Shown here: positions 1-64,000 of the stretch, piece by piece | Position numbering within the stretch: the first letter of the stretch is position 1 | Layout of the letters: every line of letters starts with the position of its first letter | Assembly (NCBI RefSeq): GCF_040183065.1 | Contig: NC_091127.1 | Location: forward strand, 105,198,834-105,262,833 | Reading direction: 5' to 3' | Length of the DNA stretch: 64,000 bases | Source of the DNA: Periplaneta americana | Taxonomy: Eukaryota > Arthropoda > Insecta > Blattodea > Blattidae | Notes under the pieces: model-generated | What the model was told of the DNA's origin: nothing | Databases searched by the model: none | What the model saw: only the letters and a program-made list of their open reading frames with translations | Program-made: the position numbers and the translations under genes

Positions 1-15
1 TAAATTTAATGAAAT

Positions 16-1342
16 TAGTGCAGCTTATGATTAGGTTTTCTCCGGAGCGGTTGTTTTCGCCCTTTCAATCGGAGACCTCCGGTTACCTCCGATTGATGCC
101 GTGCAGATTGTATATGTGCTGTGGCGCAGACATACACTTTCCAATGAGCATACCTTTAATCGGATCAGGTAGTGATTCGAGTCCGCGTATCTTTTAAAAT
201 AAGTTCTAATTTGTTGTTGTTTAATCTCTCTTTTATGTTAATCTCTCTCTCTTTCTTCGGCTCTTTTTTTTGTGTTGCTTAAAGTGCTACGTTAGCTGAC
301 AGATTTTTTTTCTAGTTTTGAAATTCATAGTATATGTGGAAAGACGTATTAGTTTTATGTCATTGATCAAATTAATAACATTCAATCTAAGTGCAAAACT
401 AACGCAGAAGTAAAGCTTTTCAGTAGCTAATGTGAACATTTATACTTTAATTCTCCTAGAAACTCTCGTTTAATCGCAAACAGGGTTTGTCAATTATTAT
501 TCTAATCGGTTTAGTTAACGTAAAATATATTAAGGGTGCTTCAGAATGAAACAAAAGAAACGTGGGCTATCAATGGGCTACTGTCCAACATAATTTATTC
601 AGATTCTTCACCGGACAGGATTGTGATTATTGTGTTAAAGGGTGTCAGTATTTGAACTGCCTCTTCTAAAACGCGCCACTCTTGCTCTGTAATAAAAATG
701 TAAGTGGATATCATCTTAAGGATAATTGTAATTATATTATTACCAGATGTTTCTTTAGTTTCATTCAGAAATATTTTAATCCAAACAGTAAAATAGAACT
801 CAAGTTGTCTAAAAAGTTAAATATAACTCAAGTCGTCTTGTAAATATTTCATTTGTTTTTTTATTGCATCGAAAGTTACGTTTTAGAGAAATTGCAAGAC
901 TTTTTCATAGACTGTGAGCCTTTGGGAACAATAGCACTAAAACAATTTAAAAATAAATCGTGTCAATTGTTTTGCTTAATTGTTTTCATCAAGTTCGCGA
1001 TTGTGCGATCGCTTAAATGGTCTAACAAATTCGAAGTTCCACCACCCTTAGAGTAAATTCGCCCACAAAGTTTACAGTGTCCTACTTTATTATTACCTTC
1101 AACTAAATTAAAGAATTTCCATGCGACGGATATCCGATTTTGTGCCATTTTATTCCACTCACAACTACCGTCAGTCCGTAGGCGCCGGTCGTCCTTGAGC
1201 TAACTGTCGCTTCGCTCCGAACCCCCGCATCCCTCCTTTGTTCCCTGTTCCTCCTACGATAGTATCGGAGATCACCGGTGGAGAGCTTTATTCGTAATCT
1301 CCGATTCCTCCGCGGTTGTAGTCACTCCGATGAGCAGCACTG
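16..1342. mobile_element. hAT DNA transposon, complete by its ends
   Basis: The 8-bp direct repeat AATGAAAT lies at 8-15 and again at 1343-1350, the target duplication length typical of hAT elements. The ends inside it are imperfect inverted repeats: TAGTGCAGCTTATG at the left and CAGTGCTGCTCATC read inward from the right. The subterminal DNA at both ends is rich in CTCCG and CGGAG motifs, including a small palindrome at about 79-108. The only recognisable coding remnant is a BED zinc-finger start on the minus strand just inside the right end (963-1148). About 1.3 kb is too short for a full hAT transposase, so this is an internally deleted, non-autonomous copy. Confidence 0.82.
963..1148 (-). 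pseudogene. BED zinc-finger N-terminus of a hAT transposase (remnant)
   Basis: A 61-codon frame starts with MAQNRISVAWKFFNL and continues into a Cys-x2-Cys pair (CKLCGRIY) and a NLLDHLS segment. This is the layout of the BED finger that opens many hAT transposases: an aromatic-rich start, CxxC, then a His pair. The second His expected a few residues after DHL is not visible; SDRTIANL stands there. The dimerisation and catalytic regions are absent. In the parent family the BED finger binds transposon ends. This copy is probably inert, though it sits in the correct place and orientation near the right terminus of the hAT at 16-1342. Confidence 0.75.
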
Positions 1343-1420
1343 AATGAAATCGTATTTCTCAGTTCGTTATCAAATAGACTGTTTTTATAGTAAATTCTGT
1401 GAAGTTTCTGAAATTAACAG

Positions 1421-1580
1421 AGGGTGCTCAAGGATCTATTCTTAGTCTGCGTTCATCCTTGCATGGTTAATGATTTACGAAATAATATCAGATGTCACTC
1501 TATTCTATTTGCAGACAAAGCTACATTAATATCTTCTAGCAAAGTTATAAATGACCTCCAGTTTAATATGATTTATTTTC

Positions 1581-1583
<3 letters not shown>
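1421..1583 (+). pseudogene. Non-LTR reverse transcriptase fragment (catalytic-loop region)
   Basis: The translation around 1424-1570 reads like the segment from G-x-V-L-x-x-L-F to the catalytic loop of a LINE reverse transcriptase. VNDLRNN matches the INDL motif, and SILFADKATLI corresponds to the FADD box with its second Asp changed to Lys. That change removes a catalytic metal ligand, so the fragment is dead. It stops where the (TAA)n tail of an oppositely oriented LINE begins at about 1584. Confidence 0.7.
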
Positions 1584-1619
<36 letters not shown>

Positions 1620-2188
1620 TTTATTGACCATTAAATAATTAAAATTACAATTCGTTAAAAGGAAACATTGCAAATTAAAAATTAATTGTAAATTAAAAGA
1701 CAAGATTGTTCTCTTCCACCTTAAATAGCTAGTCAACAGTGTAAAAAGTCTTCTCAGTTAACTATTCTAAGAGAACTGTTTTAAAACAGTAAAGAGCAAC
1801 ACATTTGGAATTAACAGGTAAGGCATTAATGATGCTATATATACTTATATGAATAATTTGCAGTAATCAATCTTAATGGCTTAACAATCAGTCAATCTTC
1901 TTAACGTATCCAGCTGTTTGCTGACAACATAAAGTCCATTATAGTCCACTGTAGTCTATTCAGTTGTTTTTCACGAGAAATGAGGGGTATTTTGATCGGT
2001 GTTCATTATAGATGCCTGTTGCTAGTATCCAGAGTTGGGGTGTAGTCAATACATACTGCAGGGCTGTGTCTTCTGCAACTGGTACTGATGATTTTTAATT
2101 TACTTCTTTTGTGGTTTATGGATGGACAGTATAGAAGAATGTGTTCCAGATCTTCATCATGATTATTACACCACAGACAAGTAGGATT
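1584..2188 (-). mobile_element. 3' end of a LINE with a (TTA)n tail
   Basis: Read on the minus strand, 2188 to about 2040 encodes NPTCLWCNNHDEDLEHILLY followed by a Cys and then NHKR. This is the C-terminal zinc knuckle (C-x2-C-x8-H-x4-C type) of several non-LTR retrotransposons. It is followed by stops, about 400 bp of untranslated DNA, and a terminal run of TTA repeats at 1584-1617. The copy is 5'-truncated. Its tail abuts the plus-strand reverse transcriptase fragment, so it probably inserted into that older element. Confidence 0.72.
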
Positions 2189-2335
2189 AATGGCTTAACA
2201 AGAAATATACAAAACAAGTTACATTATAAGTGTTTTAAATATATTTTGCATAACATATATATGCCTTTTATTACAAGTTCAAACGTTTTCGCCCTCCATG
2301 GGCATCATCAGGCTGGAATAACAATATAAAATATT
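2188..2335 (-). mobile_element. Possible Penelope-like element terminus with hammerhead-like core
   Basis: On the minus strand 2315-2283 reads CCTGATGATGCCCATGGAGG followed by GCGAAAACG. CTGATGA, a GCCC/GGGC stem with a short loop, then GAAA are the conserved core elements of hammerhead ribozymes. Animal Penelope-like retroelements are known to carry hammerheads in their terminal repeats. No GIY-YIG or reverse transcriptase frame is recognisable beside it, so the assignment to that class is an inference from this core alone. An extra U beside stem II and an unclear stem III suggest decay or chance. Confidence 0.4.
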
Positions 2336-3262
2336 AAAATCAAAAGTTAAAATAAATATGCGATGACAAAATGTACCGGTATGTGATAAAATTGGATTTT
2401 ATGGAAAAGATGGAGTGTGTTCTACTTTCAATTTATACATTCTACAGTGAGAAAGCAAAATTCAAGTCTCATTACTTGACGGACAAACCTCGTATCGATT
2501 CTAAATTACATCTTTCACTTAATAGTCCATAAATCAAGAACTGAAAATTAAACATAATGCCCATTGAAATAAAATCTTCAGAAACGGAGTTCGTATCCAG
2601 CGCAAGGTGAGAGGTGATGGGTTAAACGTCAATCCTTTTGTAGCAACTCGCGACGCTTGATCCAGTTTCCAGATACTTGGACAGAAGAAGCGTTTCCTAG
2701 GCTACAGCATTCAGTTCTTATCTCTCCGCTAGGCAGCAGCACCTTGCGTCACTCCGGTCTGTAAACCACGCACATGAAAGCTGTGGGCACATAACTTGCC
2801 CCCTTCCCCTGCCAGGCCAACCCCCGAGATCCTCGTGCGGGCATACACTTCATTAAATTAATATGTGGAATAACGCACGGGGTGGTTTCACAGGGGTGCT
2901 AAAATGTCTTGCCTCTTACTCCACAAAACAACAGGTGCGAGAAAACGATACCGTCACACAGTAAGAGTTAGGTAGGAGCGTAAAAGACACAATGACTTCT
3001 TCTTTTAAGATGCCTCAGTAAAGGGAATTCGACCACTAAGAAGGCTGATGACTCGTCACTTGAGTCTCATGTGTAGCCTACATTATACACACGTACAGAT
3101 ATATATTATTTTTTTTTTATCATTTATCGTATTCTAACTTACATCAGCAATTTAGCTTTGTAGCTTTGAGATATGAAACGAGTAAAAATATAATTACATT
3201 AAATAGTAACCAGATTCATAAAATTGAATTTACAAGCGAACCTATAAATAATACCAAGGCAC
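2336..3262. other. No recognised gene
   Basis: The stretch is mixed in composition. A GC-richer block at about 2700-2950 has no open frame of note and no terminal repeats that I can pair. I see no RNA gene or transposase motif here. Confidence 0.5.
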
Positions 3263-3264
3263 TA

Positions 3265-3413
3265 CAGTCGCGCTCAAACCTCCTGACGTTTCGCGAACGC
3301 CATTAACATGCAAGCGTGACGTCACAACTACTCTCTCAGAGGCAGTAGTTTTAAAACTGTAGAGCGCGACCCTTTACCTGGCATTGGTTTGATATGAAGA
3401 TACAGAAGGCTTC

Positions 3414-3453
<40 letters not shown>

Positions 3454-4171
3454 TAACAATAACAATAATAAATATTATCATCAGATTGCATCGAATGAAA
3501 TTAAAAGTCACAAAATATAGAAAAAATAGTTGAGTCAGACGTAAATAATCATACTCACTGAGTTTATATCAGTTTTTGTAATAGTTTTGTTTTTATTAGG
3601 GTTAATAAAGTTGTCGAATAACGCAAAGGCTTAATTTGAAATAGCTCCATCATATTATTACTGAAAGAGGTGGAGAATACTCTCCATTACGTCGTTTCTC
3701 TTTCCCCATTAAGGTTTTTCTTTCTTCTTTCCCCGGCAGCTTTTTACTCAAATACACGGGAGAGTTTTCTTCTGGCAGAAGCGAAGTGCGAATCATGTAT
3801 TTCAATAAAGAAAAATGCTAATAAATACTGTATATAAGTCAAAATTAGTATACTCGCCTAATACGCGGTTTACACGTGGTCCCTTGGACAGCGTCTTATC
3901 GGGGTTTTACTGCATTAACCCATAAAATCGGAACCACTGGGGGCAGAATTATGATTTTTGTTTCTATGTGTTCAGAAAACATTAAACATTCATCATATAT
4001 ACATGCAGGTCCTTACAATATACCAATTTTCCGAGCGCACTTGTTATTTGATTTTGAGACTTTTTATGCGGCGAGTCTACGTGCCCATATGTTGCAACAC
4101 AGCACTACCGCTATTGGCTATCGCCGATAAGCGGACACACCTGCAAACGTCAGGAGGTTCGAGCGCGACTG
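3265..4171. mobile_element. TA-flanked DNA transposon, non-autonomous (907 bp)
   Basis: The left end CAGTCGCGCTCAAACCTCC continues TGACGTTT. The right end, read inward, gives the same bases with one change (CTCG for CTCA). Each end abuts TA (3263-3264 and 4172-4173), the target duplication of the Tc1/mariner superfamily. A (TAA)n microsatellite at about 3416-3470 lies inside. No transposase is recognisable, so the superfamily call rests on the termini and TA only. Confidence 0.75.
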
Positions 4172-4173
4172 TA

Positions 4174-5000
4174 GTCAATCATTTTGACTGCATAGACATA
4201 ACAAAGCAGTTGACATTAGATGACTTCAGAAAGAAAATAAAACACCCCAGATAATATGATTTTGATAGCAACTGCGTTAAACACAATAAACGAGAAATTC
4301 CCAGAGCCAGACTGGATTAGGATATAAACAGACGGGTCACAAATCGGTGATATGCTGGGGATGGGATACATTTCAAACGTTTTTCTCAATATGTCCATGT
4401 TGGGCAGCATATGAATAACTATGATGCTGAAATACATGCAATCCCTTTTGGTATTAACAATCTCATCTACATAATCAATTCCTTTACATAAGCAGTGATA
4501 CTGTTCGACTCGAGAGCTGCCATCCAAACGGTGTCGCCAAACCATCCTACAGAAACAACAGCCACAACCGAAATGAAGCTAGCCGTAAAATACCTCATGA
4601 GAAGAAATAAGGAGGTTGTGTTCCATTGGATACTCTCTCATGTAGGAATCGAGGGCAATGAGTCAGCCGACTTATTGGCCAAGAAGGGAATACAATTTCA
4701 ACTCGATCAAAGACCTATTCCACCAGAGTCATTGAAAAAGGTTGTTCACAGAAGAATTTTAAAAGATTATAAAATAGACTTAGTAAATAAATTAAAAAGA
4801 GGGGAAAACATTCAAGATAGCTAGAAGACTTTCAGTAGCAGACCAAGAAAGGAAGCAGTAGCCAAATTTAAGTTAACAACAGGATACAACCAAATATAAT
4901 AATACCGGACATACTAGCAGCATTGACGAGAGTGCGAATTGTCGCTAGCGGAGAGATGTGGTATTACGACCACAAATACAAATATTAACATAGCGAAAAT
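4174..5000 (+). pseudogene. LINE RNase H domain and downstream region (broken)
   Basis: Three RNase H signatures appear in order. A TDGSQ segment after PDWIRI is at about 4307-4345. The segment NYDAEIHAI follows at about 4420-4450, shifted in frame. FDSRAAIQ is at about 4503-4526, inside an open frame 4495-4824 that continues with FHWILSHVGIEGNESADLLA, the classic end of the domain. AVAKFKLTTG after it matches the region preceding the terminal zinc knuckle of I- and R1-type LINEs. The enzyme would degrade RNA in RNA-DNA hybrids during retrotransposition. At least two frame breaks and an in-frame stop (after RI) make it a relic. The end near 5000 is approximate. Confidence 0.78.
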
Positions 5001-5765
5001 CGGACTATTGTTTAAAACGTGAGGTACTAATGTGAATAATATACTATGAGACACTTAAGAAATCTTCAATAGTATTTAATATAACATTATTACGAGTATT
5101 TTATATAAAAGACGCATATTATGAGAAATATTGCAAACTTCATATTACTTTCCGTAATTAATTGTTACATATTTTTCCTTTGCTTTAGTGAGACAAAATT
5201 AATTCTGACATTAAGAATGACAATAACGCTTGATATACGCATTGCTGACAGCTGCAAAGATAAAATTGGTAGCAATTTGATGCTTGTAATAATAAAGGTA
5301 TGTATAAACTTATATTGATAAAACCTTAAAATTTCCAATACATTTTAACTTCTATTCATTTATTACGACTAAATAAAAAATGCTAATTTTTGTTGTTCTA
5401 TCAACATAGAGACGAAGGCATTTGGCCTACTAAAGAATGTTGTTGACTCGCGTTTCACGATCCCGCGGAAATCGAAAGTACGATTTGGAGCACTTTGTAA
5501 TGCTGTAATTGTAGCAGTTATAAACAGCACATATACAGTACACTCTGACATTTTAACACAGCACTAATTAATAAAGCTATTTACTAGCCCAGTAACAATC
5601 TACATTATAGTAGATTACAGCTTGCTTCGTTGGTTTCAGCACACCCTGCCGCCTATGTAGCAGCATCTGCGCCGTTCGCGTGCAGAACTGCTAGCTCTCC
5701 GGTAGTATTGTAGTAAGGTATTTGATATAACAGCTTAGCTGAACACCTTAAAATAAAGACTCACA
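5001..5765. other. No recognised gene
   Basis: This is AT-rich sequence with short frames only. It separates the RNase H relic from a possible zinc-knuckle remnant of the same kind of LINE, so it may be an insertion, but I cannot pair termini. Confidence 0.45.
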
Positions 5766-5915
5766 ACAGCCAAATGCCCCATTTGCAATGCCGGTGTTAT
5801 GAACTCGGACCTTCTTCTAGTATGTCGAGGTTTAGATGCAGACTCTAAAAGGCAAGGACATATTTGCAAATTGTATTGGGATCCCAGATTTTGTATGAAT
5901 CAGTTATAATGTTTA
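5766..5915 (+). pseudogene. Probable LINE C-terminal zinc-knuckle remnant
   Basis: The frame starting near 5770 reads AKCPICNAGVMNSDLLLVC, then GLDADSKRQGHICKLYW and a stop after about 45 codons. C-x2-C, a residue pair near where His is expected, and a later Cys followed by an aromatic-rich tail resemble the C-terminus of R1/I-type LINEs. It could be the missing end of the RNase H relic about 770 bp upstream. The His ligand is not evident, so confidence is moderate. Confidence 0.5.
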
Positions 5916-6241
5916 TTAGTAACTCTACATTATGCATTTTTTGTTATGAAATTGTAACTGTATAACGAAATGCCAGATGGATTGAGTTCCAATTCAAGTC
6001 ATATGTTATTAGAGATGGCCGATATTTCACAAACCGATATTTTGTCACAGGTATTTTTTTGTCACAGATGAACCTGTGACTGATGACGCTAAATATCTGT
6101 GACAAAATATCGCTACCGAAATCTGCTCCGTATTCAGTAGTCTGTGACTGAAATATCACTAGTGATCGATTCAGTACCCTTATCTCTTAGGAACAGTGAG
6201 TCTGTGACGTTCTCACAACTTTCTCCTCTACGTCGTGAGTT

Positions 6242-6253
6242 TGCGCATGCGCA
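6242..6253. promoter_or_regulatory. NRF-1/erect-wing-like palindrome
   Basis: TGCGCATGCGCA matches the YGCGCAYGCGCR consensus bound by NRF-1 (erect wing in insects). It lies about 240 bp inside the left end of the hAT and may belong to a former transposase promoter. Binding is inferred. Confidence 0.45.
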
Positions 6254-6714
6254 TGATACAGCAACAGCAATCGGGCGGTGACATTTAATTATTTTTTCGT
6301 GATATTTTCTTCAATATTATTTTTTGCAAAATGATGATTTGTTGCAAAGTTATTAGCGGCATTATAATAATATAATTATCAGTCTGAAATTTTTGTTTTC
6401 ATAGTTAGTCTGTAGCCTATATATGTTTTATAAATATTTTATGCATTCTCCGATATCTTTACATTTTCATATAACTGTGAATTTATATTAACTCATATAT
6501 ATTTTCCACTCAATTTTTACGCAGTAGCAATCTTTTTTTTAGTCATACTTTCAATTACAAACAGAATAGTTAAAGGAGCCTACAACATTATCTTAATAAT
6601 GTCACTGAACATTATGCTCTTCCGAACTTTCGAAGCATTTCTCAGAAGCCGACAACAGTACCTATAGTATTAAAACCGAACGAGACAAAACTGGCTAATA
6701 TGGTGGGCAACTTA

Positions 6715-7300
6715 TTTGACTAAACTAACCTTGAGGTAGTTTTCTTCGTATTCCCCTTATACGCTTTGCATATACGAATCTGTGACAGGTCAGGTTTGGT
6801 TAGTTTAAGCTTTTATTATGCCTAGACATATATGATCAACAACTAAACTAGCGTTGAGGTAGTTCTCTTCGTACTCCGCGCATACACCTTACATATACGA
6901 ATCTGTGACAGATTAGGTTTGGTTAGTTTAGGCTTTGCTATGCCTTGCATATACGATCACCTGCATCTCCACAAAAAATCAAATTCAACTATTTTCATTT
7001 CCGGTATCACCGAAACTACCTCATCGCTAGTTTAACCCGATCAACTGCATCTCCACAAAAAATTCCTTATAAATGCAATGATTTTCACGTCCGAAATTGC
7101 CAAAACTACTTCAGCGCTAGTTTCACCATCTTATTATAAATGATGTGATTACTTCCGATATCACCGAAACTACCTCAGCGCTAGTTTAATCCGAACAACT
7201 ACATCTCCACAAAAATTCCTTAGAAATGCAACGATTTTCACGTCCGAAATCGCAAAAACTACTTCAGCGCTAGTTTTACCGTCTTATTATAAATGATGTA
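6715..7300. repeat. Duplicated and inverted modules inside the hAT element
   Basis: Two copies of a roughly 90-bp module start near 6719 and 6842; each begins ACTAAACTA and ends GGTTTGGTTAGTTTA. Downstream, the module beginning TGCATCTCCACAAAAA occurs from 6962, 7045 and about 7199 and ends with AACTACYTCAGCGCTAGTTT. That ending is the reverse complement of the start of the first module, so the two sets are mutually inverted. Confidence 0.8.
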
Positions 7301-8392
7301 GTGATTACACGATTTAAATAATACCATTGATTACCAGTACCACTTTATCTTTTGTAAAATCCTATCTGAACAACTGTTTTGTTTCGTAATTATTTTCCAA
7401 TGTTTTTCCGAATACTTATGTTTCGATAATTTTTATTTTATGACTGAATATTATAATGTTAATGCACGACTTAAAATAATTATCCATTATATTATATACA
7501 ATAAAAATGATCAATTTTTAAAACGATTAGGATAATCACATAACCTCAATTTCTCCATATCCAACTACATTTAAAAATGTTCAATTGATTCAATATTTAT
7601 AATATAACCTCTTGGTACAAGAGGTTAACTTTTGACATTTATTTATTTATTAATGGTACATGTACATAATTTATTTGTTGGATTTTCCCATATAAATCAC
7701 TGATGTGTGGCGCGTATAGAGAAATCGCATTCACATTTCATTGCTCTTCAATATTTCCTGCTAGTTTTTATCGGTGTGACAAAATATCGGTGTAATTCAT
7801 GCATATTGTGCTTACTTATCGATATAAAATATCGGTGTGACAAAATCACAGATATTTAATTGTCATAGTCACAGTTGTCACAGATACTTGAAAATATCGT
7901 TTAAGCTCATATCTATATGTTATGTTACAACAACAATACAATTCATCAGTTATATAGAAGGTATGGTATGACCATGTGATATCTGCCGTGAGACATAAGG
8001 AAGTTTGTAAATATCTGTAAATACTCGTAGAACTTGAAGATGTTGATCCTGATTTTTTTGTTGTAGACTATAACTCACCATGTATTGTGGGTCCCTATCA
8101 CCACGGCATGACGCGTCCTCAGGTTGCTGATAGAGGAGACGGCCTCCAGATATGGAGGGCAGCTGCGAATATATTGAATAAGCAGTCGTGGACAGCCGAT
8201 AAGGCGTGGTCCTCCAGCTTGGGGGTTGGGCGAAGGGCTAACAACCCATCACGTAAAAAAGCAGCATTTTACGAAACCATACAATAAGCCTAGGAATGGG
8301 CCTGATCCCCTGGCACGACCACAGTAAAGGAATAAGGTTATGAGCTTTGGTACTTGGAACGTAACTAGTCTTTATAGAACAGGAGGAGTAAC

Positions 8393-8492
8393 ATAATTGT
8401 TCCGGGGCCAGGTATCGAACCCGGGACCTTTGGTTAAACGTACTTTACAAATCAACTTTACAGGGAGTTATACCTGAAAGCTTGATTTGCAA
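8393..8492 (-). mobile_element. Short rearranged SINE-D insertion in the RTE endonuclease
   Basis: A 100-bp insert is flanked by exact GAGGAGTAAC duplications (8383-8392 and 8493-8502). One half is the tRNA-like B-box region read on the minus strand (GGTCCCGGGTTCGATACC). The other half matches the body of the 53-kb copy but in the opposite orientation, so this copy has an internal inversion. Removing it with one duplication restores the LINE frame. Confidence 0.75.
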
Positions 8493-8531
8493 GAGGAGTA
8501 ACGTTAGTAGCAAAAGAACTAGCTAGATATA

Positions 8532-9252
8532 CAACTTGTTTCCGAGGTGGTGTTACAAATTTTCAGGGATGATGGCGAAGGGCTCATGTATCAATTTGAG
8601 ATAAGGGACCCTGGTCCGGAAATGACTGAGTCGAAAGTTACAAGCAAAAATAGTTGTGTGGAAATGAAATAATTTTATTCTTCTGTACACCTCAGTTATG
8701 TTATTTATCTGTACATCTTACACATACTGTATCCATCTGACATTGTTTACGTTGTCTACTTACAGTGTTCCATTCAGTGCGCTGTCTGAGTGATGGGGAC
8801 AGGAAACTGTACTAAAGCAATGCAGATAGCGTAATGTGTAACGGACATGGTTGGTCCTGATATGCACGTCTGTAGACAGCAGTGCATGTGTAAAAGTTGC
8901 AGTGTCCAGTCGATCAGTCCTAATGAAATGGAGGAGTACACGAGAGCGGAATAAGCAGACCTGATTTTCAAGTACGGATGAGCCCATGTGAACAGTAGAC
9001 AAGCTCACAGATTGTATCGGGACAAGTACCCACGTAGGAGACATCCGGCCCATACCATCTTTCCACGACTGTCCAAAGGTTAAAGGTAGGAGGACACGTG
9101 GTGCCAAATTACAATTCCATTTCCACACAACTATTTTTGCTTATAACTTTCGACTCAGTCATTTCCGGACCATGGTTCCTTATCTCAAATTGATACATGT
9201 GCCCTTCGCCATTATCCCTGAAAGTTTGTAACGCCACCTCGGAAACACTCTG
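8532..9252 (+). mobile_element. Mariner-superfamily transposon with ~150-bp inverted repeats
   Basis: The ends CAACTTGTTTCCGAGGTGG (left) and CAGAGTGTTTCCGAGGTGG (right, read inward) lie between TA dinucleotides. The inverted repeats continue for about 150 bp through TCCGGAAATGACTGAGTCG. A second copy sits at 54778-55456. Inside is a degenerate plus-strand transposase N-terminus (8925-9080). Excision with one TA rejoins the RTE frame across RY and DFVGVQE. Confidence 0.85.
8925..9080 (+). pseudogene. Transposase N-terminus (DUF4817-like helix-turn-helix), decayed
   Basis: The frame MEEYTRAE-stop-ADLIFKYG-stop-AHVNSRQAHRLYRDKYPRRR, then PAHTIFPRL, follows the arthropod mariner-superfamily N-terminal domain pattern (YT-x-E-x-A-D-M-x-F-x-Y-G). 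In functional relatives the domain binds the terminal repeats. Two in-frame stops and the missing catalytic part make it a pseudogene. Confidence 0.65.
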
Positions 9253-10004
9253 TAGAATAGACTTCGTGGGAGTACAAGAGGTTAGGTTAGAAGGGAATGG
9301 CATATCGCAAATAGGAGAATACTTGTTGTATTATGGGGAAGGGAATAATAATCACTAATTAGGATCAGAGAATAAAATCAGCAGTAATTTATCAGTGACA
9401 GGTGTTATCGTATTTAGTACTTAAGGGTAGATGGTGCGATATCATGGTTATAAATGCTCACGTCCCTATAGGAGAGAAAGACGACCATATAAAGCATGCC
9501 TGTTATTATTCGGTTGAGAAGCTTTTGTCATCCAGTCTGCTCTCCAGTTGTTCTATATCGTTGTGAAACTTGGATTCTCACTTTGAGAGAGGAACAGAGA
9601 TTAAGGGTGTTTGAGAATAAGGTTCTTAGGAAAATATTTGGGGCTAAGAGGGATAAAGTTATAGGAGAATGGAGAAAGTTACACAAGGCAGAACTGCACG
9701 CACTATATTCTTCACTGACGTAATTAGGAACATTAAATCTAGACGTTTGAGATGGGCAGGGCATGTAGCACGTATGGACGAATCCAGAAATGCATAAATA
9801 GAGTGTTAGTTGGGAGGCAGGAGGAAAAAAAGACATTTGGGGAGGCCGAGACGTAGATGGGAGGATAATATTAAAATGGATTTGAGGGAGGTGGGATATG
9901 ATGATAGAGACTGGATTAATCTTGCACAGGATAGGGACCGATGGCGGGCTTATGTGAGGGCGGCAATGAACCTCCGGGTTCCTTAAAGCCATTTGTAAGT
10001 AAGT

Positions 10005-11304
10005 AAAACTGTAACTCAGTTCATTACGATTTATTATTTTCTTTATGAATGAATGAAATTATTTTAAGTAATTTTTCAGTGCTATTTATATGTTTGAATA
10101 CAACATACAAGAAGACAGAGAAATATACATTATTCAGGGTGAGTGAAAATAGATGATTAAAATCGAGAAATAGAATTTATTTTAATTTAAATTGATATAA
10201 CGTCGCATGACCGACGATAAAACTGAGGAGCGTCTTTTGTGGGTAAGAAAGGTGTGAATGCTTCTTAAAATAAAATATATAAAGGAGAATAAATGCATGC
10301 ATAGACCACTAAACTAATGAAATGATACAAATAAGTGTAATAATGTTATTATTAATGAATTTTGTTACACTTAATATGTAGCTGAATCAAAATGTCTCTT
10401 GCAGTTGATAAGACATCGTTACTGAAAGCATGGAACTAAAAATTGAACAAGGCTGGAGTATGGTCGCTATTAACAAATGGGGTAGCATCGGAGCTTCCCA
10501 TTACTGGGAATAAATTCTGCCTTTGTTGCCCAGGATACCGCCCACTGCGATTTTTCATCCGCAACTCTTCGCGCCCTCCAGCTCAGAACACCCACCAACA
10601 CCCCCAACCCCCTATCCAACGTCCAGCTCCTCCCAGCACGGAAGATATATTAACAAGAGTTAATTCGGGCAGTGAGATTATTTCGCAGACTGCGCACTGT
10701 TTATTTATTCCGTGTGTCAGTGTCTATCGACAGGTTGCGTCTCGTCAGTGCAGACGTCTCTTTTGCTCTTTTTGTTGTTAATGTTTGTTCATTCAACACT
10801 CGTGTGAACACAACTTTACTGCCAAGTGCTTTTATGCCGTTTCTATGTTTTCTATGTTTTTAGAACTGGGCAGTTATTTAAATCTTTAAGAATACTGAGA
10901 ATTGTAGAGGTAGCACACCAGAAAGGAAAAGAAAAACATAATTTATTAAACAAGTGTTTCACTTACTTGGTTAAAATTTGATCCGGTGTTTTATTTTCTT
11001 CTTCAATTAAAATGTTATTTACTCATAATTATAGATAGCCTTTAGTCTATTGCATAAGCTTTTATTGTTTTTTTTTAACTTCCTTCCTGCCAACAACACT
11101 ATCAGGAGAAAAGAAATACGAAAGATATATGTAATGTACTTAGAGTACTACGGGTATTGCACAATGAATTATTATCAAGTTTTTCTGCGCGAAAAAAAAT
11201 GAGTAGTCCTGAAATTATTGGTAGATGACTTCTAGCACAGTTTTAGGAAAACTGTTTTTCGTTAAGTAGACTTCGATAGGTGCGAAACATTTAAAGATGG
11301 GCGC
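10005..11304. other. No recognised gene
   Basis: The block is AT-rich, with a GC-richer part at 10440-10860 whose 112-codon frame (10443-10781) resembles nothing I know. I could not pair the mariner-end-like CAGGGTGAGTG at about 10137 with a partner. Confidence 0.45.
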
Positions 11305-11500
11305 GTCCACCGCTGTGCAGTAACAGTTAGCATACCTGACCGTGAAACGAGCAGGCCTGGGTTCAAATCCTGGTTGAGACAAATCATCTGGTTGGGTTTT
11401 TTCCTAGGTTTTTCCATCAACCACTTGAAGCAGAATTGCTGGGTTGCTGGACACATTTTGTCTCCATTAACTTGAACCTATTATATTATCTTCAATAACT
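11305..11500 (+). mobile_element. SINE family C, copy 1
   Basis: It begins GTCCACCGCTGTGCAGTAAC. A-box-like DNA (GTTAGCATACCTGACC) is followed by a B box GGGTTCAAATCCTGG about 11360. It continues with the family body (CTGGTTGGGTTTTTTCCTAGG) and fades near 11500. Related copies are at 13677 and 51880. The head derives from a tRNA, so RNA polymerase III transcription is expected. Confidence 0.75.
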
Positions 11501-11867
11501 TTAAGTCGACCAGGAGATAGGATAGACGTGGTACCATGATTCGCCAGCAGATGCCATCTGTCTGGATGAGCTGCACAGATCCGGAGAGGCGTAGGGCTTT
11601 CATAGCGGACTACGGCAGATCAGGGAGTGTAGCTCCCTCGCACAGGTGACGCCTTGGTGAGTCGCGGTATGTACGATGTCGTGATCTTAAAGTCAATATA
11701 GGATGCAGCAAAGACGTAGTATGTGAATTGCGAACAGGTGCCATCGAATTAAGGAAGTGACAGAACTTTACAGGAGGCTGAGGGGCGTTCCTGTTTACGC
11801 GGACTCCGTCAGACCTGGATGCTGTAGCTGAATCGATAGCATTATACTAAGCAGTGAATCACGTACT

Positions 11868-12124
11868 GCCACCGGCGTGGCTCAGTCGGTTAAGACTCTT
11901 GCCTGCCGGTCAGAAGTTGCGCTCGGGCGCGGGTTCGATCCTTGCTTGGGCTGATTACCTGGTTGGGTTTTTTCGAGGTTTCCCCAACCATAAGATGAAT
12001 GCCAGGTAATCTATGGCGAATCCTCGGCCTTATCTCGCCAAATACCATCTCGCTATCATCAATCTCATCGACGCTAAATAACCTCGTAGTTGATACATCG
12101 TCGTTAAATAACCAACTTTAAAAA
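11868..12124 (+). mobile_element. SINE family A, copy 1, with 12-bp target duplication
   Basis: The element is flanked by exact GAATCACGTACT repeats (11856-11867 and 12125-12136). The head GCCACCGGCGTGGCTCAGTC has a tRNA A box. The B box GCGGGTTCGATCC lies near 11930, and a body with ACCTGGTTGGG follows. It ends with TCGTCGTTAAATAACC and a short A-rich tail. The perfect duplication marks target-primed insertion and a fairly recent event. Confidence 0.88.
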
Positions 12125-12870
12125 GAATCACGTACTCACAGGAATGTGATCCCAAGAACTCCATCAATCATTCCACAATACAAGGAGGTTGCGTAATTAG
12201 TCCAAGGCTGAGGTAGGTAGGTCTACTAGCGTCATGCATTACAGACGCTGTACTCGGTTCATGTTTGTCGAGCATGGCGAAGTTCGATATTCGCTGATGT
12301 TCGTTCTGCAGAACGAGGTCTGTAGTGTTTGTTCCACCTTGTTATAACATTATTCTCTGTCCTCTACTCCCATCCCTTCATGTTTTAACCGCTTAAGGAT
12401 TTTAACACATATATTGCTATTACTTTTTAATATGAAATAAGACGAAGCTTGTAATGTCTTGGTTGCCTCTCTAATGTTCGAACATTGCAGAACACTAGTA
12501 GGTACTAATCATCGGACCCTCTTTTGAACAAAAAAAAAAAAAAAAATAGATGGTCGCGTTATAATTTCCAACAGCCATTCTGCACGGCCGCAACCTCTCT
12601 CAACGAACAAATGATTCAACGCGTTGATGAACTTACTCGGGAGAACAGACGAATGAGTGTCTGTGAATTGATCAAGAAAGTAAATATCAGCGTTGATGGC
12701 ACCGAGAAAATTATTCACTAACACCTAAAGGTGAAACGTATGTGCAGGATGGGTGTCAGAAATCCGATTGAAGAAAGTAAAATGACAAATTTAACTTTAT
12801 TTCCAACATCTCCACCTCTGCAATCAAGACTGGAGGAGTTCTTGGAGAGAATTGTGATAACTGTAGAGAC

Positions 12871-13570
12871 TAGTGATGAACAAAACTAACTGCCGCTCTC
12901 GCTCGCTGTGTTCGCTGTATTTGTCTTTCGAGTCTCGGCTCGTCATTGCCGCTGCGCTTCGAGTCTCGCTCGTCATTCTCGCATTTGATCGTTGTGGAAA
13001 GATTTCGTAACTTTGAATAACATACATCATTGAAATAAATAACATAAATTTTTAAATGAGACAAAAAGAATAAATAGAACACTATCTTAGTTATCAAAAT
13101 GTTCTGATTCTATTATATGATATGATCTATGGTTATATAAATAATAAAAAAACAATTCTCAAATAAATTTGCATTTCTAAGAAACATAACACATGACATT
13201 AATATCTTTTTACTTGAGATTGCACACTTGATCTCAAACGTAAGAAAAGAATATTCCTAGCCTTTTAATAAGGGCCTAGTAATTAATTAAAGACTGGGGA
13301 ACGGATTATTATACACTGAAAGGTAGAGATGTTTCAAATAAGCTACTTGATTGTTTATACATATATAACAGTTGCCAAAGTAGATAAAAGTTCAGTCAGG
13401 TATAAACAACTTCTGACTTCGGAACTTCGGGACTTGATCACAATATCGAGTCTCGGAAGACTCACAACCAGTCTTTATGTCAAGGACGCGACGTAATAAA
13501 ACATTGTCGTGAGGGTTTTCGGCTTTGCGGGCGCTGTTGGTCTCATTTTCTCGATCGTTGTTCATCTCTA
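12871..13570. mobile_element. hAT non-autonomous element (700 bp)
   Basis: Exact 8-bp duplications GTAGAGAC lie at 12863-12870 and 13571-13578. The ends are TAGTGATGAACAA and, inward from the right, TAGAGATGAACAA. Subterminal DNA carries repeated CGAGTCTCG motifs at both ends (about 12930-12970 and 13448-13460). There is no transposase frame. Confidence 0.88.
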
Positions 13571-13676
13571 GTAGAGACATACACTCCAAACCAAGAAAGC
13601 TGGCATGGAATGTCTGCATTCAAATTTACCACCATAGAAATTTTAAAGGTAAACCATCTGAGAAAAAGCTAATGTG

Positions 13677-13917
13677 TGTCCACCGCTGTGAAGTAACGGT
13701 AGCACGCCTGACAGTGAAACGAGCGAGCCCAGGTTCAAATCCTGGTTGAGATAAGTTACCTAGTTTAGGTTTTCCCTCAACCCATTAAGTGCAAATGCTG
13801 GATAACTTTCGGCTTTGAACCCTGGGGTCATTTCGCTGGCATTATCACTTTCATCTCATTCAGGCGGTAGATAACCATATCAGTTGATGAAACGTCGAAA
13901 AATAAACTATTAAAATG
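13677..13917 (+). mobile_element. SINE family C, copy 2
   Basis: The head GTCCACCGCTGTGAAGTAAC and B box AGGTTCAAATCCTGG at 13731-13745 are followed by the full body and AAACTATTAAAATG. Near-perfect 12-bp duplications AAAGCTAATGTG/AAAGGTAATGTG (13665-13676 and 13918-13929) bound it. It interrupts the mariner relic. Confidence 0.85.
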
Positions 13918-14150
13918 AAAGGTAATGTGGGTACGAAAGTCGTGATAATCGATTATTTCTTATAACACAAACTGTGAATGCAGCATTTTATATTAATATA
14001 CGCAAAACAAGTTGAAGGAAGACATAATGTTCAGAAACCGTGGAAAATTATGCCGCTTTATGACGATGTGTGGGATTCAGCAGTAAATTTACCACACATA
14101 CACACACAATAAAATGTGTTTGCAGAATTCACGCACTGGCGCGACGTGGG

Positions 14151-14190
14151 GCTAGAAATTGTCACGAAGCGCGACGTGACAATTTCTAGC
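14151..14190. repeat. Perfect 16-bp inverted repeat (hairpin)
   Basis: GCTAGAAATTGTCACG at 14151-14166 is exactly complementary to CGTGACAATTTCTAGC at 14175-14190, with an 8-base loop. It is not followed by a T run and sits just before a SINE, so its role is unknown. Confidence 0.85.
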
Positions 14191-14199
14191 AATAAAAAG

Positions 14200-14455
14200 C
14201 CACCGGCGTAGCTCAGTCGACTAAGGCGCTTGCCTGCCGATCCGCAGTTGCGTTCGGGCGCGGGTTCGATTCCCGCTTGGACTGATTACCTGGTTGAGTT
14301 TTTCCGAGGTTTTTCCCAACCATAAGGCAAATGTCAGGTAATCTATGGCGAATCCTCGGCCTCATCTCGCTAAGTATCATCTCGCTATCACCAATCCCAT
14401 CGACGCTAAATAACCTCGTAGTTGAGACAGCGTCGTTAAATAACAAAGTAAAAAG
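14200..14455 (+). mobile_element. SINE family A, copy 2
   Basis: CCACCGGCGTAGCTCAGTCG opens the tRNA-like head, and GCGGGTTCGATTCCCGC is an intact B box. The body and CGTCGTTAAATAACAAAG end match copy 1 closely. No clear duplication is seen beyond AATAAAAAG/AGTAAAAAG. Confidence 0.87.
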
Positions 14456-15070
14456 AAAGTGGCAGTAAAAAAACATACGAAACATTTGCAATTTTTTCTT
14501 GCTGCAAGAGATGCAGATTCTAACTGTGACCTTTTGCAGCTTTTCAGCGATTTGTGCTTAATGATGGTAACTGATAATTAGAAAAGGATTTAGTTACATA
14601 ATCTCAGAATGTATACTTTTTGTCTTTGTAATTGTAGCTATTTCAATAAGTAGGTGTAAATTATCGTTTGTTTGTATGCATAAAACTTCTGTTATATATT
14701 TATTTGTTCAAAACATTTCAATTGTGTAAAACCATTAAAATCAAGTTGCAGTGTCGTCATGATATGCTCCATTATTTACATTCACCTTAGGCCTACTGTA
14801 CCGTCACTTATACAGTGAGCGCAAGACATTTGAACTCCTCCGTGCAAGGCTATATTTCACGTTAAATTCATTGTAACAAAAATGCGAAGCCTGGTGATAA
14901 ATTCTGAACCTGTTAAGCAATGTTAACTGTTTAATGCGTCACGCACTACTACATTACTCATAAATATTAAATCACAACTAAACACAGTACTTATAACTTT
15001 AAATTCTAAACTAAAATAATAAATACGATCTCAAATCTCACAACATACCAAAATGTTAAGTAAAGTAAAT
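14456..15070. other. No recognised gene
   Basis: This is AT-rich unique-looking sequence with no frame, terminal repeat or RNA motif that I can support. Confidence 0.45.
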
Positions 15071-15150
15071 CCGTGGCGCTACAGCCCATGAAGGGCCAAG
15101 ACCGACCGGCCGGCTGCTGGTCTCATGTCCACATGCCGAAGCATCAAAAT
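15071..15150 (-). mobile_element. SINE family F, 3' fragment
   Basis: CCGTGGCGCTACAGCCC and GAAGGGCCAAGACCG match the 3' portion of the SINE at 51156-51482 in the same orientation. The head is missing. Confidence 0.6.
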
Positions 15151-15596
15151 GTTGACTATGCCAAAATAAAAATAAGACTGAGTTTTCAAGTACCTGCAGT
15201 AACAGGACAAGATTCTCATTTCTTAAAAATGTAAACTGGAAACATCATATAAAACATTTTATAATTACAACTGAAAAATTGCATTACTGTTCACCTAATT
15301 TCAATATCTAACGTGGAGGAAATGTTCCCTTGCGGAGTGGTTTCCGAAAAGAGGGATTCTGGTGAATAACAAAAGATCTTAGAAAATATGAAAGAAATTA
15401 ATTTTTCATTCTCTACAACAAAAAGATAAATAAAATTACATTATTCTGAGTTGGGAGAAATTTTATGCTATGTTCCTCTTTTATTCTTTGGTCTGACTGT
15501 CCTTTAAATAGTACCACACATCAGTTCAAATTTGATGATTTTCCCATCTATGCAACCTTCCTTCTGAGCTCTTATTCTGCAGCCCATATAACAAAA

Positions 15597-16255
15597 CTTT
15601 TTTATTTATTTATAGCTAGTGAGTAAAAATTAAAATTATAAAACAAAAAAGTTTCTAGCCACTACCGTAAGAGCCAGGCTAATGTACGGTGTGGTCTTAG
15701 CCAATAATATAACATAAAATTTACAAAGACAGTTTACTAAATACAAACCAATAAATAACACACAAGAGCAAAAAATAAAAAAAGAAGAAAGAGAAAAATA
15801 GAGGAAAAAACACATTTAATATAAATTTACTATCAGACAGAAGCCAGTGACATTCAATAAAACATGAATATAGTCGACAGAAATAAAAAAGGTAAAAAAT
15901 ACATAGGTTTGTTAATATTATATATTATAAATAATTTTACAAATTTATTTTATGATAAATTCAATTTTAAAATATTTCAAATTTGGAAAATGGTTTGTAA
16001 TTTTATTATAAAGTCTTGGGCCGAAACTAGCACCAAGTTTAAGTGCTGCACTTATATGACATTTAGGCTCAATTAATGGGAAAGTAGACTTTTGTCCTCG
16101 AGTACGATATTCATGTCGATTTGATTTCTGTCGTATAAATTAGTAAACTCTATATTTATAAATTTCTTCAGTAGTTAATACTTCAAAATCTGTATAAATT
16201 AAATTTGTTGGGTAATCCATATTTTTGGTTAGACAAATTTTTATTAATCTTCTGT
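15597..16255 (-). mobile_element. 3' end of a CR1/Jockey-like LINE
   Basis: On the minus strand about 16160-15960 reads EYRTRGQKSTFPLIEPKCHI, then an ALKLGASFGPRLYNKITNHF segment. This is the usual C-terminal end of CR1-like LINE proteins (R-F-x-T...PRL-[WY]N-x-[LI]). A 3' region with a stem-like CCTGGCTCTTACGG stretch follows and ends in AATAAATAAATA (about 15600). The copy is 5'-truncated at the (TAA)n run 16256-16297. Confidence 0.62.
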
Positions 16256-16295
<40 letters not shown>

Positions 16296-16297
16296 GA
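16256..16297. repeat. (TAA)n microsatellite
   Basis: About 13 uninterrupted TAA units. Several LINE and SINE tails in the window have the same composition, so this may be a former tail. Confidence 0.95.
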
Positions 16298-16489
16298 AGA
16301 AATAAAATAAAATAAAAGAAATAAATTAAATTAAAATCATTAATTTAAAACCTTAGATATAACAGAGATTTTCCTCTTGGACGTTATTAGTTTAGTTTTA
16401 TTTGTGGAGAGAATTTTAGGATTAAATTTCGTATAATTTTATTCAATCCATAGCTTTTCTTTTGTGTTCGCAAATATCACTCGATTATT

Positions 16490-16862
16490 TTACTTACAAA
16501 TAGTTTTAAAGAAACCCAGAGGTGCATTGCCGCTCTCATATAAGCCCGCCATCTGTCCCTATCCTGAGAAAGATTAATCTAGCCCCTAGCCTCATATTCT
16601 AACTCCCTCAAACTCATTTTTATATTATCCTCCCATCTACGTCTCGGCCTTCCCGAAGGTATTTTTCCCTCAGGTCTCCCAACTAACACCCTATAGGCAT
16701 TTATGGATCACCCATACGTGCTAATGCCCTGTCCACCTCAGACGTATGGATTTTATGTTCTTAATATGTTAGGTGAAGAATGCAATGCGTGCAGTTCTGC
16801 GTTGTGTAACTTTCTTCGTTCTCCTGTAACTTCATCCCTCTTAGCTTGTAGCCCCAAATAAT
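16490..16862 (-). mobile_element. RTE-type LINE, 3' end
   Basis: Minus-strand matches to the RTE C-terminus include FGA/LGLQAKRDEVTGE-like, SSPNILRT, WEDNIKMSLRELEYEARG and WRAYMRAAMHL. The sequence then decays to ACTTACAAATAG at the 3' end. It is more diverged than the copies at 22 and 50 kb. Confidence 0.75.
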
Positions 16863-16869
16863 TACTCGA

Positions 16870-17180
16870 TTATCAGCATATAAAATTTATTTAAAGTAAC
16901 TTGTCTTTTAAAATAGTTATTGAAGTATATTTGCCATAGTTTAATGGCTACATTAAGCAATGTCGGTGATAGCGGACGACTTTGTTTCACTCCTTTGTTT
17001 ATCTGTATAATATTTTGAATATTGCCTGCAGCAATACAAATTTTTATGTTGTAATAGATACTTTGAACTGTTTTTTATAATGTGTTGTGGGAATTCTGTT
17101 CTTTCCATAATGTTCCAAAATTCAGTCTTATTTAAACTGCCGAATACTTTTTCGTAATCTATGCAGAATATACCCATAAT
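16870..17180 (-). pseudogene. LINE reverse transcriptase fragment (motif A region)
   Basis: The frame 17177-16953 reads MGIFCIDYEKVFGSLNKTEF and WNIMERTEFPQHIIK, matching RT motif A (F-x-D-[YF]-x-K-A-F-D) with Asp at the catalytic position. TDKQRSETKSS stands where I-N-K-G-V-K-Q-G-C-P-L-S is expected, so the sequence is decayed. It belongs to a different LINE family from the RTE next to it. Confidence 0.65.
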
Positions 17181-17470
17181 ATACCTCTTTTCTGAATTAA
17201 TTGCTTCAATATAACATGTAGTTTTTCCAAGATATTTTGGCAGTTACCTTTTAAATAGAAGTTTAAAAAGCAAATATTTAAAATCTGACAGGGTGAAGAA
17301 TTCCATTTTTCTGATTGGATTCCTGTAAAGTGGAATTCGTACGGGACACGACAGGCAAAGATAACAAAATACAGATTTGAGTTTAGACGCGGGTAAAAAA
17401 AAGTGAATTATTTAGCATACGGTATTTTTTCTCGGAGAGACAGCTTTATATGTCATAAATCTGTTAAATA

Positions 17471-18141
17471 TAGAGTGATTCAAGAGGTAATGTGAACCGG
17501 TGAGAAGATTATTCAGGCTGACATTTGGAGCCGGGAAGTCCTTTGTCAGTTTTATTTATTTGCTACCGTTTCAGAGTTACAGCAGGCCAAACATTTACTC
17601 AGAACTAAGGTGACTTATTTACAATAATTACTAATTTACAGTATCTACCTCTTTGGAGAAGCTGTTCAAAATGTCCTCCGTTTGCACGCAAACATGCCTG
17701 GGCGCGGTCTCTTACTGCGCTGTGTACAACATCTAACAGCCCGTTTCGAAGTCTTATGTCTGTTGCAGCTGCATTAATTCGTTGGAACAGAGGATCTCTG
17801 TCTGTAATCTCCGTAGCGTACACCTTTTCTTTTATAAAACCCCATACAAAGAAATGCAGAGGAGTTAAGTCAGGGAACCGTGCTGGCCAATCACAACATT
17901 TCACGGCTTGTGTTACAATGTCATTCCATCAGTCGTGGAAATCATGCTTTGCAAACAAACCTAGATCAAAACAACTACGGTAAATTTGTATTTATTGTAA
18001 GTATGAGATGTGAATTAACTGTTTGACCTATTGTAACTCTGAAACGGTTGCAAATAAATAAAACTGCAAAGGACTTTCCTGCTCTAAATGTCGCCCTGAA
18101 TCATCTCCTCACCGGTTGGCCTTACCTTTTGAATCACTCTG
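17471..18141 (-). mobile_element. Mariner-superfamily transposon with >100-bp inverted repeats
   Basis: Ends TAGAGTGATTCAAGAGGTAA and, from the right, CAGAGTGATTCAAAAGGTAA are flanked by TA. The inverted repeats extend through TTTATTTATTTGC and TTTCAGAGTTACA, about 110-120 bp. The interior encodes a transposase C-terminus on the minus strand. The 671-bp size shows a deletion derivative. Confidence 0.87.
17605..17904 (-). pseudogene. Mariner-superfamily transposase C-terminus
   Basis: The frame begins MKCCDWPARFPDLTPLHFFV and WGFIKEKVYAT, the region around the third catalytic Asp of a large arthropod Tc1/mariner lineage (W-P-A-R-S-P-D-L-T-P-L-D-F-F-L-W-G). The Asp before FFLWG is His here (LHFFVWG), which would abolish the third metal ligand. 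Downstream RAQACLRANGGHFEQLLQ matches the family end. The N-terminal and first two catalytic blocks are missing. Confidence 0.78.
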
Positions 18142-19162
18142 TATACTTACTTCTTTGCTAAGATATTTTTACCGCCCTTAGAACTTCATCGTTTTTCCCA
18201 GGTTGAATCTGCTGGATGAAACATTCAATGTTTGAAACAAAAATCTGTAAATCGGAATCCATTATCCATACTGATTGGACGTTGGGTAAATATGATGGCT
18301 AATAGATTTAAATTTTTGAGTGGACAAGGAAACTACCGATAAATTTTGTCTGAGTCCTTTTATTCGAAGAAAGGGTCATAGATGTAAGATATATGCATTC
18401 TATCTTTACAGTTCTCCCGAAAAGAACATGTTTTTAAGCTATAAATTTGTATCTACTTCTAAAAGTCTTTGTTATCGCACGAAATTGAGTCTGCAAACTC
18501 CGGATAAAATGGTAAGCATACAAATTACAAGAACATCGAGGACAGCAGTGAAAACAGTTGAGTGATAAATTTCACTGCATTTTCATCCATTATGAAGGGA
18601 TATAGCCTGGAGAAATTCAACAATCACCGTTTGTTCCAAATATTGAAATCGTTCCGCTCTGTCGTAGAGATTGCCCGCTGAAATTTCAGCTGTGAATTTA
18701 ATTAATGAATTTATACTTTACTAGAGTGCGCATAGCTTGCAGGCATGGAATTCAGCAGTTGTCCGATAGTGCTTCAATTTAAATGTTTTGGAATGCGATC
18801 CCGAGATAATTAATTCCTCGTGTTTATGTTTAAACTGACTGCTAAAAATAAAGAATGAGACAATGTCTTGCATTCTTTTTAAGATAACACTAGAATAAGA
18901 GTAGATGACGTAATTAATCTATCTATTAAAGACCAGGGTAATATTAGACTCTTTGTTTAAAATAGCTTACTTATCAATATGAAATTGAATTTAAGATTCT
19001 ACAAAATTTTGTTCGTTTATATGATAAATAATTTTTTTGCATATGGCAATAACAGGAGTGCGGGTATGCAGCTAATGGTTTCTCATGGACTTTTGTTCTG
19101 GATTGTCAGTCATTAAAAATAAAAAAAACTCAAATAAAACGTTTGAATATTATACTATTAAT
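18142..19162. other. No recognised gene
   Basis: This is AT-rich sequence. The 81-codon frame 18320-18565 has no family resemblance that I recognise. No paired termini were found. Confidence 0.45.
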
Positions 19163-19279
19163 AGCCACCACGGTGGATCAGTGCTAGCCCGTTAAATTTA
19201 TAATCCAGGAGGTCCGGGTTCAAATCTCGTTTCTTCCTATGTTGGATTTTCTACGAGAACTCCAGTTCCCCTGTGACAT

Positions 19280-19314
<35 letters not shown>

Positions 19315-19315
19315 T
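19163..19315 (+). mobile_element. SINE family E with (CAT)n tail
   Basis: GCCACCACGGTGGATCAGTG opens a tRNA-like head. The B box GGTCCGGGTTCAAATC is at about 19212-19227, followed by a short body and a run of about nine CAT units at 19280-19311. Only one copy is in the window. Confidence 0.65.
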
Positions 19316-19341
19316 TACGTGTTTAACGTAGATCCACTTCC

Positions 19342-19599
19342 ATTTTTACTTGCTTATTTAATGACGCTGTATCAACTCTGGGTTGTATAGCGTTGATGGA
19401 ATTAGTGATAGCGAGCTGATATTTGGCGAGATGATGCCGAGGATCCGCCATACATTATCTGACATTCGCCTTATGGTTTGGGGAAAACCTCGGAAAAATG
19501 AAACCAGGTTAATCAGCCCAAGCGGGAATCGAACTCATGCCCGAACGCAACTCCGGATCAATAGGAAAACGCGCTACCGCCTGAGCTACGCCGATGGCT
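19342..19599 (-). mobile_element. SINE family A, copy 4, with 9-bp duplication
   Basis: It is a reverse-strand copy bounded by TCCACTTCC repeats (19333-19341 and 19600-19608). B box (CGGGAATCGAACTC on plus) and A box (GCCTGAGCTACGCC on plus) are intact. The 3' end lies at the left with TTATTTAATGACGC. Confidence 0.87.
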
Positions 19600-19895
19600 T
19601 CCACTTCCTTTAGCGCACTCTGGATAGTATTTGACGAACTAAGTGGTTTACAATTCTCGGCACTAGCAACATCTATTGCTAGCTCCACACTCTCGCCGAG
19701 TCAAGCCGAGCCAAGGCGAGCGCGAGAGTGTGGACGGTGCGCTCGCCTCGCCTCACCGTGTCTCGCCTAGACTCGCGCTCGCCAAGACTCGCACTCGCCT
19801 GCGCTCCGCTCCGTGTCGGTTTTTGGTGTCCGAGTCAAAGGAAGCGAATGGTGAACCCGAGCGTGACCCCAGATACAATAACAAATAGTGCAGAC

Positions 19896-20738
19896 CAGTG
19901 GTTCTCCCTACGCGGCCCGCGGGCCGCATGCGGCTCTTAAAGTGATTTATTGCGGCTATTGAATTAATATTAGGCCTGCTATTACTATTTTTTTACCTTT
20001 TCTTTTTAATTTCTGTAATAATGTGCAACTGGGGAAATCTTTGGTTACTCTGCATCCTTACTGCCAGTGAAGGTGTTCAACAGCGACGCGTATTTGTTTT
20101 CATTTTTAAAAAGGTACAGCAGTGTCATGTCTCATGTCTTACTATGTCTTGATATAATACTGCGTTATAAATGTTTTTATCTTAATAGACCTAGCGTGCA
20201 ATCAAATTTTTGTAACAGGTACTCAAAAGATTCTCAATCAAAGATAGAGAAACTGAAAACGTTAAAAATTCCGTAATATCTGTACAGAAAGTAATGTATT
20301 CCCTGTACATAAAAATCAATTGACAACAAAAGCATCGTGCCACGTAGCAGACATTAAGCTATTTATAGATTCGGTGATTGTTAAGGAGTGTCTTGTAGCT
20401 GTATGTGACACTTTATTTTATAAATTTCCAAACTCATTCAAAACAGATTACAGGTAAAAATAAAACATCAAATCAACCTGCTCGTATCGTATGATTTGCA
20501 TAAGGATAGCAGAGTCCGCCCTTTAACTTCAAAATATCAGTAATATATTATAAATATTTGATAATGATCACGATGATGCTGATGATAATAATAGCAATAA
20601 TAATAATACACCAAATTAAATAATAATTAACAATCTGCGCATTTTGTTAAGCTTCGATACTGTAAAATGCATTGTGGCTCTCGGCAAGTTCCTATTTTCC
20701 ACTTTCGGCTCTCCTTTAATTTCTAATGAATACCATTG
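19896..20738. mobile_element. hAT non-autonomous element (843 bp)
   Basis: The left end CAGTGGTTCTCCC with GCGGCCCGCGGGCCGC is the familiar hAT start. The right end, read inward, is CAATGGTATTC with GAGAGCC. Imperfect duplications GTGCAGAC/GTTTAGAC (6 of 8) flank it, so it is older than the other hATs here. No transposase survives. Confidence 0.72.
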
Positions 20739-20756
20739 GTTTAGACTCTTGTACTC

Positions 20757-21570
20757 AATTACTTACTTATAAATGACTTTTAGGGAATCCGGAAGTTCAT
20801 TGCCGCCCTCACATAAGCCCGCCATCGGTCCCTATCCTGAACATAATTAATCCAGTCCCTAGCATAATATTCTACCTGCCTCAAATCCATTTTAATATTA
20901 TCCTCCCATCTACACCTTGGCCTCCCCAAAGATCTTTTCCCCTCAGGTCTTCCAACTAACACACTATATGCTTTTCTGGATTAATCCATTCGTGCTACAT
21001 GTCCTGCCCATCTCAAACGTCTGGATTTAGTATTCCTAATTATGTTAGGTGAAGAATACAATGCGTGCAATTCTGCGTTGTTTAACTTTCTCCATTCTCC
21101 TGTAACTTCATCCCTCTTAGCCCCAAATATTTTACTAAGCACCTTATTCTCGAAGACCCTTAACCTCTGTTCCTCTCTCAAAGTGAGAGTCCAAGTTTCA
21201 CAACCATACAGTACAACCGGTAATATAGTAACTGTTTTTTTTTAATTCTAACTTTCAGCATTTTCGGGAGCAGACTGGATGACAAAAGTTTCTCAACTGA
21301 ATAATAACAGGCATTTCCCATATTTATTCTGCGTTTAATTTCCCCTCGAGTGTCATTTATCTGTTGCTCCAACGTACTTGAATTTTTCCACTTTTTCAAA
21401 AGATAAATTTTATATTGAGGTTTCGCAACAAGCTCTTTTTTTACGGTGATGGGTTGTTAGTCCTTCGCCCAAACCCAAGCTGGAGGACCACCACTTATCA
21501 AATTTCCGCGACTGTCTGTTCAATATATTTCAGTTATTCTAGCTGCCAATATGGCGAGCCGCAATTTGTC
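20757..21570 (-). mobile_element. RTE-type LINE deletion derivative (5' and 3' ends joined)
   Basis: The minus strand starts with the 5' block shared with 8.1 kb (CTCCAGCTTGGGTTTGGGCG, about 21480). Near 21414 it jumps straight to the end of the RT region (ATTTATCTTTTGAAAAAGTG), so endonuclease and RT core are gone. It continues NDTRGEIKRRINMGNACYYS, REEQRLRVFENKVLSKIFGA and RRCRWEDNIKMDLRQVEYYA, and ends in ATTTATAAGTAAGTAATTG. The same style of internal deletion is seen at 8.1-9.99 kb but with other breakpoints. Confidence 0.82.
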
Positions 21571-22010
21571 TGGTATCGCTTTTCTCAGTTGTCTTTCTTC
21601 GAAATAATTGGCGTTACAGAAGTTATCAAAGTCTCCTGATGGTTCACAAAAATTGCTAGTTAAAGATATTTTCTATCATGTCCCTGCAATATAAATTAAT
21701 ATGTAGTTTTAAATGGCTTTAATTATCCTGGCAAACAAATGAATAATCATATTTTATTAATCATTTATAAATTCCTATTAAGATATTGTGATAACATTAG
21801 AGTCGATATATTGTGTAATAATAAAATCGTTGCCACGTTGGAAATGTTCATAGATAAGTTACATTATACTAAATGAGAAATAATGTAATATCGGCAAATT
21901 CATCTCGTCCGATTTTTGTGTATAGCTTCATCCACCATCTTTTTTTTTCCGAGGCTTCCGACTTTTTTGGTGTGATATGTTACCAATAGTTGTAATAACT
22001 AAGAGCACAC
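21571..22010. other. No recognised gene
   Basis: This is AT-rich filler between the RTE copy and the right terminus of the iteron element. Confidence 0.4.
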
Positions 22011-22399
22011 AGAGCTGGTGCAGCGGCAATTCGGTAGATTCATCGTGTACACGTCACAACTGAACGCCTCGCCTCGCCTCGCCTCGGCTTGGCGAGAGTG
22101 TGGACGGGTACATCGCTCGCAACAACACGGTTTGCGCTCGCCGAGTGACTCGCCGAGTGGCAATCGGGTCGACTCGGCGAGAGTGTGGAGGTAGCATATG
22201 ATATGAGCACGAGCACGCTCGTAAAGGCGGACTGAATCGAGACTCCATGTAAGTAACAGGCCTGAATGTATCATACATTCTAGATAGTGACGTCACCTCA
22301 CCGGGCATAGCAAATTAATCAACTCAAAGGTTATCGTCTTATTGAGGTTTCAGTCGTATGCAATCGTCCAATCAGTCTTCGAAAAGAATTGTTAGTGTC

Positions 22400-23573
22400 C
22401 TTACTTAGTTACAAATGGCTTTTAAGGAACCCGAAGGTTCATTGCCGCCCTCACATAACCCCGCCATCGGTCCCTATCCTGTGCAAGATGAATCCACTCT
22501 CTATCATCATATCCCATCTTCCTCATATACATTTTAATATTATCCTCCCATCTACGTTTCGGCCTCCCCAAAGGTCTTTTTCTCTCCGGTCTCCCAACTA
22601 ACATTCTACATGTATTCTGGATTCGCCCATACGTGCTACATGCCCTGCCCATCTTGAACGTCGGATTTAATGTTCCTAATTATGTCAGGTGAAGAATACA
22701 ATGCGTGCAGTTCTGCCTTGTGTAACCTTCTCCATTCTCCTGCAACTTCATTCCTTTTAGCCCCAAATATTTTCCTAAGAACTTTATTCTCAAACACCCT
22801 TATCTCTGTTCCTCTCTCAAAGTGAGAGTTCAAGTTTCAAAACCATACAGAACAACCGGTAATATAACTGTTTTATAAATTCAACTTTCACATTTTTTGA
22901 GAACGGACAAGATGACAAAAGCTTCTGAACCGAATAACAACAGGCATTTCCCATATTTATTCTGCGTTTGATTTCCTCCCGAGTGTTATTTATATTTGTT
23001 ACTGTTGCTCCAAGATATTTGAATTTTTCCACCTCTTCGAAGGGTAAATCTCCAATTTTTATATTTCCATTTCGTACAATATTCTGGTCACGAGACATAA
23101 TCATATACTTTTTCTTTTCGGGATTTACTTCTAAACCTATCGTGTTTTCCCTAATCATTTGTGGATTTTCACCTAACATTTCACGTCATCCGCATATACA
23201 AGAAGCTGATGTAACCCGTTCAATTCCAAACACTGTCTGTTATCCTGAACTTTCCTAATGGCATATTCTAGAGCGAAGTTAAAAAGTAAAGGTGATAGTG
23301 CATCTCCTTGCTTTAGCCCGCAGTGAATTGGAAAAGTATCAGATCAGATAGAAAATAGCCTATACGGACTCTGCTATGCGTTTCACTGGGACACATTTTA
23401 ATTAATCGAACTAGTTTCTTGGGAATACCAAATTCAATGAGAATATCATATAATACTTCTCTCTTAACCGAGTCATATGCCCTTTTGAAATCTACGAATA
23501 ACTGATGTACTGTACCCTTATAATCCCATTTTTTTCTCCAGTATCTGTCGAATACAAAAAATCTGATCAATCT
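22400..23573 (-). mobile_element. RTE-type LINE, 5'-truncated, retaining RT core
   Basis: This is the longest 3' RTE piece in the window. Motif A reads QLFVDFKRAYDSVKREVLYD (catalytic Asp present, about 23500). The YADD box survives as LLVYADD near 23200 but is followed by a frame shift. Beyond it come GLEVNPEKKKYMIMSRDQNI, FEEVEKFKYLGATVTNINNT and the C-terminus ending at TTTTAAGGAACCCG (plus strand). At least three frame breaks inactivate it. The encoded protein would nick target DNA and copy the element RNA. Confidence 0.85.
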
Positions 23574-24227
23574 GAATTGTTAGTGTGAAGAAGTCAAACG
23601 TCCATGTACATTGTGTCTATAGCAAAGTGTAGTAGATGTGTAAATAGGCCTTAAAAGTGCTGTGTACTAGGATGCAGATCAAAGTTTGATAGATAGGCCT
23701 ACATTAATAGGTAAAATATATGTTGCTGTGTTTTTAATTCGAAAAAAAATTCCCACAGTACTCGTAGAACAGTAGTGGTGACGAGTGATACATAGGTATA
23801 ATTTTTAACTTGGTAATTCCGCTGTAGTTTGTATTTTCTTGAAGAATATATAATTAGGGAAGAACGTGCTACAAGGAACGATGGCAATGAGCTTGTTGTA
23901 CCAAGGCAGATGCTTACCCTACCTTATTTCTTAATCAACCCACTTTTCCTTGAACCACCATCAAAACGCGGAAACCCGGAGAAGAGGCGAGAAAAATCAG
24001 TTTGTAGGGACGAGAAAAACTTAAAAGTGCGAAGATGAAGTGTTAAAAAAATTTAGGATTACAAAGATGCGGAAACTAAGGTATTCATAAAAATTGAAAA
24101 TGGAGCTGCACTACACGGTACTATTAAAAATTAATACAACCTAAGATATATTCGAAACATATCACTAAACCACATTCCAGTATATACAGTCACGAAGCTC
24201 AATACGTAGTAAATATGCATCCATAGA
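23574..24227. other. No recognised gene
   Basis: A 69-codon frame (23829-24038) is charged at its end but unfamiliar. No terminal repeats or RNA genes are seen. Confidence 0.4.
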
Positions 24228-24571
24228 TACTGTTGTCACGCCAGGAGAAGACGGCTGAAGTACTTAGACGGGGCGGAGGGGAAACAGTCGCGCATGCGCA
24301 CCGCGCTGTTCACTGCAATATTCCTGTTTCACAAACATCTACTGCACGTGTCTATGAATCTTTGCGACTTTGTGATAATAATAGTGGGGTTTTTACTGTA
24401 GTGTTTTATTAGTTTCAACAAGACAATTGCTTTCAGTATACCACAAATCTTGTATTGCTTTAGTTATCCTTTGCTTTTCGTGTTAATAGTGTTGATAATA
24501 ATATAGTTAATAGAATTTGTTATTGTATACTGTTATTTAGGTTTATAGCAGTTTTTTGTTTATTGTAAATA

Positions 24572-25685
24572 TGTCGACAAAGAGGAAACAAGGATTGACA
24601 ATCTATAGCGAAGAAAGGAATATTATTAGAAGTGCAAAATAATTCTGTGATGAAGAAAAACAACAACAGTGCCTTTGCATTCCTCTTACGAAACCTACAG
24701 AAAAGGTAGAAAAGTACTCTAATCTATCCACAAGAACAATACAGCGTATAAGGAATGAAATGAAAGATTGCACAGAAGAAAGTGTGTTGTCGACACCTGA
24801 GGGAGAAAAAAAATGTGAACGTCCAGACTACAGAAACGCAAATGTAGATGACTTCGACGGGAGATTGACAAAAAAGATATAATTGAGAATTTTTATTTGA
24901 AAAAGAAAGAGGGCCACCGGCGTAGCTCAGGAGGTAGCGCGGTTGCCTGCTGATCTGCAGTTGTGCTCGGGAGTGAGTTCGATTCCCGTTTGCGCTGACT
25001 ACCTGGTTGGTTTTTTCCGAGGTTTTCCCAAGCGGAAGGCGAATGTCAGGTAATCTATGGCGAATCCTTGGTTTCATTTCGCCAAATACCATCTCGCCAT
25101 CATCAATTCAATCGACACTGAAGAAGCTAGTAGTTATTACAGTGTCGTTAAATAACAAGTAAAAAAATAGTACCAAGCTGCAACAAACGTCTACCCTTTT
25201 ACAAGAGAAAATTGATTTGAAATGAAAGACAACATTAAGACGAATACTGAAGAAAAAGGATTTCAGGTGGAAGAAGTGTGCAGCAAAAGAAATTGAGGAA
25301 AACACTGTAAATTAGAATACGTGAAGACATCTACAGCAAATAAAAAAGCTTAGGAAAGTGGAAAAACCGATTTTGTATCTGGACGAAATGCGGATAGATA
25401 GGCCTACCAATTTAACGTTTCCCAAGTTCTGGCAGGATAAAAATGTTACGGGAGTTTAGACTACCGTAAATGTGTCCAGAACACTCATTGTTGTCCATCA
25501 GGATGGGGGCGGTGGGGCTAATGGCTTTGTTGAGAGATTCGAATTAATATACACGGCTGGAACATAAACAGACGATTATCATGGACAGATCATACTCCAG
25601 AAATTTTGAAAAATGTGATAATGATAGTCATAGCGACAGCACCGAAGATGCGGAATCTTTTATGTCTGACTCCGTTCCCGTGTAG
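24572..25685 (+). pseudogene. IS630/Tc1-like DDE transposase relic
   Basis: The N-terminus MSTKRKQGLTIYSEERNIIR leads, after stops, to KVEKYSNLSTRTIQRIRNEM, a helix-turn-helix. The SINE splits the frame. Downstream KPILYLDEMRID (about 25360-25395) is the first catalytic block (Y-L-D-E-T-W-[IV]). LIVVHQDGGGGANGF and DDYHGQ follow, matching the next conserved stretch of this arthropod transposase lineage. Then there is a jump to an acidic tail (CDNDSHSDSTEDAESFMSDS). The central and third catalytic blocks are deleted. Multiple stops occur. Confidence 0.7.
24913..25160 (+). mobile_element. SINE family A, copy 3
   Basis: GCCACCGGCGTAGCTCAGGA starts the head; the B box is GTGAGTTCGATTCCCG. The body ends TGTCGTTAAATAACAAG, followed by A-rich DNA. 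It lies inside the IS630-like transposase relic. Confidence 0.87.
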
Positions 25686-25781
25686 CCATGTAAGTGGACG
25701 AAGTTTTCAGGTCAGAGTGTAGCTTAAAGTTCCCCCGTCCCGCCTATCTACTCCCCGCGCCAACTCGTAGCGCGAAGACAG

Positions 25782-26011
25782 TAGTTGCTGACCACTAGGT
25801 TCGCTAATATCGCCTCATTACAGACAATGCGAAATAGTGCCGGCAAAGAGGAAGGCAGAAAATAGGAAAGATTGGAGAAGGCTGGGTTTGCAATGAAAGA
25901 CCTGCCCTTGGGCAGAACACTGAATGAATGTACTGTATATGGTTTTTTCATTACAATAATCCAAACTTAAAAGTTAACAACACAGGATAAAAATAAGCTA
26001 CACCACACTGT

Positions 26012-26013
<2 letters not shown>
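25782..26013. other. No recognised gene
   Basis: Short AT-rich spacer between two mobile elements. Nothing is supported here. Confidence 0.4.
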
Positions 26014-26067
<54 letters not shown>

Positions 26068-26420
26068 AGCTTTGAATTTGGCGTTCCGTTATCTCTATAG
26101 TTTCATGTCATCATTTTAAGGGTCTTCCAATAGATCGTCTTCCGAAAGAGCGATAACCTAAGGCTGCTTTCGGCCATCTGAGCTCCGGAATTCTTCCTAC
26201 ATGACTTCCAGCTAGCTTTGTATTCACGTAGGAAATCAGTCACGCGTTTAACTTTCAGTTCTTGCAAAATATCCTCATTACGTTTTTTTATCCCAAATTG
26301 TGTAACCGGCATTTTTTCTCAAGAATCTCATTTTAGTAGTTGTTATTTTATGGATCTCCTTATTCGTCATTGTTCAGGCTTCAAAATCATAGATTATAGT
26401 ATATCTTGCACACTGTAAAC
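26014..26420 (-). mobile_element. 3' end of a LINE with an (ATG)n tail
   Basis: The minus frame 26312-26103 reads KKRNEDILQELKVKRVTDFL and REYKASWKSCRKN, the C-terminal pattern R-N-E-[ED]-I-x-x-E-L-x-V...W-x-x-H-V-x-R-M of a LINE family related to that at 57.2 kb. The 3' end runs directly into about 17 ATG units (CAT on plus, 26014-26066). The simple-repeat tail marks the 3' end. Confidence 0.68.
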
Positions 26421-27237
26421 ACATGTTCGATAAAGCCACGTTACGAGTTATATGTAGCAGTAGGCTATATGCCGTTAGAATGTTTGGTAGTATTAAAATA
26501 TATTATTCAGATTCTCTAATGCTTTGAGAATCTTTCGTGTAAAATTTTGAAATGTTAAGAAATATTGCTCTATTGTAGAACAAGAATAGTAGTAGTGATG
26601 AGTTATTGACTAAAATAGACACTTGTGATCGAAATAATGGACAGTGAGGATTCTTCCCGGAGTTTTATCTTTTCCTTCAACTTAATTAATTTTATTTAAC
26701 CAACGTTCACAATTTTACTTTACGTTTTCCCTTCATTTATACTGTTTCTCTTCACAACATAATACACGCCATTGGATCACTTAGGTACGTTGATTATAAT
26801 AATTGTAAACATTAAGACTACTTTCTCTTTTTGACTATTGCGACCACAAAACTGTGAACAAAGTCGGTGTCGTCTAGGGTGAGACCTAAACCCTACTCAG
26901 AGTTTTGTGTGTTATGTAGCTATCTCAGCCAACTTTGTTCTATCTTCAGGGCTAAAATCCCATTCATTGAAAATATTTTATCTCATTCCGTTATTCCAGA
27001 GGCAATAATATTTACAATAGACTGTTTGTTATTAATCTACATAATAGCAGGACTATCTCGAATTCCAAGATACGTCGTTCAATCATATTTATGTCCACAC
27101 TTTGTTTTAACAATTACTCGCATGTCTAACTTTTTAAAGTCCACTCATTTCAAGTTCACTTTTACTTTGGTCCATAGCTTTTATGTACACTAATGTACGG
27201 TGCGTCTAGTGATAGAGTGGACTTTCCGACTATTTAA
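26421..27237. other. No recognised gene
   Basis: A 108-codon frame (26867-27193) is hydrophobic in its middle but matches no family that I know, and there is no supporting context. The rest is AT-rich. Confidence 0.4.
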
Positions 27238-27450
27238 AGCTCATGCATTTTGTCAAGACACTCGCGATGTGCAGTACGGAAACAACGTTTCTGTGGAGGG
27301 GGGAAGAGTAGAAGGGAAGATCGGGCATGTGTCTACCGAGTTCAAGGCAAAAACTAACCCATTCCCCTATAATTCGTAAGTAGACTCATCCGATCTCGTG
27401 CGCAGCTCTGTAGGAAGAGTGGGGGAGTGTCTTGACAAAATGCTTGAGCT
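27238..27450. mobile_element. Small inverted-repeat element (213 bp)
   Basis: Left AGCTCATGCATTTTGTCAAG with ACACTC, and right read inward AGCTCAAGCATTTTGTCAAG with ACACTC, match at 25 of 26 positions. Target duplication is unclear (AA/GT neighbours), so the superfamily is not assigned. No coding content. Confidence 0.72.
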
Positions 27451-28148
27451 GTACATGTAGATCTTGCAGTAGGTACAGCAACTATCGCCCATCCAAGGCC
27501 GCCAATCTCCACTCTATCTCTAGAGACACTGTAATATTCAGGGCCTATATATTCTGCAATGTACATTTTAGTGTTGCCAACTTGGGGGTTTTCCCCACAA
27601 ATTGGGGGGAAAACACTTTTCCAGTGGGAGGTTTGGGGAATAAAAATGTTAGGGGGATATTCAGGGGAAAGATGAATTTCAGAGGTGTTTTTTGGGGTAG
27701 TTTTTCTAAACTACCTCATTAGGATTTATTTCTAAAATTAATTATAGTGAAATTACTATGTTGTGTAATTGAACAGTGAATGTCATGATCATGAATCCTC
27801 TCTTCGACGGGTATGGGATGGCATGTTTTCTCACTTGTTCTCTTTTTTATTCGTACCGTATTATATTATGACGCACTCACCCGCCCGTTGTCGCGTTGGA
27901 TACGTGTTCTCTGTGTTTTACTTAAGTCATGGCCTACCCAACAATACTGTCTGCAGTAAAATGCAGTTAAGAATTTTCCCAATCTAAATTTATGGTTTTG
28001 ATACTACTGATTTTCATTTCTTTTATATTCCAAATCGATGTTTTCTTATTTTATATTAAATATTATACGCAACAATTGCTAATCACGTGAACTATGAATA
28101 ACATTTTTAATTTGAAACTAAAATTGTATTTAGTATTTTTAGTATTTA

Positions 28149-28220
28149 TTTATTTATTTAACCTGGTAGAGATAAGGCCGTCATGCCTTCTCTGCCCCTC
28201 TACCAGAGGATTACAACTAT
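28149..28220 (-). mobile_element. LINE 3' terminal hairpin region
   Basis: On the minus strand CCTCTGGTAGAGGGGCAGAG is followed by AAGGCATGACGGCCTTATCT and CTACCAGGTTAAATAAATAAA. The nested CTACCAGAGG/CTGGTAG and AAGGC...GCCTT pairings and AAATA tail are the same 3' end type as at 47.94 kb. It marks the insertion of a LINE whose coding part I cannot recognise. Confidence 0.6.
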
Positions 28221-28880
28221 AACATGAACAATAAAATTACAATTAAAAATTTACAATTACAATTACAATAGAGATTAAAGTACGACAAGAATACCTGATT
28301 AAAGTAAGCTAGCTGCTTGCCCAAGTAAAAGTCGGCACTTAGCAAGGTGCAAGTGTTATGGATTTTCAGTATACTGTGGCAATACTTGCAAAATGCAACA
28401 CATTGTTGCTGCGATGGATAAGAAGCCAATTAGTTCGTAATGCGAGGACCAATTATAAAAAATCCAAAGAAATGAAATCATTAAATTAAAATAATGTAAT
28501 TTTAAGGATATGTACCTTTGGAATAACTATCTTATTCTAATTATTAAAAATCCTTCCACATAGGAAATTAAATATATATATTTTTTTAAATATCAACTCT
28601 GTAACATAAGTCGATATGAAATATTAACTTACCTTGCAACAATGGATTTGTCTCCCAGAGCTTTCAATATTTTTGAACATATTTTCCTTTTTTCCTTGAA
28701 TGCCTATTTGAACACAGTGTGCAGCTAAAGCAAACGCAAACATTTAAAAATCAAATTCTCAAGAAATCGTCTTTCGGTGCAAGGAGATACAGGATTGTAC
28801 TGAGAGTATTCTATTGCATGCCAATGTACATGAGGTGTGAATATTTTTTCTATTCAGTTGCGTATGTACTACATAATCAC

Positions 28881-29630
28881 TTTTTTTTTTAAATTTATTT
28901 GACAATTTTTGTACATTGGTACTATCAATTGTGCTTAAATAATTAACATTTCAACAATATGAGACTTGTGGCGAGGGTGACGTCCATTAACGTTCCTCAA
29001 AGTATCAACAAATCAGTGTGTCTTTTCCTCTTGAGACGACGATCAGTCCGTGCAGGGGGCAAGTTCCGAGGAATCTGGTTGATTAAGCTGTTAGAATGTC
29101 TTGACAATGTTGCATATAACCGTGTGTAGGAAGAATGAATTACAGTCTCTATTTTGGCTAGATCTAGATATCTGAATGAAGTGTTTCATTTCTTATGTAC
29201 CATTGTGCTCCAGTGATTATTCTTAGTGCCCGATTTTGGAATGTTTGAATATGCTTGATTTGACTTATAGAAGCCGATCCCCATAATGAACATCCATAGA
29301 GCCAAATAGGTTTAAGAAGCATTACATACATTAATCTTTTGTTGGAAAGGGAAAGACAAGAGCTGGAAAGTATTGCTTTCAATCGATGAAGTCTGTATCT
29401 TAATCTCTGGAGGGTGTAAGTGAGATGTTTATTCCAGGTCAAGCGACTGTCTAGGATGAGTCCAAGATATCGTACTTCTTCATGCTGTGGTACTGGAGAA
29501 CAGTTGAGGTATAATGGAAGTGCTTTTTCTTTTTTGAGGTATGTGAATGTTACTGTTGATGACTTATTTGTGTTCATGGTTGTTCTCCATTTTTTGTTCC
29601 ATTACTTTTGCTGATTTTTATGTTGCGTTT
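28881..29630 (-). mobile_element. Jockey-type LINE, 5'-truncated, poly(A) tail
   Basis: The 3' end is the A-run seen as poly-T at 28881-28891 on plus. Coding sequence occupies 29577 down to about 28990. The 5' truncation point is near 29630 and no target duplication is evident. It is inside the hAT 27569-29730. Confidence 0.75.
29164..29577 (-). CDS. Jockey reverse transcriptase C-terminal part (open 137 codons)
   Basis: The frame contains EEVRYLGLILDSRLTWNKHL, the Y-L-G-[LI]-x-L-D motif following the RT thumb. It continues with LLKPIWLYGCSLWGSASISQ and FQNRALRIITGAQWYIRNET, matching Jockey-clade LINEs closely (LKP-x-W-x-Y-G-x-x-L-W-G; LR-x-I-T-x-A-P-W-Y-x-x-N). The frame is uninterrupted, but the start Met is fortuitous because the element is truncated upstream. 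After 29164 the protein continues in another frame (AKIETVIHSSYTRLYATLSR), so one frame shift separates it from its true end. It would act in target-primed reverse transcription, but no catalytic residues remain. Confidence 0.85.
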   Translation of the reverse strand: MNTNKSSTVTFTYLKKEKALPLYLNCSPVPQHEEVRYLGLILDSRLTWNKHLTYTLQRLRYRLHRLKAILSSSCLSLSNKRLMYVMLLKPIWLYGCSLWGSASISQIKHIQTFQNRALRIITGAQWYIRNETLHSDI

Positions 29631-30233
29631 TTCCAAATACAAATTAAAACATTTAGGGAGTTTCTCTGAATTTTAGGGGGATTTTTAATATGATATAGGG
29701 GGATTTCTTGTTTCTTGGTTGGCAACACTGGTCCATTTATGTTATGTAAATATTCTACAATTCCCATTGTTGTTGCTGTTGTTCTTGGCTTTGGTTATAC
29801 TACATTTGCAGTACAATGTCCATTGTTCTCAAGCCCATTCATTGTAGTGTGGTGTCAGAAACCATGAAAAAGCCAAGATGAAATTCTTATAAATTCTAAG
29901 TTCTTGAAATGAGTAGTCTAGTATCAAAACTGATCATGTAACATTTTAATGGTTTTACAGGAGAGTAAAAAATGCACAGTGGTTTAATTATACGAGTTTT
30001 TAGGGTTTAACGATGAATGTGAACAGATATTGGGTTTTTGGGCATTCCACTATATCCTGGAAGTGTCCTGGTGAAATACTAGAAACCTAATTCTGATGAG
30101 TGGTTTAATTCCTTGATGTCCTAAATAACTAATCGTATTTAATGTATCTTTCAACTTAATTACATCTTTAGAAAAGAGTCAAATTTGTAACTTAAATGCG
30201 TAGATTATAAGTTTTGTAGTCATATGTGTAAGC

Positions 30234-31351
30234 CAGTGATGTCAAAGCAAGCGCATTTTTCTGACCTTGATGTCGTGCGCGGGCATCAAGCGCTAAGTAT
30301 GGAAAGAGGAAGGATTATGTATATGAATAAGCAGCCTGTTGAATGAAGAAAACAGTGGTGTACAAACTTCAAACGGAACGCGAAATTTTATGTCGTTGTT
30401 TTTATATGGCTCCTTTCTGTTTGATATTATAGATATTGTCTGTAAAACAACAGTACTAACACCAATTTCTTAATATTGCATTTGTGTTTTAAACGTTAAT
30501 AACATAATAGAGAGTTAAGAAGGAATATTCACATAAATTCCATAATAGTACAACTATACTCTACTAAGTGAATGAAACACATTATTTATAAAGAAAGTGA
30601 TATTCCAAAGAAAGAGATTGAGTATGACATGATATAAGTAATCACTAAACTAATCAAAACAATATTATAATACAAAGCAAAGTTACCTAGGTATCTGTTT
30701 TAACTGTAACTAATATTGCATAACAAAACTCTTATTGAATTATAGTTTTAAAGTGATATTGGTGCGAAACTTCCTATGATCAGAATATTAAATTATTTTC
30801 TCGAATTCTGCTGAAGCTATAGAGCTGACGTTTTACCAAGACATGGGCACATTTCTTTTGTTTATGATGTAACAGTAGTTGCTTTGTTAATTTATTTCCT
30901 TATAAACATTTCCATGCGAATATTTTCAAAATTTTCATTACACTATCTTCAGTAATACGTATTTACGACATATTAGATTTACGAAAACATTGTTTCAGTA
31001 CCTGTAAGGCTACTGAATAAACATCTGAAAATTTCACTTTTCTGTAAAAAGTTGAGAAAATATTTCTTTTGAATAAAAAAGTAACTTGTAAAAAGTGAGC
31101 ATTAAAATTAGAACTTAAATTCTTATAATGCACTTATACTTCTCAAACAAGTCTAAAAATTAACATGGGTACAGTTTTAGTAAGTTCTCTTCCCTTTAAC
31201 CATTGAATCAGTGCTGGCCATCTCTGTATATAGCTCGACCAAGCGGCATATACTACCTCTTTCGTCTCTTTCCTTTCCGCTGTAAAGTGCTCAGGCTTTC
31301 CTGAGCTCTAAAGCGCGCGCTTGCGCCTATGGGCATCAGTTGACATGAATG
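30234..31351. mobile_element. hAT non-autonomous element (1.1 kb)
   Basis: Exact 8-bp duplications GTGTAAGC lie at 30226-30233 and 31352-31359. The ends are CAGTGATGTCAAAGC and, from the right, CATTCATGTCAACTG (10 of the first 12 match). GCAAGCGC occurs just inside both ends, spaced differently. The interior is AT-rich and has no recognised transposase. Confidence 0.83.
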
Positions 31352-31359
31352 GTGTAAGC

Positions 31360-32103
31360 TGATTAATTTTGAAATAGTACAGTAAGCATAGAGACTGTCA
31401 CATATTGAAGTGTGATTTATTTTGTTTATATTTCATACTACGAAGTGCATATTTAATGATTTTAATAGTCATTATTTATATATAAAAAAGAATAACAAAT
31501 GATGTGTAAATGAACTAAGATTTCTTGAAAACAAGTTAAAATTTGAACTGACAACAATCATTGGGAGATCTCCTTCTTCATTATCATAATCACCATCACC
31601 TACTAGAAGGCGATCTTGCGCTCTTCCATCCAAAGCATCTTTGTAAAATGAAAGAATTGTAGGTCCAGCGAGTTGTTGGCCATAATATTTTATCAATAAT
31701 CTTTCCGCAGCCTTAATTTGTAGGAATTGGATTAGCACCCTGAAGAAAGTGGATTTAGACTTGACATCAGCACTGATCCTGAAAGTTCACAGTTGCTTTT
31801 TATATTATTTAGAATCCGTAATTATTATACGCCTGTTCTCCTCTTACGACAGGAATTTTTTTCTTGTCTGGAGATCAACGTACCTTCATTTCTGCAGACA
31901 TTACCATTGTGTGACCATGAAATTTTTGCAATGGACTGTGCACCGTTTAATGCGAAATCTGTCAATATTACCAATAGCTTTTTTCAAATATCTTCATGTA
32001 AGGAAGTTTACAAATAAATTCTCGGCTGATAAGTTTTGATTCCTTATAGTATATGGATATTTTGAAGTCAAAGACATTATAACTGTCATAATTTTAGAAC
32101 GAA
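31360..32103. other. No recognised gene
   Basis: Overlapping frames on both strands (88 codons at 31472-31738 minus, 96 at 31749-32039 plus) have no family resemblance and no promoter or splice context that I can defend. Confidence 0.4.
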
Positions 32104-32440
32104 ATTCAAAACTGCGCCTTCGGCAGGAAAAGTTATGACTACTGTGCTTTTCGATTCAGAAGGACTCTTGCTTGTGGACATCAAACCACACGGAACCACC
32201 ATTAATTCTGACACGTATGTGACAACTCTCAAGAAACTTGAAACTCGACTGAGTTGTGTTCAACCACATCGGGAGAAGCAGGATGTTCTGCTATTGCACG
32301 ACAACGCACGGCCACATGTCAGTCACAAGACCACAGACCAGATCAGAAAACTTGGATGGAGAACACTGAAACAGCCGCCTTACAGTCCTAATCTGGTACC
32401 ATGCGATTACCATCTCTTTGATAAACTGAAGGAATCGTGA
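32104..32440 (+). pseudogene. Mariner transposase catalytic half (DD34D), 5'-truncated
   Basis: The open frame 32135-32440 (101 codons) reads VLFDSEGLLLVDIKPHGTTI at its start, then LLHDNARPHVSH and QPPYSPNLVPCDYHLFDKLK. The Asp of HDNARPH (residue 56) and the Asp of CDYHLF (residue 91) are separated by exactly 34 residues, the mariner signature. KFKTAPSAGKV precedes it in frame upstream of the Met. The helix-turn-helix half and terminal repeats are missing, so it cannot be active. The catalytic half itself is unbroken, suggesting modest age. Confidence 0.85.
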
Positions 32441-32719
32441 ACAATTAATTTCAATGAATATCATAGAAATTAGATGAAATACTACGCCTATACTATGCCA
32501 TAAACGTATTGTCCCTTGATACTTAACTGCTTTTTCTTTTTGCCTGCCTATTTGTCTTTTTTTGTTTACATTTACATCGCGATTTTAATATTTTAATTGC
32601 CCTCTTGCCTACCCATTGTGCATTTTTAAAATTCACGATGCTTTTTCGTGGTTTTCAATTGCCTTTATTGCCTGCATATTGTGCCCTTTCTAAATTTAGT
32701 GCATTTTTCATGCATTTAG

Positions 32720-33025
32720 TTGCTTTTTGTGCCTGCTATTTGAAGTAGGCTTATTATAAATGTCTGAGCATAAGGGATCGAAAAATATGTTGTGAAACTC
32801 CTCACTCAGGTTGTTTGTTTTGTGTCTGTTATGCATTGTGGCAGCATAGTCGTCCCAAGTTCTACAGAGAAAGACGGGGGCATCCGGCTCTTCTGCCATT
32901 GACATAGTTGACATCGAAGTAATCCCCCATTGAGAGCACGTCATCGGCCACGCGTTGCGAAGCTCCCTGAAGCGATCTTTGACGTCTTGTGGAGGGACGT
33001 ATGCCAGTGCTAGTTTATAGTCTCA
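32720..33025 (-). pseudogene. MULE-type transposase C-terminal remnant
   Basis: Across two frames the minus strand reads LAYVPPQDVKDRFRELRNAW, then DYFDVNYVNGRRAGCPRL and DDYAATMHNRHKTNNLSEEF with HNIF. The sequence D-Y-F-D-x-[TN]-Y-[IV]-x-G-R and W-x-x-Y-A-A-x-x-x-x-x-x-K-T-N-N-x-S-E-G-[WF]-H-N is typical of MULE/FLYWCH-associated transposases of arthropods. The Gly of SEG is Glu here. A frame shift lies in the middle and there are no termini nearby. Confidence 0.65.
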
Positions 33026-33344
33026 TAGTATTGAAAATAGCCGTTTGGAAAAGAGGGAAATACTGCGTTTCAGAAATGCGGCATTCAGACTGAAAACCAT
33101 GCGAACCTAACGTCTTTGGGAAAAGATGGAAACATGAAGTTTCGAAAATGCGATATTCGGAATAAACTCATCGAAAATAGACATTCGAACTCAAGACCAA
33201 ACGGAAATAACATCTTTCGAACATACAGATTTTCGGAAATACGACCGGGAAGTATTTCCCAAAACTAATTAGCGTATGGGGGGTTACTTGGGAATTGACC
33301 GTTAGTCTACATAAAAATGCAACCTCTTCTTTGTTCTCCTAGTA
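33026..33344. other. No recognised gene
   Basis: The block has loose recurrence of TCGAAAAT/TTCGGAAATA-like words (33040-33250), perhaps an ancient degenerate repeat. Nothing coding. Confidence 0.4.
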
Positions 33345-34190
33345 TTCCCACAGTTCTCCTTCTATTCCCCTTGTTCTCCTTGTCTTAGCTTGATCTCACA
33401 GTGTTCTCCTTGTTCTCATTGTCTTTCACTCTTCCTACTTGTATTTCCCCTGTGCTTCTTGTTTCCCTTTGTACTCCTTGTGTTCCCCTTGATCTTCTTA
33501 TATCTCCTTGTTCTCCTTATAATCCCCTTGTCCTCCTTATATTTCCCTTGTTCTCCTCATATTCCCCCTTGTTCTCTCCCTCATGTTCTCTTCATATCTC
33601 ATTGTTCTCCTTATATTCCCATTTTATATTCCACTTGGTCTTTTAATATTCCCCTTGTTCTTCTTATATCTCCTTGTTCTCCTTATAATCCCCTTGTCCT
33701 CCTTATATTTCCTTTGTTCTCCTCATATTCCCCCTTGTTCTCCTCACATCCCATTGTTCTCCTTATAATCCCCTTGTCCTTATATTTCCCTTGTTCTCCT
33801 CATATTCCCCCTTGTTCTCTTCATATCTCATTGTTCTCCTTATATTCCCCTTTTATATTCCACTTGGTCTTTTAATATTCCCCTTATTCTTCTTATATCT
33901 CCTTGTTCTCCTTATAATCCCCTTGTCCTCCTTATATTTCCCTAGTTCTCCTCATATTCCCCCTTGTTCTCCTCATATTCCCCCACGTTCTCCTCACATC
34001 CCATTGTTCTCCTTATATTTCCCTTGCTCTTATATTCCACTTGGTCTTCTTATATTCCCCTTGTTCTTCTTATATCTCCTTGTTCTCCTTATAACCCCTT
34101 TGTCCTCATATTTCTCTTGTTATCCTTATATTCCCCCATGTTCTCCTCATAGCTCATTGTTCTCCTTATATTCCCCTTTTATATTCCACT
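33345..34190 (+). repeat. Pyrimidine-rich minisatellite
   Basis: Degenerate units of the form CTTGTTCTCCTTATATTCCC, 18-24 bp long, recur for about 850 bp. Larger blocks also repeat: the segment around 33560-33680 reappears near 33800-33920 almost unchanged, showing higher-order duplication. The long Ser/Pro/Leu frames on plus (161 codons twice) are by-products of the repeat. Confidence 0.92.
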
Positions 34191-36222
34191 TGGTCTACAT
34201 AAAGATATGCAGCATAGTAAAATTATGGACCTGTCGACAGGTGATCGCACCCACACGTAGTTCTAGGTTAAGATAGGCAGCATAGTAAAGTCATACATCT
34301 GTCGACTTTTTGCCTTCCCAAACAGATCATGCTTTGTAATATAATATGAATACAGTACAGAAAATGTACTACACAATACAAAATACAAAAATTTTAATAG
34401 AAAAAATATGCAATAAAAGAACTTTCGGGGAATAAGTTTTGAGCGATATGCATTATACAAATATAAACAGCTGTTTAATAAAATTGTGTTTCTACTTCTC
34501 CGAAGAGTAGAAACTTAGTTAGACTTGATTAGAAATTTCTAAAACATAGATTTGGTAAGTAGATTTACAGGACTATGTTAATGAGACAAAGAACGGAATA
34601 GAAATACGCAACAGTTATAGTGTAACAATGATGTGAATATTGTCTACAGAATATAAAAACGGTATTTGATTCAGTGCGGTCGCGTAAAAAAAAAGACTAC
34701 CCAAACAAGTAATAGAATGGAATCTCCCAGAGAGACGAACTAAAGAGATTTCACTAGCTGAACTGAGTCGATGGAAAATCAAGGACTGGGTGTGAAGCAG
34801 GGGCAGAAAAGAGACGGTCTGCTCTGCGATCGAAATCCTGAGGACGGACACAATAATTTCATCCGAACGGTTTCAAGGTAAAGAAGATATCAGCACTGAT
34901 CGGCAGTGTTCCTGATCACGACGGTAGAACGATACTTCATTGCCAGCCCATTCGATTCTCTGAAGTATTAGCAATGATCTGGTTACAGCATCAAGTTATG
35001 AAGTGAATGAAATCACTTGTACTAGGTGTACGACGGGGAGCTGCATATCTCTTGACCGAGACTGTACGCTCAGGCTTTTACTGCAAATTAAAATCAATAC
35101 CCATAAACAGTCCGGTTACACTCACAACCACATCTTCCCTCTCCTTCTCTCTCTATCTGTCTTTGTTTCCCTCTTCCCTTCCCCACACCGTACAACATCA
35201 AAAAGAACAGCGGGAAAACATAGTGTTTAACAAAAGGTTTAATAATAAATACAGAAGAACTCGGAGCACATGTGCAGTGCTTAATAATAGGTGCAAGTTC
35301 ATCTCTTTATGAGTTTTGCTATGGAAAGAGTACTAGTGATTTAAGGGGATTAATGATACTACACTTGATAACATATACGCTTATTATCCATGTATTTTCT
35401 AACACTTTCGTTAAACATAAACAAGGTAGACGCATTCATATCACGAAATAAAATAAAATTTAATGTTACTTTTAAATTGTTTGTTATTTTCTTATATGAC
35501 AGTTTTTTCCCCATCCATTGCATACATCACTAACTAGGAACATATTACACTAATTAGACTTCAGATGTATACAAACAATAATTTCTTCCTGTGACACATG
35601 AAGAGGATCATTTCAATACGTGTTATGTTCCCGAATTCTAATTTTAGAGGGAATAATGAAAACCGTTCTCTCCTAAAGTGTTTGGAATATGTAGAAAAAT
35701 GAACTGCCACCGTGTTATCATAGATATTTATAACTAATACTAATTAAATCTGACATGTTTTCCTATCACAATGAGGAGCAATTTGACTTTTAATTTGTTA
35801 ATTAATACGTTTTGAAAGGACACAATGAATTTACTTTTGATCCAACACTTTTTGTTTCTTACACAATGCCGTTTAATTTATTTACCTTTTTCACAGAGAT
35901 GTCATTTATTACTTGTTATAAACTAACACAAATGTTTATTTGAGATTAAATATTTCTTATCAACGAAATACTGTATCATATATTATATATTGACAAAATT
36001 GAAATTATATTGTTTTTGATTACCCTTTAATCTAAAATTAAAACCCTTGTGTATATAATTATGAAAATACAATCTTTTAGAGTCTTTCAAAACCTGATTC
36101 TTCATGAAAATGTTCACCATGTTCATTATTTTCAGTAGAAGATTCTGTATCAATACTTAGAGCAGAAACATAGAACCCCAATTCATCCAGTTCTTCCTAG
36201 CTATCTCCAATAGTAATATACG
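34191..36222. other. No recognised gene; one short tandem duplication
   Basis: GCAGCATAGTAAA at 34208-34220 and 34279-34291, each followed by a CTGTCGAC site, marks a 71-bp duplication. The remainder is AT-rich with short frames (34615-34851 minus, 35003-35312 plus) that I do not recognise. Confidence 0.45.
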
Positions 36223-36341
36223 TTACAAGAGCGGTGTGTTGACGTTTTCATGGTCGAGAAAAAGATTGAAAAAGCGAAACGTAGTTGAGCTTTTTTAATT
36301 TCCGAGAACATGAAAACAAACATACCGCTCGTGTATCGTAC
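36223..36341. repeat. Near-palindromic foldback element (~120 bp)
   Basis: Arms of about 50 bp pair: GAGCGGTGTGTTGACGTTTT with CATG on the left, and GAGCGGTATGTTTGTTTTCATG read inward from the right. Both continue into AAAAAGC. A related half-copy is at about 39941-40000 (AAGCGGTATAAG...GAAAAAGCGAAACG). It may be a very small inverted-repeat transposon. Confidence 0.65.
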
Positions 36342-37023
36342 ATTATTTTGTGCGAAGATCGTTTATTACATACCTGAAAGACGAATTTCTAATTAGTTGC
36401 AATGAAATCTCCATGTTGGTTTCTGTTTAATGACGGCAACTTCGAAACACTTAATATCTTTCTTCAACATTGTTGCTATAAAATGTTTTCTGTGTTTACT
36501 ATACTCCAGCAGGCCGTGATATAAGTCTGTCTTTTTTTTCCCCCAGTCTATAAATGCGAACTTAAAACAAACGGTAAGGTTATGTAATGATTTATTTTTC
36601 ATTTTAATATTTTAACAATATTATTTATATAACATATTGCAGTAATAACATCCGCATCTGGAATTTTGTTGATTTTTTCACGGCTTCCTTAATGTTACTT
36701 GTATCAGGAATGCAATAAGTTTCGTGGAGTAGTAGACTTTCCTTAATTTTTGCAAAAATTTAAAAACAATAATTAACATTGCAATTTAGGTGAAATTGCA
36801 GTGGTAAGTTTCCAATTTATAATAATTACTATGTTAAACGTCTCTAAAAATAATATGTTAAAAGCCTAAAGCAGTAAAATGAATGTCGCGCTTAAGCGGT
36901 AAGAAGAGGGAAATTGTTATGTGTGTTACGTTGGGAATACTGAATGTGGTATTTCATACTTATCGCGTATTGGTTCTGTGCGGAAAACAAGCAAATACGC
37001 ACGATCTCGCACAAATCTCGTTT
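36342..37023. other. No recognised gene
   Basis: A 69-codon minus frame (36393-36602) is lysine- and aromatic-rich without known relatives. AT-rich surroundings. Confidence 0.4.
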
Positions 37024-37710
37024 TCAGCAAAGTATACTCACATCATTCTTCTTAGCATCAGTAAGAGGTCTAGGAGTTTCTTTTATTTGTGGCTCTGTTA
37101 TTCTTCTTACTCCTCGTTTTTTAATACGGGTGTCTACTTTGGAAGGATTGTCACATCTAAATGTGGTTCCATTTTCAAAGTAACTTCTGATTTTTCCATT
37201 TTTGTAGATCCTTTTCAACATAACTTTTTTCATGTCCTTGATTCCGTCCACCTTTTTGTACTGTGAAGCCAGAAATTTGTAATCTCGAATTGCCCAATTT
37301 TCTCCTAGAGTTTTAACGGAACTCACTGTTTCAGAAACGGTCATATAATCATTAGTGGTAATTATCTCGGCTCTCTTGCGCAACGTTTTCTCTACGACTC
37401 CGAAAAGTCTATCAGCCGGTAAAAATGAATGACCCCGCACTGGAAAATGCATTACAACTTCGGAAATGTGTGGGTGTGCTTTGCTTTGGAGCCAGAAACA
37501 AAGAGTGTGTACTACGTGCATGTTTTTGTTCTGCCCACTGCATCCGTCACAGAAAAGTCTAAAGCAAGTAACATCCTGCTCAAAAAGTTGAGTTCTACGA
37601 GAAATGACTACTTCTGATACCACTTCATTTGCCCCTCTTCCAGACTGAATCTCGTTCCATATGTAGAATGTTGGGGACTTTGTGAGAATGTCATATCGTC
37701 AAGTGAGATG
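37024..37710 (-). pseudogene. DUF7869-like transposase domain, largely open (199 codons)
   Basis: The Met-started frame is 37623-37024, and the family similarity continues upstream in frame (FYIWNEIQSGRGANEVVSEV). Key blocks are CDGCSGQNKNMHVV (residues 25-38) and FPVRGHSFLPADRLFG (60-75). These match the pattern [SC]-D-[GA]-C-x-G-Q-N-K-N ... F-[PL]-[IV]-R-G-H-S-F-[LM]-x-x-D of a widespread uncharacterised arthropod family that I believe is DUF7869. The Asp in DGC (26) and the Asp after FLPA (71) are candidate catalytic residues of an RNase H-like fold; that is inference. The C-terminal part (VMLKRIYKNGKIRSYF) is basic. No stop interrupts it, but the N-terminal half of the family protein is not visible. 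A related relic is at 58.6-59.7 kb. Confidence 0.65.
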
Positions 37711-38030
37711 TACTACCTGATAATAGATCTATCAGTCAGAACCTCAATCAGAGGTAATTTTAACACCAAATTGGAATTAAAATAAGATTTGCAGCATTCA
37801 CAATATTTTAGAACGAATTTAAGACTTTCCAAACGAGTGAGAATATCATTAGTTTATTGCAAATTGTATCCTACTTACATTACATAGTACATTCTCTTAT
37901 ATTAATATTCCATTTTATTTATTGATCATTACGTGTTGCAGTATTTTGTATTTTATACACTGTTATTATAGTCTATATTTAATTACATTTTATCCTGTAT
38001 TCTATAAGTTTTTGTTTTTATACTGCCTAT
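37711..38030. other. No recognised gene
   Basis: AT-rich spacer between the transposase-like frame and an RTE copy; nothing supported. Confidence 0.4.
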
Positions 38031-38665
38031 TAGGTTAGAGGGTATATAAAAATTGGAGATTTATCTTTCGAAGAGGTGGAAAAATTCAAATATCCGGAGC
38101 AACAGTAACACATATAAATGACACTCGGGAGGAAATTAAACGCAGAATAAATATGGGAAATACCTATTATTATTCGGTTGAGAAGCTTCTGTCATCTAAT
38201 CTGAAAGTTAGAATTTATAAAACAGTTAGATTACCGGTTGTTCTGTATGGTTGTGAAACTTTGACTCTCACTTTGAGAGGGGGAACAGAGATTAAGAGTG
38301 TTTGAGAATAAGGTGCTTAGGAAAATATTTGGGGCTAAGAGGGATGAAGTTATAGGAGAATGGAGAAAGTTAGACAATGCAGTCCTGCATGCATTGTATT
38401 CTTTACCTGACATAATTAGGAACATTAAATCCAGATGTTTGAGATGGGCAGGGCATGTAGTTGGGAGGCCGGAGGGAAAAATACCTTTGGGGGGGCCGAA
38501 ACGTAGATAGGAGGATAATATTAAAATGGATTTGAGGGAGGTGGGATATGATGATAGAGAGTGGATTAATCTTGCACAGGATAGGGACCGATGGTGGGCT
38601 TATGTGAGGGCGGCAGTGAACTTGCGGGTTCCTTAAAGCCATTTGTAAGTAAGTAAGTTCAGAGG
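38031..38665 (+). mobile_element. RTE-type LINE, 5'-truncated 3' end
   Basis: It begins with the GDLSFEEVEKFKY-coding region (IYKIGD/FEEVEKFKYPEQQ, about 38055) and continues NDTREEIKRRINMGNTYYYS. RVFENKVLRKIFGAKRDEVI and WRKLDNAVLHALYSLPDIIR follow, then CCTTAAAGCCATTTGTAAGTAAG. GTTAGAGGG before and GTTCAGAGGG after may be an imperfect duplication. Short deletions and frame shifts disable it. Confidence 0.82.
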
Positions 38666-38769
38666 GAGATTAAAGGTCCTATCTTTGCAGATAATCGGCA
38701 TTAGTAGCAGTAGGAATGTTGCCGCTTTTATCCCAATTAATGCCCTTCCTACTTCATTCCCAGAGGCAA

Positions 38770-38897
38770 GGTCCAAACGAAAAGGTCCAAATATATAAAA
38801 GGTCCATACAAGAAAATACAGATACGCATTAGTCAATTATATTTAGTCCATAAACAAAAAGTCCAAATTTAAAATGTCCAGGAGACAAAAAAGTCCA
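38770..38897. repeat. Cluster of GTCCA iterons
   Basis: The hexamer RGTCCA or a one-base variant (TGTCCA) starts at 38770, 38784, 38801, 38845, 38860, 38875 and 38892, with a degenerate AGTCAA at 38831. Spacing is 14-17 bp, all in one orientation and embedded in A-rich DNA. It could be a decayed minisatellite or a set of protein-binding sites. Confidence 0.7.
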
Positions 38898-39053
38898 AAA
38901 GGCAAAATGGGTCATTCTACAAAAATGTTTATTTATAAAGCGGCAAATGTCTTCGGTCCTATGTTCATAGACATCTATGACGTAGTGCAGAGGGCGGCCA
39001 CTACAAGAGTTGGAACTCAATCAGAGACAATTCTGTCCGACGCCGGGGTTGTA

Positions 39054-39125
39054 TCCGGTGTGGCTTAGTGGATAAAGCATCAGCACGTAGAGCTGAAAAC
39101 CCGGGTTCAAATCCCGGCGCCGGAG
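39054..39125 (+). tRNA. tRNA-like cloverleaf (GUA anticodon position), probably a SINE head
   Basis: All stems pair: acceptor TCCGGTG with CGCCGGA, D stem GCTT with AAGC, anticodon stem TCAGC with GCTGA, T stem CCGGG with CCCGG and loop TTCAAAT. The anticodon loop is ACGTAGA, giving GTA (Tyr) but with C instead of the invariant T at position 33, and no intron, although animal tRNA-Tyr genes usually have one. The A and B boxes are good, so pol III transcription is likely. The C33 and the following AGAATTTTTCTCCGTTCC suggest a tRNA-derived SINE rather than a working tRNA gene. Confidence 0.55.
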
Positions 39126-40464
39126 AGAATTTTTCTCCGTTCCATTACTCTCTCATCGTATGGTGACGCAGAATATCTGCATGGAAATATCATTAGTACT
39201 TCGATACATTGAAATACAGTAATATTGTAATTTTAAGTCATTTTTTCTATTATTCCTTTACTGTTTACATTTATTTCTAAATCTTTTGTATTGCCCCTAC
39301 TATTATATACAGTATTGCTCTTCAAGAATTTTGTTATTCGTTAGTTGTAAGTAATTACTTAAGTTATATTTTAATTATTGTAATTGTTCCTGAATCATGT
39401 ATGTAACTTGTAACCGTAAATCATTGCTTGTAATATCCTTTTATTACTCTTAACTGTTTCATTGTTTATGAATTAAGTATTAATTTGAAACTGAAAGTCA
39501 AACTTTGTTTTATCAATCTACTATTGATTATCTTTTTAAAATCATGTATTTATTTTGAAACGGTTAGACATTCTTGTAGCTATATCTTTTGCATTGATTA
39601 TTCCTCAAACATCTCACTAATCTTTAACAGTAGTCATTCTTTCACTAATGCGCATGCTTCTACATAATTCATGTGAATTGTAACTGTGACCACTATTTTG
39701 TATTATCACTTTACTATTGTTTATTGGTTATAAAATATGTATTTTGATGCCAACTATAACCCTTATATCTCAGTGTGAAATAGGGTTTATTACATTACAT
39801 AATAAAAAATGAGTGAAAGATGTCATGGATTGCATTACTACTGTATTAATGTGAGTTAAAAGAAAACAAATTGACTAGAGCATTAATTCGAGAGTTGTGA
39901 TACGGTGTCACGGAGCAATGAGGATCGGAGTGCGCGCAAGAAGCGGTATAAGTAGCAATGATTTTCAAGTCAGTATATTTCGAGAACGAGGAAAAAGCGA
40001 AACGAATGACTATTACCCCGTTTCTTAACGAACGAAAATTAGCTTAAATATGCATTTTTCATTAAATTCAAGCTACACGACCTGAGATGATTCTTAAACC
40101 TATGAGATTCAAATTTAAAAAGTTAGAAAACAATCGACACTTGCTAAAGGCGCACACTGATTATTGCAGCTAAAAGTGCTGCGAACATTATAGTTATGGA
40201 TAATGCGCTTTATAACAAACAAGACAACAGACCTCCAACATGAATCTGATTAAAAATGGTGTGCATCAGTGGCTTACTGACAGTGATGTAGCTTTCGACC
40301 CACCGACGTTTTCACAGCATATCTGATTGCAGGAGTTGAACAAGCAGATTTTGTAATTTAATGTGTTTACTAATTTGCGTTTAAATCTTATATCAGTATG
40401 TTTTAAAGTTCGGAGCGAAGTTATATTAATCACATTTATTAGTAATAATAAAAATAATGGCGAT
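39126..40464. other. No recognised gene
   Basis: Very AT-rich. A half-copy related to the foldback element at 36.2 kb lies at about 39941-40000. No coding or RNA features beyond that. Confidence 0.45.
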
Positions 40465-40520
<56 letters not shown>

Positions 40521-41959
40521 AGTGAAACCTGTCTAGTTGGACACCTCTATTTCCTGGACACTTCGCTATGTTGGACGGTTTTGATTGGAACGGGCGAAAA
40601 TCCTATAGCCTAATATTACATGTCCACAATACTCTGTATCTTGGACAGTACAGCACATTGTCTTCTGATTAGTACCTGCTGAAGTATTGAATTCTGGTCA
40701 GTGTATTGAAAGTGGGATGAGAGGGTCAGTTCCTCCAGTGTTTTGAAAGTGGAGTGAGGTTAAATGACGGGTTTTTGCTATAACTGTACAGCAGGGATGA
40801 GACGATATTAGCTCCCAATCATGGTAGAAGAGCTCGACCTCGATCACGAGCGCATAGCGCATCCAATACGTAGCGTCGTAAAGTAGACAACAGGGATGTA
40901 CATGCACATGCAGCGAATAAAGGCAGCAATTATTACAATAACTTGCGTTACTAAATTTTTGGCTATGTAATAGGACTAATTACTAAGATATTTAATATAC
41001 ATGTACATTATATAAACAAATCGCAAAGGGAAGAGATTTTTAGGAACGAAAAGAGAAGTAGGAAAAGTTAATTGTATGTAAACCATTTTATTGTTAAAAG
41101 CAATTATTTATTATGTAAATACTTCACTTCATTGCTTAGGAGAAACTAATAGAGTCTACCTGCTCGACGTGTGTGATCTCTAAGTACTTTTGAGTATTTG
41201 TTGAAAAAATAATAATGGCAATATTGATTGAAATAGAGCATATTGATCGTGTGAACGTGAAAATGTAGTCCTTACTCTCCAGTCGTGATTATCTAATGAG
41301 TTTTCTTAGAGTGATTTGTGAGATGCATGTAACACGAAAAAACAAATTGATTAAATTAAGATATTGAGAGCATCGTAATTTTTGGGGTCAATCATTTAAG
41401 GGGGTATGTATGACTTTTAAAACTTCCACAATTTCCTCCAAAATTTGTGAAATTAAAACTGTAGAAACAGATCTATAATATCATCTGTACAAAATTTGGT
41501 GCAATTAGGTCTAATAGTTTTGAAATTATATTTTAAAGTATATTTTATATTGACGTTACTAAAAAAGCTTCTTGCATCAAAGTTTTCAAAATGTTTAGTT
41601 CATATTTGCTCAAAGTCCTGAAAATAGTTGTTGGAATAAAAGTGAATTAGCATTTTGAGCTTAGTAATAGTATAAATTAAAGTGCAATCAAAGATAAAAT
41701 ATTATTTCTAAATTAAAGAAACACGTAGTCTAATAAAAGTACATATCCAGAAATAAGCAACAAATAAAACATCAACAATACATTTAAAATAAAGAAATAA
41801 AAGGAATCTAGATGCAATCTACTGACCCAAATGTAAATTAATTTACCTTCGATGTCAATTCCGAAATGAATTTATTTCTCTCGTCTCCTGAATAATGCCT
41901 ATATATATATATTTGTTTCATGTTGCGTCTGATAATGCCGTTTTATGTTGCTTTTTTTT

Positions 41960-42122
41960 TGCAAATGATATTTTTTTTACACAACAAACACTGACTTCAT
42001 CACCATGTTCGAAGCATAAATATTGCATCTTCCACTCTTCCTTGAAAGCTTTAAGCGCTTCCGTTCCGTCATGATGCGCTGTGTTCTAAGATCTATACAT
42101 CCTTTAGCAATGTTTACAGGTA
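41960..42122 (-). pseudogene. SPIN-DOC/BED-type zinc-finger start of a hAT-like protein
   Basis: In one minus frame the sequence reads EALKAFKEEWKMQYLCFEHG then DEVSVCCVKK. This resembles the opening F-x-x-E-W-x-x-x-Y-x-C-x-x-x-x-x-x-x-x-C-x-x-C of the zinc finger found in many hAT-derived proteins (GTF2I-repeat and ZBED-like). Only about 30 codons remain, cut by the IS630-like element's left end at 42123. Confidence 0.5.
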
Positions 42123-43250
42123 CTACGCGACCAAGGCGGGAACCGTTTTGTTTGATGGCGCTGCGATTCGCTTCACAACACAGGCCATGTTGTAAAGTCC
42201 GCATCAGATTCAAAATGAAGCACATGCCGAACTGCGCTCTGGTTTCATTATTATTAACACATTTTGTATGTTATATGTTTGTATATATATAGTTAACTTT
42301 ATTGTTTAGTTTTATTTTATCATTTATGCTTACACACATAGGAATCTATTCAGAAAGCACACCACAACATCGGTGTTCGTAAAGGAGGAAACATGAATCG
42401 AAAGTAACGTAAACTAAAGTAAGGTACCGTATTTTATACAATATGCATTTGATATACATTTTAAAGTGGCCGGACTCCGGACATCATAAATATGAGGAAA
42501 GCACCCTATATAAAACCATCACTACACCAGCATGGGCTACTGTAAGTCGTTGACCTGCACTGCTATTTGTATAAACTACTGACACGTTTACGTCTTGCCA
42601 ACATTTGTGGATAGTGTAATGGGTATGGAACCATATTTCGTCCAGGTAAATAACGGGCTACTATATCAGAGGGTTCTATTAGATATTTTCTTTTATCTTT
42701 ACATTTTTTAATGCAAACCCCATGGATAGTATGAGTTTTCGTAAAGTTTCCTTGCACCCTTTAAAACCTATCTGTCTCTTACAAACTTTATGGAACTTTC
42801 CTAATGTTGGAAGTTCTTTATAGAGACTATAATATTTATGAACTTCTCTTCTTATGATACATTTGTCCATGTCGTCTAATTCATCCTTATTTGCAGGAGG
42901 TCGTCTAACTTTGTTTGGTGTCGATATTTCTACACTTTAGTCCTCACATTCTTTACCTTCCTTTCTAATCCTACTAATTGTTTCCTCATTTAACTTCATA
43001 ATAGCTGCAGCACGCTCTGTTGTCTTCGACAGAGGCAGGAATAAACCCGTTGTCTTTTATTCATGACAAAACTTTATGGCATTATAAATAATGCTCCGCG
43101 CTTGGCTACGAAACACACGTCTTCCTACAAGCGGCATTGCGACCAGATTGAAACGCTAGGCATTGGAGTGACGACACTCCAGCAGTAAACATACGCAGCG
43201 AGCACGGAGTTCCTCATTCTGCCACGACAGGTCCTGCCTTGGTCGCGTAG
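42123..43250 (-). mobile_element. IS630/Tc1-like transposon, internally deleted
   Basis: Ends CTACGCGACCAAGGCGGGA and, from the right, CTACGCGACCAAGGCAGGA are flanked by TA (42121-42122, 43251-43252). The minus strand carries the transposase N-terminal region: LNEETISRIRKEGKE, PTLGKFHKVCKRQIGFKGC, ETLRKLILSMGF, KKCKDKRKYLIEPSDIVARY. This is the double helix-turn-helix part of the lineage whose catalytic part is seen at 25.4 kb. The frame shifts once (42757/42870 frames) and stops before the first catalytic block, so it is a deletion derivative. Confidence 0.8.
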
Positions 43251-43455
43251 TAAAAGAGCTCCGCGCGCGCGCAGCGGGCATAAAAGAGTTCTCGCTCGCA
43301 ATTATTAATCATCATCGCAAGACTGGTGTACAGCCTTTAAGCTTTATTTTGTTTTTCCCTTTACATTACTTTTACTTTTTAGTGGTGAGCTGTGTGTGAA
43401 ACCATTGTAGTCTTATTGCAAATGTGAGCATGAAGTTTTACGTAATTTTATCAGT

Positions 43456-43625
43456 ATGAGTAAACGTAAGTTGGTGGAGCTATCTATCGAAAAGAGAAAG
43501 AAATCCTTGACCGTTTGTCTAATGGGTAAGTTACAGGAAAATTGCACAGGAATTTGACATTTCAAAATCAACAGTATCAAACATAAACAATAGAAAAGCA
43601 TGGATGACAGCTGATATTTTTGGTT
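43456..43625 (+). pseudogene. pogo-type (CENP-B N) helix-turn-helix start
   Basis: The frame MSKRKLVELSIEKRK begins at 43456. After a one-base shift the sequence continues YRKIAQEFDISKSTVSNINN with RKAWMTADI. K-R-K-x-L-[ST]-[IL]-x-x-K, then I-A-x-x-[FY]-[GD]-I-S-x-S-T-V-S-x-I is the DNA-binding opening of pogo transposases and CENP-B. The catalytic domain is missing; only 300 bp separate it from the right terminus. Confidence 0.72.
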
Positions 43626-43920
43626 GATAATGCAACAAGTCATGTTAATCTTAATCTGTCGAATGTCACTGTCAGTTTCTCCCACCCAACTTAACCAGTG
43701 AGGTACAGCCACTAGACAAAGGAATCATAGAGTCTGTTAAACTTTTGTATAGAAAACAATACAGTGCTGTAATTATTAAAATGTAAATAGGCATAGTTAA
43801 TGTCATATTTTATCAATGTAGGCCTATGTGTGATGTCGTAAAAGTTTCCTTCTACGTTGAACACCTTTCTAAGTTGGATAAATTTTACTGGGACCATAGG
43901 TGTCCAACCTAGACAGGTTT

Positions 43921-43943
43921 TAATAATAATAATAATAATAATA

Positions 43944-44000
<57 letters not shown>

Positions 44001-44003
44001 TGA
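43921..44003. repeat. (TAA)n / (TTA)n inverted microsatellite
   Basis: About nine TAA units (43921-43947) are followed by AG and then about eighteen ATT units (43950-44000). The two runs can fold into one AT-only hairpin. Confidence 0.92.
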
Positions 44004-45482
44004 AAATGTGTATAGCTTTGCAACCATTCTTATGGATAGACTTATGTGCTACAATTTGTATATGGTGCAGACTAAACATTTATTTATGCAGGAGACTATA
44101 AACACGACACTAGAGCTTTCAAGCCATACGCTTTTCCGCTATGTCGACTAGTAGTTCTGTGTTATGGATACAAGCTAAAACAACAAAAATGACATGATAA
44201 CCCGAAACGTATTAGAGATAATATCAAACAGACAAATAAAAATAAATTATTATCTTCATGAAAAGGAAGACTAAAGAATAACAAAACTAATTTGCATCTA
44301 AAATTAGATACGAATAAGAAATTTGGAATGACCAGGGAAAAGATAGAGGCATCAAATGGAACTCAAATAGATTTGAAAGATATTAAAATAATAATTAACT
44401 GATTACTCAATCTATCTAACCTACCTGTAAGTGCAAATCTGGATTGTGTATTAAATACTTACGTTTGTGTAAGCTGTTTTCAAGTTTAATTGGTACGTGC
44501 AGAACTCTTTTTTCTCGGTCAGCCTTGCTCTATCTCAATAAATTCGCGAAGGAACTTTGCAGACTCTGGTACTACGACGTGTTTTTAATTTAGCAGAACG
44601 CACAAATGCCTAAGAAATGTTCTGTATTGAAGTTTTTTTTATATCTCGAGAGATTTTCGCTGTAGAAACAATTTTTAAAGATGAAAGAATACAGCGTTTA
44701 AGAATTCTTCAGCCTTCTCGTACATTTCCTATTTTGTAACATTTCTGACCTCCATTCTCTCCCCTCTCTCCTTCGTTTTCTCCCCGTCTTCGGATGAATA
44801 AAAACAGTAAAGCAGGAAGTTATTCTACTCTTAATATATCCTTGTTTCTCGAACACATTTTCTCAAGGGATGCTGCATAAGTATAAAAACTGCTCGAGAG
44901 AAAAGACAACAGCAGTGAGATAATTTCCTGGAGACCTTATTCACAGAAACATACTAACAATTACTTTTCTGGATGATGAAATGGGAAACGTATTCTTTGT
45001 CAGTGTATGGAAACATGTGAATATAGAAATCAAGTTGCAATATGAAGTACGTTCAATTCGTTAGAGCATAGGAACGTGTTTTAATGATCACATTTGGAAT
45101 GTGAAACACCATAAGAAGTGACTTGAAGAATTTTGAACATGTGACATCCATTAAGAAACACAACGAAGACAAAAAATTTCATACTAAATGAGATTTTATT
45201 TGAATTCAATTTCAAGAAGCTATATAATAATATAAGTCATTTCTACAGATAAGATTAATGGCATGAAAGAGTGATCTACGTAATGATTTCCCGTGATTAT
45301 GAAATTAAAATAACATAACTTAGAGACACGAGTCGGTTTCGATGCACTTCAACACACAGTATATCCACTTTGATGTTTATACACTTGGATTTTATAAATA
45401 AAGCAGTAAAATTTTCATACCAAAATTACTCTAATTGAATCTTTTCTTTAACAATAATCTTCCAGATAGACATTTAATAATA
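44004..45482. other. No recognised gene
   Basis: AT-rich sequence without frames above 60 codons, RNA motifs or pairable termini. Confidence 0.5.
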
Positions 45483-45901
45483 CAGGGCTATTCAAAAAGA
45501 AAGAGCAGTTTTCAAATATTTATTTTAAACGAAGTATAAACACTAGAAGCATTTACCGCACATCAATGGATAGAGGAAGGTTCAATTTTTTTTTTTTTTA
45601 ACGTTTGGTTACACGTGATGCTCGATCCGGGGCTACAAGCAAAGCGGAAAAAGCAACGGCTTGTCCGCCGCAGTTACTCGCTAGTCCGAATTTGAGGGAT
45701 TGAAAATCCTTGCGTAGTCTTGTGTGGCAAGAAATGGACCACCGTTTTGATGTTTGTTGCGCATGTTGAGTGCTTGCAACCTCATGGACTATAAAACTTT
45801 TAACCTTCATGTATCCAATGGTGTGCGGCAAGTGTTTATACTGTTTATAGTTTGTTTAAAATAAATATTTGAAATCTCCTCTTTCTTTTTGAATAACCCT
45901 G
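45483..45901. mobile_element. TA-flanked inverted-repeat element (419 bp)
   Basis: Ends CAGGGCTATTCAAAAAGAAA and, from the right, CAGGGTTATTCAAAAAGAAA are each flanked by TA. Inverted repeats extend about 65 bp through TTTCAAATATTTATTTTAAA. The inner 77-codon minus frame (45598-45831) resembles no transposase that I recognise. A mariner-superfamily MITE is the best reading. Confidence 0.82.
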
Positions 45902-46038
45902 TATATAAAATGTAAATAAAATAAAAAAAAAACATTTAACATATAAAATACAAATAAACAAAAAAAATGTACTGTTTCTTATTACATCCTTGTTCATACA
46001 GATAGGATGAAAAAGTAAATTAATAATTAAAATAAATA

Positions 46039-46954
46039 CATGGGTCATTTAATAATAATTAGTGGCAACAATGTTTATATGTGGCGCTATCAGCGATAAA
46101 ATCAAGCTGATAATAATGAGAAAGAAGAACACCTGATGTGCGTTATCTGTGAGTTTAAAGACAATAATCTAATTAAAAGATATTTGTAGTGAGTTTACTT
46201 TGTTGACTGTTATCTGTAGTGCTCTAAAAATGTATAGCAAATACGAACAATTGTCTCTTCAATTTTGGTTGGTAGCATCGAACCCAGGTTTCATCTAAAT
46301 TCTAAAGTTATGATACGTTGAAGGAAACGCTTCATGTCCATAGCGGTCTAAGTGCAATCTTGCTGTTTCCATTCTCTGCCACATTTGTTCGTCTTTGAGA
46401 TTGTGTGGAATCCACCGAGCGCAGATTTTCTTCATCTTTAATTTCTTCTTAAGTACCGGTATGTGAAGAATCGTACCAGGAGCAATTCCAACTTCCTTTG
46501 CTAGTTCAATACAAGTCCAACAACGAAGTTCTTCCAGCAGTGCTCTTACAGAGTTGACATGCACATCATCACTTGCCGATTGCGGTCCTGCCAGCTCCAC
46601 GTTTTTTTATGAACATCTTCCCTCCCTTTGCGAAATGTATGTGCCCACCTAGCCACGGTACGATATGGTGAAGTCTCTCTATCACAAGCTTCCAGTAATG
46701 CTATATGGCATTGTCGAGCATTCTTGCCTCTTGCATTCTGAATTTTAATGAGGCACCTTTGCTCGTATTTGCTGAACATTTTAGGGCACTACACATAAGT
46801 CTACAAACTAAACCCACTACAAATATCTTATAAATGAGATTATTGCCTTCAAACTCACAGATGCTCTTCTTTCTCATTGTTATCAGCTTGCATAATTTAC
46901 CGCTGATAGCGTCACATACAAACATTGTTGCCAGTAATTATTGAATGACCCATG
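46039..46954 (-). mobile_element. Mariner-superfamily transposon (916 bp), deletion derivative
   Basis: Ends CATGGGTCATTTAATAATAA and, from the right, CATGGGTCATTCAATAATTA are between TA dinucleotides. Inverted repeats extend about 160 bp, including TGGCAACAATGTTT and CTATCAGCG. The transposase N-terminal half lies on the minus strand. Confidence 0.88.
46295..46779 (-). pseudogene. Mariner-superfamily transposase N-terminal half
   Basis: Frame 46779-46546 starts MFSKYEQRCLIKIQNARGKN with ARQCHIALLEACD and TVARWAHTFRKGRE, a helix-turn-helix. A frame shift near 46590 leads into VNSVRALLEELRCWTCIELA, KEVGIAPGTILHI, KKLKMKKICARWIPHNLKDE and METARLHLDRYGHEAF, the second helix-turn-helix and linker. 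RIITLE.. and WVRCYQPKLKRQ in shifting frames mark the place of the first catalytic Asp block. The rest of the catalytic core is deleted. Confidence 0.82.
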
Positions 46955-47527
46955 TATATCACTGATTTTTAATATTTTGTACAGTAGCCTTTGGCTTCAA
47001 TAACAGCTTCACATTTTCTGACGTCGACATGTTGAACTGCACCAGTGTTATTTGGAAGTGAGGGTATTTGTGGATGAAGCATGACGTCACATCTTGTAGT
47101 TTCGGAGTTTACCGATACGCTGCATGGACCTTACAAGGCCTTCACATTTTGAGGACTGATTTTTTACCATTCCGTAACAATCTTCCTTTTCAATTTTTTT
47201 TTTTCGAGAAAGATGTTTGCTGTAGATCCTTAGCTTCAGATAAGGCATAAATATTCAATCAGGTTTAAATCAGTAGTTTAGGCACGTTCTCAGTAGTTTA
47301 GACATTTTCCAAATTAATCAAGTCTTATTTATTTCGGCCGTATGTATGGGGTCGTTGTCATGTTGGAACATGTATGTATGCTTCATACCATTTTTTGCCG
47401 CACCTTGTTACACGTTCTTCTTAAAAATGTCCACGCACACTTCCTTGTCCATTAAACCATCAATGAACTGCATATTTCAACTCTTTCTTGCTGACATACA
47501 CCCTTACTTCATAACCACCCCTTATAC

Positions 47528-47680
47528 CAGCGTTGTCAGACACAGCCTAAACGGAGCGGAACGCTCCATTATAACTCGTTGCGTGCTCCGGTGCTTCCAC
47601 AGACATATGCAAGTTCACGCTCCGACTGGACGTTTCTAGCACCACAACCGGTTTCGGAGCTTACAACTCTGACACTACTG
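47528..47680. mobile_element. Miniature hAT (153 bp)
   Basis: Exact 8-bp duplications CCTTATAC lie at 47520-47527 and 47681-47688. Ends are CAGCGTTGTCAGA and, from the right, CAGTAGTGTCAGA. GCTCC words occur near both ends. It interrupts the Tc1 relic just before its GGG motif. Confidence 0.88.
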
Positions 47681-47939
47681 CCTTATACTTTATAGTGGCC
47701 AGTGTGTTGGTCACATTATTGTCCTTATTGGGTTTTCTCCGCACTCTGCTGACGCCATCAGCACCAAATACGTTAACTTTAGTCACATCAGACTGGCCGT
47801 TATATATTGTACATGTTACTGTATTTTGCGAACTTCACTATGGCAGTTTGGTTCTTCCTACTAACAATTGGCCTATTCCTTATGATTCTACCGTAGTAAG
47901 CATGTCTACGAAGTACCCGACAGTCTCAGTACATACCTT

Positions 47940-48028
47940 CGTACCGTGGTTACTATTGGTGTGGAAGAGAAGGCCTGATGGCCTTAACTACACCAGAATA
48001 AATAAATAAAATAAAATAAATAAAATAA
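47940..48028 (+). mobile_element. LINE 3' terminal hairpin region with (AAATA)n tail
   Basis: GGTGTGGAAGAGAAGGCCTG and ATGGCCTTAACTACACCAGA form nested pairs (GGTGT/ACACC, AAGGCC/GGCCTT). They are followed by AATAAATAAATAAAATAAA. The same 3' end type occurs at 28.15 kb. The piece splits the Tc1 relic. Coding parts are absent, so only the extreme 3' end was copied. Confidence 0.68.
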
Positions 48029-48178
48029 AATCCTTCCAGTGGTGATCTCAGTTTTGGAACACTTACCATAGGATTCGATTTTACTTGTCTCACTATGGCT
48101 CGTTCCTCTTTTTCACTTAACTACATTCGTTTGGTATATTCTCCACCGAACCTTTACATTTAAATTTATTAACAATAT

Positions 48179-49215
48179 ACAGGGTTGTTTCCGATCTCTG
48201 ATAACGAATTTGAATGACGTCATGTATGTCAGGAATCACACCGACAGTTGAATTGCGGCGAGAGGTGACAGACCAGTAGTGAGTGATTTCATAATCAGAG
48301 TGCACCGTGTATCACAGTAGCAATGCCCAAGAAAATCGAGTCTTTTTGGGAGGGATACATAACAACTCTTTCCGATGCCAAGTACAGTTACGTGAAAATC
48401 ATAGGAGCCTGCAAAAAACGTGGTTTCGTTATTTCCAAGAAATGCATCTTGTGTGTACCTAAGACTGACAAATCTATAGTCGCGACGCTGTTATTCCCGG
48501 CGTGACTCCTCCTCTTTGCTTACGTCTTAGGAAGTGAAGGCTCTGTAAAGTCTATGTAGGTAGTATCGTTCGCCATTTTTGTTCTTTCGTTGCCGAGCTG
48601 CCAGACGAATCTATTTGCCGTACCGTTAAACATTATCATGTCGTAGCTCCTATGATAATAAATCAAACGCACTGTAATTCAGCAAAATTTTGTGCGGCAA
48701 ATAACGTTCTCGTGTGCTTTCTGCGAACGCCAACGAAAGAGCCAAAATGGCGGGCGATTATATTACGTATTTATCGAGCCTTAGGAAATGCATAATGTCT
48801 TCTTCAGCGAATCACAAGACGCACACGTTTAAATGTAGCCGACCTGCAACGTGATTGGCTGCCGGAAATTAGAGCGACGGGACTATAGGATGGGATTAAT
48901 TCCAGAGTGGAAAGAGCAAGCAAATCCACTTCCCCTCCGCACAATTCGCCGCACCCCACGAGACGATACAAATTAATTCCATTCGAGCTTTACCGATCTT
49001 ATTAAGTACACAGAAGATGCCTTTCTTTGAAATAACGAAACCTCGTTTATTGCAGACTTCTTTTATTTTCATCTGACTGTACTTGGCACTATTATGTACC
49101 CCACCCCGATTTTCTTGGGAATTTCTGCTGTGAGTCGCCGTGCACTCTGACTATGAGATCACTCACTACTGGTCTGTCACCTCGCACCAAAGTTCAGCTG
49201 TCGTGTGACTCCTGT
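48179..49215. mobile_element. Long-inverted-repeat (foldback) element with a mirrored ORF start
   Basis: Arms of about 240 bp are inverted copies: 48239-48480 and 48980-49212. Both contain GAGGTGACAGACCAGTAGTG with AGTGAT. Both then carry a start like MPKKIE with a downstream AKYS..KIIGACKKRGFVISKK, inward-facing (plus at 48323, minus at about 49115). The left outer edge begins CAGGGTTGTTTCCGATCTC after TA, like a mariner-superfamily end. The matching right edge is missing, so the element is truncated. The function of the roughly 55-codon peptide is unknown; it may be the start of a transposase. Confidence 0.65.
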
Positions 49216-50346
49216 TTAATAGTTACAATTCATGTTCTGGAATTCTAAAGGAGAGAGTGCATGTAATTGAGTGTGCAAGCATAAGCTGACAGCATAGCAC
49301 TAGCCTCTTACATTAATGCGTAGAATTCCGTATGTTTGATTTCAATATTTGCGTGAAAAGTGCGCATTCATGTATGGGTCACATACAAAGCGGATAGTTT
49401 ACACTCTCATCTCTTCTTGCAAGTTCCTTCAAGTAAATCTTAATACATTTCTCGTTAGTTTGTGCCGGCGCCTTAGGCTGATGCCATCTGCCTGTCACTA
49501 CCCTTATTCAAAATGTTAATTCACACCCCCGCTCCTTACGGGCCTCCCTCGTCTGTTGAGAAATGTATGACCCACGATCTTCCTCTCTTACTCATGCATG
49601 AGGGCACCAAACACCTTCAAGTACAGTATTCTACAAAAGCATGTTCACGTTGCGTTTTGTTTATTGTAAAGATGTTCGGCCTGCAGGCGGTCAAGGACTG
49701 AATTAGTCAAGAAGGTTGATACTATTCTGTCTAGAATGAAAAGCAGCATGGTGGAGCGATTTATCTTCACGAAATACTTCTATATTTATTACATAGGAGT
49801 TTCAGTGGATACCATTTTGGAAGTTAAGGAGAAGAGAGGGATATTTTTGTACACATAAAAAATGTAAAAGAAGGTTTCTTTAAAAGTATTTTAGCATTTC
49901 TTTGTTATAAAAAGGTCTACCAGAGTTAATTTTTGCTAATTTTATTTAATGGATGTTTTCTGTCCTACTGTACTATCCTGTCTAAGACTTTTTGTAACTT
50001 TTTCTGTTACATGTAAATTTGAAGGTAGTTCAAATAAACCTACGGTACCGCTTACAGAGTTCTTTCTTACACTGCAAGTAACAATTGCATCACACCGACA
50101 CTGTGTGCCTGCTTCAATTGAAAATGTCAGTACGTGAAACAGTCAATGAATGAATGGCTGACCGAACGAACAAATGAATGAATGACTGAGTGAATGAAAA
50201 TAAATAAAAACTGAATTAATAAATTAACAAAGGAAGAAAAAAAAGGAAGACAGAGAAGCATAAACAGGAGAGAGGCAGATAACAGAGTAAAAGAAACACG
50301 TACATAAATTTATGCACACAAATAAACAAAACATAATTGTGTCTGC
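49216..50346. other. No recognised gene
   Basis: Frames of about 60 codons only (49513-49701, 49949-50137). The right part (50150-50330) is A- and GA-rich with loose GAATGAATGA repeats. Confidence 0.45.
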
Positions 50347-50949
50347 TAACATATTAACCTGAAACGCAGAATAAATATGGGAAATGCGTGTTATTATTCG
50401 GTTGAGAAGCTTTTGTCATCTAGTCTGCTGTCAAAAAATCTGAAAGTTAGAATTTATAAAACAGTTATATTACCGGTTGTTCTGTATGGTTGTGAAACTT
50501 GGACTCTCACTTTGAGAGAGGAACAGAGATTGAGGATGTTTGAGAATAAGGTTCTTAGGAAAATATATGGGCTAAGAGGGATGAAGTTACAGGAGAATGG
50601 AGAAAGTTACACAACGCAGAACTGCACGCATTGTATTCTTCACCTGACACAATGAGGAACATAAAATCCAAACGTTTGAGATGGCCAGGGCATGTAGCAC
50701 GTATTGGCGAATCCAGAAATGCATATAGAGTGTTAGTTGGGAGACCGGAGGGTTAAAGACCTTTGGGGAGGCCGAGACGTAGATGGGAGAATAATATTAA
50801 AATGGATTTGAGGGAGGTGGAATATGATGATGGAGACTAAATTAATCTTGCACAGGATAGGGACCGATGGCGGGCTTATGTGAGGGGGGGCAATGAACCT
50901 GCGGGTTCCTTAAAAGGCATTTGTAAGTAAGTAACATATTAACCTGAAA
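50347..50949 (+). mobile_element. RTE-type LINE, 5'-truncated, with 18-bp target duplication
   Basis: TAACATATTAACCTGAAA occurs at 50347-50364 and 50932-50949. Between them is the 3' end of the RTE family: a 93-codon frame (50377-50655) with MGNACYYSVEKLLSSSLLSK, LPVVLYGCETWTLTLREEQR and FENKVLRKIYGLR, then a one-base deletion shifts the frame. The end GGGTTCCTTAAAAGGCATTT with GTAAGTAAGTAA is typical. The perfect long duplication makes this the youngest-looking LINE copy here. Confidence 0.93.
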
Positions 50950-51151
50950 AATACCGCAGTTCACCGCGTTGCTACAGCTGCTGTTGGGATATTTTATCCA
51001 AATATTTCGGTGCTTTCCCCATCTTTGACATTCAAACAGAATTTAGAGTCGCATTATCAATTTCGAATGATTCTTCTCATTGTAAATGGCTAGCCAGTGC
51101 TTTCAATGAAGAAAGAAAGAAGTGATGATGAGAGAAATACTGAGAGAAAGA

Positions 51152-51155
<4 letters not shown>

Positions 51156-51209
<54 letters not shown>

Positions 51210-51482
51210 CCACGGCGCCACAGCCCTTGAAGGACCCAGACCGAGCAGACGACTGCTAACCACACGTTCACAAACGGTGATCCCCCCAGCCGTTATAGCT
51301 GGCTTTCGCAACCGGATTTCGCTACCTATCATAGCTCCCCAAGTGCATCACGATTCTGCGTGAGCACTGCTCCCATAACTGGCCGAAATTTCTTGAGAAA
51401 ATTTCTTCCCATGAGGACTCGAACCAGCGCGCATTCCGTAACGCAAGTCCTAGGCAGGATGCCTTAGATCACGACGCGAGAC
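51156..51482 (-). mobile_element. SINE family F with (TTA)n tail
   Basis: On minus the head CTCGCGTCGTGATCTAAGGC carries an A box. GGTTCGAGTCCTC is the B box (plus 51413-51425). The body runs through AATTTCGGCCAGTTATGGG and ends CAAGGGCTGTGGCGCCGTGG. A pure ATT tail follows (51156-51210). The tail type equals that of the LINE end at 1.6 kb. A 3' fragment is at 15.07 kb. Confidence 0.82.
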
Positions 51483-51879
51483 AGATGAGAAAATACAGGA
51501 AGGATTACGAAAGATGTTTAAGAAAGAAAGAAAAATAGGCGAAGGAAGAATAAGGGGACATAGGAAAAAAAAAAAATGTAGGAAAAAGAAAATGAGTAAA
51601 AGAAACTGGAAAATATAGAAAAGAGAATTGAAAGAAAAATTAGACATAGTAAATGAATGGGAAATAAGAGAAAAGACTTGAAGCAACAGCAAAATGGAAC
51701 CAAAACGAAAACGAATAGGAAAGGAGCAGGAAGACATAAGGGACAGAACATATAAGAAAGACCGATGTGAAGGAGTAATACAGGGAGACAAAAGCGTAAA
51801 GAAAGAGGGAAGAAAGAAGGCAGAAGGGAGAGCAAAGAAGAGAGAAATAGGAACAAGAATTTTAGAGTAGAAGAAAGAA
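51483..51879. repeat. Purine-rich tract (plus strand)
   Basis: About 400 bp is overwhelmingly A and G on the plus strand with no fixed unit. The 130-145-codon minus frames here (Phe/Leu/Ser-rich) are composition artefacts. A similar tract resumes at 52527-52910 beyond the SINE, so the SINE probably inserted into one longer tract. Confidence 0.75.
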
Positions 51880-52526
51880 TAGTCCACCGCTGTTGAGTAA
51901 CGGTTAGCACGCCTGATCGTGAGACTAGTGGATCCGGATTCAGATACTAGTTGGGATAAGTTACATGGTTGAGGGTTCTTCCGACGTTTTCCCTCAATTC
52001 ATTAAGAGCAAATGCTAGGTAACTTTTGGCGCTCGACCCTGGATTCATTTCACCGACATTATCACCTTCATCTCACTCAAAGTATGGTATGATATGATAT
52101 GATATGATATGATATGATATGATATGATATGATATGATATATGATATGATATGATATGATGTCAAAATTTACATCCATGTAATGTGGATCTCACAATTTT
52201 GTGTCCGGTGCCACAATTACATTTAGACGCTCTTATAATTTAAATTTCAACCCCATTTCAATTGATCAGTATTCCCACCTATAAAACCTAACAACTTAAT
52301 TTAGATCATTGAAAATTGACACTTTTATGACTCTGTTCTTGATTTCCAGTTCACTTAGGCCTATATCGAACACACACTATTTATAATACTTGTTACTACA
52401 ACATACCACACAATTGCCCAATATGTTCGTTATTATGTCTGTTTCTTGTGTACATTCGCTTTTCGCAATCAAAGTATGATATATAACCACGGTAGTTGAT
52501 AAGACGTAGTAAAATAACCAATTAAA
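51880..52526 (+). mobile_element. SINE family C, copy 3, split by a later insertion
   Basis: GTCCACCGCTGTTGAGTAAC opens the head, and the B box is decayed (GGATTCAGATACTAG). AAGAAAGAA at 51871-51879 and 52527-52535 is its 9-bp duplication. The SINE body breaks at 52086 and resumes at 52469 (ATATATAACCACGGTAG ... AATAACCAATTAAAAAG). The intervening DNA is described next. Confidence 0.8.
52087..52468 (-). mobile_element. Retroposon-like insertion with a pentameric (ATATC)n tail
   Basis: A 382-bp insert in the SINE is bounded by exact TCAAAGTATG repeats (52077-52086 and 52469-52478). Read on minus, its body starts ATTGCGAAAAGCGAATGTAC and ends in about 15 ATATC units (GATAT on plus, 52087-52160). 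A duplication of variable-type length plus a simple-repeat tail at one end suggests retroposition. The body has no frame or tRNA-like head that I recognise. Confidence 0.65.
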
Positions 52527-52910
52527 AAGAAAGAAGAGAGGAAAAGGAATAAGAGGAAGACTGGAAAAGGAACGAAGATATATGCAGACAATCAAAGAAC
52601 TGTATGGGAAATGATCGGGAAGGGCAAGGAAATGAGAGGCAAAGTATGGCAATGAAATGAAAGAGAAACAAAAGAAAAAATGAAAGGAAGTATAAAGGTA
52701 AAGATACAAGAAATGTGAATAAGAAAGAAGCAATTATAGTTGCGAAAGTAGAAATTCCAATAAAGAAAAGGAAGGAAATGGGAATAAAGTAGGTCTTAAA
52801 TAATAAGATGGACGAGGAGAAAGTAAAATAAAGTTGGAGGCAAAGAGTAAGTCTGGAAGACAAATGGGAATAAGATGGAAATGGAGAAGGAGAGAGAGGG
52901 AACTGCATAA
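52527..52910. repeat. Purine-rich tract, second part
   Basis: GA-rich plus strand (GGAAGACTGGAAAAGGAACG and similar) for about 380 bp. Minus-strand frames of 118-128 codons are Phe/Ser/Leu-rich artefacts of this bias. Confidence 0.7.
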
Positions 52911-53064
52911 ATCTTCGTTAGTCGGGTTTAGTCGGTTCTGATTCCGTGTGCTAGCAAAGGAATGACGCAAGCAACATGACAGTATAGACACAATATAAAT
53001 GACAACTTGAATAATAATTATAACGCTAAAGAACTATAACAGAATATAAATTACAACTTGAATA
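52911..53064. other. No recognised gene
   Basis: Short AT-rich spacer with two near copies of AATATAAATKACAACTTGAAT (about 52994-53013 and 53043-53064), hinting at a local duplication. Confidence 0.4.
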
Positions 53065-53380
53065 TTGAATAATTTCGAGGGAAAAATTGTTCCCGGGCCG
53101 GGCATCGCACCCGGGACCTTTGGTTTAACGTATCAACGCCCTACCAACTGAGCTAACCGGAAACTCTACCCGACACCGATCCAATTTTTCCCTCTATATC
53201 CACAGACCTCAAAGTGGGCTGACAACCGTCAAGCAACCAACTTCGAGTGCACACCAACTCCGTGTGACTTAAATTGTGGTTTTCTGTTAACGAACAGTGA
53301 CGTGTATTATGCAAATCAAGATTTTAGGTATAATTCCCTGTAAAGTTGATTTGAATAATTTCGAGAGAAAAATTATTTAC
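53065..53380 (-). mobile_element. SINE family D (tRNA-headed), tandem arrangement
   Basis: The minus strand contains CCGGTTAGCTCAGTTGGTAG (A box, plus 53141-53160) and GGTCCCGGGTGCGATGCCCG (B box). It then has an AACAATTTTTCCCTCGAAAT stretch. TTGAATAATTTCGAG occurs at 53065 and again at 53351, so one whole unit (286 bp) plus the start of the next is present. The body, on minus, lies 5' of the head, which only makes sense if units are joined head-to-tail. Shares body sequence with the insert at 8.4 kb. Confidence 0.7.
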
Positions 53381-54619
53381 CATAGCGTGTTTTTCTACAA
53401 AATGGCGTTGGGCATGTTTTAGTGCCCTAGCAACAAACAAACGAAAGTTATGCATAAACAAACGAAAGTTACGCATGCAGCTCTTTTCATACTTTGTTGC
53501 ATAAACTTGGAAAGTTTCTCTCTTGTCAGATGTAAATCACAGCGATATCTTTATCTGATTTTAAGTGATGAGCATTTATTACTCGATCCCTCTAACCGGA
53601 ACACGGTGTATATCTTAATTAGTGAATTTAGTGCCGATGTATCTCACAATTTGTCTTGTCTTCTTTTTTGAGTACTATATTAGAAAACGCTTATGATAAT
53701 CGAAAAGTTTTTTCAGTTGATTTGTGACACTAAAAGTAATCGCGATATGGGACTGTTATTTATTCGTGCTATATGGCTAACTTTGACGTACACTGAATCG
53801 GAAGTAATGAAAAATGATACGAATTAATTAAAGGCGTACAGACTTGCAGATCTCAACTAGTTTTGTGAAAATGGTCTGTCTTCATAAAACAATTTCGCGA
53901 GATACTTGTAAAAAATAGGCACAAAGAAGGGAAACAGTCACGACATGCTTATCTCTATGAAAAAAGAAAATCCGTATCGTTTACGGAAAGGTACACTGTA
54001 TAAAGTTTATTCTGTTTTCTTTCAAGTCGTTCTGAACCTTATGAAAAGAAAAGCGTAAAAAGAAATGGGCGGACTGGTGATTCATCACTGATGAAGGAGA
54101 ATTAACACGACAGCAGAAACGATTCAGCAGTGAAACGTGCAAACAGAGCCAGATAAGAAGCGGGTGAGAGGGTGGACAGAAAGGAAACTTCTGATGTCTA
54201 TTAATCATAATTACAAGACCGCATTAAACCTTTCGCCAGCAGAGGAACAAAGTTGCGAACAAAACCTAAGTTTCGGAGATTAATAGACCAAGCAGAAACA
54301 AACATAGCGGGATATGTGTGAAATATTTGTCAGGAAAATGATGAACTATTTGCAACGTTTTTCGATTCCTGGAACGCCCTGAGAGATTTTCGGTAAATAA
54401 AGTGATAATAAGCCAGGCGTTTCTTATGATGTTACAATTATACGTTACATTTATGTAACCTATCCAGAACCAAAGATGATCTGTATAACGATCGATGTAA
54501 AATCTTCATCCGTGAGTATGAAAAGAATGAGCTATGGAAATATTATTGTACGGTATGTAAGAAATGAAGGTTAGTAAAAAATACTCTCATATTAATATCA
54601 AATTACAGCAGATGGCGCA
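53381..54619. other. No recognised gene
   Basis: AT-rich. Frames of 73-75 codons (53450-53671 plus, 53981-54208 minus) are unfamiliar. A short local duplication AACAAACGAAAGTTA(C/T)GCATRMA occurs at about 53432-53475. Confidence 0.45.
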
Positions 54620-54777
54620 CGTATACATTTAGATTGTAATGTTATTTGCTACATCGAAGATAACCTACAATACAAAATTGCAAGTCTTATAAATACTGGG
54701 GAGTGAGTATTAATAAAAAGTAATAATATAATGTAATGTAATACAATACAATACAATACAATATGTGATATGATATA

Positions 54778-55456
54778 CAGGTTGTTTCCGAGGTGGTGTT
54801 ACAAACTTTCAGAGATGATGGCCTGGTCCGGAAATGACCGAGTCGAAAGTTACAAGCAAAAATAGTTGTGTGGAAATGAAATAATTTTATTCCTCTTATT
54901 TATGTGTATTTATCTGTACATCTTACACATACTGTATTCATCTGACGTTGTTTACGTTGTCTACTTACAGTATTCCATTCAATGCGCTGTCTGAGGGATG
55001 GGGAAAGGAAACTACATTAAAGCAATGCAGAAAGCGTAATGTGTAACGTACATGGTCCGTCCTGATATGCACGTCTGTAGACAGCAGTGTATGTGTACAA
55101 GTTGCAGTGTCCAGTCGATCAGTCCTAGAGAAATGGAGGAGTACACGAGAGCGGAATAAGCAGACCTGAATTTCGAATACGGTTGAGCCAATGGGAACAG
55201 TAGAAAAGCTCACAGATTGTATCGGGACAAGTACCCACATAGGAGACACTCGGCCCATATCATTTTCCACGACTGTTCCAAACGTTAAGGGAAGAAGGGC
55301 ACTTGGTGCCAAATTACAATTCTATTTCCACACAATATTTTTGCTTATAACTTTCGACTCAGTCATTTCCGGACCATGGTTCCTTATCTCGAATTTATAC
55401 TTGTGCCCTTCCCCATCATTCCTGGAAGTCTGTAACAACACCTCGGAAAAACCCTG
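54778..55456 (+). mobile_element. Mariner-superfamily transposon, second copy of the 8.5-kb family
   Basis: Ends CAGGTTGTTTCCGAGGTGGT and, from the right, CAGGGTTTTTCCGAGGTGTT are flanked by TA in GATATA. Inverted repeats of about 120-150 bp are nearly the same as in the 8532-9252 copy. The interior repeats the decayed MEEYTRAE-stop-ADLNFEYG-stop-ANGNSR N-terminus (about 55131-55260). Both copies share the same two stops, so they come from an already dead, non-autonomous parent. Confidence 0.87.
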
Positions 55457-55619
55457 TATATATGATATACTTAGGTATGATACGATAATTATGATATGAT
55501 ATGATATGATATGATATGATATGATATATGATATGATATATGATATGATATATGATTATGATGATATATGATATAATATGATATGATATATGATATGATA
55601 TGAATGTTAAATGTTATAT

Positions 55620-55836
55620 TTTATTTAACGACGCTCGCAACTGCAGAGGTTATATCAGCGTCGCCGGATGTGCCGGAATTTTGTCCCACAGGAGTTCTTT
55701 TACATGCCAGTAAATCTACTGACATGAGCCTGTCGCATTTAAGCACACTTAAATGCCATCTACCTGGCACGGGATCGAACCCGCAACCTTGGCCATAGAA
55801 GGCCAGCGCTATACCAACTCGTCAACCAGGTCGACG
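55620..55836 (-). mobile_element. SINE family B, copy 1
   Basis: On minus: GTTGGTATAGCGCTGGCCTT (A box), GTTGCGGGTTCGATCCCG (B box), body with TGGCATTTAAGTGTG and GACATGTCAGTAGATTTACTG-like words. It ends GTTGCGAGCGTCGTTAAATA. Pentamer repeats border both sides. Confidence 0.87.
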
Positions 55837-56105
55837 ATATGATATGGTATATGATATGATATGATATATGATATGATATACGTATACATTTACTTGTGTT
55901 AGTTTCTACATCGAAGATAATGTACAATACAAAATTGCAAGTTTTACAAGTACTGAAGAGTGAATATTAATAACTAGTAATAATATAATGTAATGTAATA
56001 CAATGCAATACGTACGTACAATACAATATAATACAATACAACATGTGATATGATATGTATATATGATACGATAATTGTGATATATGATATGATATTACAT
56101 GATAT

Positions 56106-56352
56106 CGTCGTTGTTCCTGCAATAACTCCTATGTGACATATTTATCGATTTTAAGATTTTTGCTCTATTAAATAATTTAAATAGTGATACAGTAAATAAT
56201 AAAATCTATATGTAATTACATTTCTTTGTTTCGAAAATGTAAGAATTCACATTCTCCTATGTACGGCTCTCATAGGATGAGTAAATGCGTTTTTTCTTCC
56301 GGCTGAAAAATTTTATATTTTGCACATACGAGTTATTGCAGGAACGACGACG
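56106..56352. mobile_element. Small inverted-repeat element (247 bp) in the GATAT array
   Basis: CGTCGTTGTTCCTGCAATAA with CTCCTATGTG at the left and CGTCGTCGTTCCTGCAATAA with CTCGTATGTG from the right. About 27 of 30 match. The flanks are GATAT on both sides, so the target duplication cannot be separated from the repeat. No coding content; superfamily unassigned. Confidence 0.72.
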
Positions 56353-56590
56353 ATATGATATGATATGATGTGATATGATATGATATGATATGATATATGA
56401 TATGATATGATATGAAAAGTGAGACGTGAGACGTGCACGTATATAGTACATTTAGATTGTAACGTTAGTTGCTACATCGAAGATAATGTACAATACAAAA
56501 TTGCAAATTTTATAAATACTGAAGAGTGAATATTAATAATTAGTAATAATATAATGTAATGTAATACAATTCAATACAATATGTGATATA

Positions 56591-56812
56591 TGGTAGGTTG
56601 GTCGGCCTCGGTAGCGTACTTGGTATAGCGCTGGCCTTCTATGCTCGAGGTTGCGGGTTCTATCCCGGCCCAGGTCGATGGCATTTAATTGTGTTTAAAT
56701 GCGACAGTCTTATGTCAGTAGATTTCTGGCATGTAAAAGAACTCCTGAGGGACAAAATTCCGGTACATCGTATATAACCTCTGCAGTTGCGAGCGTCGTT
56801 AAATAAACCATA
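56591..56812 (+). mobile_element. SINE family B, copy 2
   Basis: GGTCGGCCTCGGTAGCGTAC with TTGGTATAGCGCTGGCC opens the head; B box GGTTGCGGGTTCTATCCCGG has one change (CTATC for CGATC). The body matches copy 1 and ends GCGAGCGTCGTTAAATAAAC. It lies in the opposite orientation to copy 1, 750 bp away. Confidence 0.87.
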
Positions 56813-57135
56813 ATTTAAATGTTTATGATATGATATATGTCATGATATAATATGATATATGATTTGGTATGATATATGATATGACATGATATGATATATG
56901 ATATGATATGATATATGATATGATATATGATATGATATGATATGATATGATATGATATGATATGATATGATATGATATGATATGATATGATATGAGAAGT
57001 GAGACGTGATATATGATACATGAGATATGATGTGAGATATGTGAGATGTGATATGAGATAATTGAGATATGAGATGTGATGTGTGAGTTGTGAGGTGTGA
57101 GATGTGATATGATACATGATGTGTGAGGTGACATA

Positions 57136-57219
57136 AAATATAATATGATACAATATAATCCAAGCTCTTCTTTTAATCATATCAATCGAAGATGATCTGC
57201 ATAGTAATTAAGTTTAGTT
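57136..57219. other. Short spacer, nothing recognised
   Basis: Boundary between the GATAT array and a LINE fragment. Confidence 0.4.
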
Positions 57220-57870
57220 GTTAAAGAATATGGTATGGTCATCTCCACTTCTAAAATAAAAAATATAGCAATGTGTGGAAGAACTATCCAAAGAATAAAA
57301 ATGGAAAAGATGATAAACAATAGAACAGGTGTCAAAATTTACATGTCTAGGAAATCTAATCTGAAGTGAAGAGATTGATTTTGTTATCAGATTGAAAATA
57401 TATTAGGAAACAAATGGGATTATCAAACATTTTGGAAAATAGATGTTACCTGAACAAAATTACTAATGCACAACATTAATTCGAAAGCATCATTGTATTA
57501 TGGAAGTGAAGTCTGGATACTTAATAAGAGAGAAACTAAGAAACTGGAAGCAGCACAAATGAAATTTCTGAGATCATTATTAGTAATTTCTAGGTGGAAC
57601 ATAAAACGAACATAGATATTACAAAACATTAAAAGTAAATAACATTGCAGAAGATATAAAGTTTCATTAACAGAATTGGAAAACACATGTCAGAAGAATG
57701 GAAAAAAAATCAATTATACATCTGACATACAAGTATCAATTATCAACTCATCGATATTGAAGCCGACCAACAACAAGGTTGAAAGGTAAACAACATCTCC
57801 ACATTACGGAACAGGTCAAATGACCTAAACAAGAGAAGGTGATGAAGATGAAAATGAAGATGATGTTAAT
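57220..57870 (+). pseudogene. LINE reverse transcriptase C-terminal end
   Basis: From about 57480: ASLYYGSEVWILNKRETKKL and EAAQMKFLRSLLVISRWNIK, matching the L-Y-G-S-E-x-W-x-L-x-K...L-x-A-A-x-M-[RK]-F-[LM]-R stretch after the RT thumb of a LINE family distinct from the RTE here. Later INSSILKPTNNKVER and GQMT-stop-TREGDE decay. The 3' end runs into GATGAAGATGAAAATGAAGA, a degenerate GATGAA tail. It is probably the same family as 26.1-26.4 kb. Confidence 0.65.
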
Positions 57871-58119
57871 CAGAGCTAGGAAGTTGGTACCGAAACTGTT
57901 TAGTTGTGTGAGTTTGGACTGTATCTATACCGAATGAGAAGTAGCTCTCCATGTCAATGAACCAGAACGACAAACATGTACAGCCGAATGGTAACCAAAT
58001 TTGTCCTCCAATCGTCCACGGCCTTAGAACAGAAAACAATAAACGAATAATAATAAAAAAATTGTAATTATAAACTTCGTAACTCCCAATCTAAAATAAT
58101 TTGCCCATACATATATACA

Positions 58120-60245
58120 ATTAAATCGTTCCTTGTTGAAAGGAACTAAATCCACATTTTTGTCAAATTCACTTTTTTATCGATTTGTAATGTAGAAAGC
58201 AAACTGCTTCTGTTGGTGTTGGAACGAACTTGTTACTCATATTCCTTGTGCTTTATTTGAGGTGGCCAATCTTGTCATTCCGTGTTGAAAGGAACTAACT
58301 CCTGTAGATAGTGCTTTTCAACACGGAACTACGAAGGTTCCAGGTTGGCGGCCCTGTGCTAACAGTGTATTCTGCCTCCAATATTTCGCGGGTTTTATAG
58401 TCTGCAGAGACTGATTGTTGAATATGCATATTAGTTGTTTGTCCCATTAAATGTTCAGATTTGATTATTCTGTACTTGATAACAGTATCAGATAATGGAA
58501 GACAGAGTACACAAGGACGTGAAAAGTAGCGTCAACGTCACGATGAAATATACCTTAGAATATTTGTTGATGTGAAATAAAATTTTTATGTTCAATATTT
58601 TAATAAGAATTTTGCATATCGATTTGTTAGGCCACAAATTGACGTTTGTAGCAAGTGTAAAGAACTTGAAACAAAAGAAAAATCTCTACACTTATCACAA
58701 AACGTAAAACTAGCAGCACTTAATGAATTATAAGTTCATAAAAGAAGAAGTAAAAAATTGTATTCCAACTTACACTCAAGCTCTGAATCCTGTAACTCTG
58801 ATGAAACACTATGTATAGCATTTGATTACATGCAAAATCTTCCCCTTCCTTATATACCTGTTCAGGAGATTTTCTATCTCAGATAGCTCTGAGTTAATGT
58901 TTTTAATATTCATAACCTTAATGACAACAGTTGCAAAGTATACATGTATCATGAGGGAGAGGTCAAAAAAATGCCAATGAAGTATGTGCTTTCATTCTGG
59001 ACTACCTCACTAATGAGTAAAACAAAATGTCAAGAAACTCCATCTTTACTCAGATGGGTGCCCAGCTCAGAATAGAAACCATTAATTCATTCGGCTTTTC
59101 ATGGGTTTAGTTGAGGATAAAATGTTTGATGAAATAATTAACCGATTCCCTATCAGAGGGCATTCCTTTTTGGATTTTGGAGTGTTAAAAAAAACAATTC
59201 AGCAATGTGATAGAGTCTGTACATGTAAAGAATACTGTAACATCATTGCTAATGCAAAACTCAATATTAGTGTAAAAATAGTAACAGGTAATGATATTTA
59301 TGATGTAAATAAATGATAGCCCACATTTTATAAAAAGACCACGCTCAGTGATGAATCAGCTGGGTGGAATATCCCTCGGAATATGAAGATGACATTTGCT
59401 CCTGCATCATTCTCAGAGTTTCTATATTCTGCTGATCACCCTGGTACGATTGTAACTCGTCCTTTTATTGAGAGTCCAGTCAGTCACTCTTTCCATCTAT
59501 CAAACCCTGGCACAAGAAATTGTAATCTTATTAGCCAATTACAGAAAGCCTATCCTGAAGGACGAGTTCCAATCAAAACAAGTAAACTAGATGATGTGAG
59601 GAAAGGTTATCGTTATGTCACTACATCAGGGGATAGCAAAGATTTCTATGAAGAAATATTTCAATGACCAACGGAATAAAAAGAAAACCTACTTTATTGA
59701 AAACAGTAATTATTTGAAGTGTTGCTCTGTACTTACCCAAGAATAATAATATATTGGTTAATTCAATCAAATAGTATGGATATTTTAAAACCTTTGTTTT
59801 ATTTTCTGAGTTATTCTCATTACAAAGGTGTAGGACTACTGTAAACATTCTATGTATATTGTGAAAATAATGTATGTTATACTGCACCATGCAAGTAACA
59901 TGTTTCATAGTTAATTTTTTTCTTAAGACATGTATTTCAGGTGATTTACTAAATTCCCAATTTATTTTTATAGGCCAAAATATGTTCACATTCTTATAAA
60001 TAGAGCATTTCCATGTTGAAAGGAACTAAGTCCAGTTACGTGTTTTGTAGATTAGAAAGATTCTAATGACTGTGCGAATATTTTTATGAGTCTAAACTAA
60101 TTCTGTATGCTTATATTTTATGTGCACAATATATTTTGGTTTAATCTTCGATAGATTACTCACAAAACAGTTTTTTTTTCGATTATCTCAAAACTTTAAA
60201 AAGTGGACTTAGTTCCTTTCAACAATAACCGATTCAATTATAATT
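58120..60245 (+). mobile_element. Candidate DNA transposon encoding a DUF7869-like protein
   Basis: The motif GTTGAAAGGAACTAA occurs at 58135-58149, 58284-58298 and 60015-60029, and inverted at 60209-60223. Outer flanks also match in inverted sense (AATTAAATCG-TT at left; AATTGAATCGGTT from the right). So the ends look like 40-50-bp inverted repeats with an internal iteron near each end. Between them lies a single protein relic (58598-59667). Another inverted pair, TTCCGTGTTGAAA/TTTCAACACGGAA, lies at 58278-58329. The target duplication is unresolved, so exact ends are approximate. Confidence 0.62.
58598..59667 (+). pseudogene. DUF7869-like transposase relic
   Basis: Across frames: FVRPQIDVCSKCKELETKEK (C-x2-C), IAFDYMQNLPLPYIPVQEIF with YLR, NVFNIHNLNDNSCKVYMYHE and VLSFWTTSLMSKTKCQ. 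Then NRFPIRGHSFLDFGVLKKTI (59143-59202) and an open 94-codon tail (59383-59667) with FSEFLYSADHPGTIVTRPFI. The blocks and their order are those of the arthropod family also seen at 37.0-37.7 kb. The D-G-C-x-G-Q-N-K-N block has become MGAQLRIETINSF-like sequence. Five or more breaks show it is dead. A role as the transposase of this element is inferred from position. Confidence 0.65.
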
Positions 60246-60296
60246 TTAGCCTCATTATAAGAAATAACAATAAACATTATTATTTTATCTGTAGTA

Positions 60297-60351
60297 ATGT
60301 CACGAGAGGCCTGAGATTTATCTGGGAAATCTCAGACCTCGAGTGGCATTT
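60297..60351. repeat. 24-bp-arm inverted repeat (hairpin)
   Basis: AATGTCACGAGAGGCCTGAG with ATTT, a 7-base ATCTGGG loop, then AAATCTCAGACCTCGAGTGG with CATT. The inner 14 bp pair with one mismatch. It is not near a gene. Confidence 0.75.
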
Positions 60352-61615
60352 ATTAGGACTATTTCGTGAATAAAATAAAAAATGTAAATAATATATTCCT
60401 AAAATTCGATCACAGAATGTTAATAATTGTTTATTAACGAATACTTAACCGTTTTAGACATTGTGAAGTTGAAATACTCGTAGATGAATATCGATTAGTG
60501 CAATAAAGGAATTCGATGTTATTATTCAGTAATGCCAATTGCGAAATACAGGTTTAACAATGTTAATTACATTTCTCTTATTATTATAACATAAATACAT
60601 TTTCATTATCTGCTGAAATCATAATTTAATTTAACAGTAACAGTGAGGACGGCTATATACCAATGCTTATGTATTCACAGCGAGACATGCTGCTACACAG
60701 TGAAGCCATCTCTGTATAGGTAGGCCTAATTAAAACACGAATTTTATTACGCCATACGGAAGGCAGTTTGATGAAAAGACCTTATTATTACTATGCAAGG
60801 TCTTTGGGTTTGATATGCAATGATGTTACATAAATTTGAACATCTGACTTTCTATTAATTGTTTCATTTCATTCACAAAATACAAATTTTGTAGGCTACT
60901 TATAGGTTATGTTACCTGTGGGATTAGGACCAATGTCAGCTGTATCTTATTTCGACCGTTACAATAAGTGCTACACGAAAGCATTTTTTATAGCTCGACA
61001 AACGCATTCTCGCTGTAGTGTGTAACGGAACTAAAGCTGCATCTACACAGTTCAATATTCCAATCGCGTTTGCGTGCAATCTGGGAAGAATATTGAAAGA
61101 ATCAAGTTTAAAAGGTACGTTCAATTAATATGCATGAAGATTTTGTGTCTACATGGTGCGCCATTTTGAACGTCGTCTTCACTACTTAAATATATTGATT
61201 AATATTAAATATCAATCCAGCATTCATTCCTTTAAAGTTCAAAGAAAAGTTTAACCGTGTAGTTGCATCTTAATGTATTCATGATCATCAATTCACGGGG
61301 AAACAGTTGGCGACAACGACTAAACAAAAGAACGACCATGCGATAAATTGATAGCGATAAATCTAGCTGCAAAAATTATCGCAAAGTGTGACTGTGATTG
61401 GTTGGAATTCAAAATTTCATTACACTTCATTGGACGAAAATGGAATGACGTCATATAAACGAAATAGTCAAAAGAAATACTTCTTTCATGTTCAGAAAAA
61501 ATTAACAGTACTCTGAAAATATTCTTTCTTCGTCACAAGACGTTATTGGAGAAAATCTGAAATATGATGCAGTATTTCTTATCACCAGGTGAACAACAAC
61601 TTTGTGAATCTAATA
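60352..61615. other. No recognised gene
   Basis: AT-rich. GACTATTTCGT at about 60358 recurs inverted near 61460 (ACGAAATAGTC), which could be part of a decayed element, but I cannot define ends. Confidence 0.4.
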
Positions 61616-61623
61616 GTGTATCT

Positions 61624-61806
61624 CAGCGGTCATCAGCACACTGCACCCTCGGGCTAGCGTCTCTTACCCGCGGAAAAGAGACTGCACAATGGTATATCCG
61701 TGGCTGATGGTGGGTATGCTCTTTACCTCTTCCTACTGTACGACGAGTATATAACACGTTACTCCCCTTATCCTTTACCCATTTCAGCGAGTGCTGACCA
61801 CCACTG
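61624..61806. mobile_element. Miniature hAT (183 bp)
   Basis: Exact 8-bp duplications GTGTATCT lie at 61616-61623 and 61807-61814. Ends are CAGCGGTCATCAGCAC and, from the right, CAGTGGTGGTCAGCAC. No coding potential. Confidence 0.88.
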
Positions 61807-62099
61807 GTGTATCTCGTATCGTATGTGACACATAATATTAAACTCATAGGCCTAATATTGTTTTCAAGATTTCTTCATTTCTATTGTACCGTAATTCTGA
61901 TATTGAATGAACATGGACTGTGACGCAACCGAATTCGTAGTAGCATAGTAACATGAGACTTCAACAGACCAGCAAAACTAACAAGTATTGATGTCTGGTG
62001 AATAAACTTGTCTTTCAACCAACATTTAACGAAGAATAATTCGGGAAAAATAAATGTGTTACATATTTCTGATGTTTGATGTTTTACATACTTCTAGAA

Positions 62100-64000
62100 T
62101 TATGAAAGACTTAGACTCTGGTTAAGGATGTACAGCAATTTTCTCAGATCTTAGAGAAGCGTTTGATACGGTTAATCATGATAACCTTTTTAGAAAAATG
62201 AAAGTGCATTGGCGTAAGAGGTAATGTTCTGGACTTGTTTCGTCTCATTTAAGTGATAGAAAAAAGTTGTTAAAATTCAAGCTGTGTTTAGTGAAATAAC
62301 AAAAATAAATACAGGTGTGCCTCAAGGCAAAGTGTTAGTACCTACTGGGTGTTCAGTTCAAAGTGTGTCATGGCTTGCTGTATGCCGTCATGTGGCTAGC
62401 CGATGAGCCTAGAGAATTCAATCTTCCTACACTTCCGCAGAGGTGTATAACCTATGAGGCAGAGAAGTTGCCTAGCAAGTACGGCGTTCATTCTGAAGAG
62501 TACGTACCGATACGTACGGTAACGCCGGTAGTGGCAGGAATGTGAACTGTTTGGAAATACGTACTGTCGGGATATGGGGAGAGGGTTAAGACGATTACTT
62601 ACGTATTTGTTGACATTAACTCCGACGGTCAACATGGACACGTAGTATTTGATTTATGTTGTGGAATGTTACCTTACGCAACCGATGATAACAATACCCT
62701 GCGTACGACTTGCCGGCGCAAAACACAGTTCGAAAGAGGTTATGGTAGCACACAGACCGTACAGACCGCCATCTGTTGTTACGACGTTCAAGTTATACCG
62801 TACACGTTCTCAAGTTCAGATTGAAGAACGCCTTAAATAATAAGCAACTTTTCTAACATATAAGCTGAAACTCGCTTCAAATCGGTGACCCAACAACAGT
62901 GACGTCATGACACACTTTGAAATGAACACCCAGTATTTTATTTATAATATATATTAATAACTTACTGATACTTGATTTGTCACAAAATAACGGAAATATA
63001 CATTCTTACTCAGATGATAGTGCAACTATTTTCAGTGGTTTAACATGAAAAGAAACTTATCGGAAAGGAAACAATAGTATGATTTAATAAAAAATGGTTA
63101 GTGTCAAACTTACTATATTTAAATATTTTTAAAACAACTGTTGTACCCTTTTCACTAACATCATACAATGCCACACATCTTGACTACATTTACAGTATTA
63201 AAATTCACAATCCTAATAAAATTGTACAATTTGGTTAAATTGTAACTGTATCCTATGTTTAAACAATTCTACTGAGTTAAATATCTAGGAATACTAATTG
63301 ACCAGGACCTTAGATGGGACACACGTATTACATTTTTATGTAATAAATTACGCAAAATTTTATATATATACATATAGATTTCTCGTACTTCGATCTTACC
63401 TTCCTATTAATTTTTTAAGATTAGACTAATGTATTCGTCCTTGGTGCAATCTGTATTACGTTATGGCTTTCGGTTGGGGCAATGTTTCTAAATCCATAAG
63501 AAAGCCGCTGGATAATAAATAATAAATAAATTTAGCTTCCCTTACGAAAATGTTGCCAGACCTGACAAAGCGTATTACATATAATATGAAAACATACCTA
63601 AAAGGTAAAATGATATACATTTGAAACGGTTAGGGAATCGGATAGACAAAATGTCAGAGACAAATTTACACCTAAGTAGCATTTGTGCTCATTTACAGTT
63701 AAGAAAGGGGGGGATATCATCAGGTAAGAATGATTTGAATGCCATATACCGCGAGAAAAATAATAATACGGATTTACTGGCATTGATATCTAAACCAATT
63801 AACAGTCATCGTTTAAGATAACTTGAAATTTCCATTATCACAAAAGAAAATAATCAAAATTTGTCTGTAAAAGTCTATTGACTATCCTGCTAAACTTCTT
63901 TATTCGTATTGTAACGTTTTCAAATTGGAGGAGATATATAAATATGCATTATTAACTTTCTTTCATAAGAACAAGAAAAATTTCAAAACATATTGGCATA
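62100..64000 (+). mobile_element. CR1-like LINE, split by a TA-flanked element and running off the window
   Basis: Reading onward from 62140: DLREAFDTVNHDNLFRKMKV (RT motif A with its Asp) and a short SSHLSDRKKLLKF stretch, then TGVPQGKVLVP (motif B). After the 589-bp element, ILFIIYINNLLI and HSYSDDSATIFSG (the YADD box, here YSDD). Then KYLGILIDQDLRWDTRITF (about 63277-63335), a C-terminal PDLTKRITYNMKTYLKG, and IDYPAKLLYSYCNVFKLEEI with YKYALLTFFHKNKK at 63870-63975. Several stops and frame shifts occur. About 190 bp (63625-63815) interrupt the C-terminus with an unrelated 66-codon frame. The 3' end lies outside the window. Confidence 0.75.
62345..62933. mobile_element. TA-flanked inverted-repeat element (589 bp) inside the LINE
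   Basis: Ends CTGGGTGTTCAGTTCAAAGT with GTGTCATG and, from the right, CTGGGTGTTCATTTCAAAGT with GTGTCATG, flanked by TA (62343-62344, 62934-62935). Removing it with one TA rejoins the LINE codons for VLVP and ILFIIYINN in frame. Inner frames of 60-81 codons on both strands resemble nothing known. The interior is richer in GC than its host and has many TACG words (62490-62590). Confidence 0.85.

Follow-up and report, generated by a model that had tools for sequence, protein, structure and literature searches.

A decayed DNA transposon of probable Sola2 type in the American cockroach genome, with DUF7869 as its likely transposase

Towards the right-hand end of a 64-kb stretch of the Periplaneta americana genome (64,000 nucleotides, referred to here as the window), the broken remnant of a DUF7869-like protein gene (Pfam PF25273) lies between inverted repeats. 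This arrangement raises the question of whether the locus is a transposon, of which kind, and whether the protein is the enzyme that moved it. The preliminary description of the window had proposed an undescribed DNA transposon with DUF7869 as its transposase. We conclude with good confidence that the locus holds a Sola2-type cut-and-paste DNA transposon, in a dead copy that has suffered internal deletion, and that a role as transposase of these elements best explains the DUF7869 family.

The ends of the element were set from aligned copies elsewhere in the genome. A DNA search of the 3.23-Gb cockroach genome with positions 58120–60245 gave 641 first-look candidates, 40 of which were scored; 39 copies were taken with 300-bp flanks and, with the window copy, make up the 40 examined here. 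Five other near-complete copies among the 40 scored have both ends in common and are 91–95% identical. The window copy is 2113 bp long (Table 1); the element proposed earlier is real, but the coordinates first given were too wide, the true ends lying 3 bp and 10 bp inside them. The 15-mer GTTGAAAGGAACTAA occurs four times as an exact match, at the places originally reported and with the outer right copy inverted, and the outer pair sits inside a 45-nt inverted repeat that is 84% complementary. The two subterminal copies may be additional binding sites, a role to which conservation lends no support, the 15-bp repeats showing no clear excess over neighbouring sequence (65th–93rd percentile).

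Table 1 Features of the transposon copy and of the second DUF7869 fragment in the window.
Feature	Position	Strand	Basis
Left target site duplication, AATT	58119..58122	.	Sequence and copy alignment
Whole transposon copy, internally deleted, frames broken	58123..60235	+	34 two-ended copies
Left terminal inverted repeat, AAATCGTTCCTTGTTGAAAGGAACTAA... (most copies: GAATCG)	58123..58160	+	
15-bp repeat copy 1, within left terminal repeat	58135..58149	+	
15-bp repeat copy 2, subterminal, in short hairpin 58278-58328	58284..58298	+	
DUF7869-like transposase gene remnant (putative), three frames, N-terminal part absent	58602..59667	+	
15-bp repeat copy 3, subterminal right	60015..60029	+	
Right terminal inverted repeat	60198..60235	-	
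15-bp repeat copy 4, inverted	60209..60223	-	
Right target site duplication, AATT	60236..60239	.	Sequence and copy alignment
Partial DUF7869 protein (224 aa) of another family; PF25273 match at E 7.9e-7	37024..37698	-	

Both ends, GAATCG...CGATTC, are present in 34 of the 40 examined copies. Identical 4-bp flanks bound 25 of these 34 (15 AATT, 4 AAAT, 3 ATTT, 2 ATAT and 1 AGTT), 24 of the 25 fitting AWWT, and the remaining nine copies have non-identical flanks. When the flanks were re-paired at random in 10,000 trials, the mean number of identical pairs was 10.2 and the maximum 18, as against the 25 observed. The inverted ends and target duplication that had been proposed are therefore common to dispersed genome copies, and the window copy itself is flanked by AATT; genome search and copy alignment, named in the preliminary description as the route to exact ends, gave both the ends and the 4-bp duplication. 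Copies sharing both ends with the protein inside do exist, and DUF7869 is not a single-copy host gene, the two points on which that proposal had been staked.

The two-ended copies comprise 10 long ones (2.0–3.0 kb; mean pairwise difference 4.5%), 22 of less than 1.2 kb (5.9%) and two more of ~1.3 kb. Many of the shorter copies fuse query positions 1–396 to about 1392–2123 and are thus ~1.1-kb deletion derivatives. Just past QNRN within the putative transposase frame, expansion of a short tandem repeat that codes HSFIHSFI... is seen in L011, L016, L017 and L018.

The flanks of 24 copies were joined with a single copy of the duplication and compared with all fetched DNA. The joined flanks of L018 find an uninterrupted match in L054 (215/240 positions, 6 gaps), in which AAAT is present once; this paralogous empty site shows a related repeat as it was before insertion, and is the only clean one among the 24. 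For L021 and L027, the joined flanks reach no more than 79.5% identity to a repeat, with gaps near the junction, and for the other 21 none of the matches listed from the fetched DNA spans the junction. The window itself holds, at 28145–28311, a 74–78% relative of the repeat that hosts insertions L021 and L027 elsewhere in the genome.

The protein remnant of the window copy is split over three frames, contains stops and lacks the N-terminal part present in a longer sister copy, L047; the copy is dead and could not supply the enzyme itself. A 115-aa open stretch of the remnant, located downstream of the core, was scanned and has no Pfam match. The remnant is placed with DUF7869 on account of L047 and of its match to the protein fragment at 37 kb (32% identity over 82 residues, E 8e-9), which is itself matched to DUF7869 by Pfam. 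Two Asp codons are kept, at 58824–58826 (FDYMQNLPLP) and 59053–59055 (SDGCPAQNRN), and a third is gone because the copy lacks the 12 bp coding PCDM of RGHSFLPCDMDFG seen in related copies. Of the two candidate catalytic residues put forward earlier, the Asp of the DGC motif is hence kept in the 58-kb copy, whereas the Asp following RGHSFLPx, its PCDM codons missing there, is present in the 37-kb copy. The 37-kb fragment had been taken for a second, better preserved copy of the protein; it is a DUF7869 member, but of a different, divergent family and without the N-terminal half, and no ends of its own were found around 37024–37698.

DUF7869 is abundant in this genome, the PF25273 profile giving 2969 first-look candidates, of which 150 were scored and all 150 lie above the curated cut-off; 14 control genomes had zero PF25273 places. 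We examined 34 DUF7869 places (L048–L077, L087, L088, L090 and L091, with L076 equal to L077 in sequence). Both ends were located in 20 of the 34 and not in the other 14, and identical 4-bp flanks bound 19 of the 20, 17 of them AWWT and 2 AGTT. All six members of family F-B (2.63–2.67 kb) have identical flanks (AATT in three, AAAT in one, AGTT in two), as do six of the seven in family F-C (about 1.3–2.3 kb; L073 is the exception and L068 was read by eye). AATT flanks L066, the ends of which are less alike, and L071; ATTT flanks L070. L069 (the same element as L086) is 2521 bp long, with AATT flanks, identical inverted ends and an uninterrupted 625-codon frame; an alternative end at AGAAAGGG was rejected, as a longer flank puts the end at GAATAC. 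Three copies of about 3.35–3.39 kb with ends alike are flanked by ATAT (L087 and L088) or ATTT (L091), the flank of L088 saying little because this copy sits in an AT repeat. In families F-D and F-F, one-ended evidence is also AATT or ATTT, and for L089 and L090 an end pair was looked for and none found. The end sequences differ by family (GAATCG, GGATAC, GAATAC, GAAGGG and CGYTCG), so that the common target goes with the protein and not with one repeat.

These ends were defined by copy boundaries and not by a program that calls inverted ends together with AWWT; the program called 7 of 30 DUF7869 loci, and its calls in 3 of 28 control chunks trace to two further elements of the window that have inverted repeats. 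A reversed-sequence control for the caller (8/30) was thrown out, because reversal keeps inverted repeats.

The read-through of L047 has 242 relatives; among the 120 matches listed, lengths are 383–650 residues and all carry PF25273, including P0048 (616 aa), annotated P. americana. A Pfam scan of P0031, P0048, P0007 and P0081 found PF25273 in all four. A third protein search, with 31 matches, found relatives in Hydra, Elysia, Plakobranchus and Heliothis; the family, known to the preliminary description from arthropods, is thus wider and extends to Hydra, sea slugs and bacteria. Pattern matches in viral contigs (13 and 7) included zero confirmed relatives. An NCBIfam scan gave nothing above a cut-off, and a profile search of solved structures returned chance matches only.

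Asp249, Glu292, Asp326, His362 and Asp368 (P0031 numbering) are present in 16 of 16 chosen proteins, a set that includes the close copies L087, L088 and L091 and leaves out P0154 and P0169, each of which has one core Asp missing in alignment A2. All 72 proteins of alignment A1 have Asp326 and Asp368, and conservation of Asp249 is 90% or more. Nonsynonymous and synonymous differences per site, by simple counts, are 0.016 and 0.094 for L087 versus L091 and 0.018 and 0.088 for L088 versus L091; between L087 and L088 there are 8 nonsynonymous and 4 synonymous changes, too few for a judgement. As measured by these counts, purifying selection has acted in this one family.

Members of the family are also present in bacteria. 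With profile A3, 11 of 34 candidates in prokaryote contigs were confirmed, including one from Desulfocicer vacuolatum DSM 3385 and two from Thiomargarita nelsonii; the narrower profile A1 gave 68 pattern matches there, with zero confirmed. PF25273 was recognized in all four bacterial proteins scanned (631–659 residues), with E-values from 1.7e-15 to 4.1e-25. Among 198 sampled genomes of the Desulfocicer phylum, PF25273 was found only in the centre itself. The gene lies between inverted repeats, which start GGGG or GGCG, in 6 of the 11 bacterial loci, and AWWT makes up 11 of 12 flanks at these six elements, compared with 3.4–5.6% in the background. Only two of the six flank pairs are equal, and therefore no clean 4-bp duplication is established in bacteria. 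An end pair was looked for and not found in the other five loci: in L094 and L099 just a right end was seen, and in L096, L101 and L102 no end, L099 having been scanned around the wrong frame.

An alignment of 14 proteins, six from bacteria and eight of animal type (P0031 and P0181 among the latter), has 19 invariant columns, the three core Asp included. The invariant core, in the numbering of bacterial L097, comprises D355, E400, D434, G438, Q439, N442, G469, H470 and D476; C147, D278, C280, C283 and H312 are also invariant.

As summarized in the literature, Sola elements have a DDD transposase, a 4-bp target site duplication, inverted repeats from 11 bp, a size of mostly 2–9 kb and a range from bacteria to metazoans (PMC10741241). 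Sola2 duplications are given as AWWT, with ATAT, AAAT and ATTT as instances (PMC3627910), and Sola1, Sola2 and Sola3 are listed among insect MITE superfamilies (PMC5199201). Set against these accounts, the DUF7869 elements likewise have 4-bp duplications (25/34 window-family copies and 19/20 two-ended places of other families) and an AWWT target (24/25 and 17/19 of these duplications, and 11/12 bacterial flanks). They likewise have inverted repeats and sizes within the range (L086, family F-B and L087, L088 and L091), the deletion derivatives being shorter, and likewise occur in both bacteria and metazoans; their core contains three conserved Asp and may adopt an RNase H fold. Unequal bacterial flank pairs are the sole tested trait that departs from the Sola and Sola2 descriptions cited. 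In length, the reported amoebozoan Sola2 transposase (888 aa) exceeds DUF7869 (540–660 aa).

Other cut-and-paste DNA transposons fit less well. Kolobok and piggyBac also make 4-bp duplications, with TTAA as target, and none of the 25 identical window-family duplications is TTAA. The TA duplication of Tc1/mariner is likewise not matched by the 4-bp AATT, AAAT, ATTT, ATAT and AGTT seen here. Sola2 is the best reading of the DUF7869 elements, rather than a proven one, on the strength of their likeness to published descriptions. The kind of element is probably not a new superfamily, since a DDD transposase with a 4-bp duplication is published for Sola and AWWT for Sola2, and the preliminary idea of an undescribed kind gives way to the match in target, core residues, size and host range with the Sola and Sola2 accounts. 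Pfam describes PF25273, the cut-off of which is passed by the scanned animal and bacterial proteins, without a function, and it is here tied to transposon ends.

That inverted repeats and protein merely adjoin by chance has a negligible probability: the terminal repeat of the window copy is just 84% complementary, but genome copies with common ends and interior, 4-bp duplications and an empty site have already refuted this. It is only slightly more credible, and still very improbable, that DUF7869 is a passenger or host gene in transposons moved by another transposase. The window copy cannot be autonomous and many copies are without most of the gene (22/34 are below 1.2 kb), as a passenger would allow; against this, DUF7869 is present in every one of the divergent families, whose ends differ, and is the sole frame of more than 250 codons in the fetched stretches of L086, L087 and L088 and the sole long forward frame between the inverted repeats of bacterial L097.

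An unlikely but more serious alternative is that the DUF7869 elements form an unnamed superfamily of their own, Sola2-like in target site only. Such a superfamily would be shared by sulphur bacteria, cockroaches, sea slugs and Hydra, its distinct core being D...E...D...GH...D and its target AWWT. In its favour, the words DUF7869 and PF25273 occur in none of the full texts searched, Pfam scans of 4 and 6 members gave no transposase model beside DUF7869, and the likeness to Sola draws on descriptions; the combination of three Asp, AWWT, size, inverted repeats and presence in bacteria and animals nevertheless matches those descriptions as a whole, and argues for Sola2. The family is almost certainly a transposase, as first proposed, by virtue of dispersed copies, target site duplications, an empty site, the location of DUF7869 genes between ends of this type in several families, and conserved Asp.

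For DUF7869 we infer catalysis, DNA binding, an RNase H fold and Sola2 membership. Intact relatives of the window element encode a putative DUF7869 transposase of ~540–660 residues. Its N-terminal part, rich in Cys, and a DxCxxC...H motif are probable binders of DNA or zinc, and the putative catalytic core that follows carries three Asp, in FD.xQ, D.C.GQNKN and GHS...xD. Judging by the anatomy of the elements, the enzyme would bind the terminal inverted repeats and possibly also the subterminal 15-bp copies, the three-Asp core would cut the element out, and the element would be joined at AWWT to nicks staggered by 4 bp, leaving the 4-bp duplication.

It is likely that a large unassigned animal protein family is a Sola2 transposase, and that its gene models are transposons and not host genes, so that gene catalogues listing DUF7869 proteins as host genes could be corrected. 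A domain of unassigned function with about 3,000 first-look places in one genome becomes a transposase family for which ends and target site are known and catalytic residues can be proposed. Cockroach element L086, with its uninterrupted frame, and the bacterial elements make the proposed transposase directly testable.

The window contains several other mobile-element remains. Two copies of another inverted-repeat element lie at 8589–9195 and 54771–55463, both with AAATGACYGAGTCGAAAGTTAYAAG near the ends, and an 875-bp element at 46061–46935 has inverted ends matching at 27/30 positions and AATT flanks; a short frame inside it has no Pfam match. Long, nearly perfect inverted repeats with a spacing of about 1.1–1.2 kb are found at 55612–56815. 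On the forward strand, a mariner-type transposase fragment lies at 32066–32437 (Pfam Transposase_1, E 4.4e-11) and an RNase H fragment, probably from a LINE, at 4492–4821 (Pfam E 2.4e-6). A tRNA-like stretch at about 39044–39130, read by eye, is perhaps the head of a SINE.
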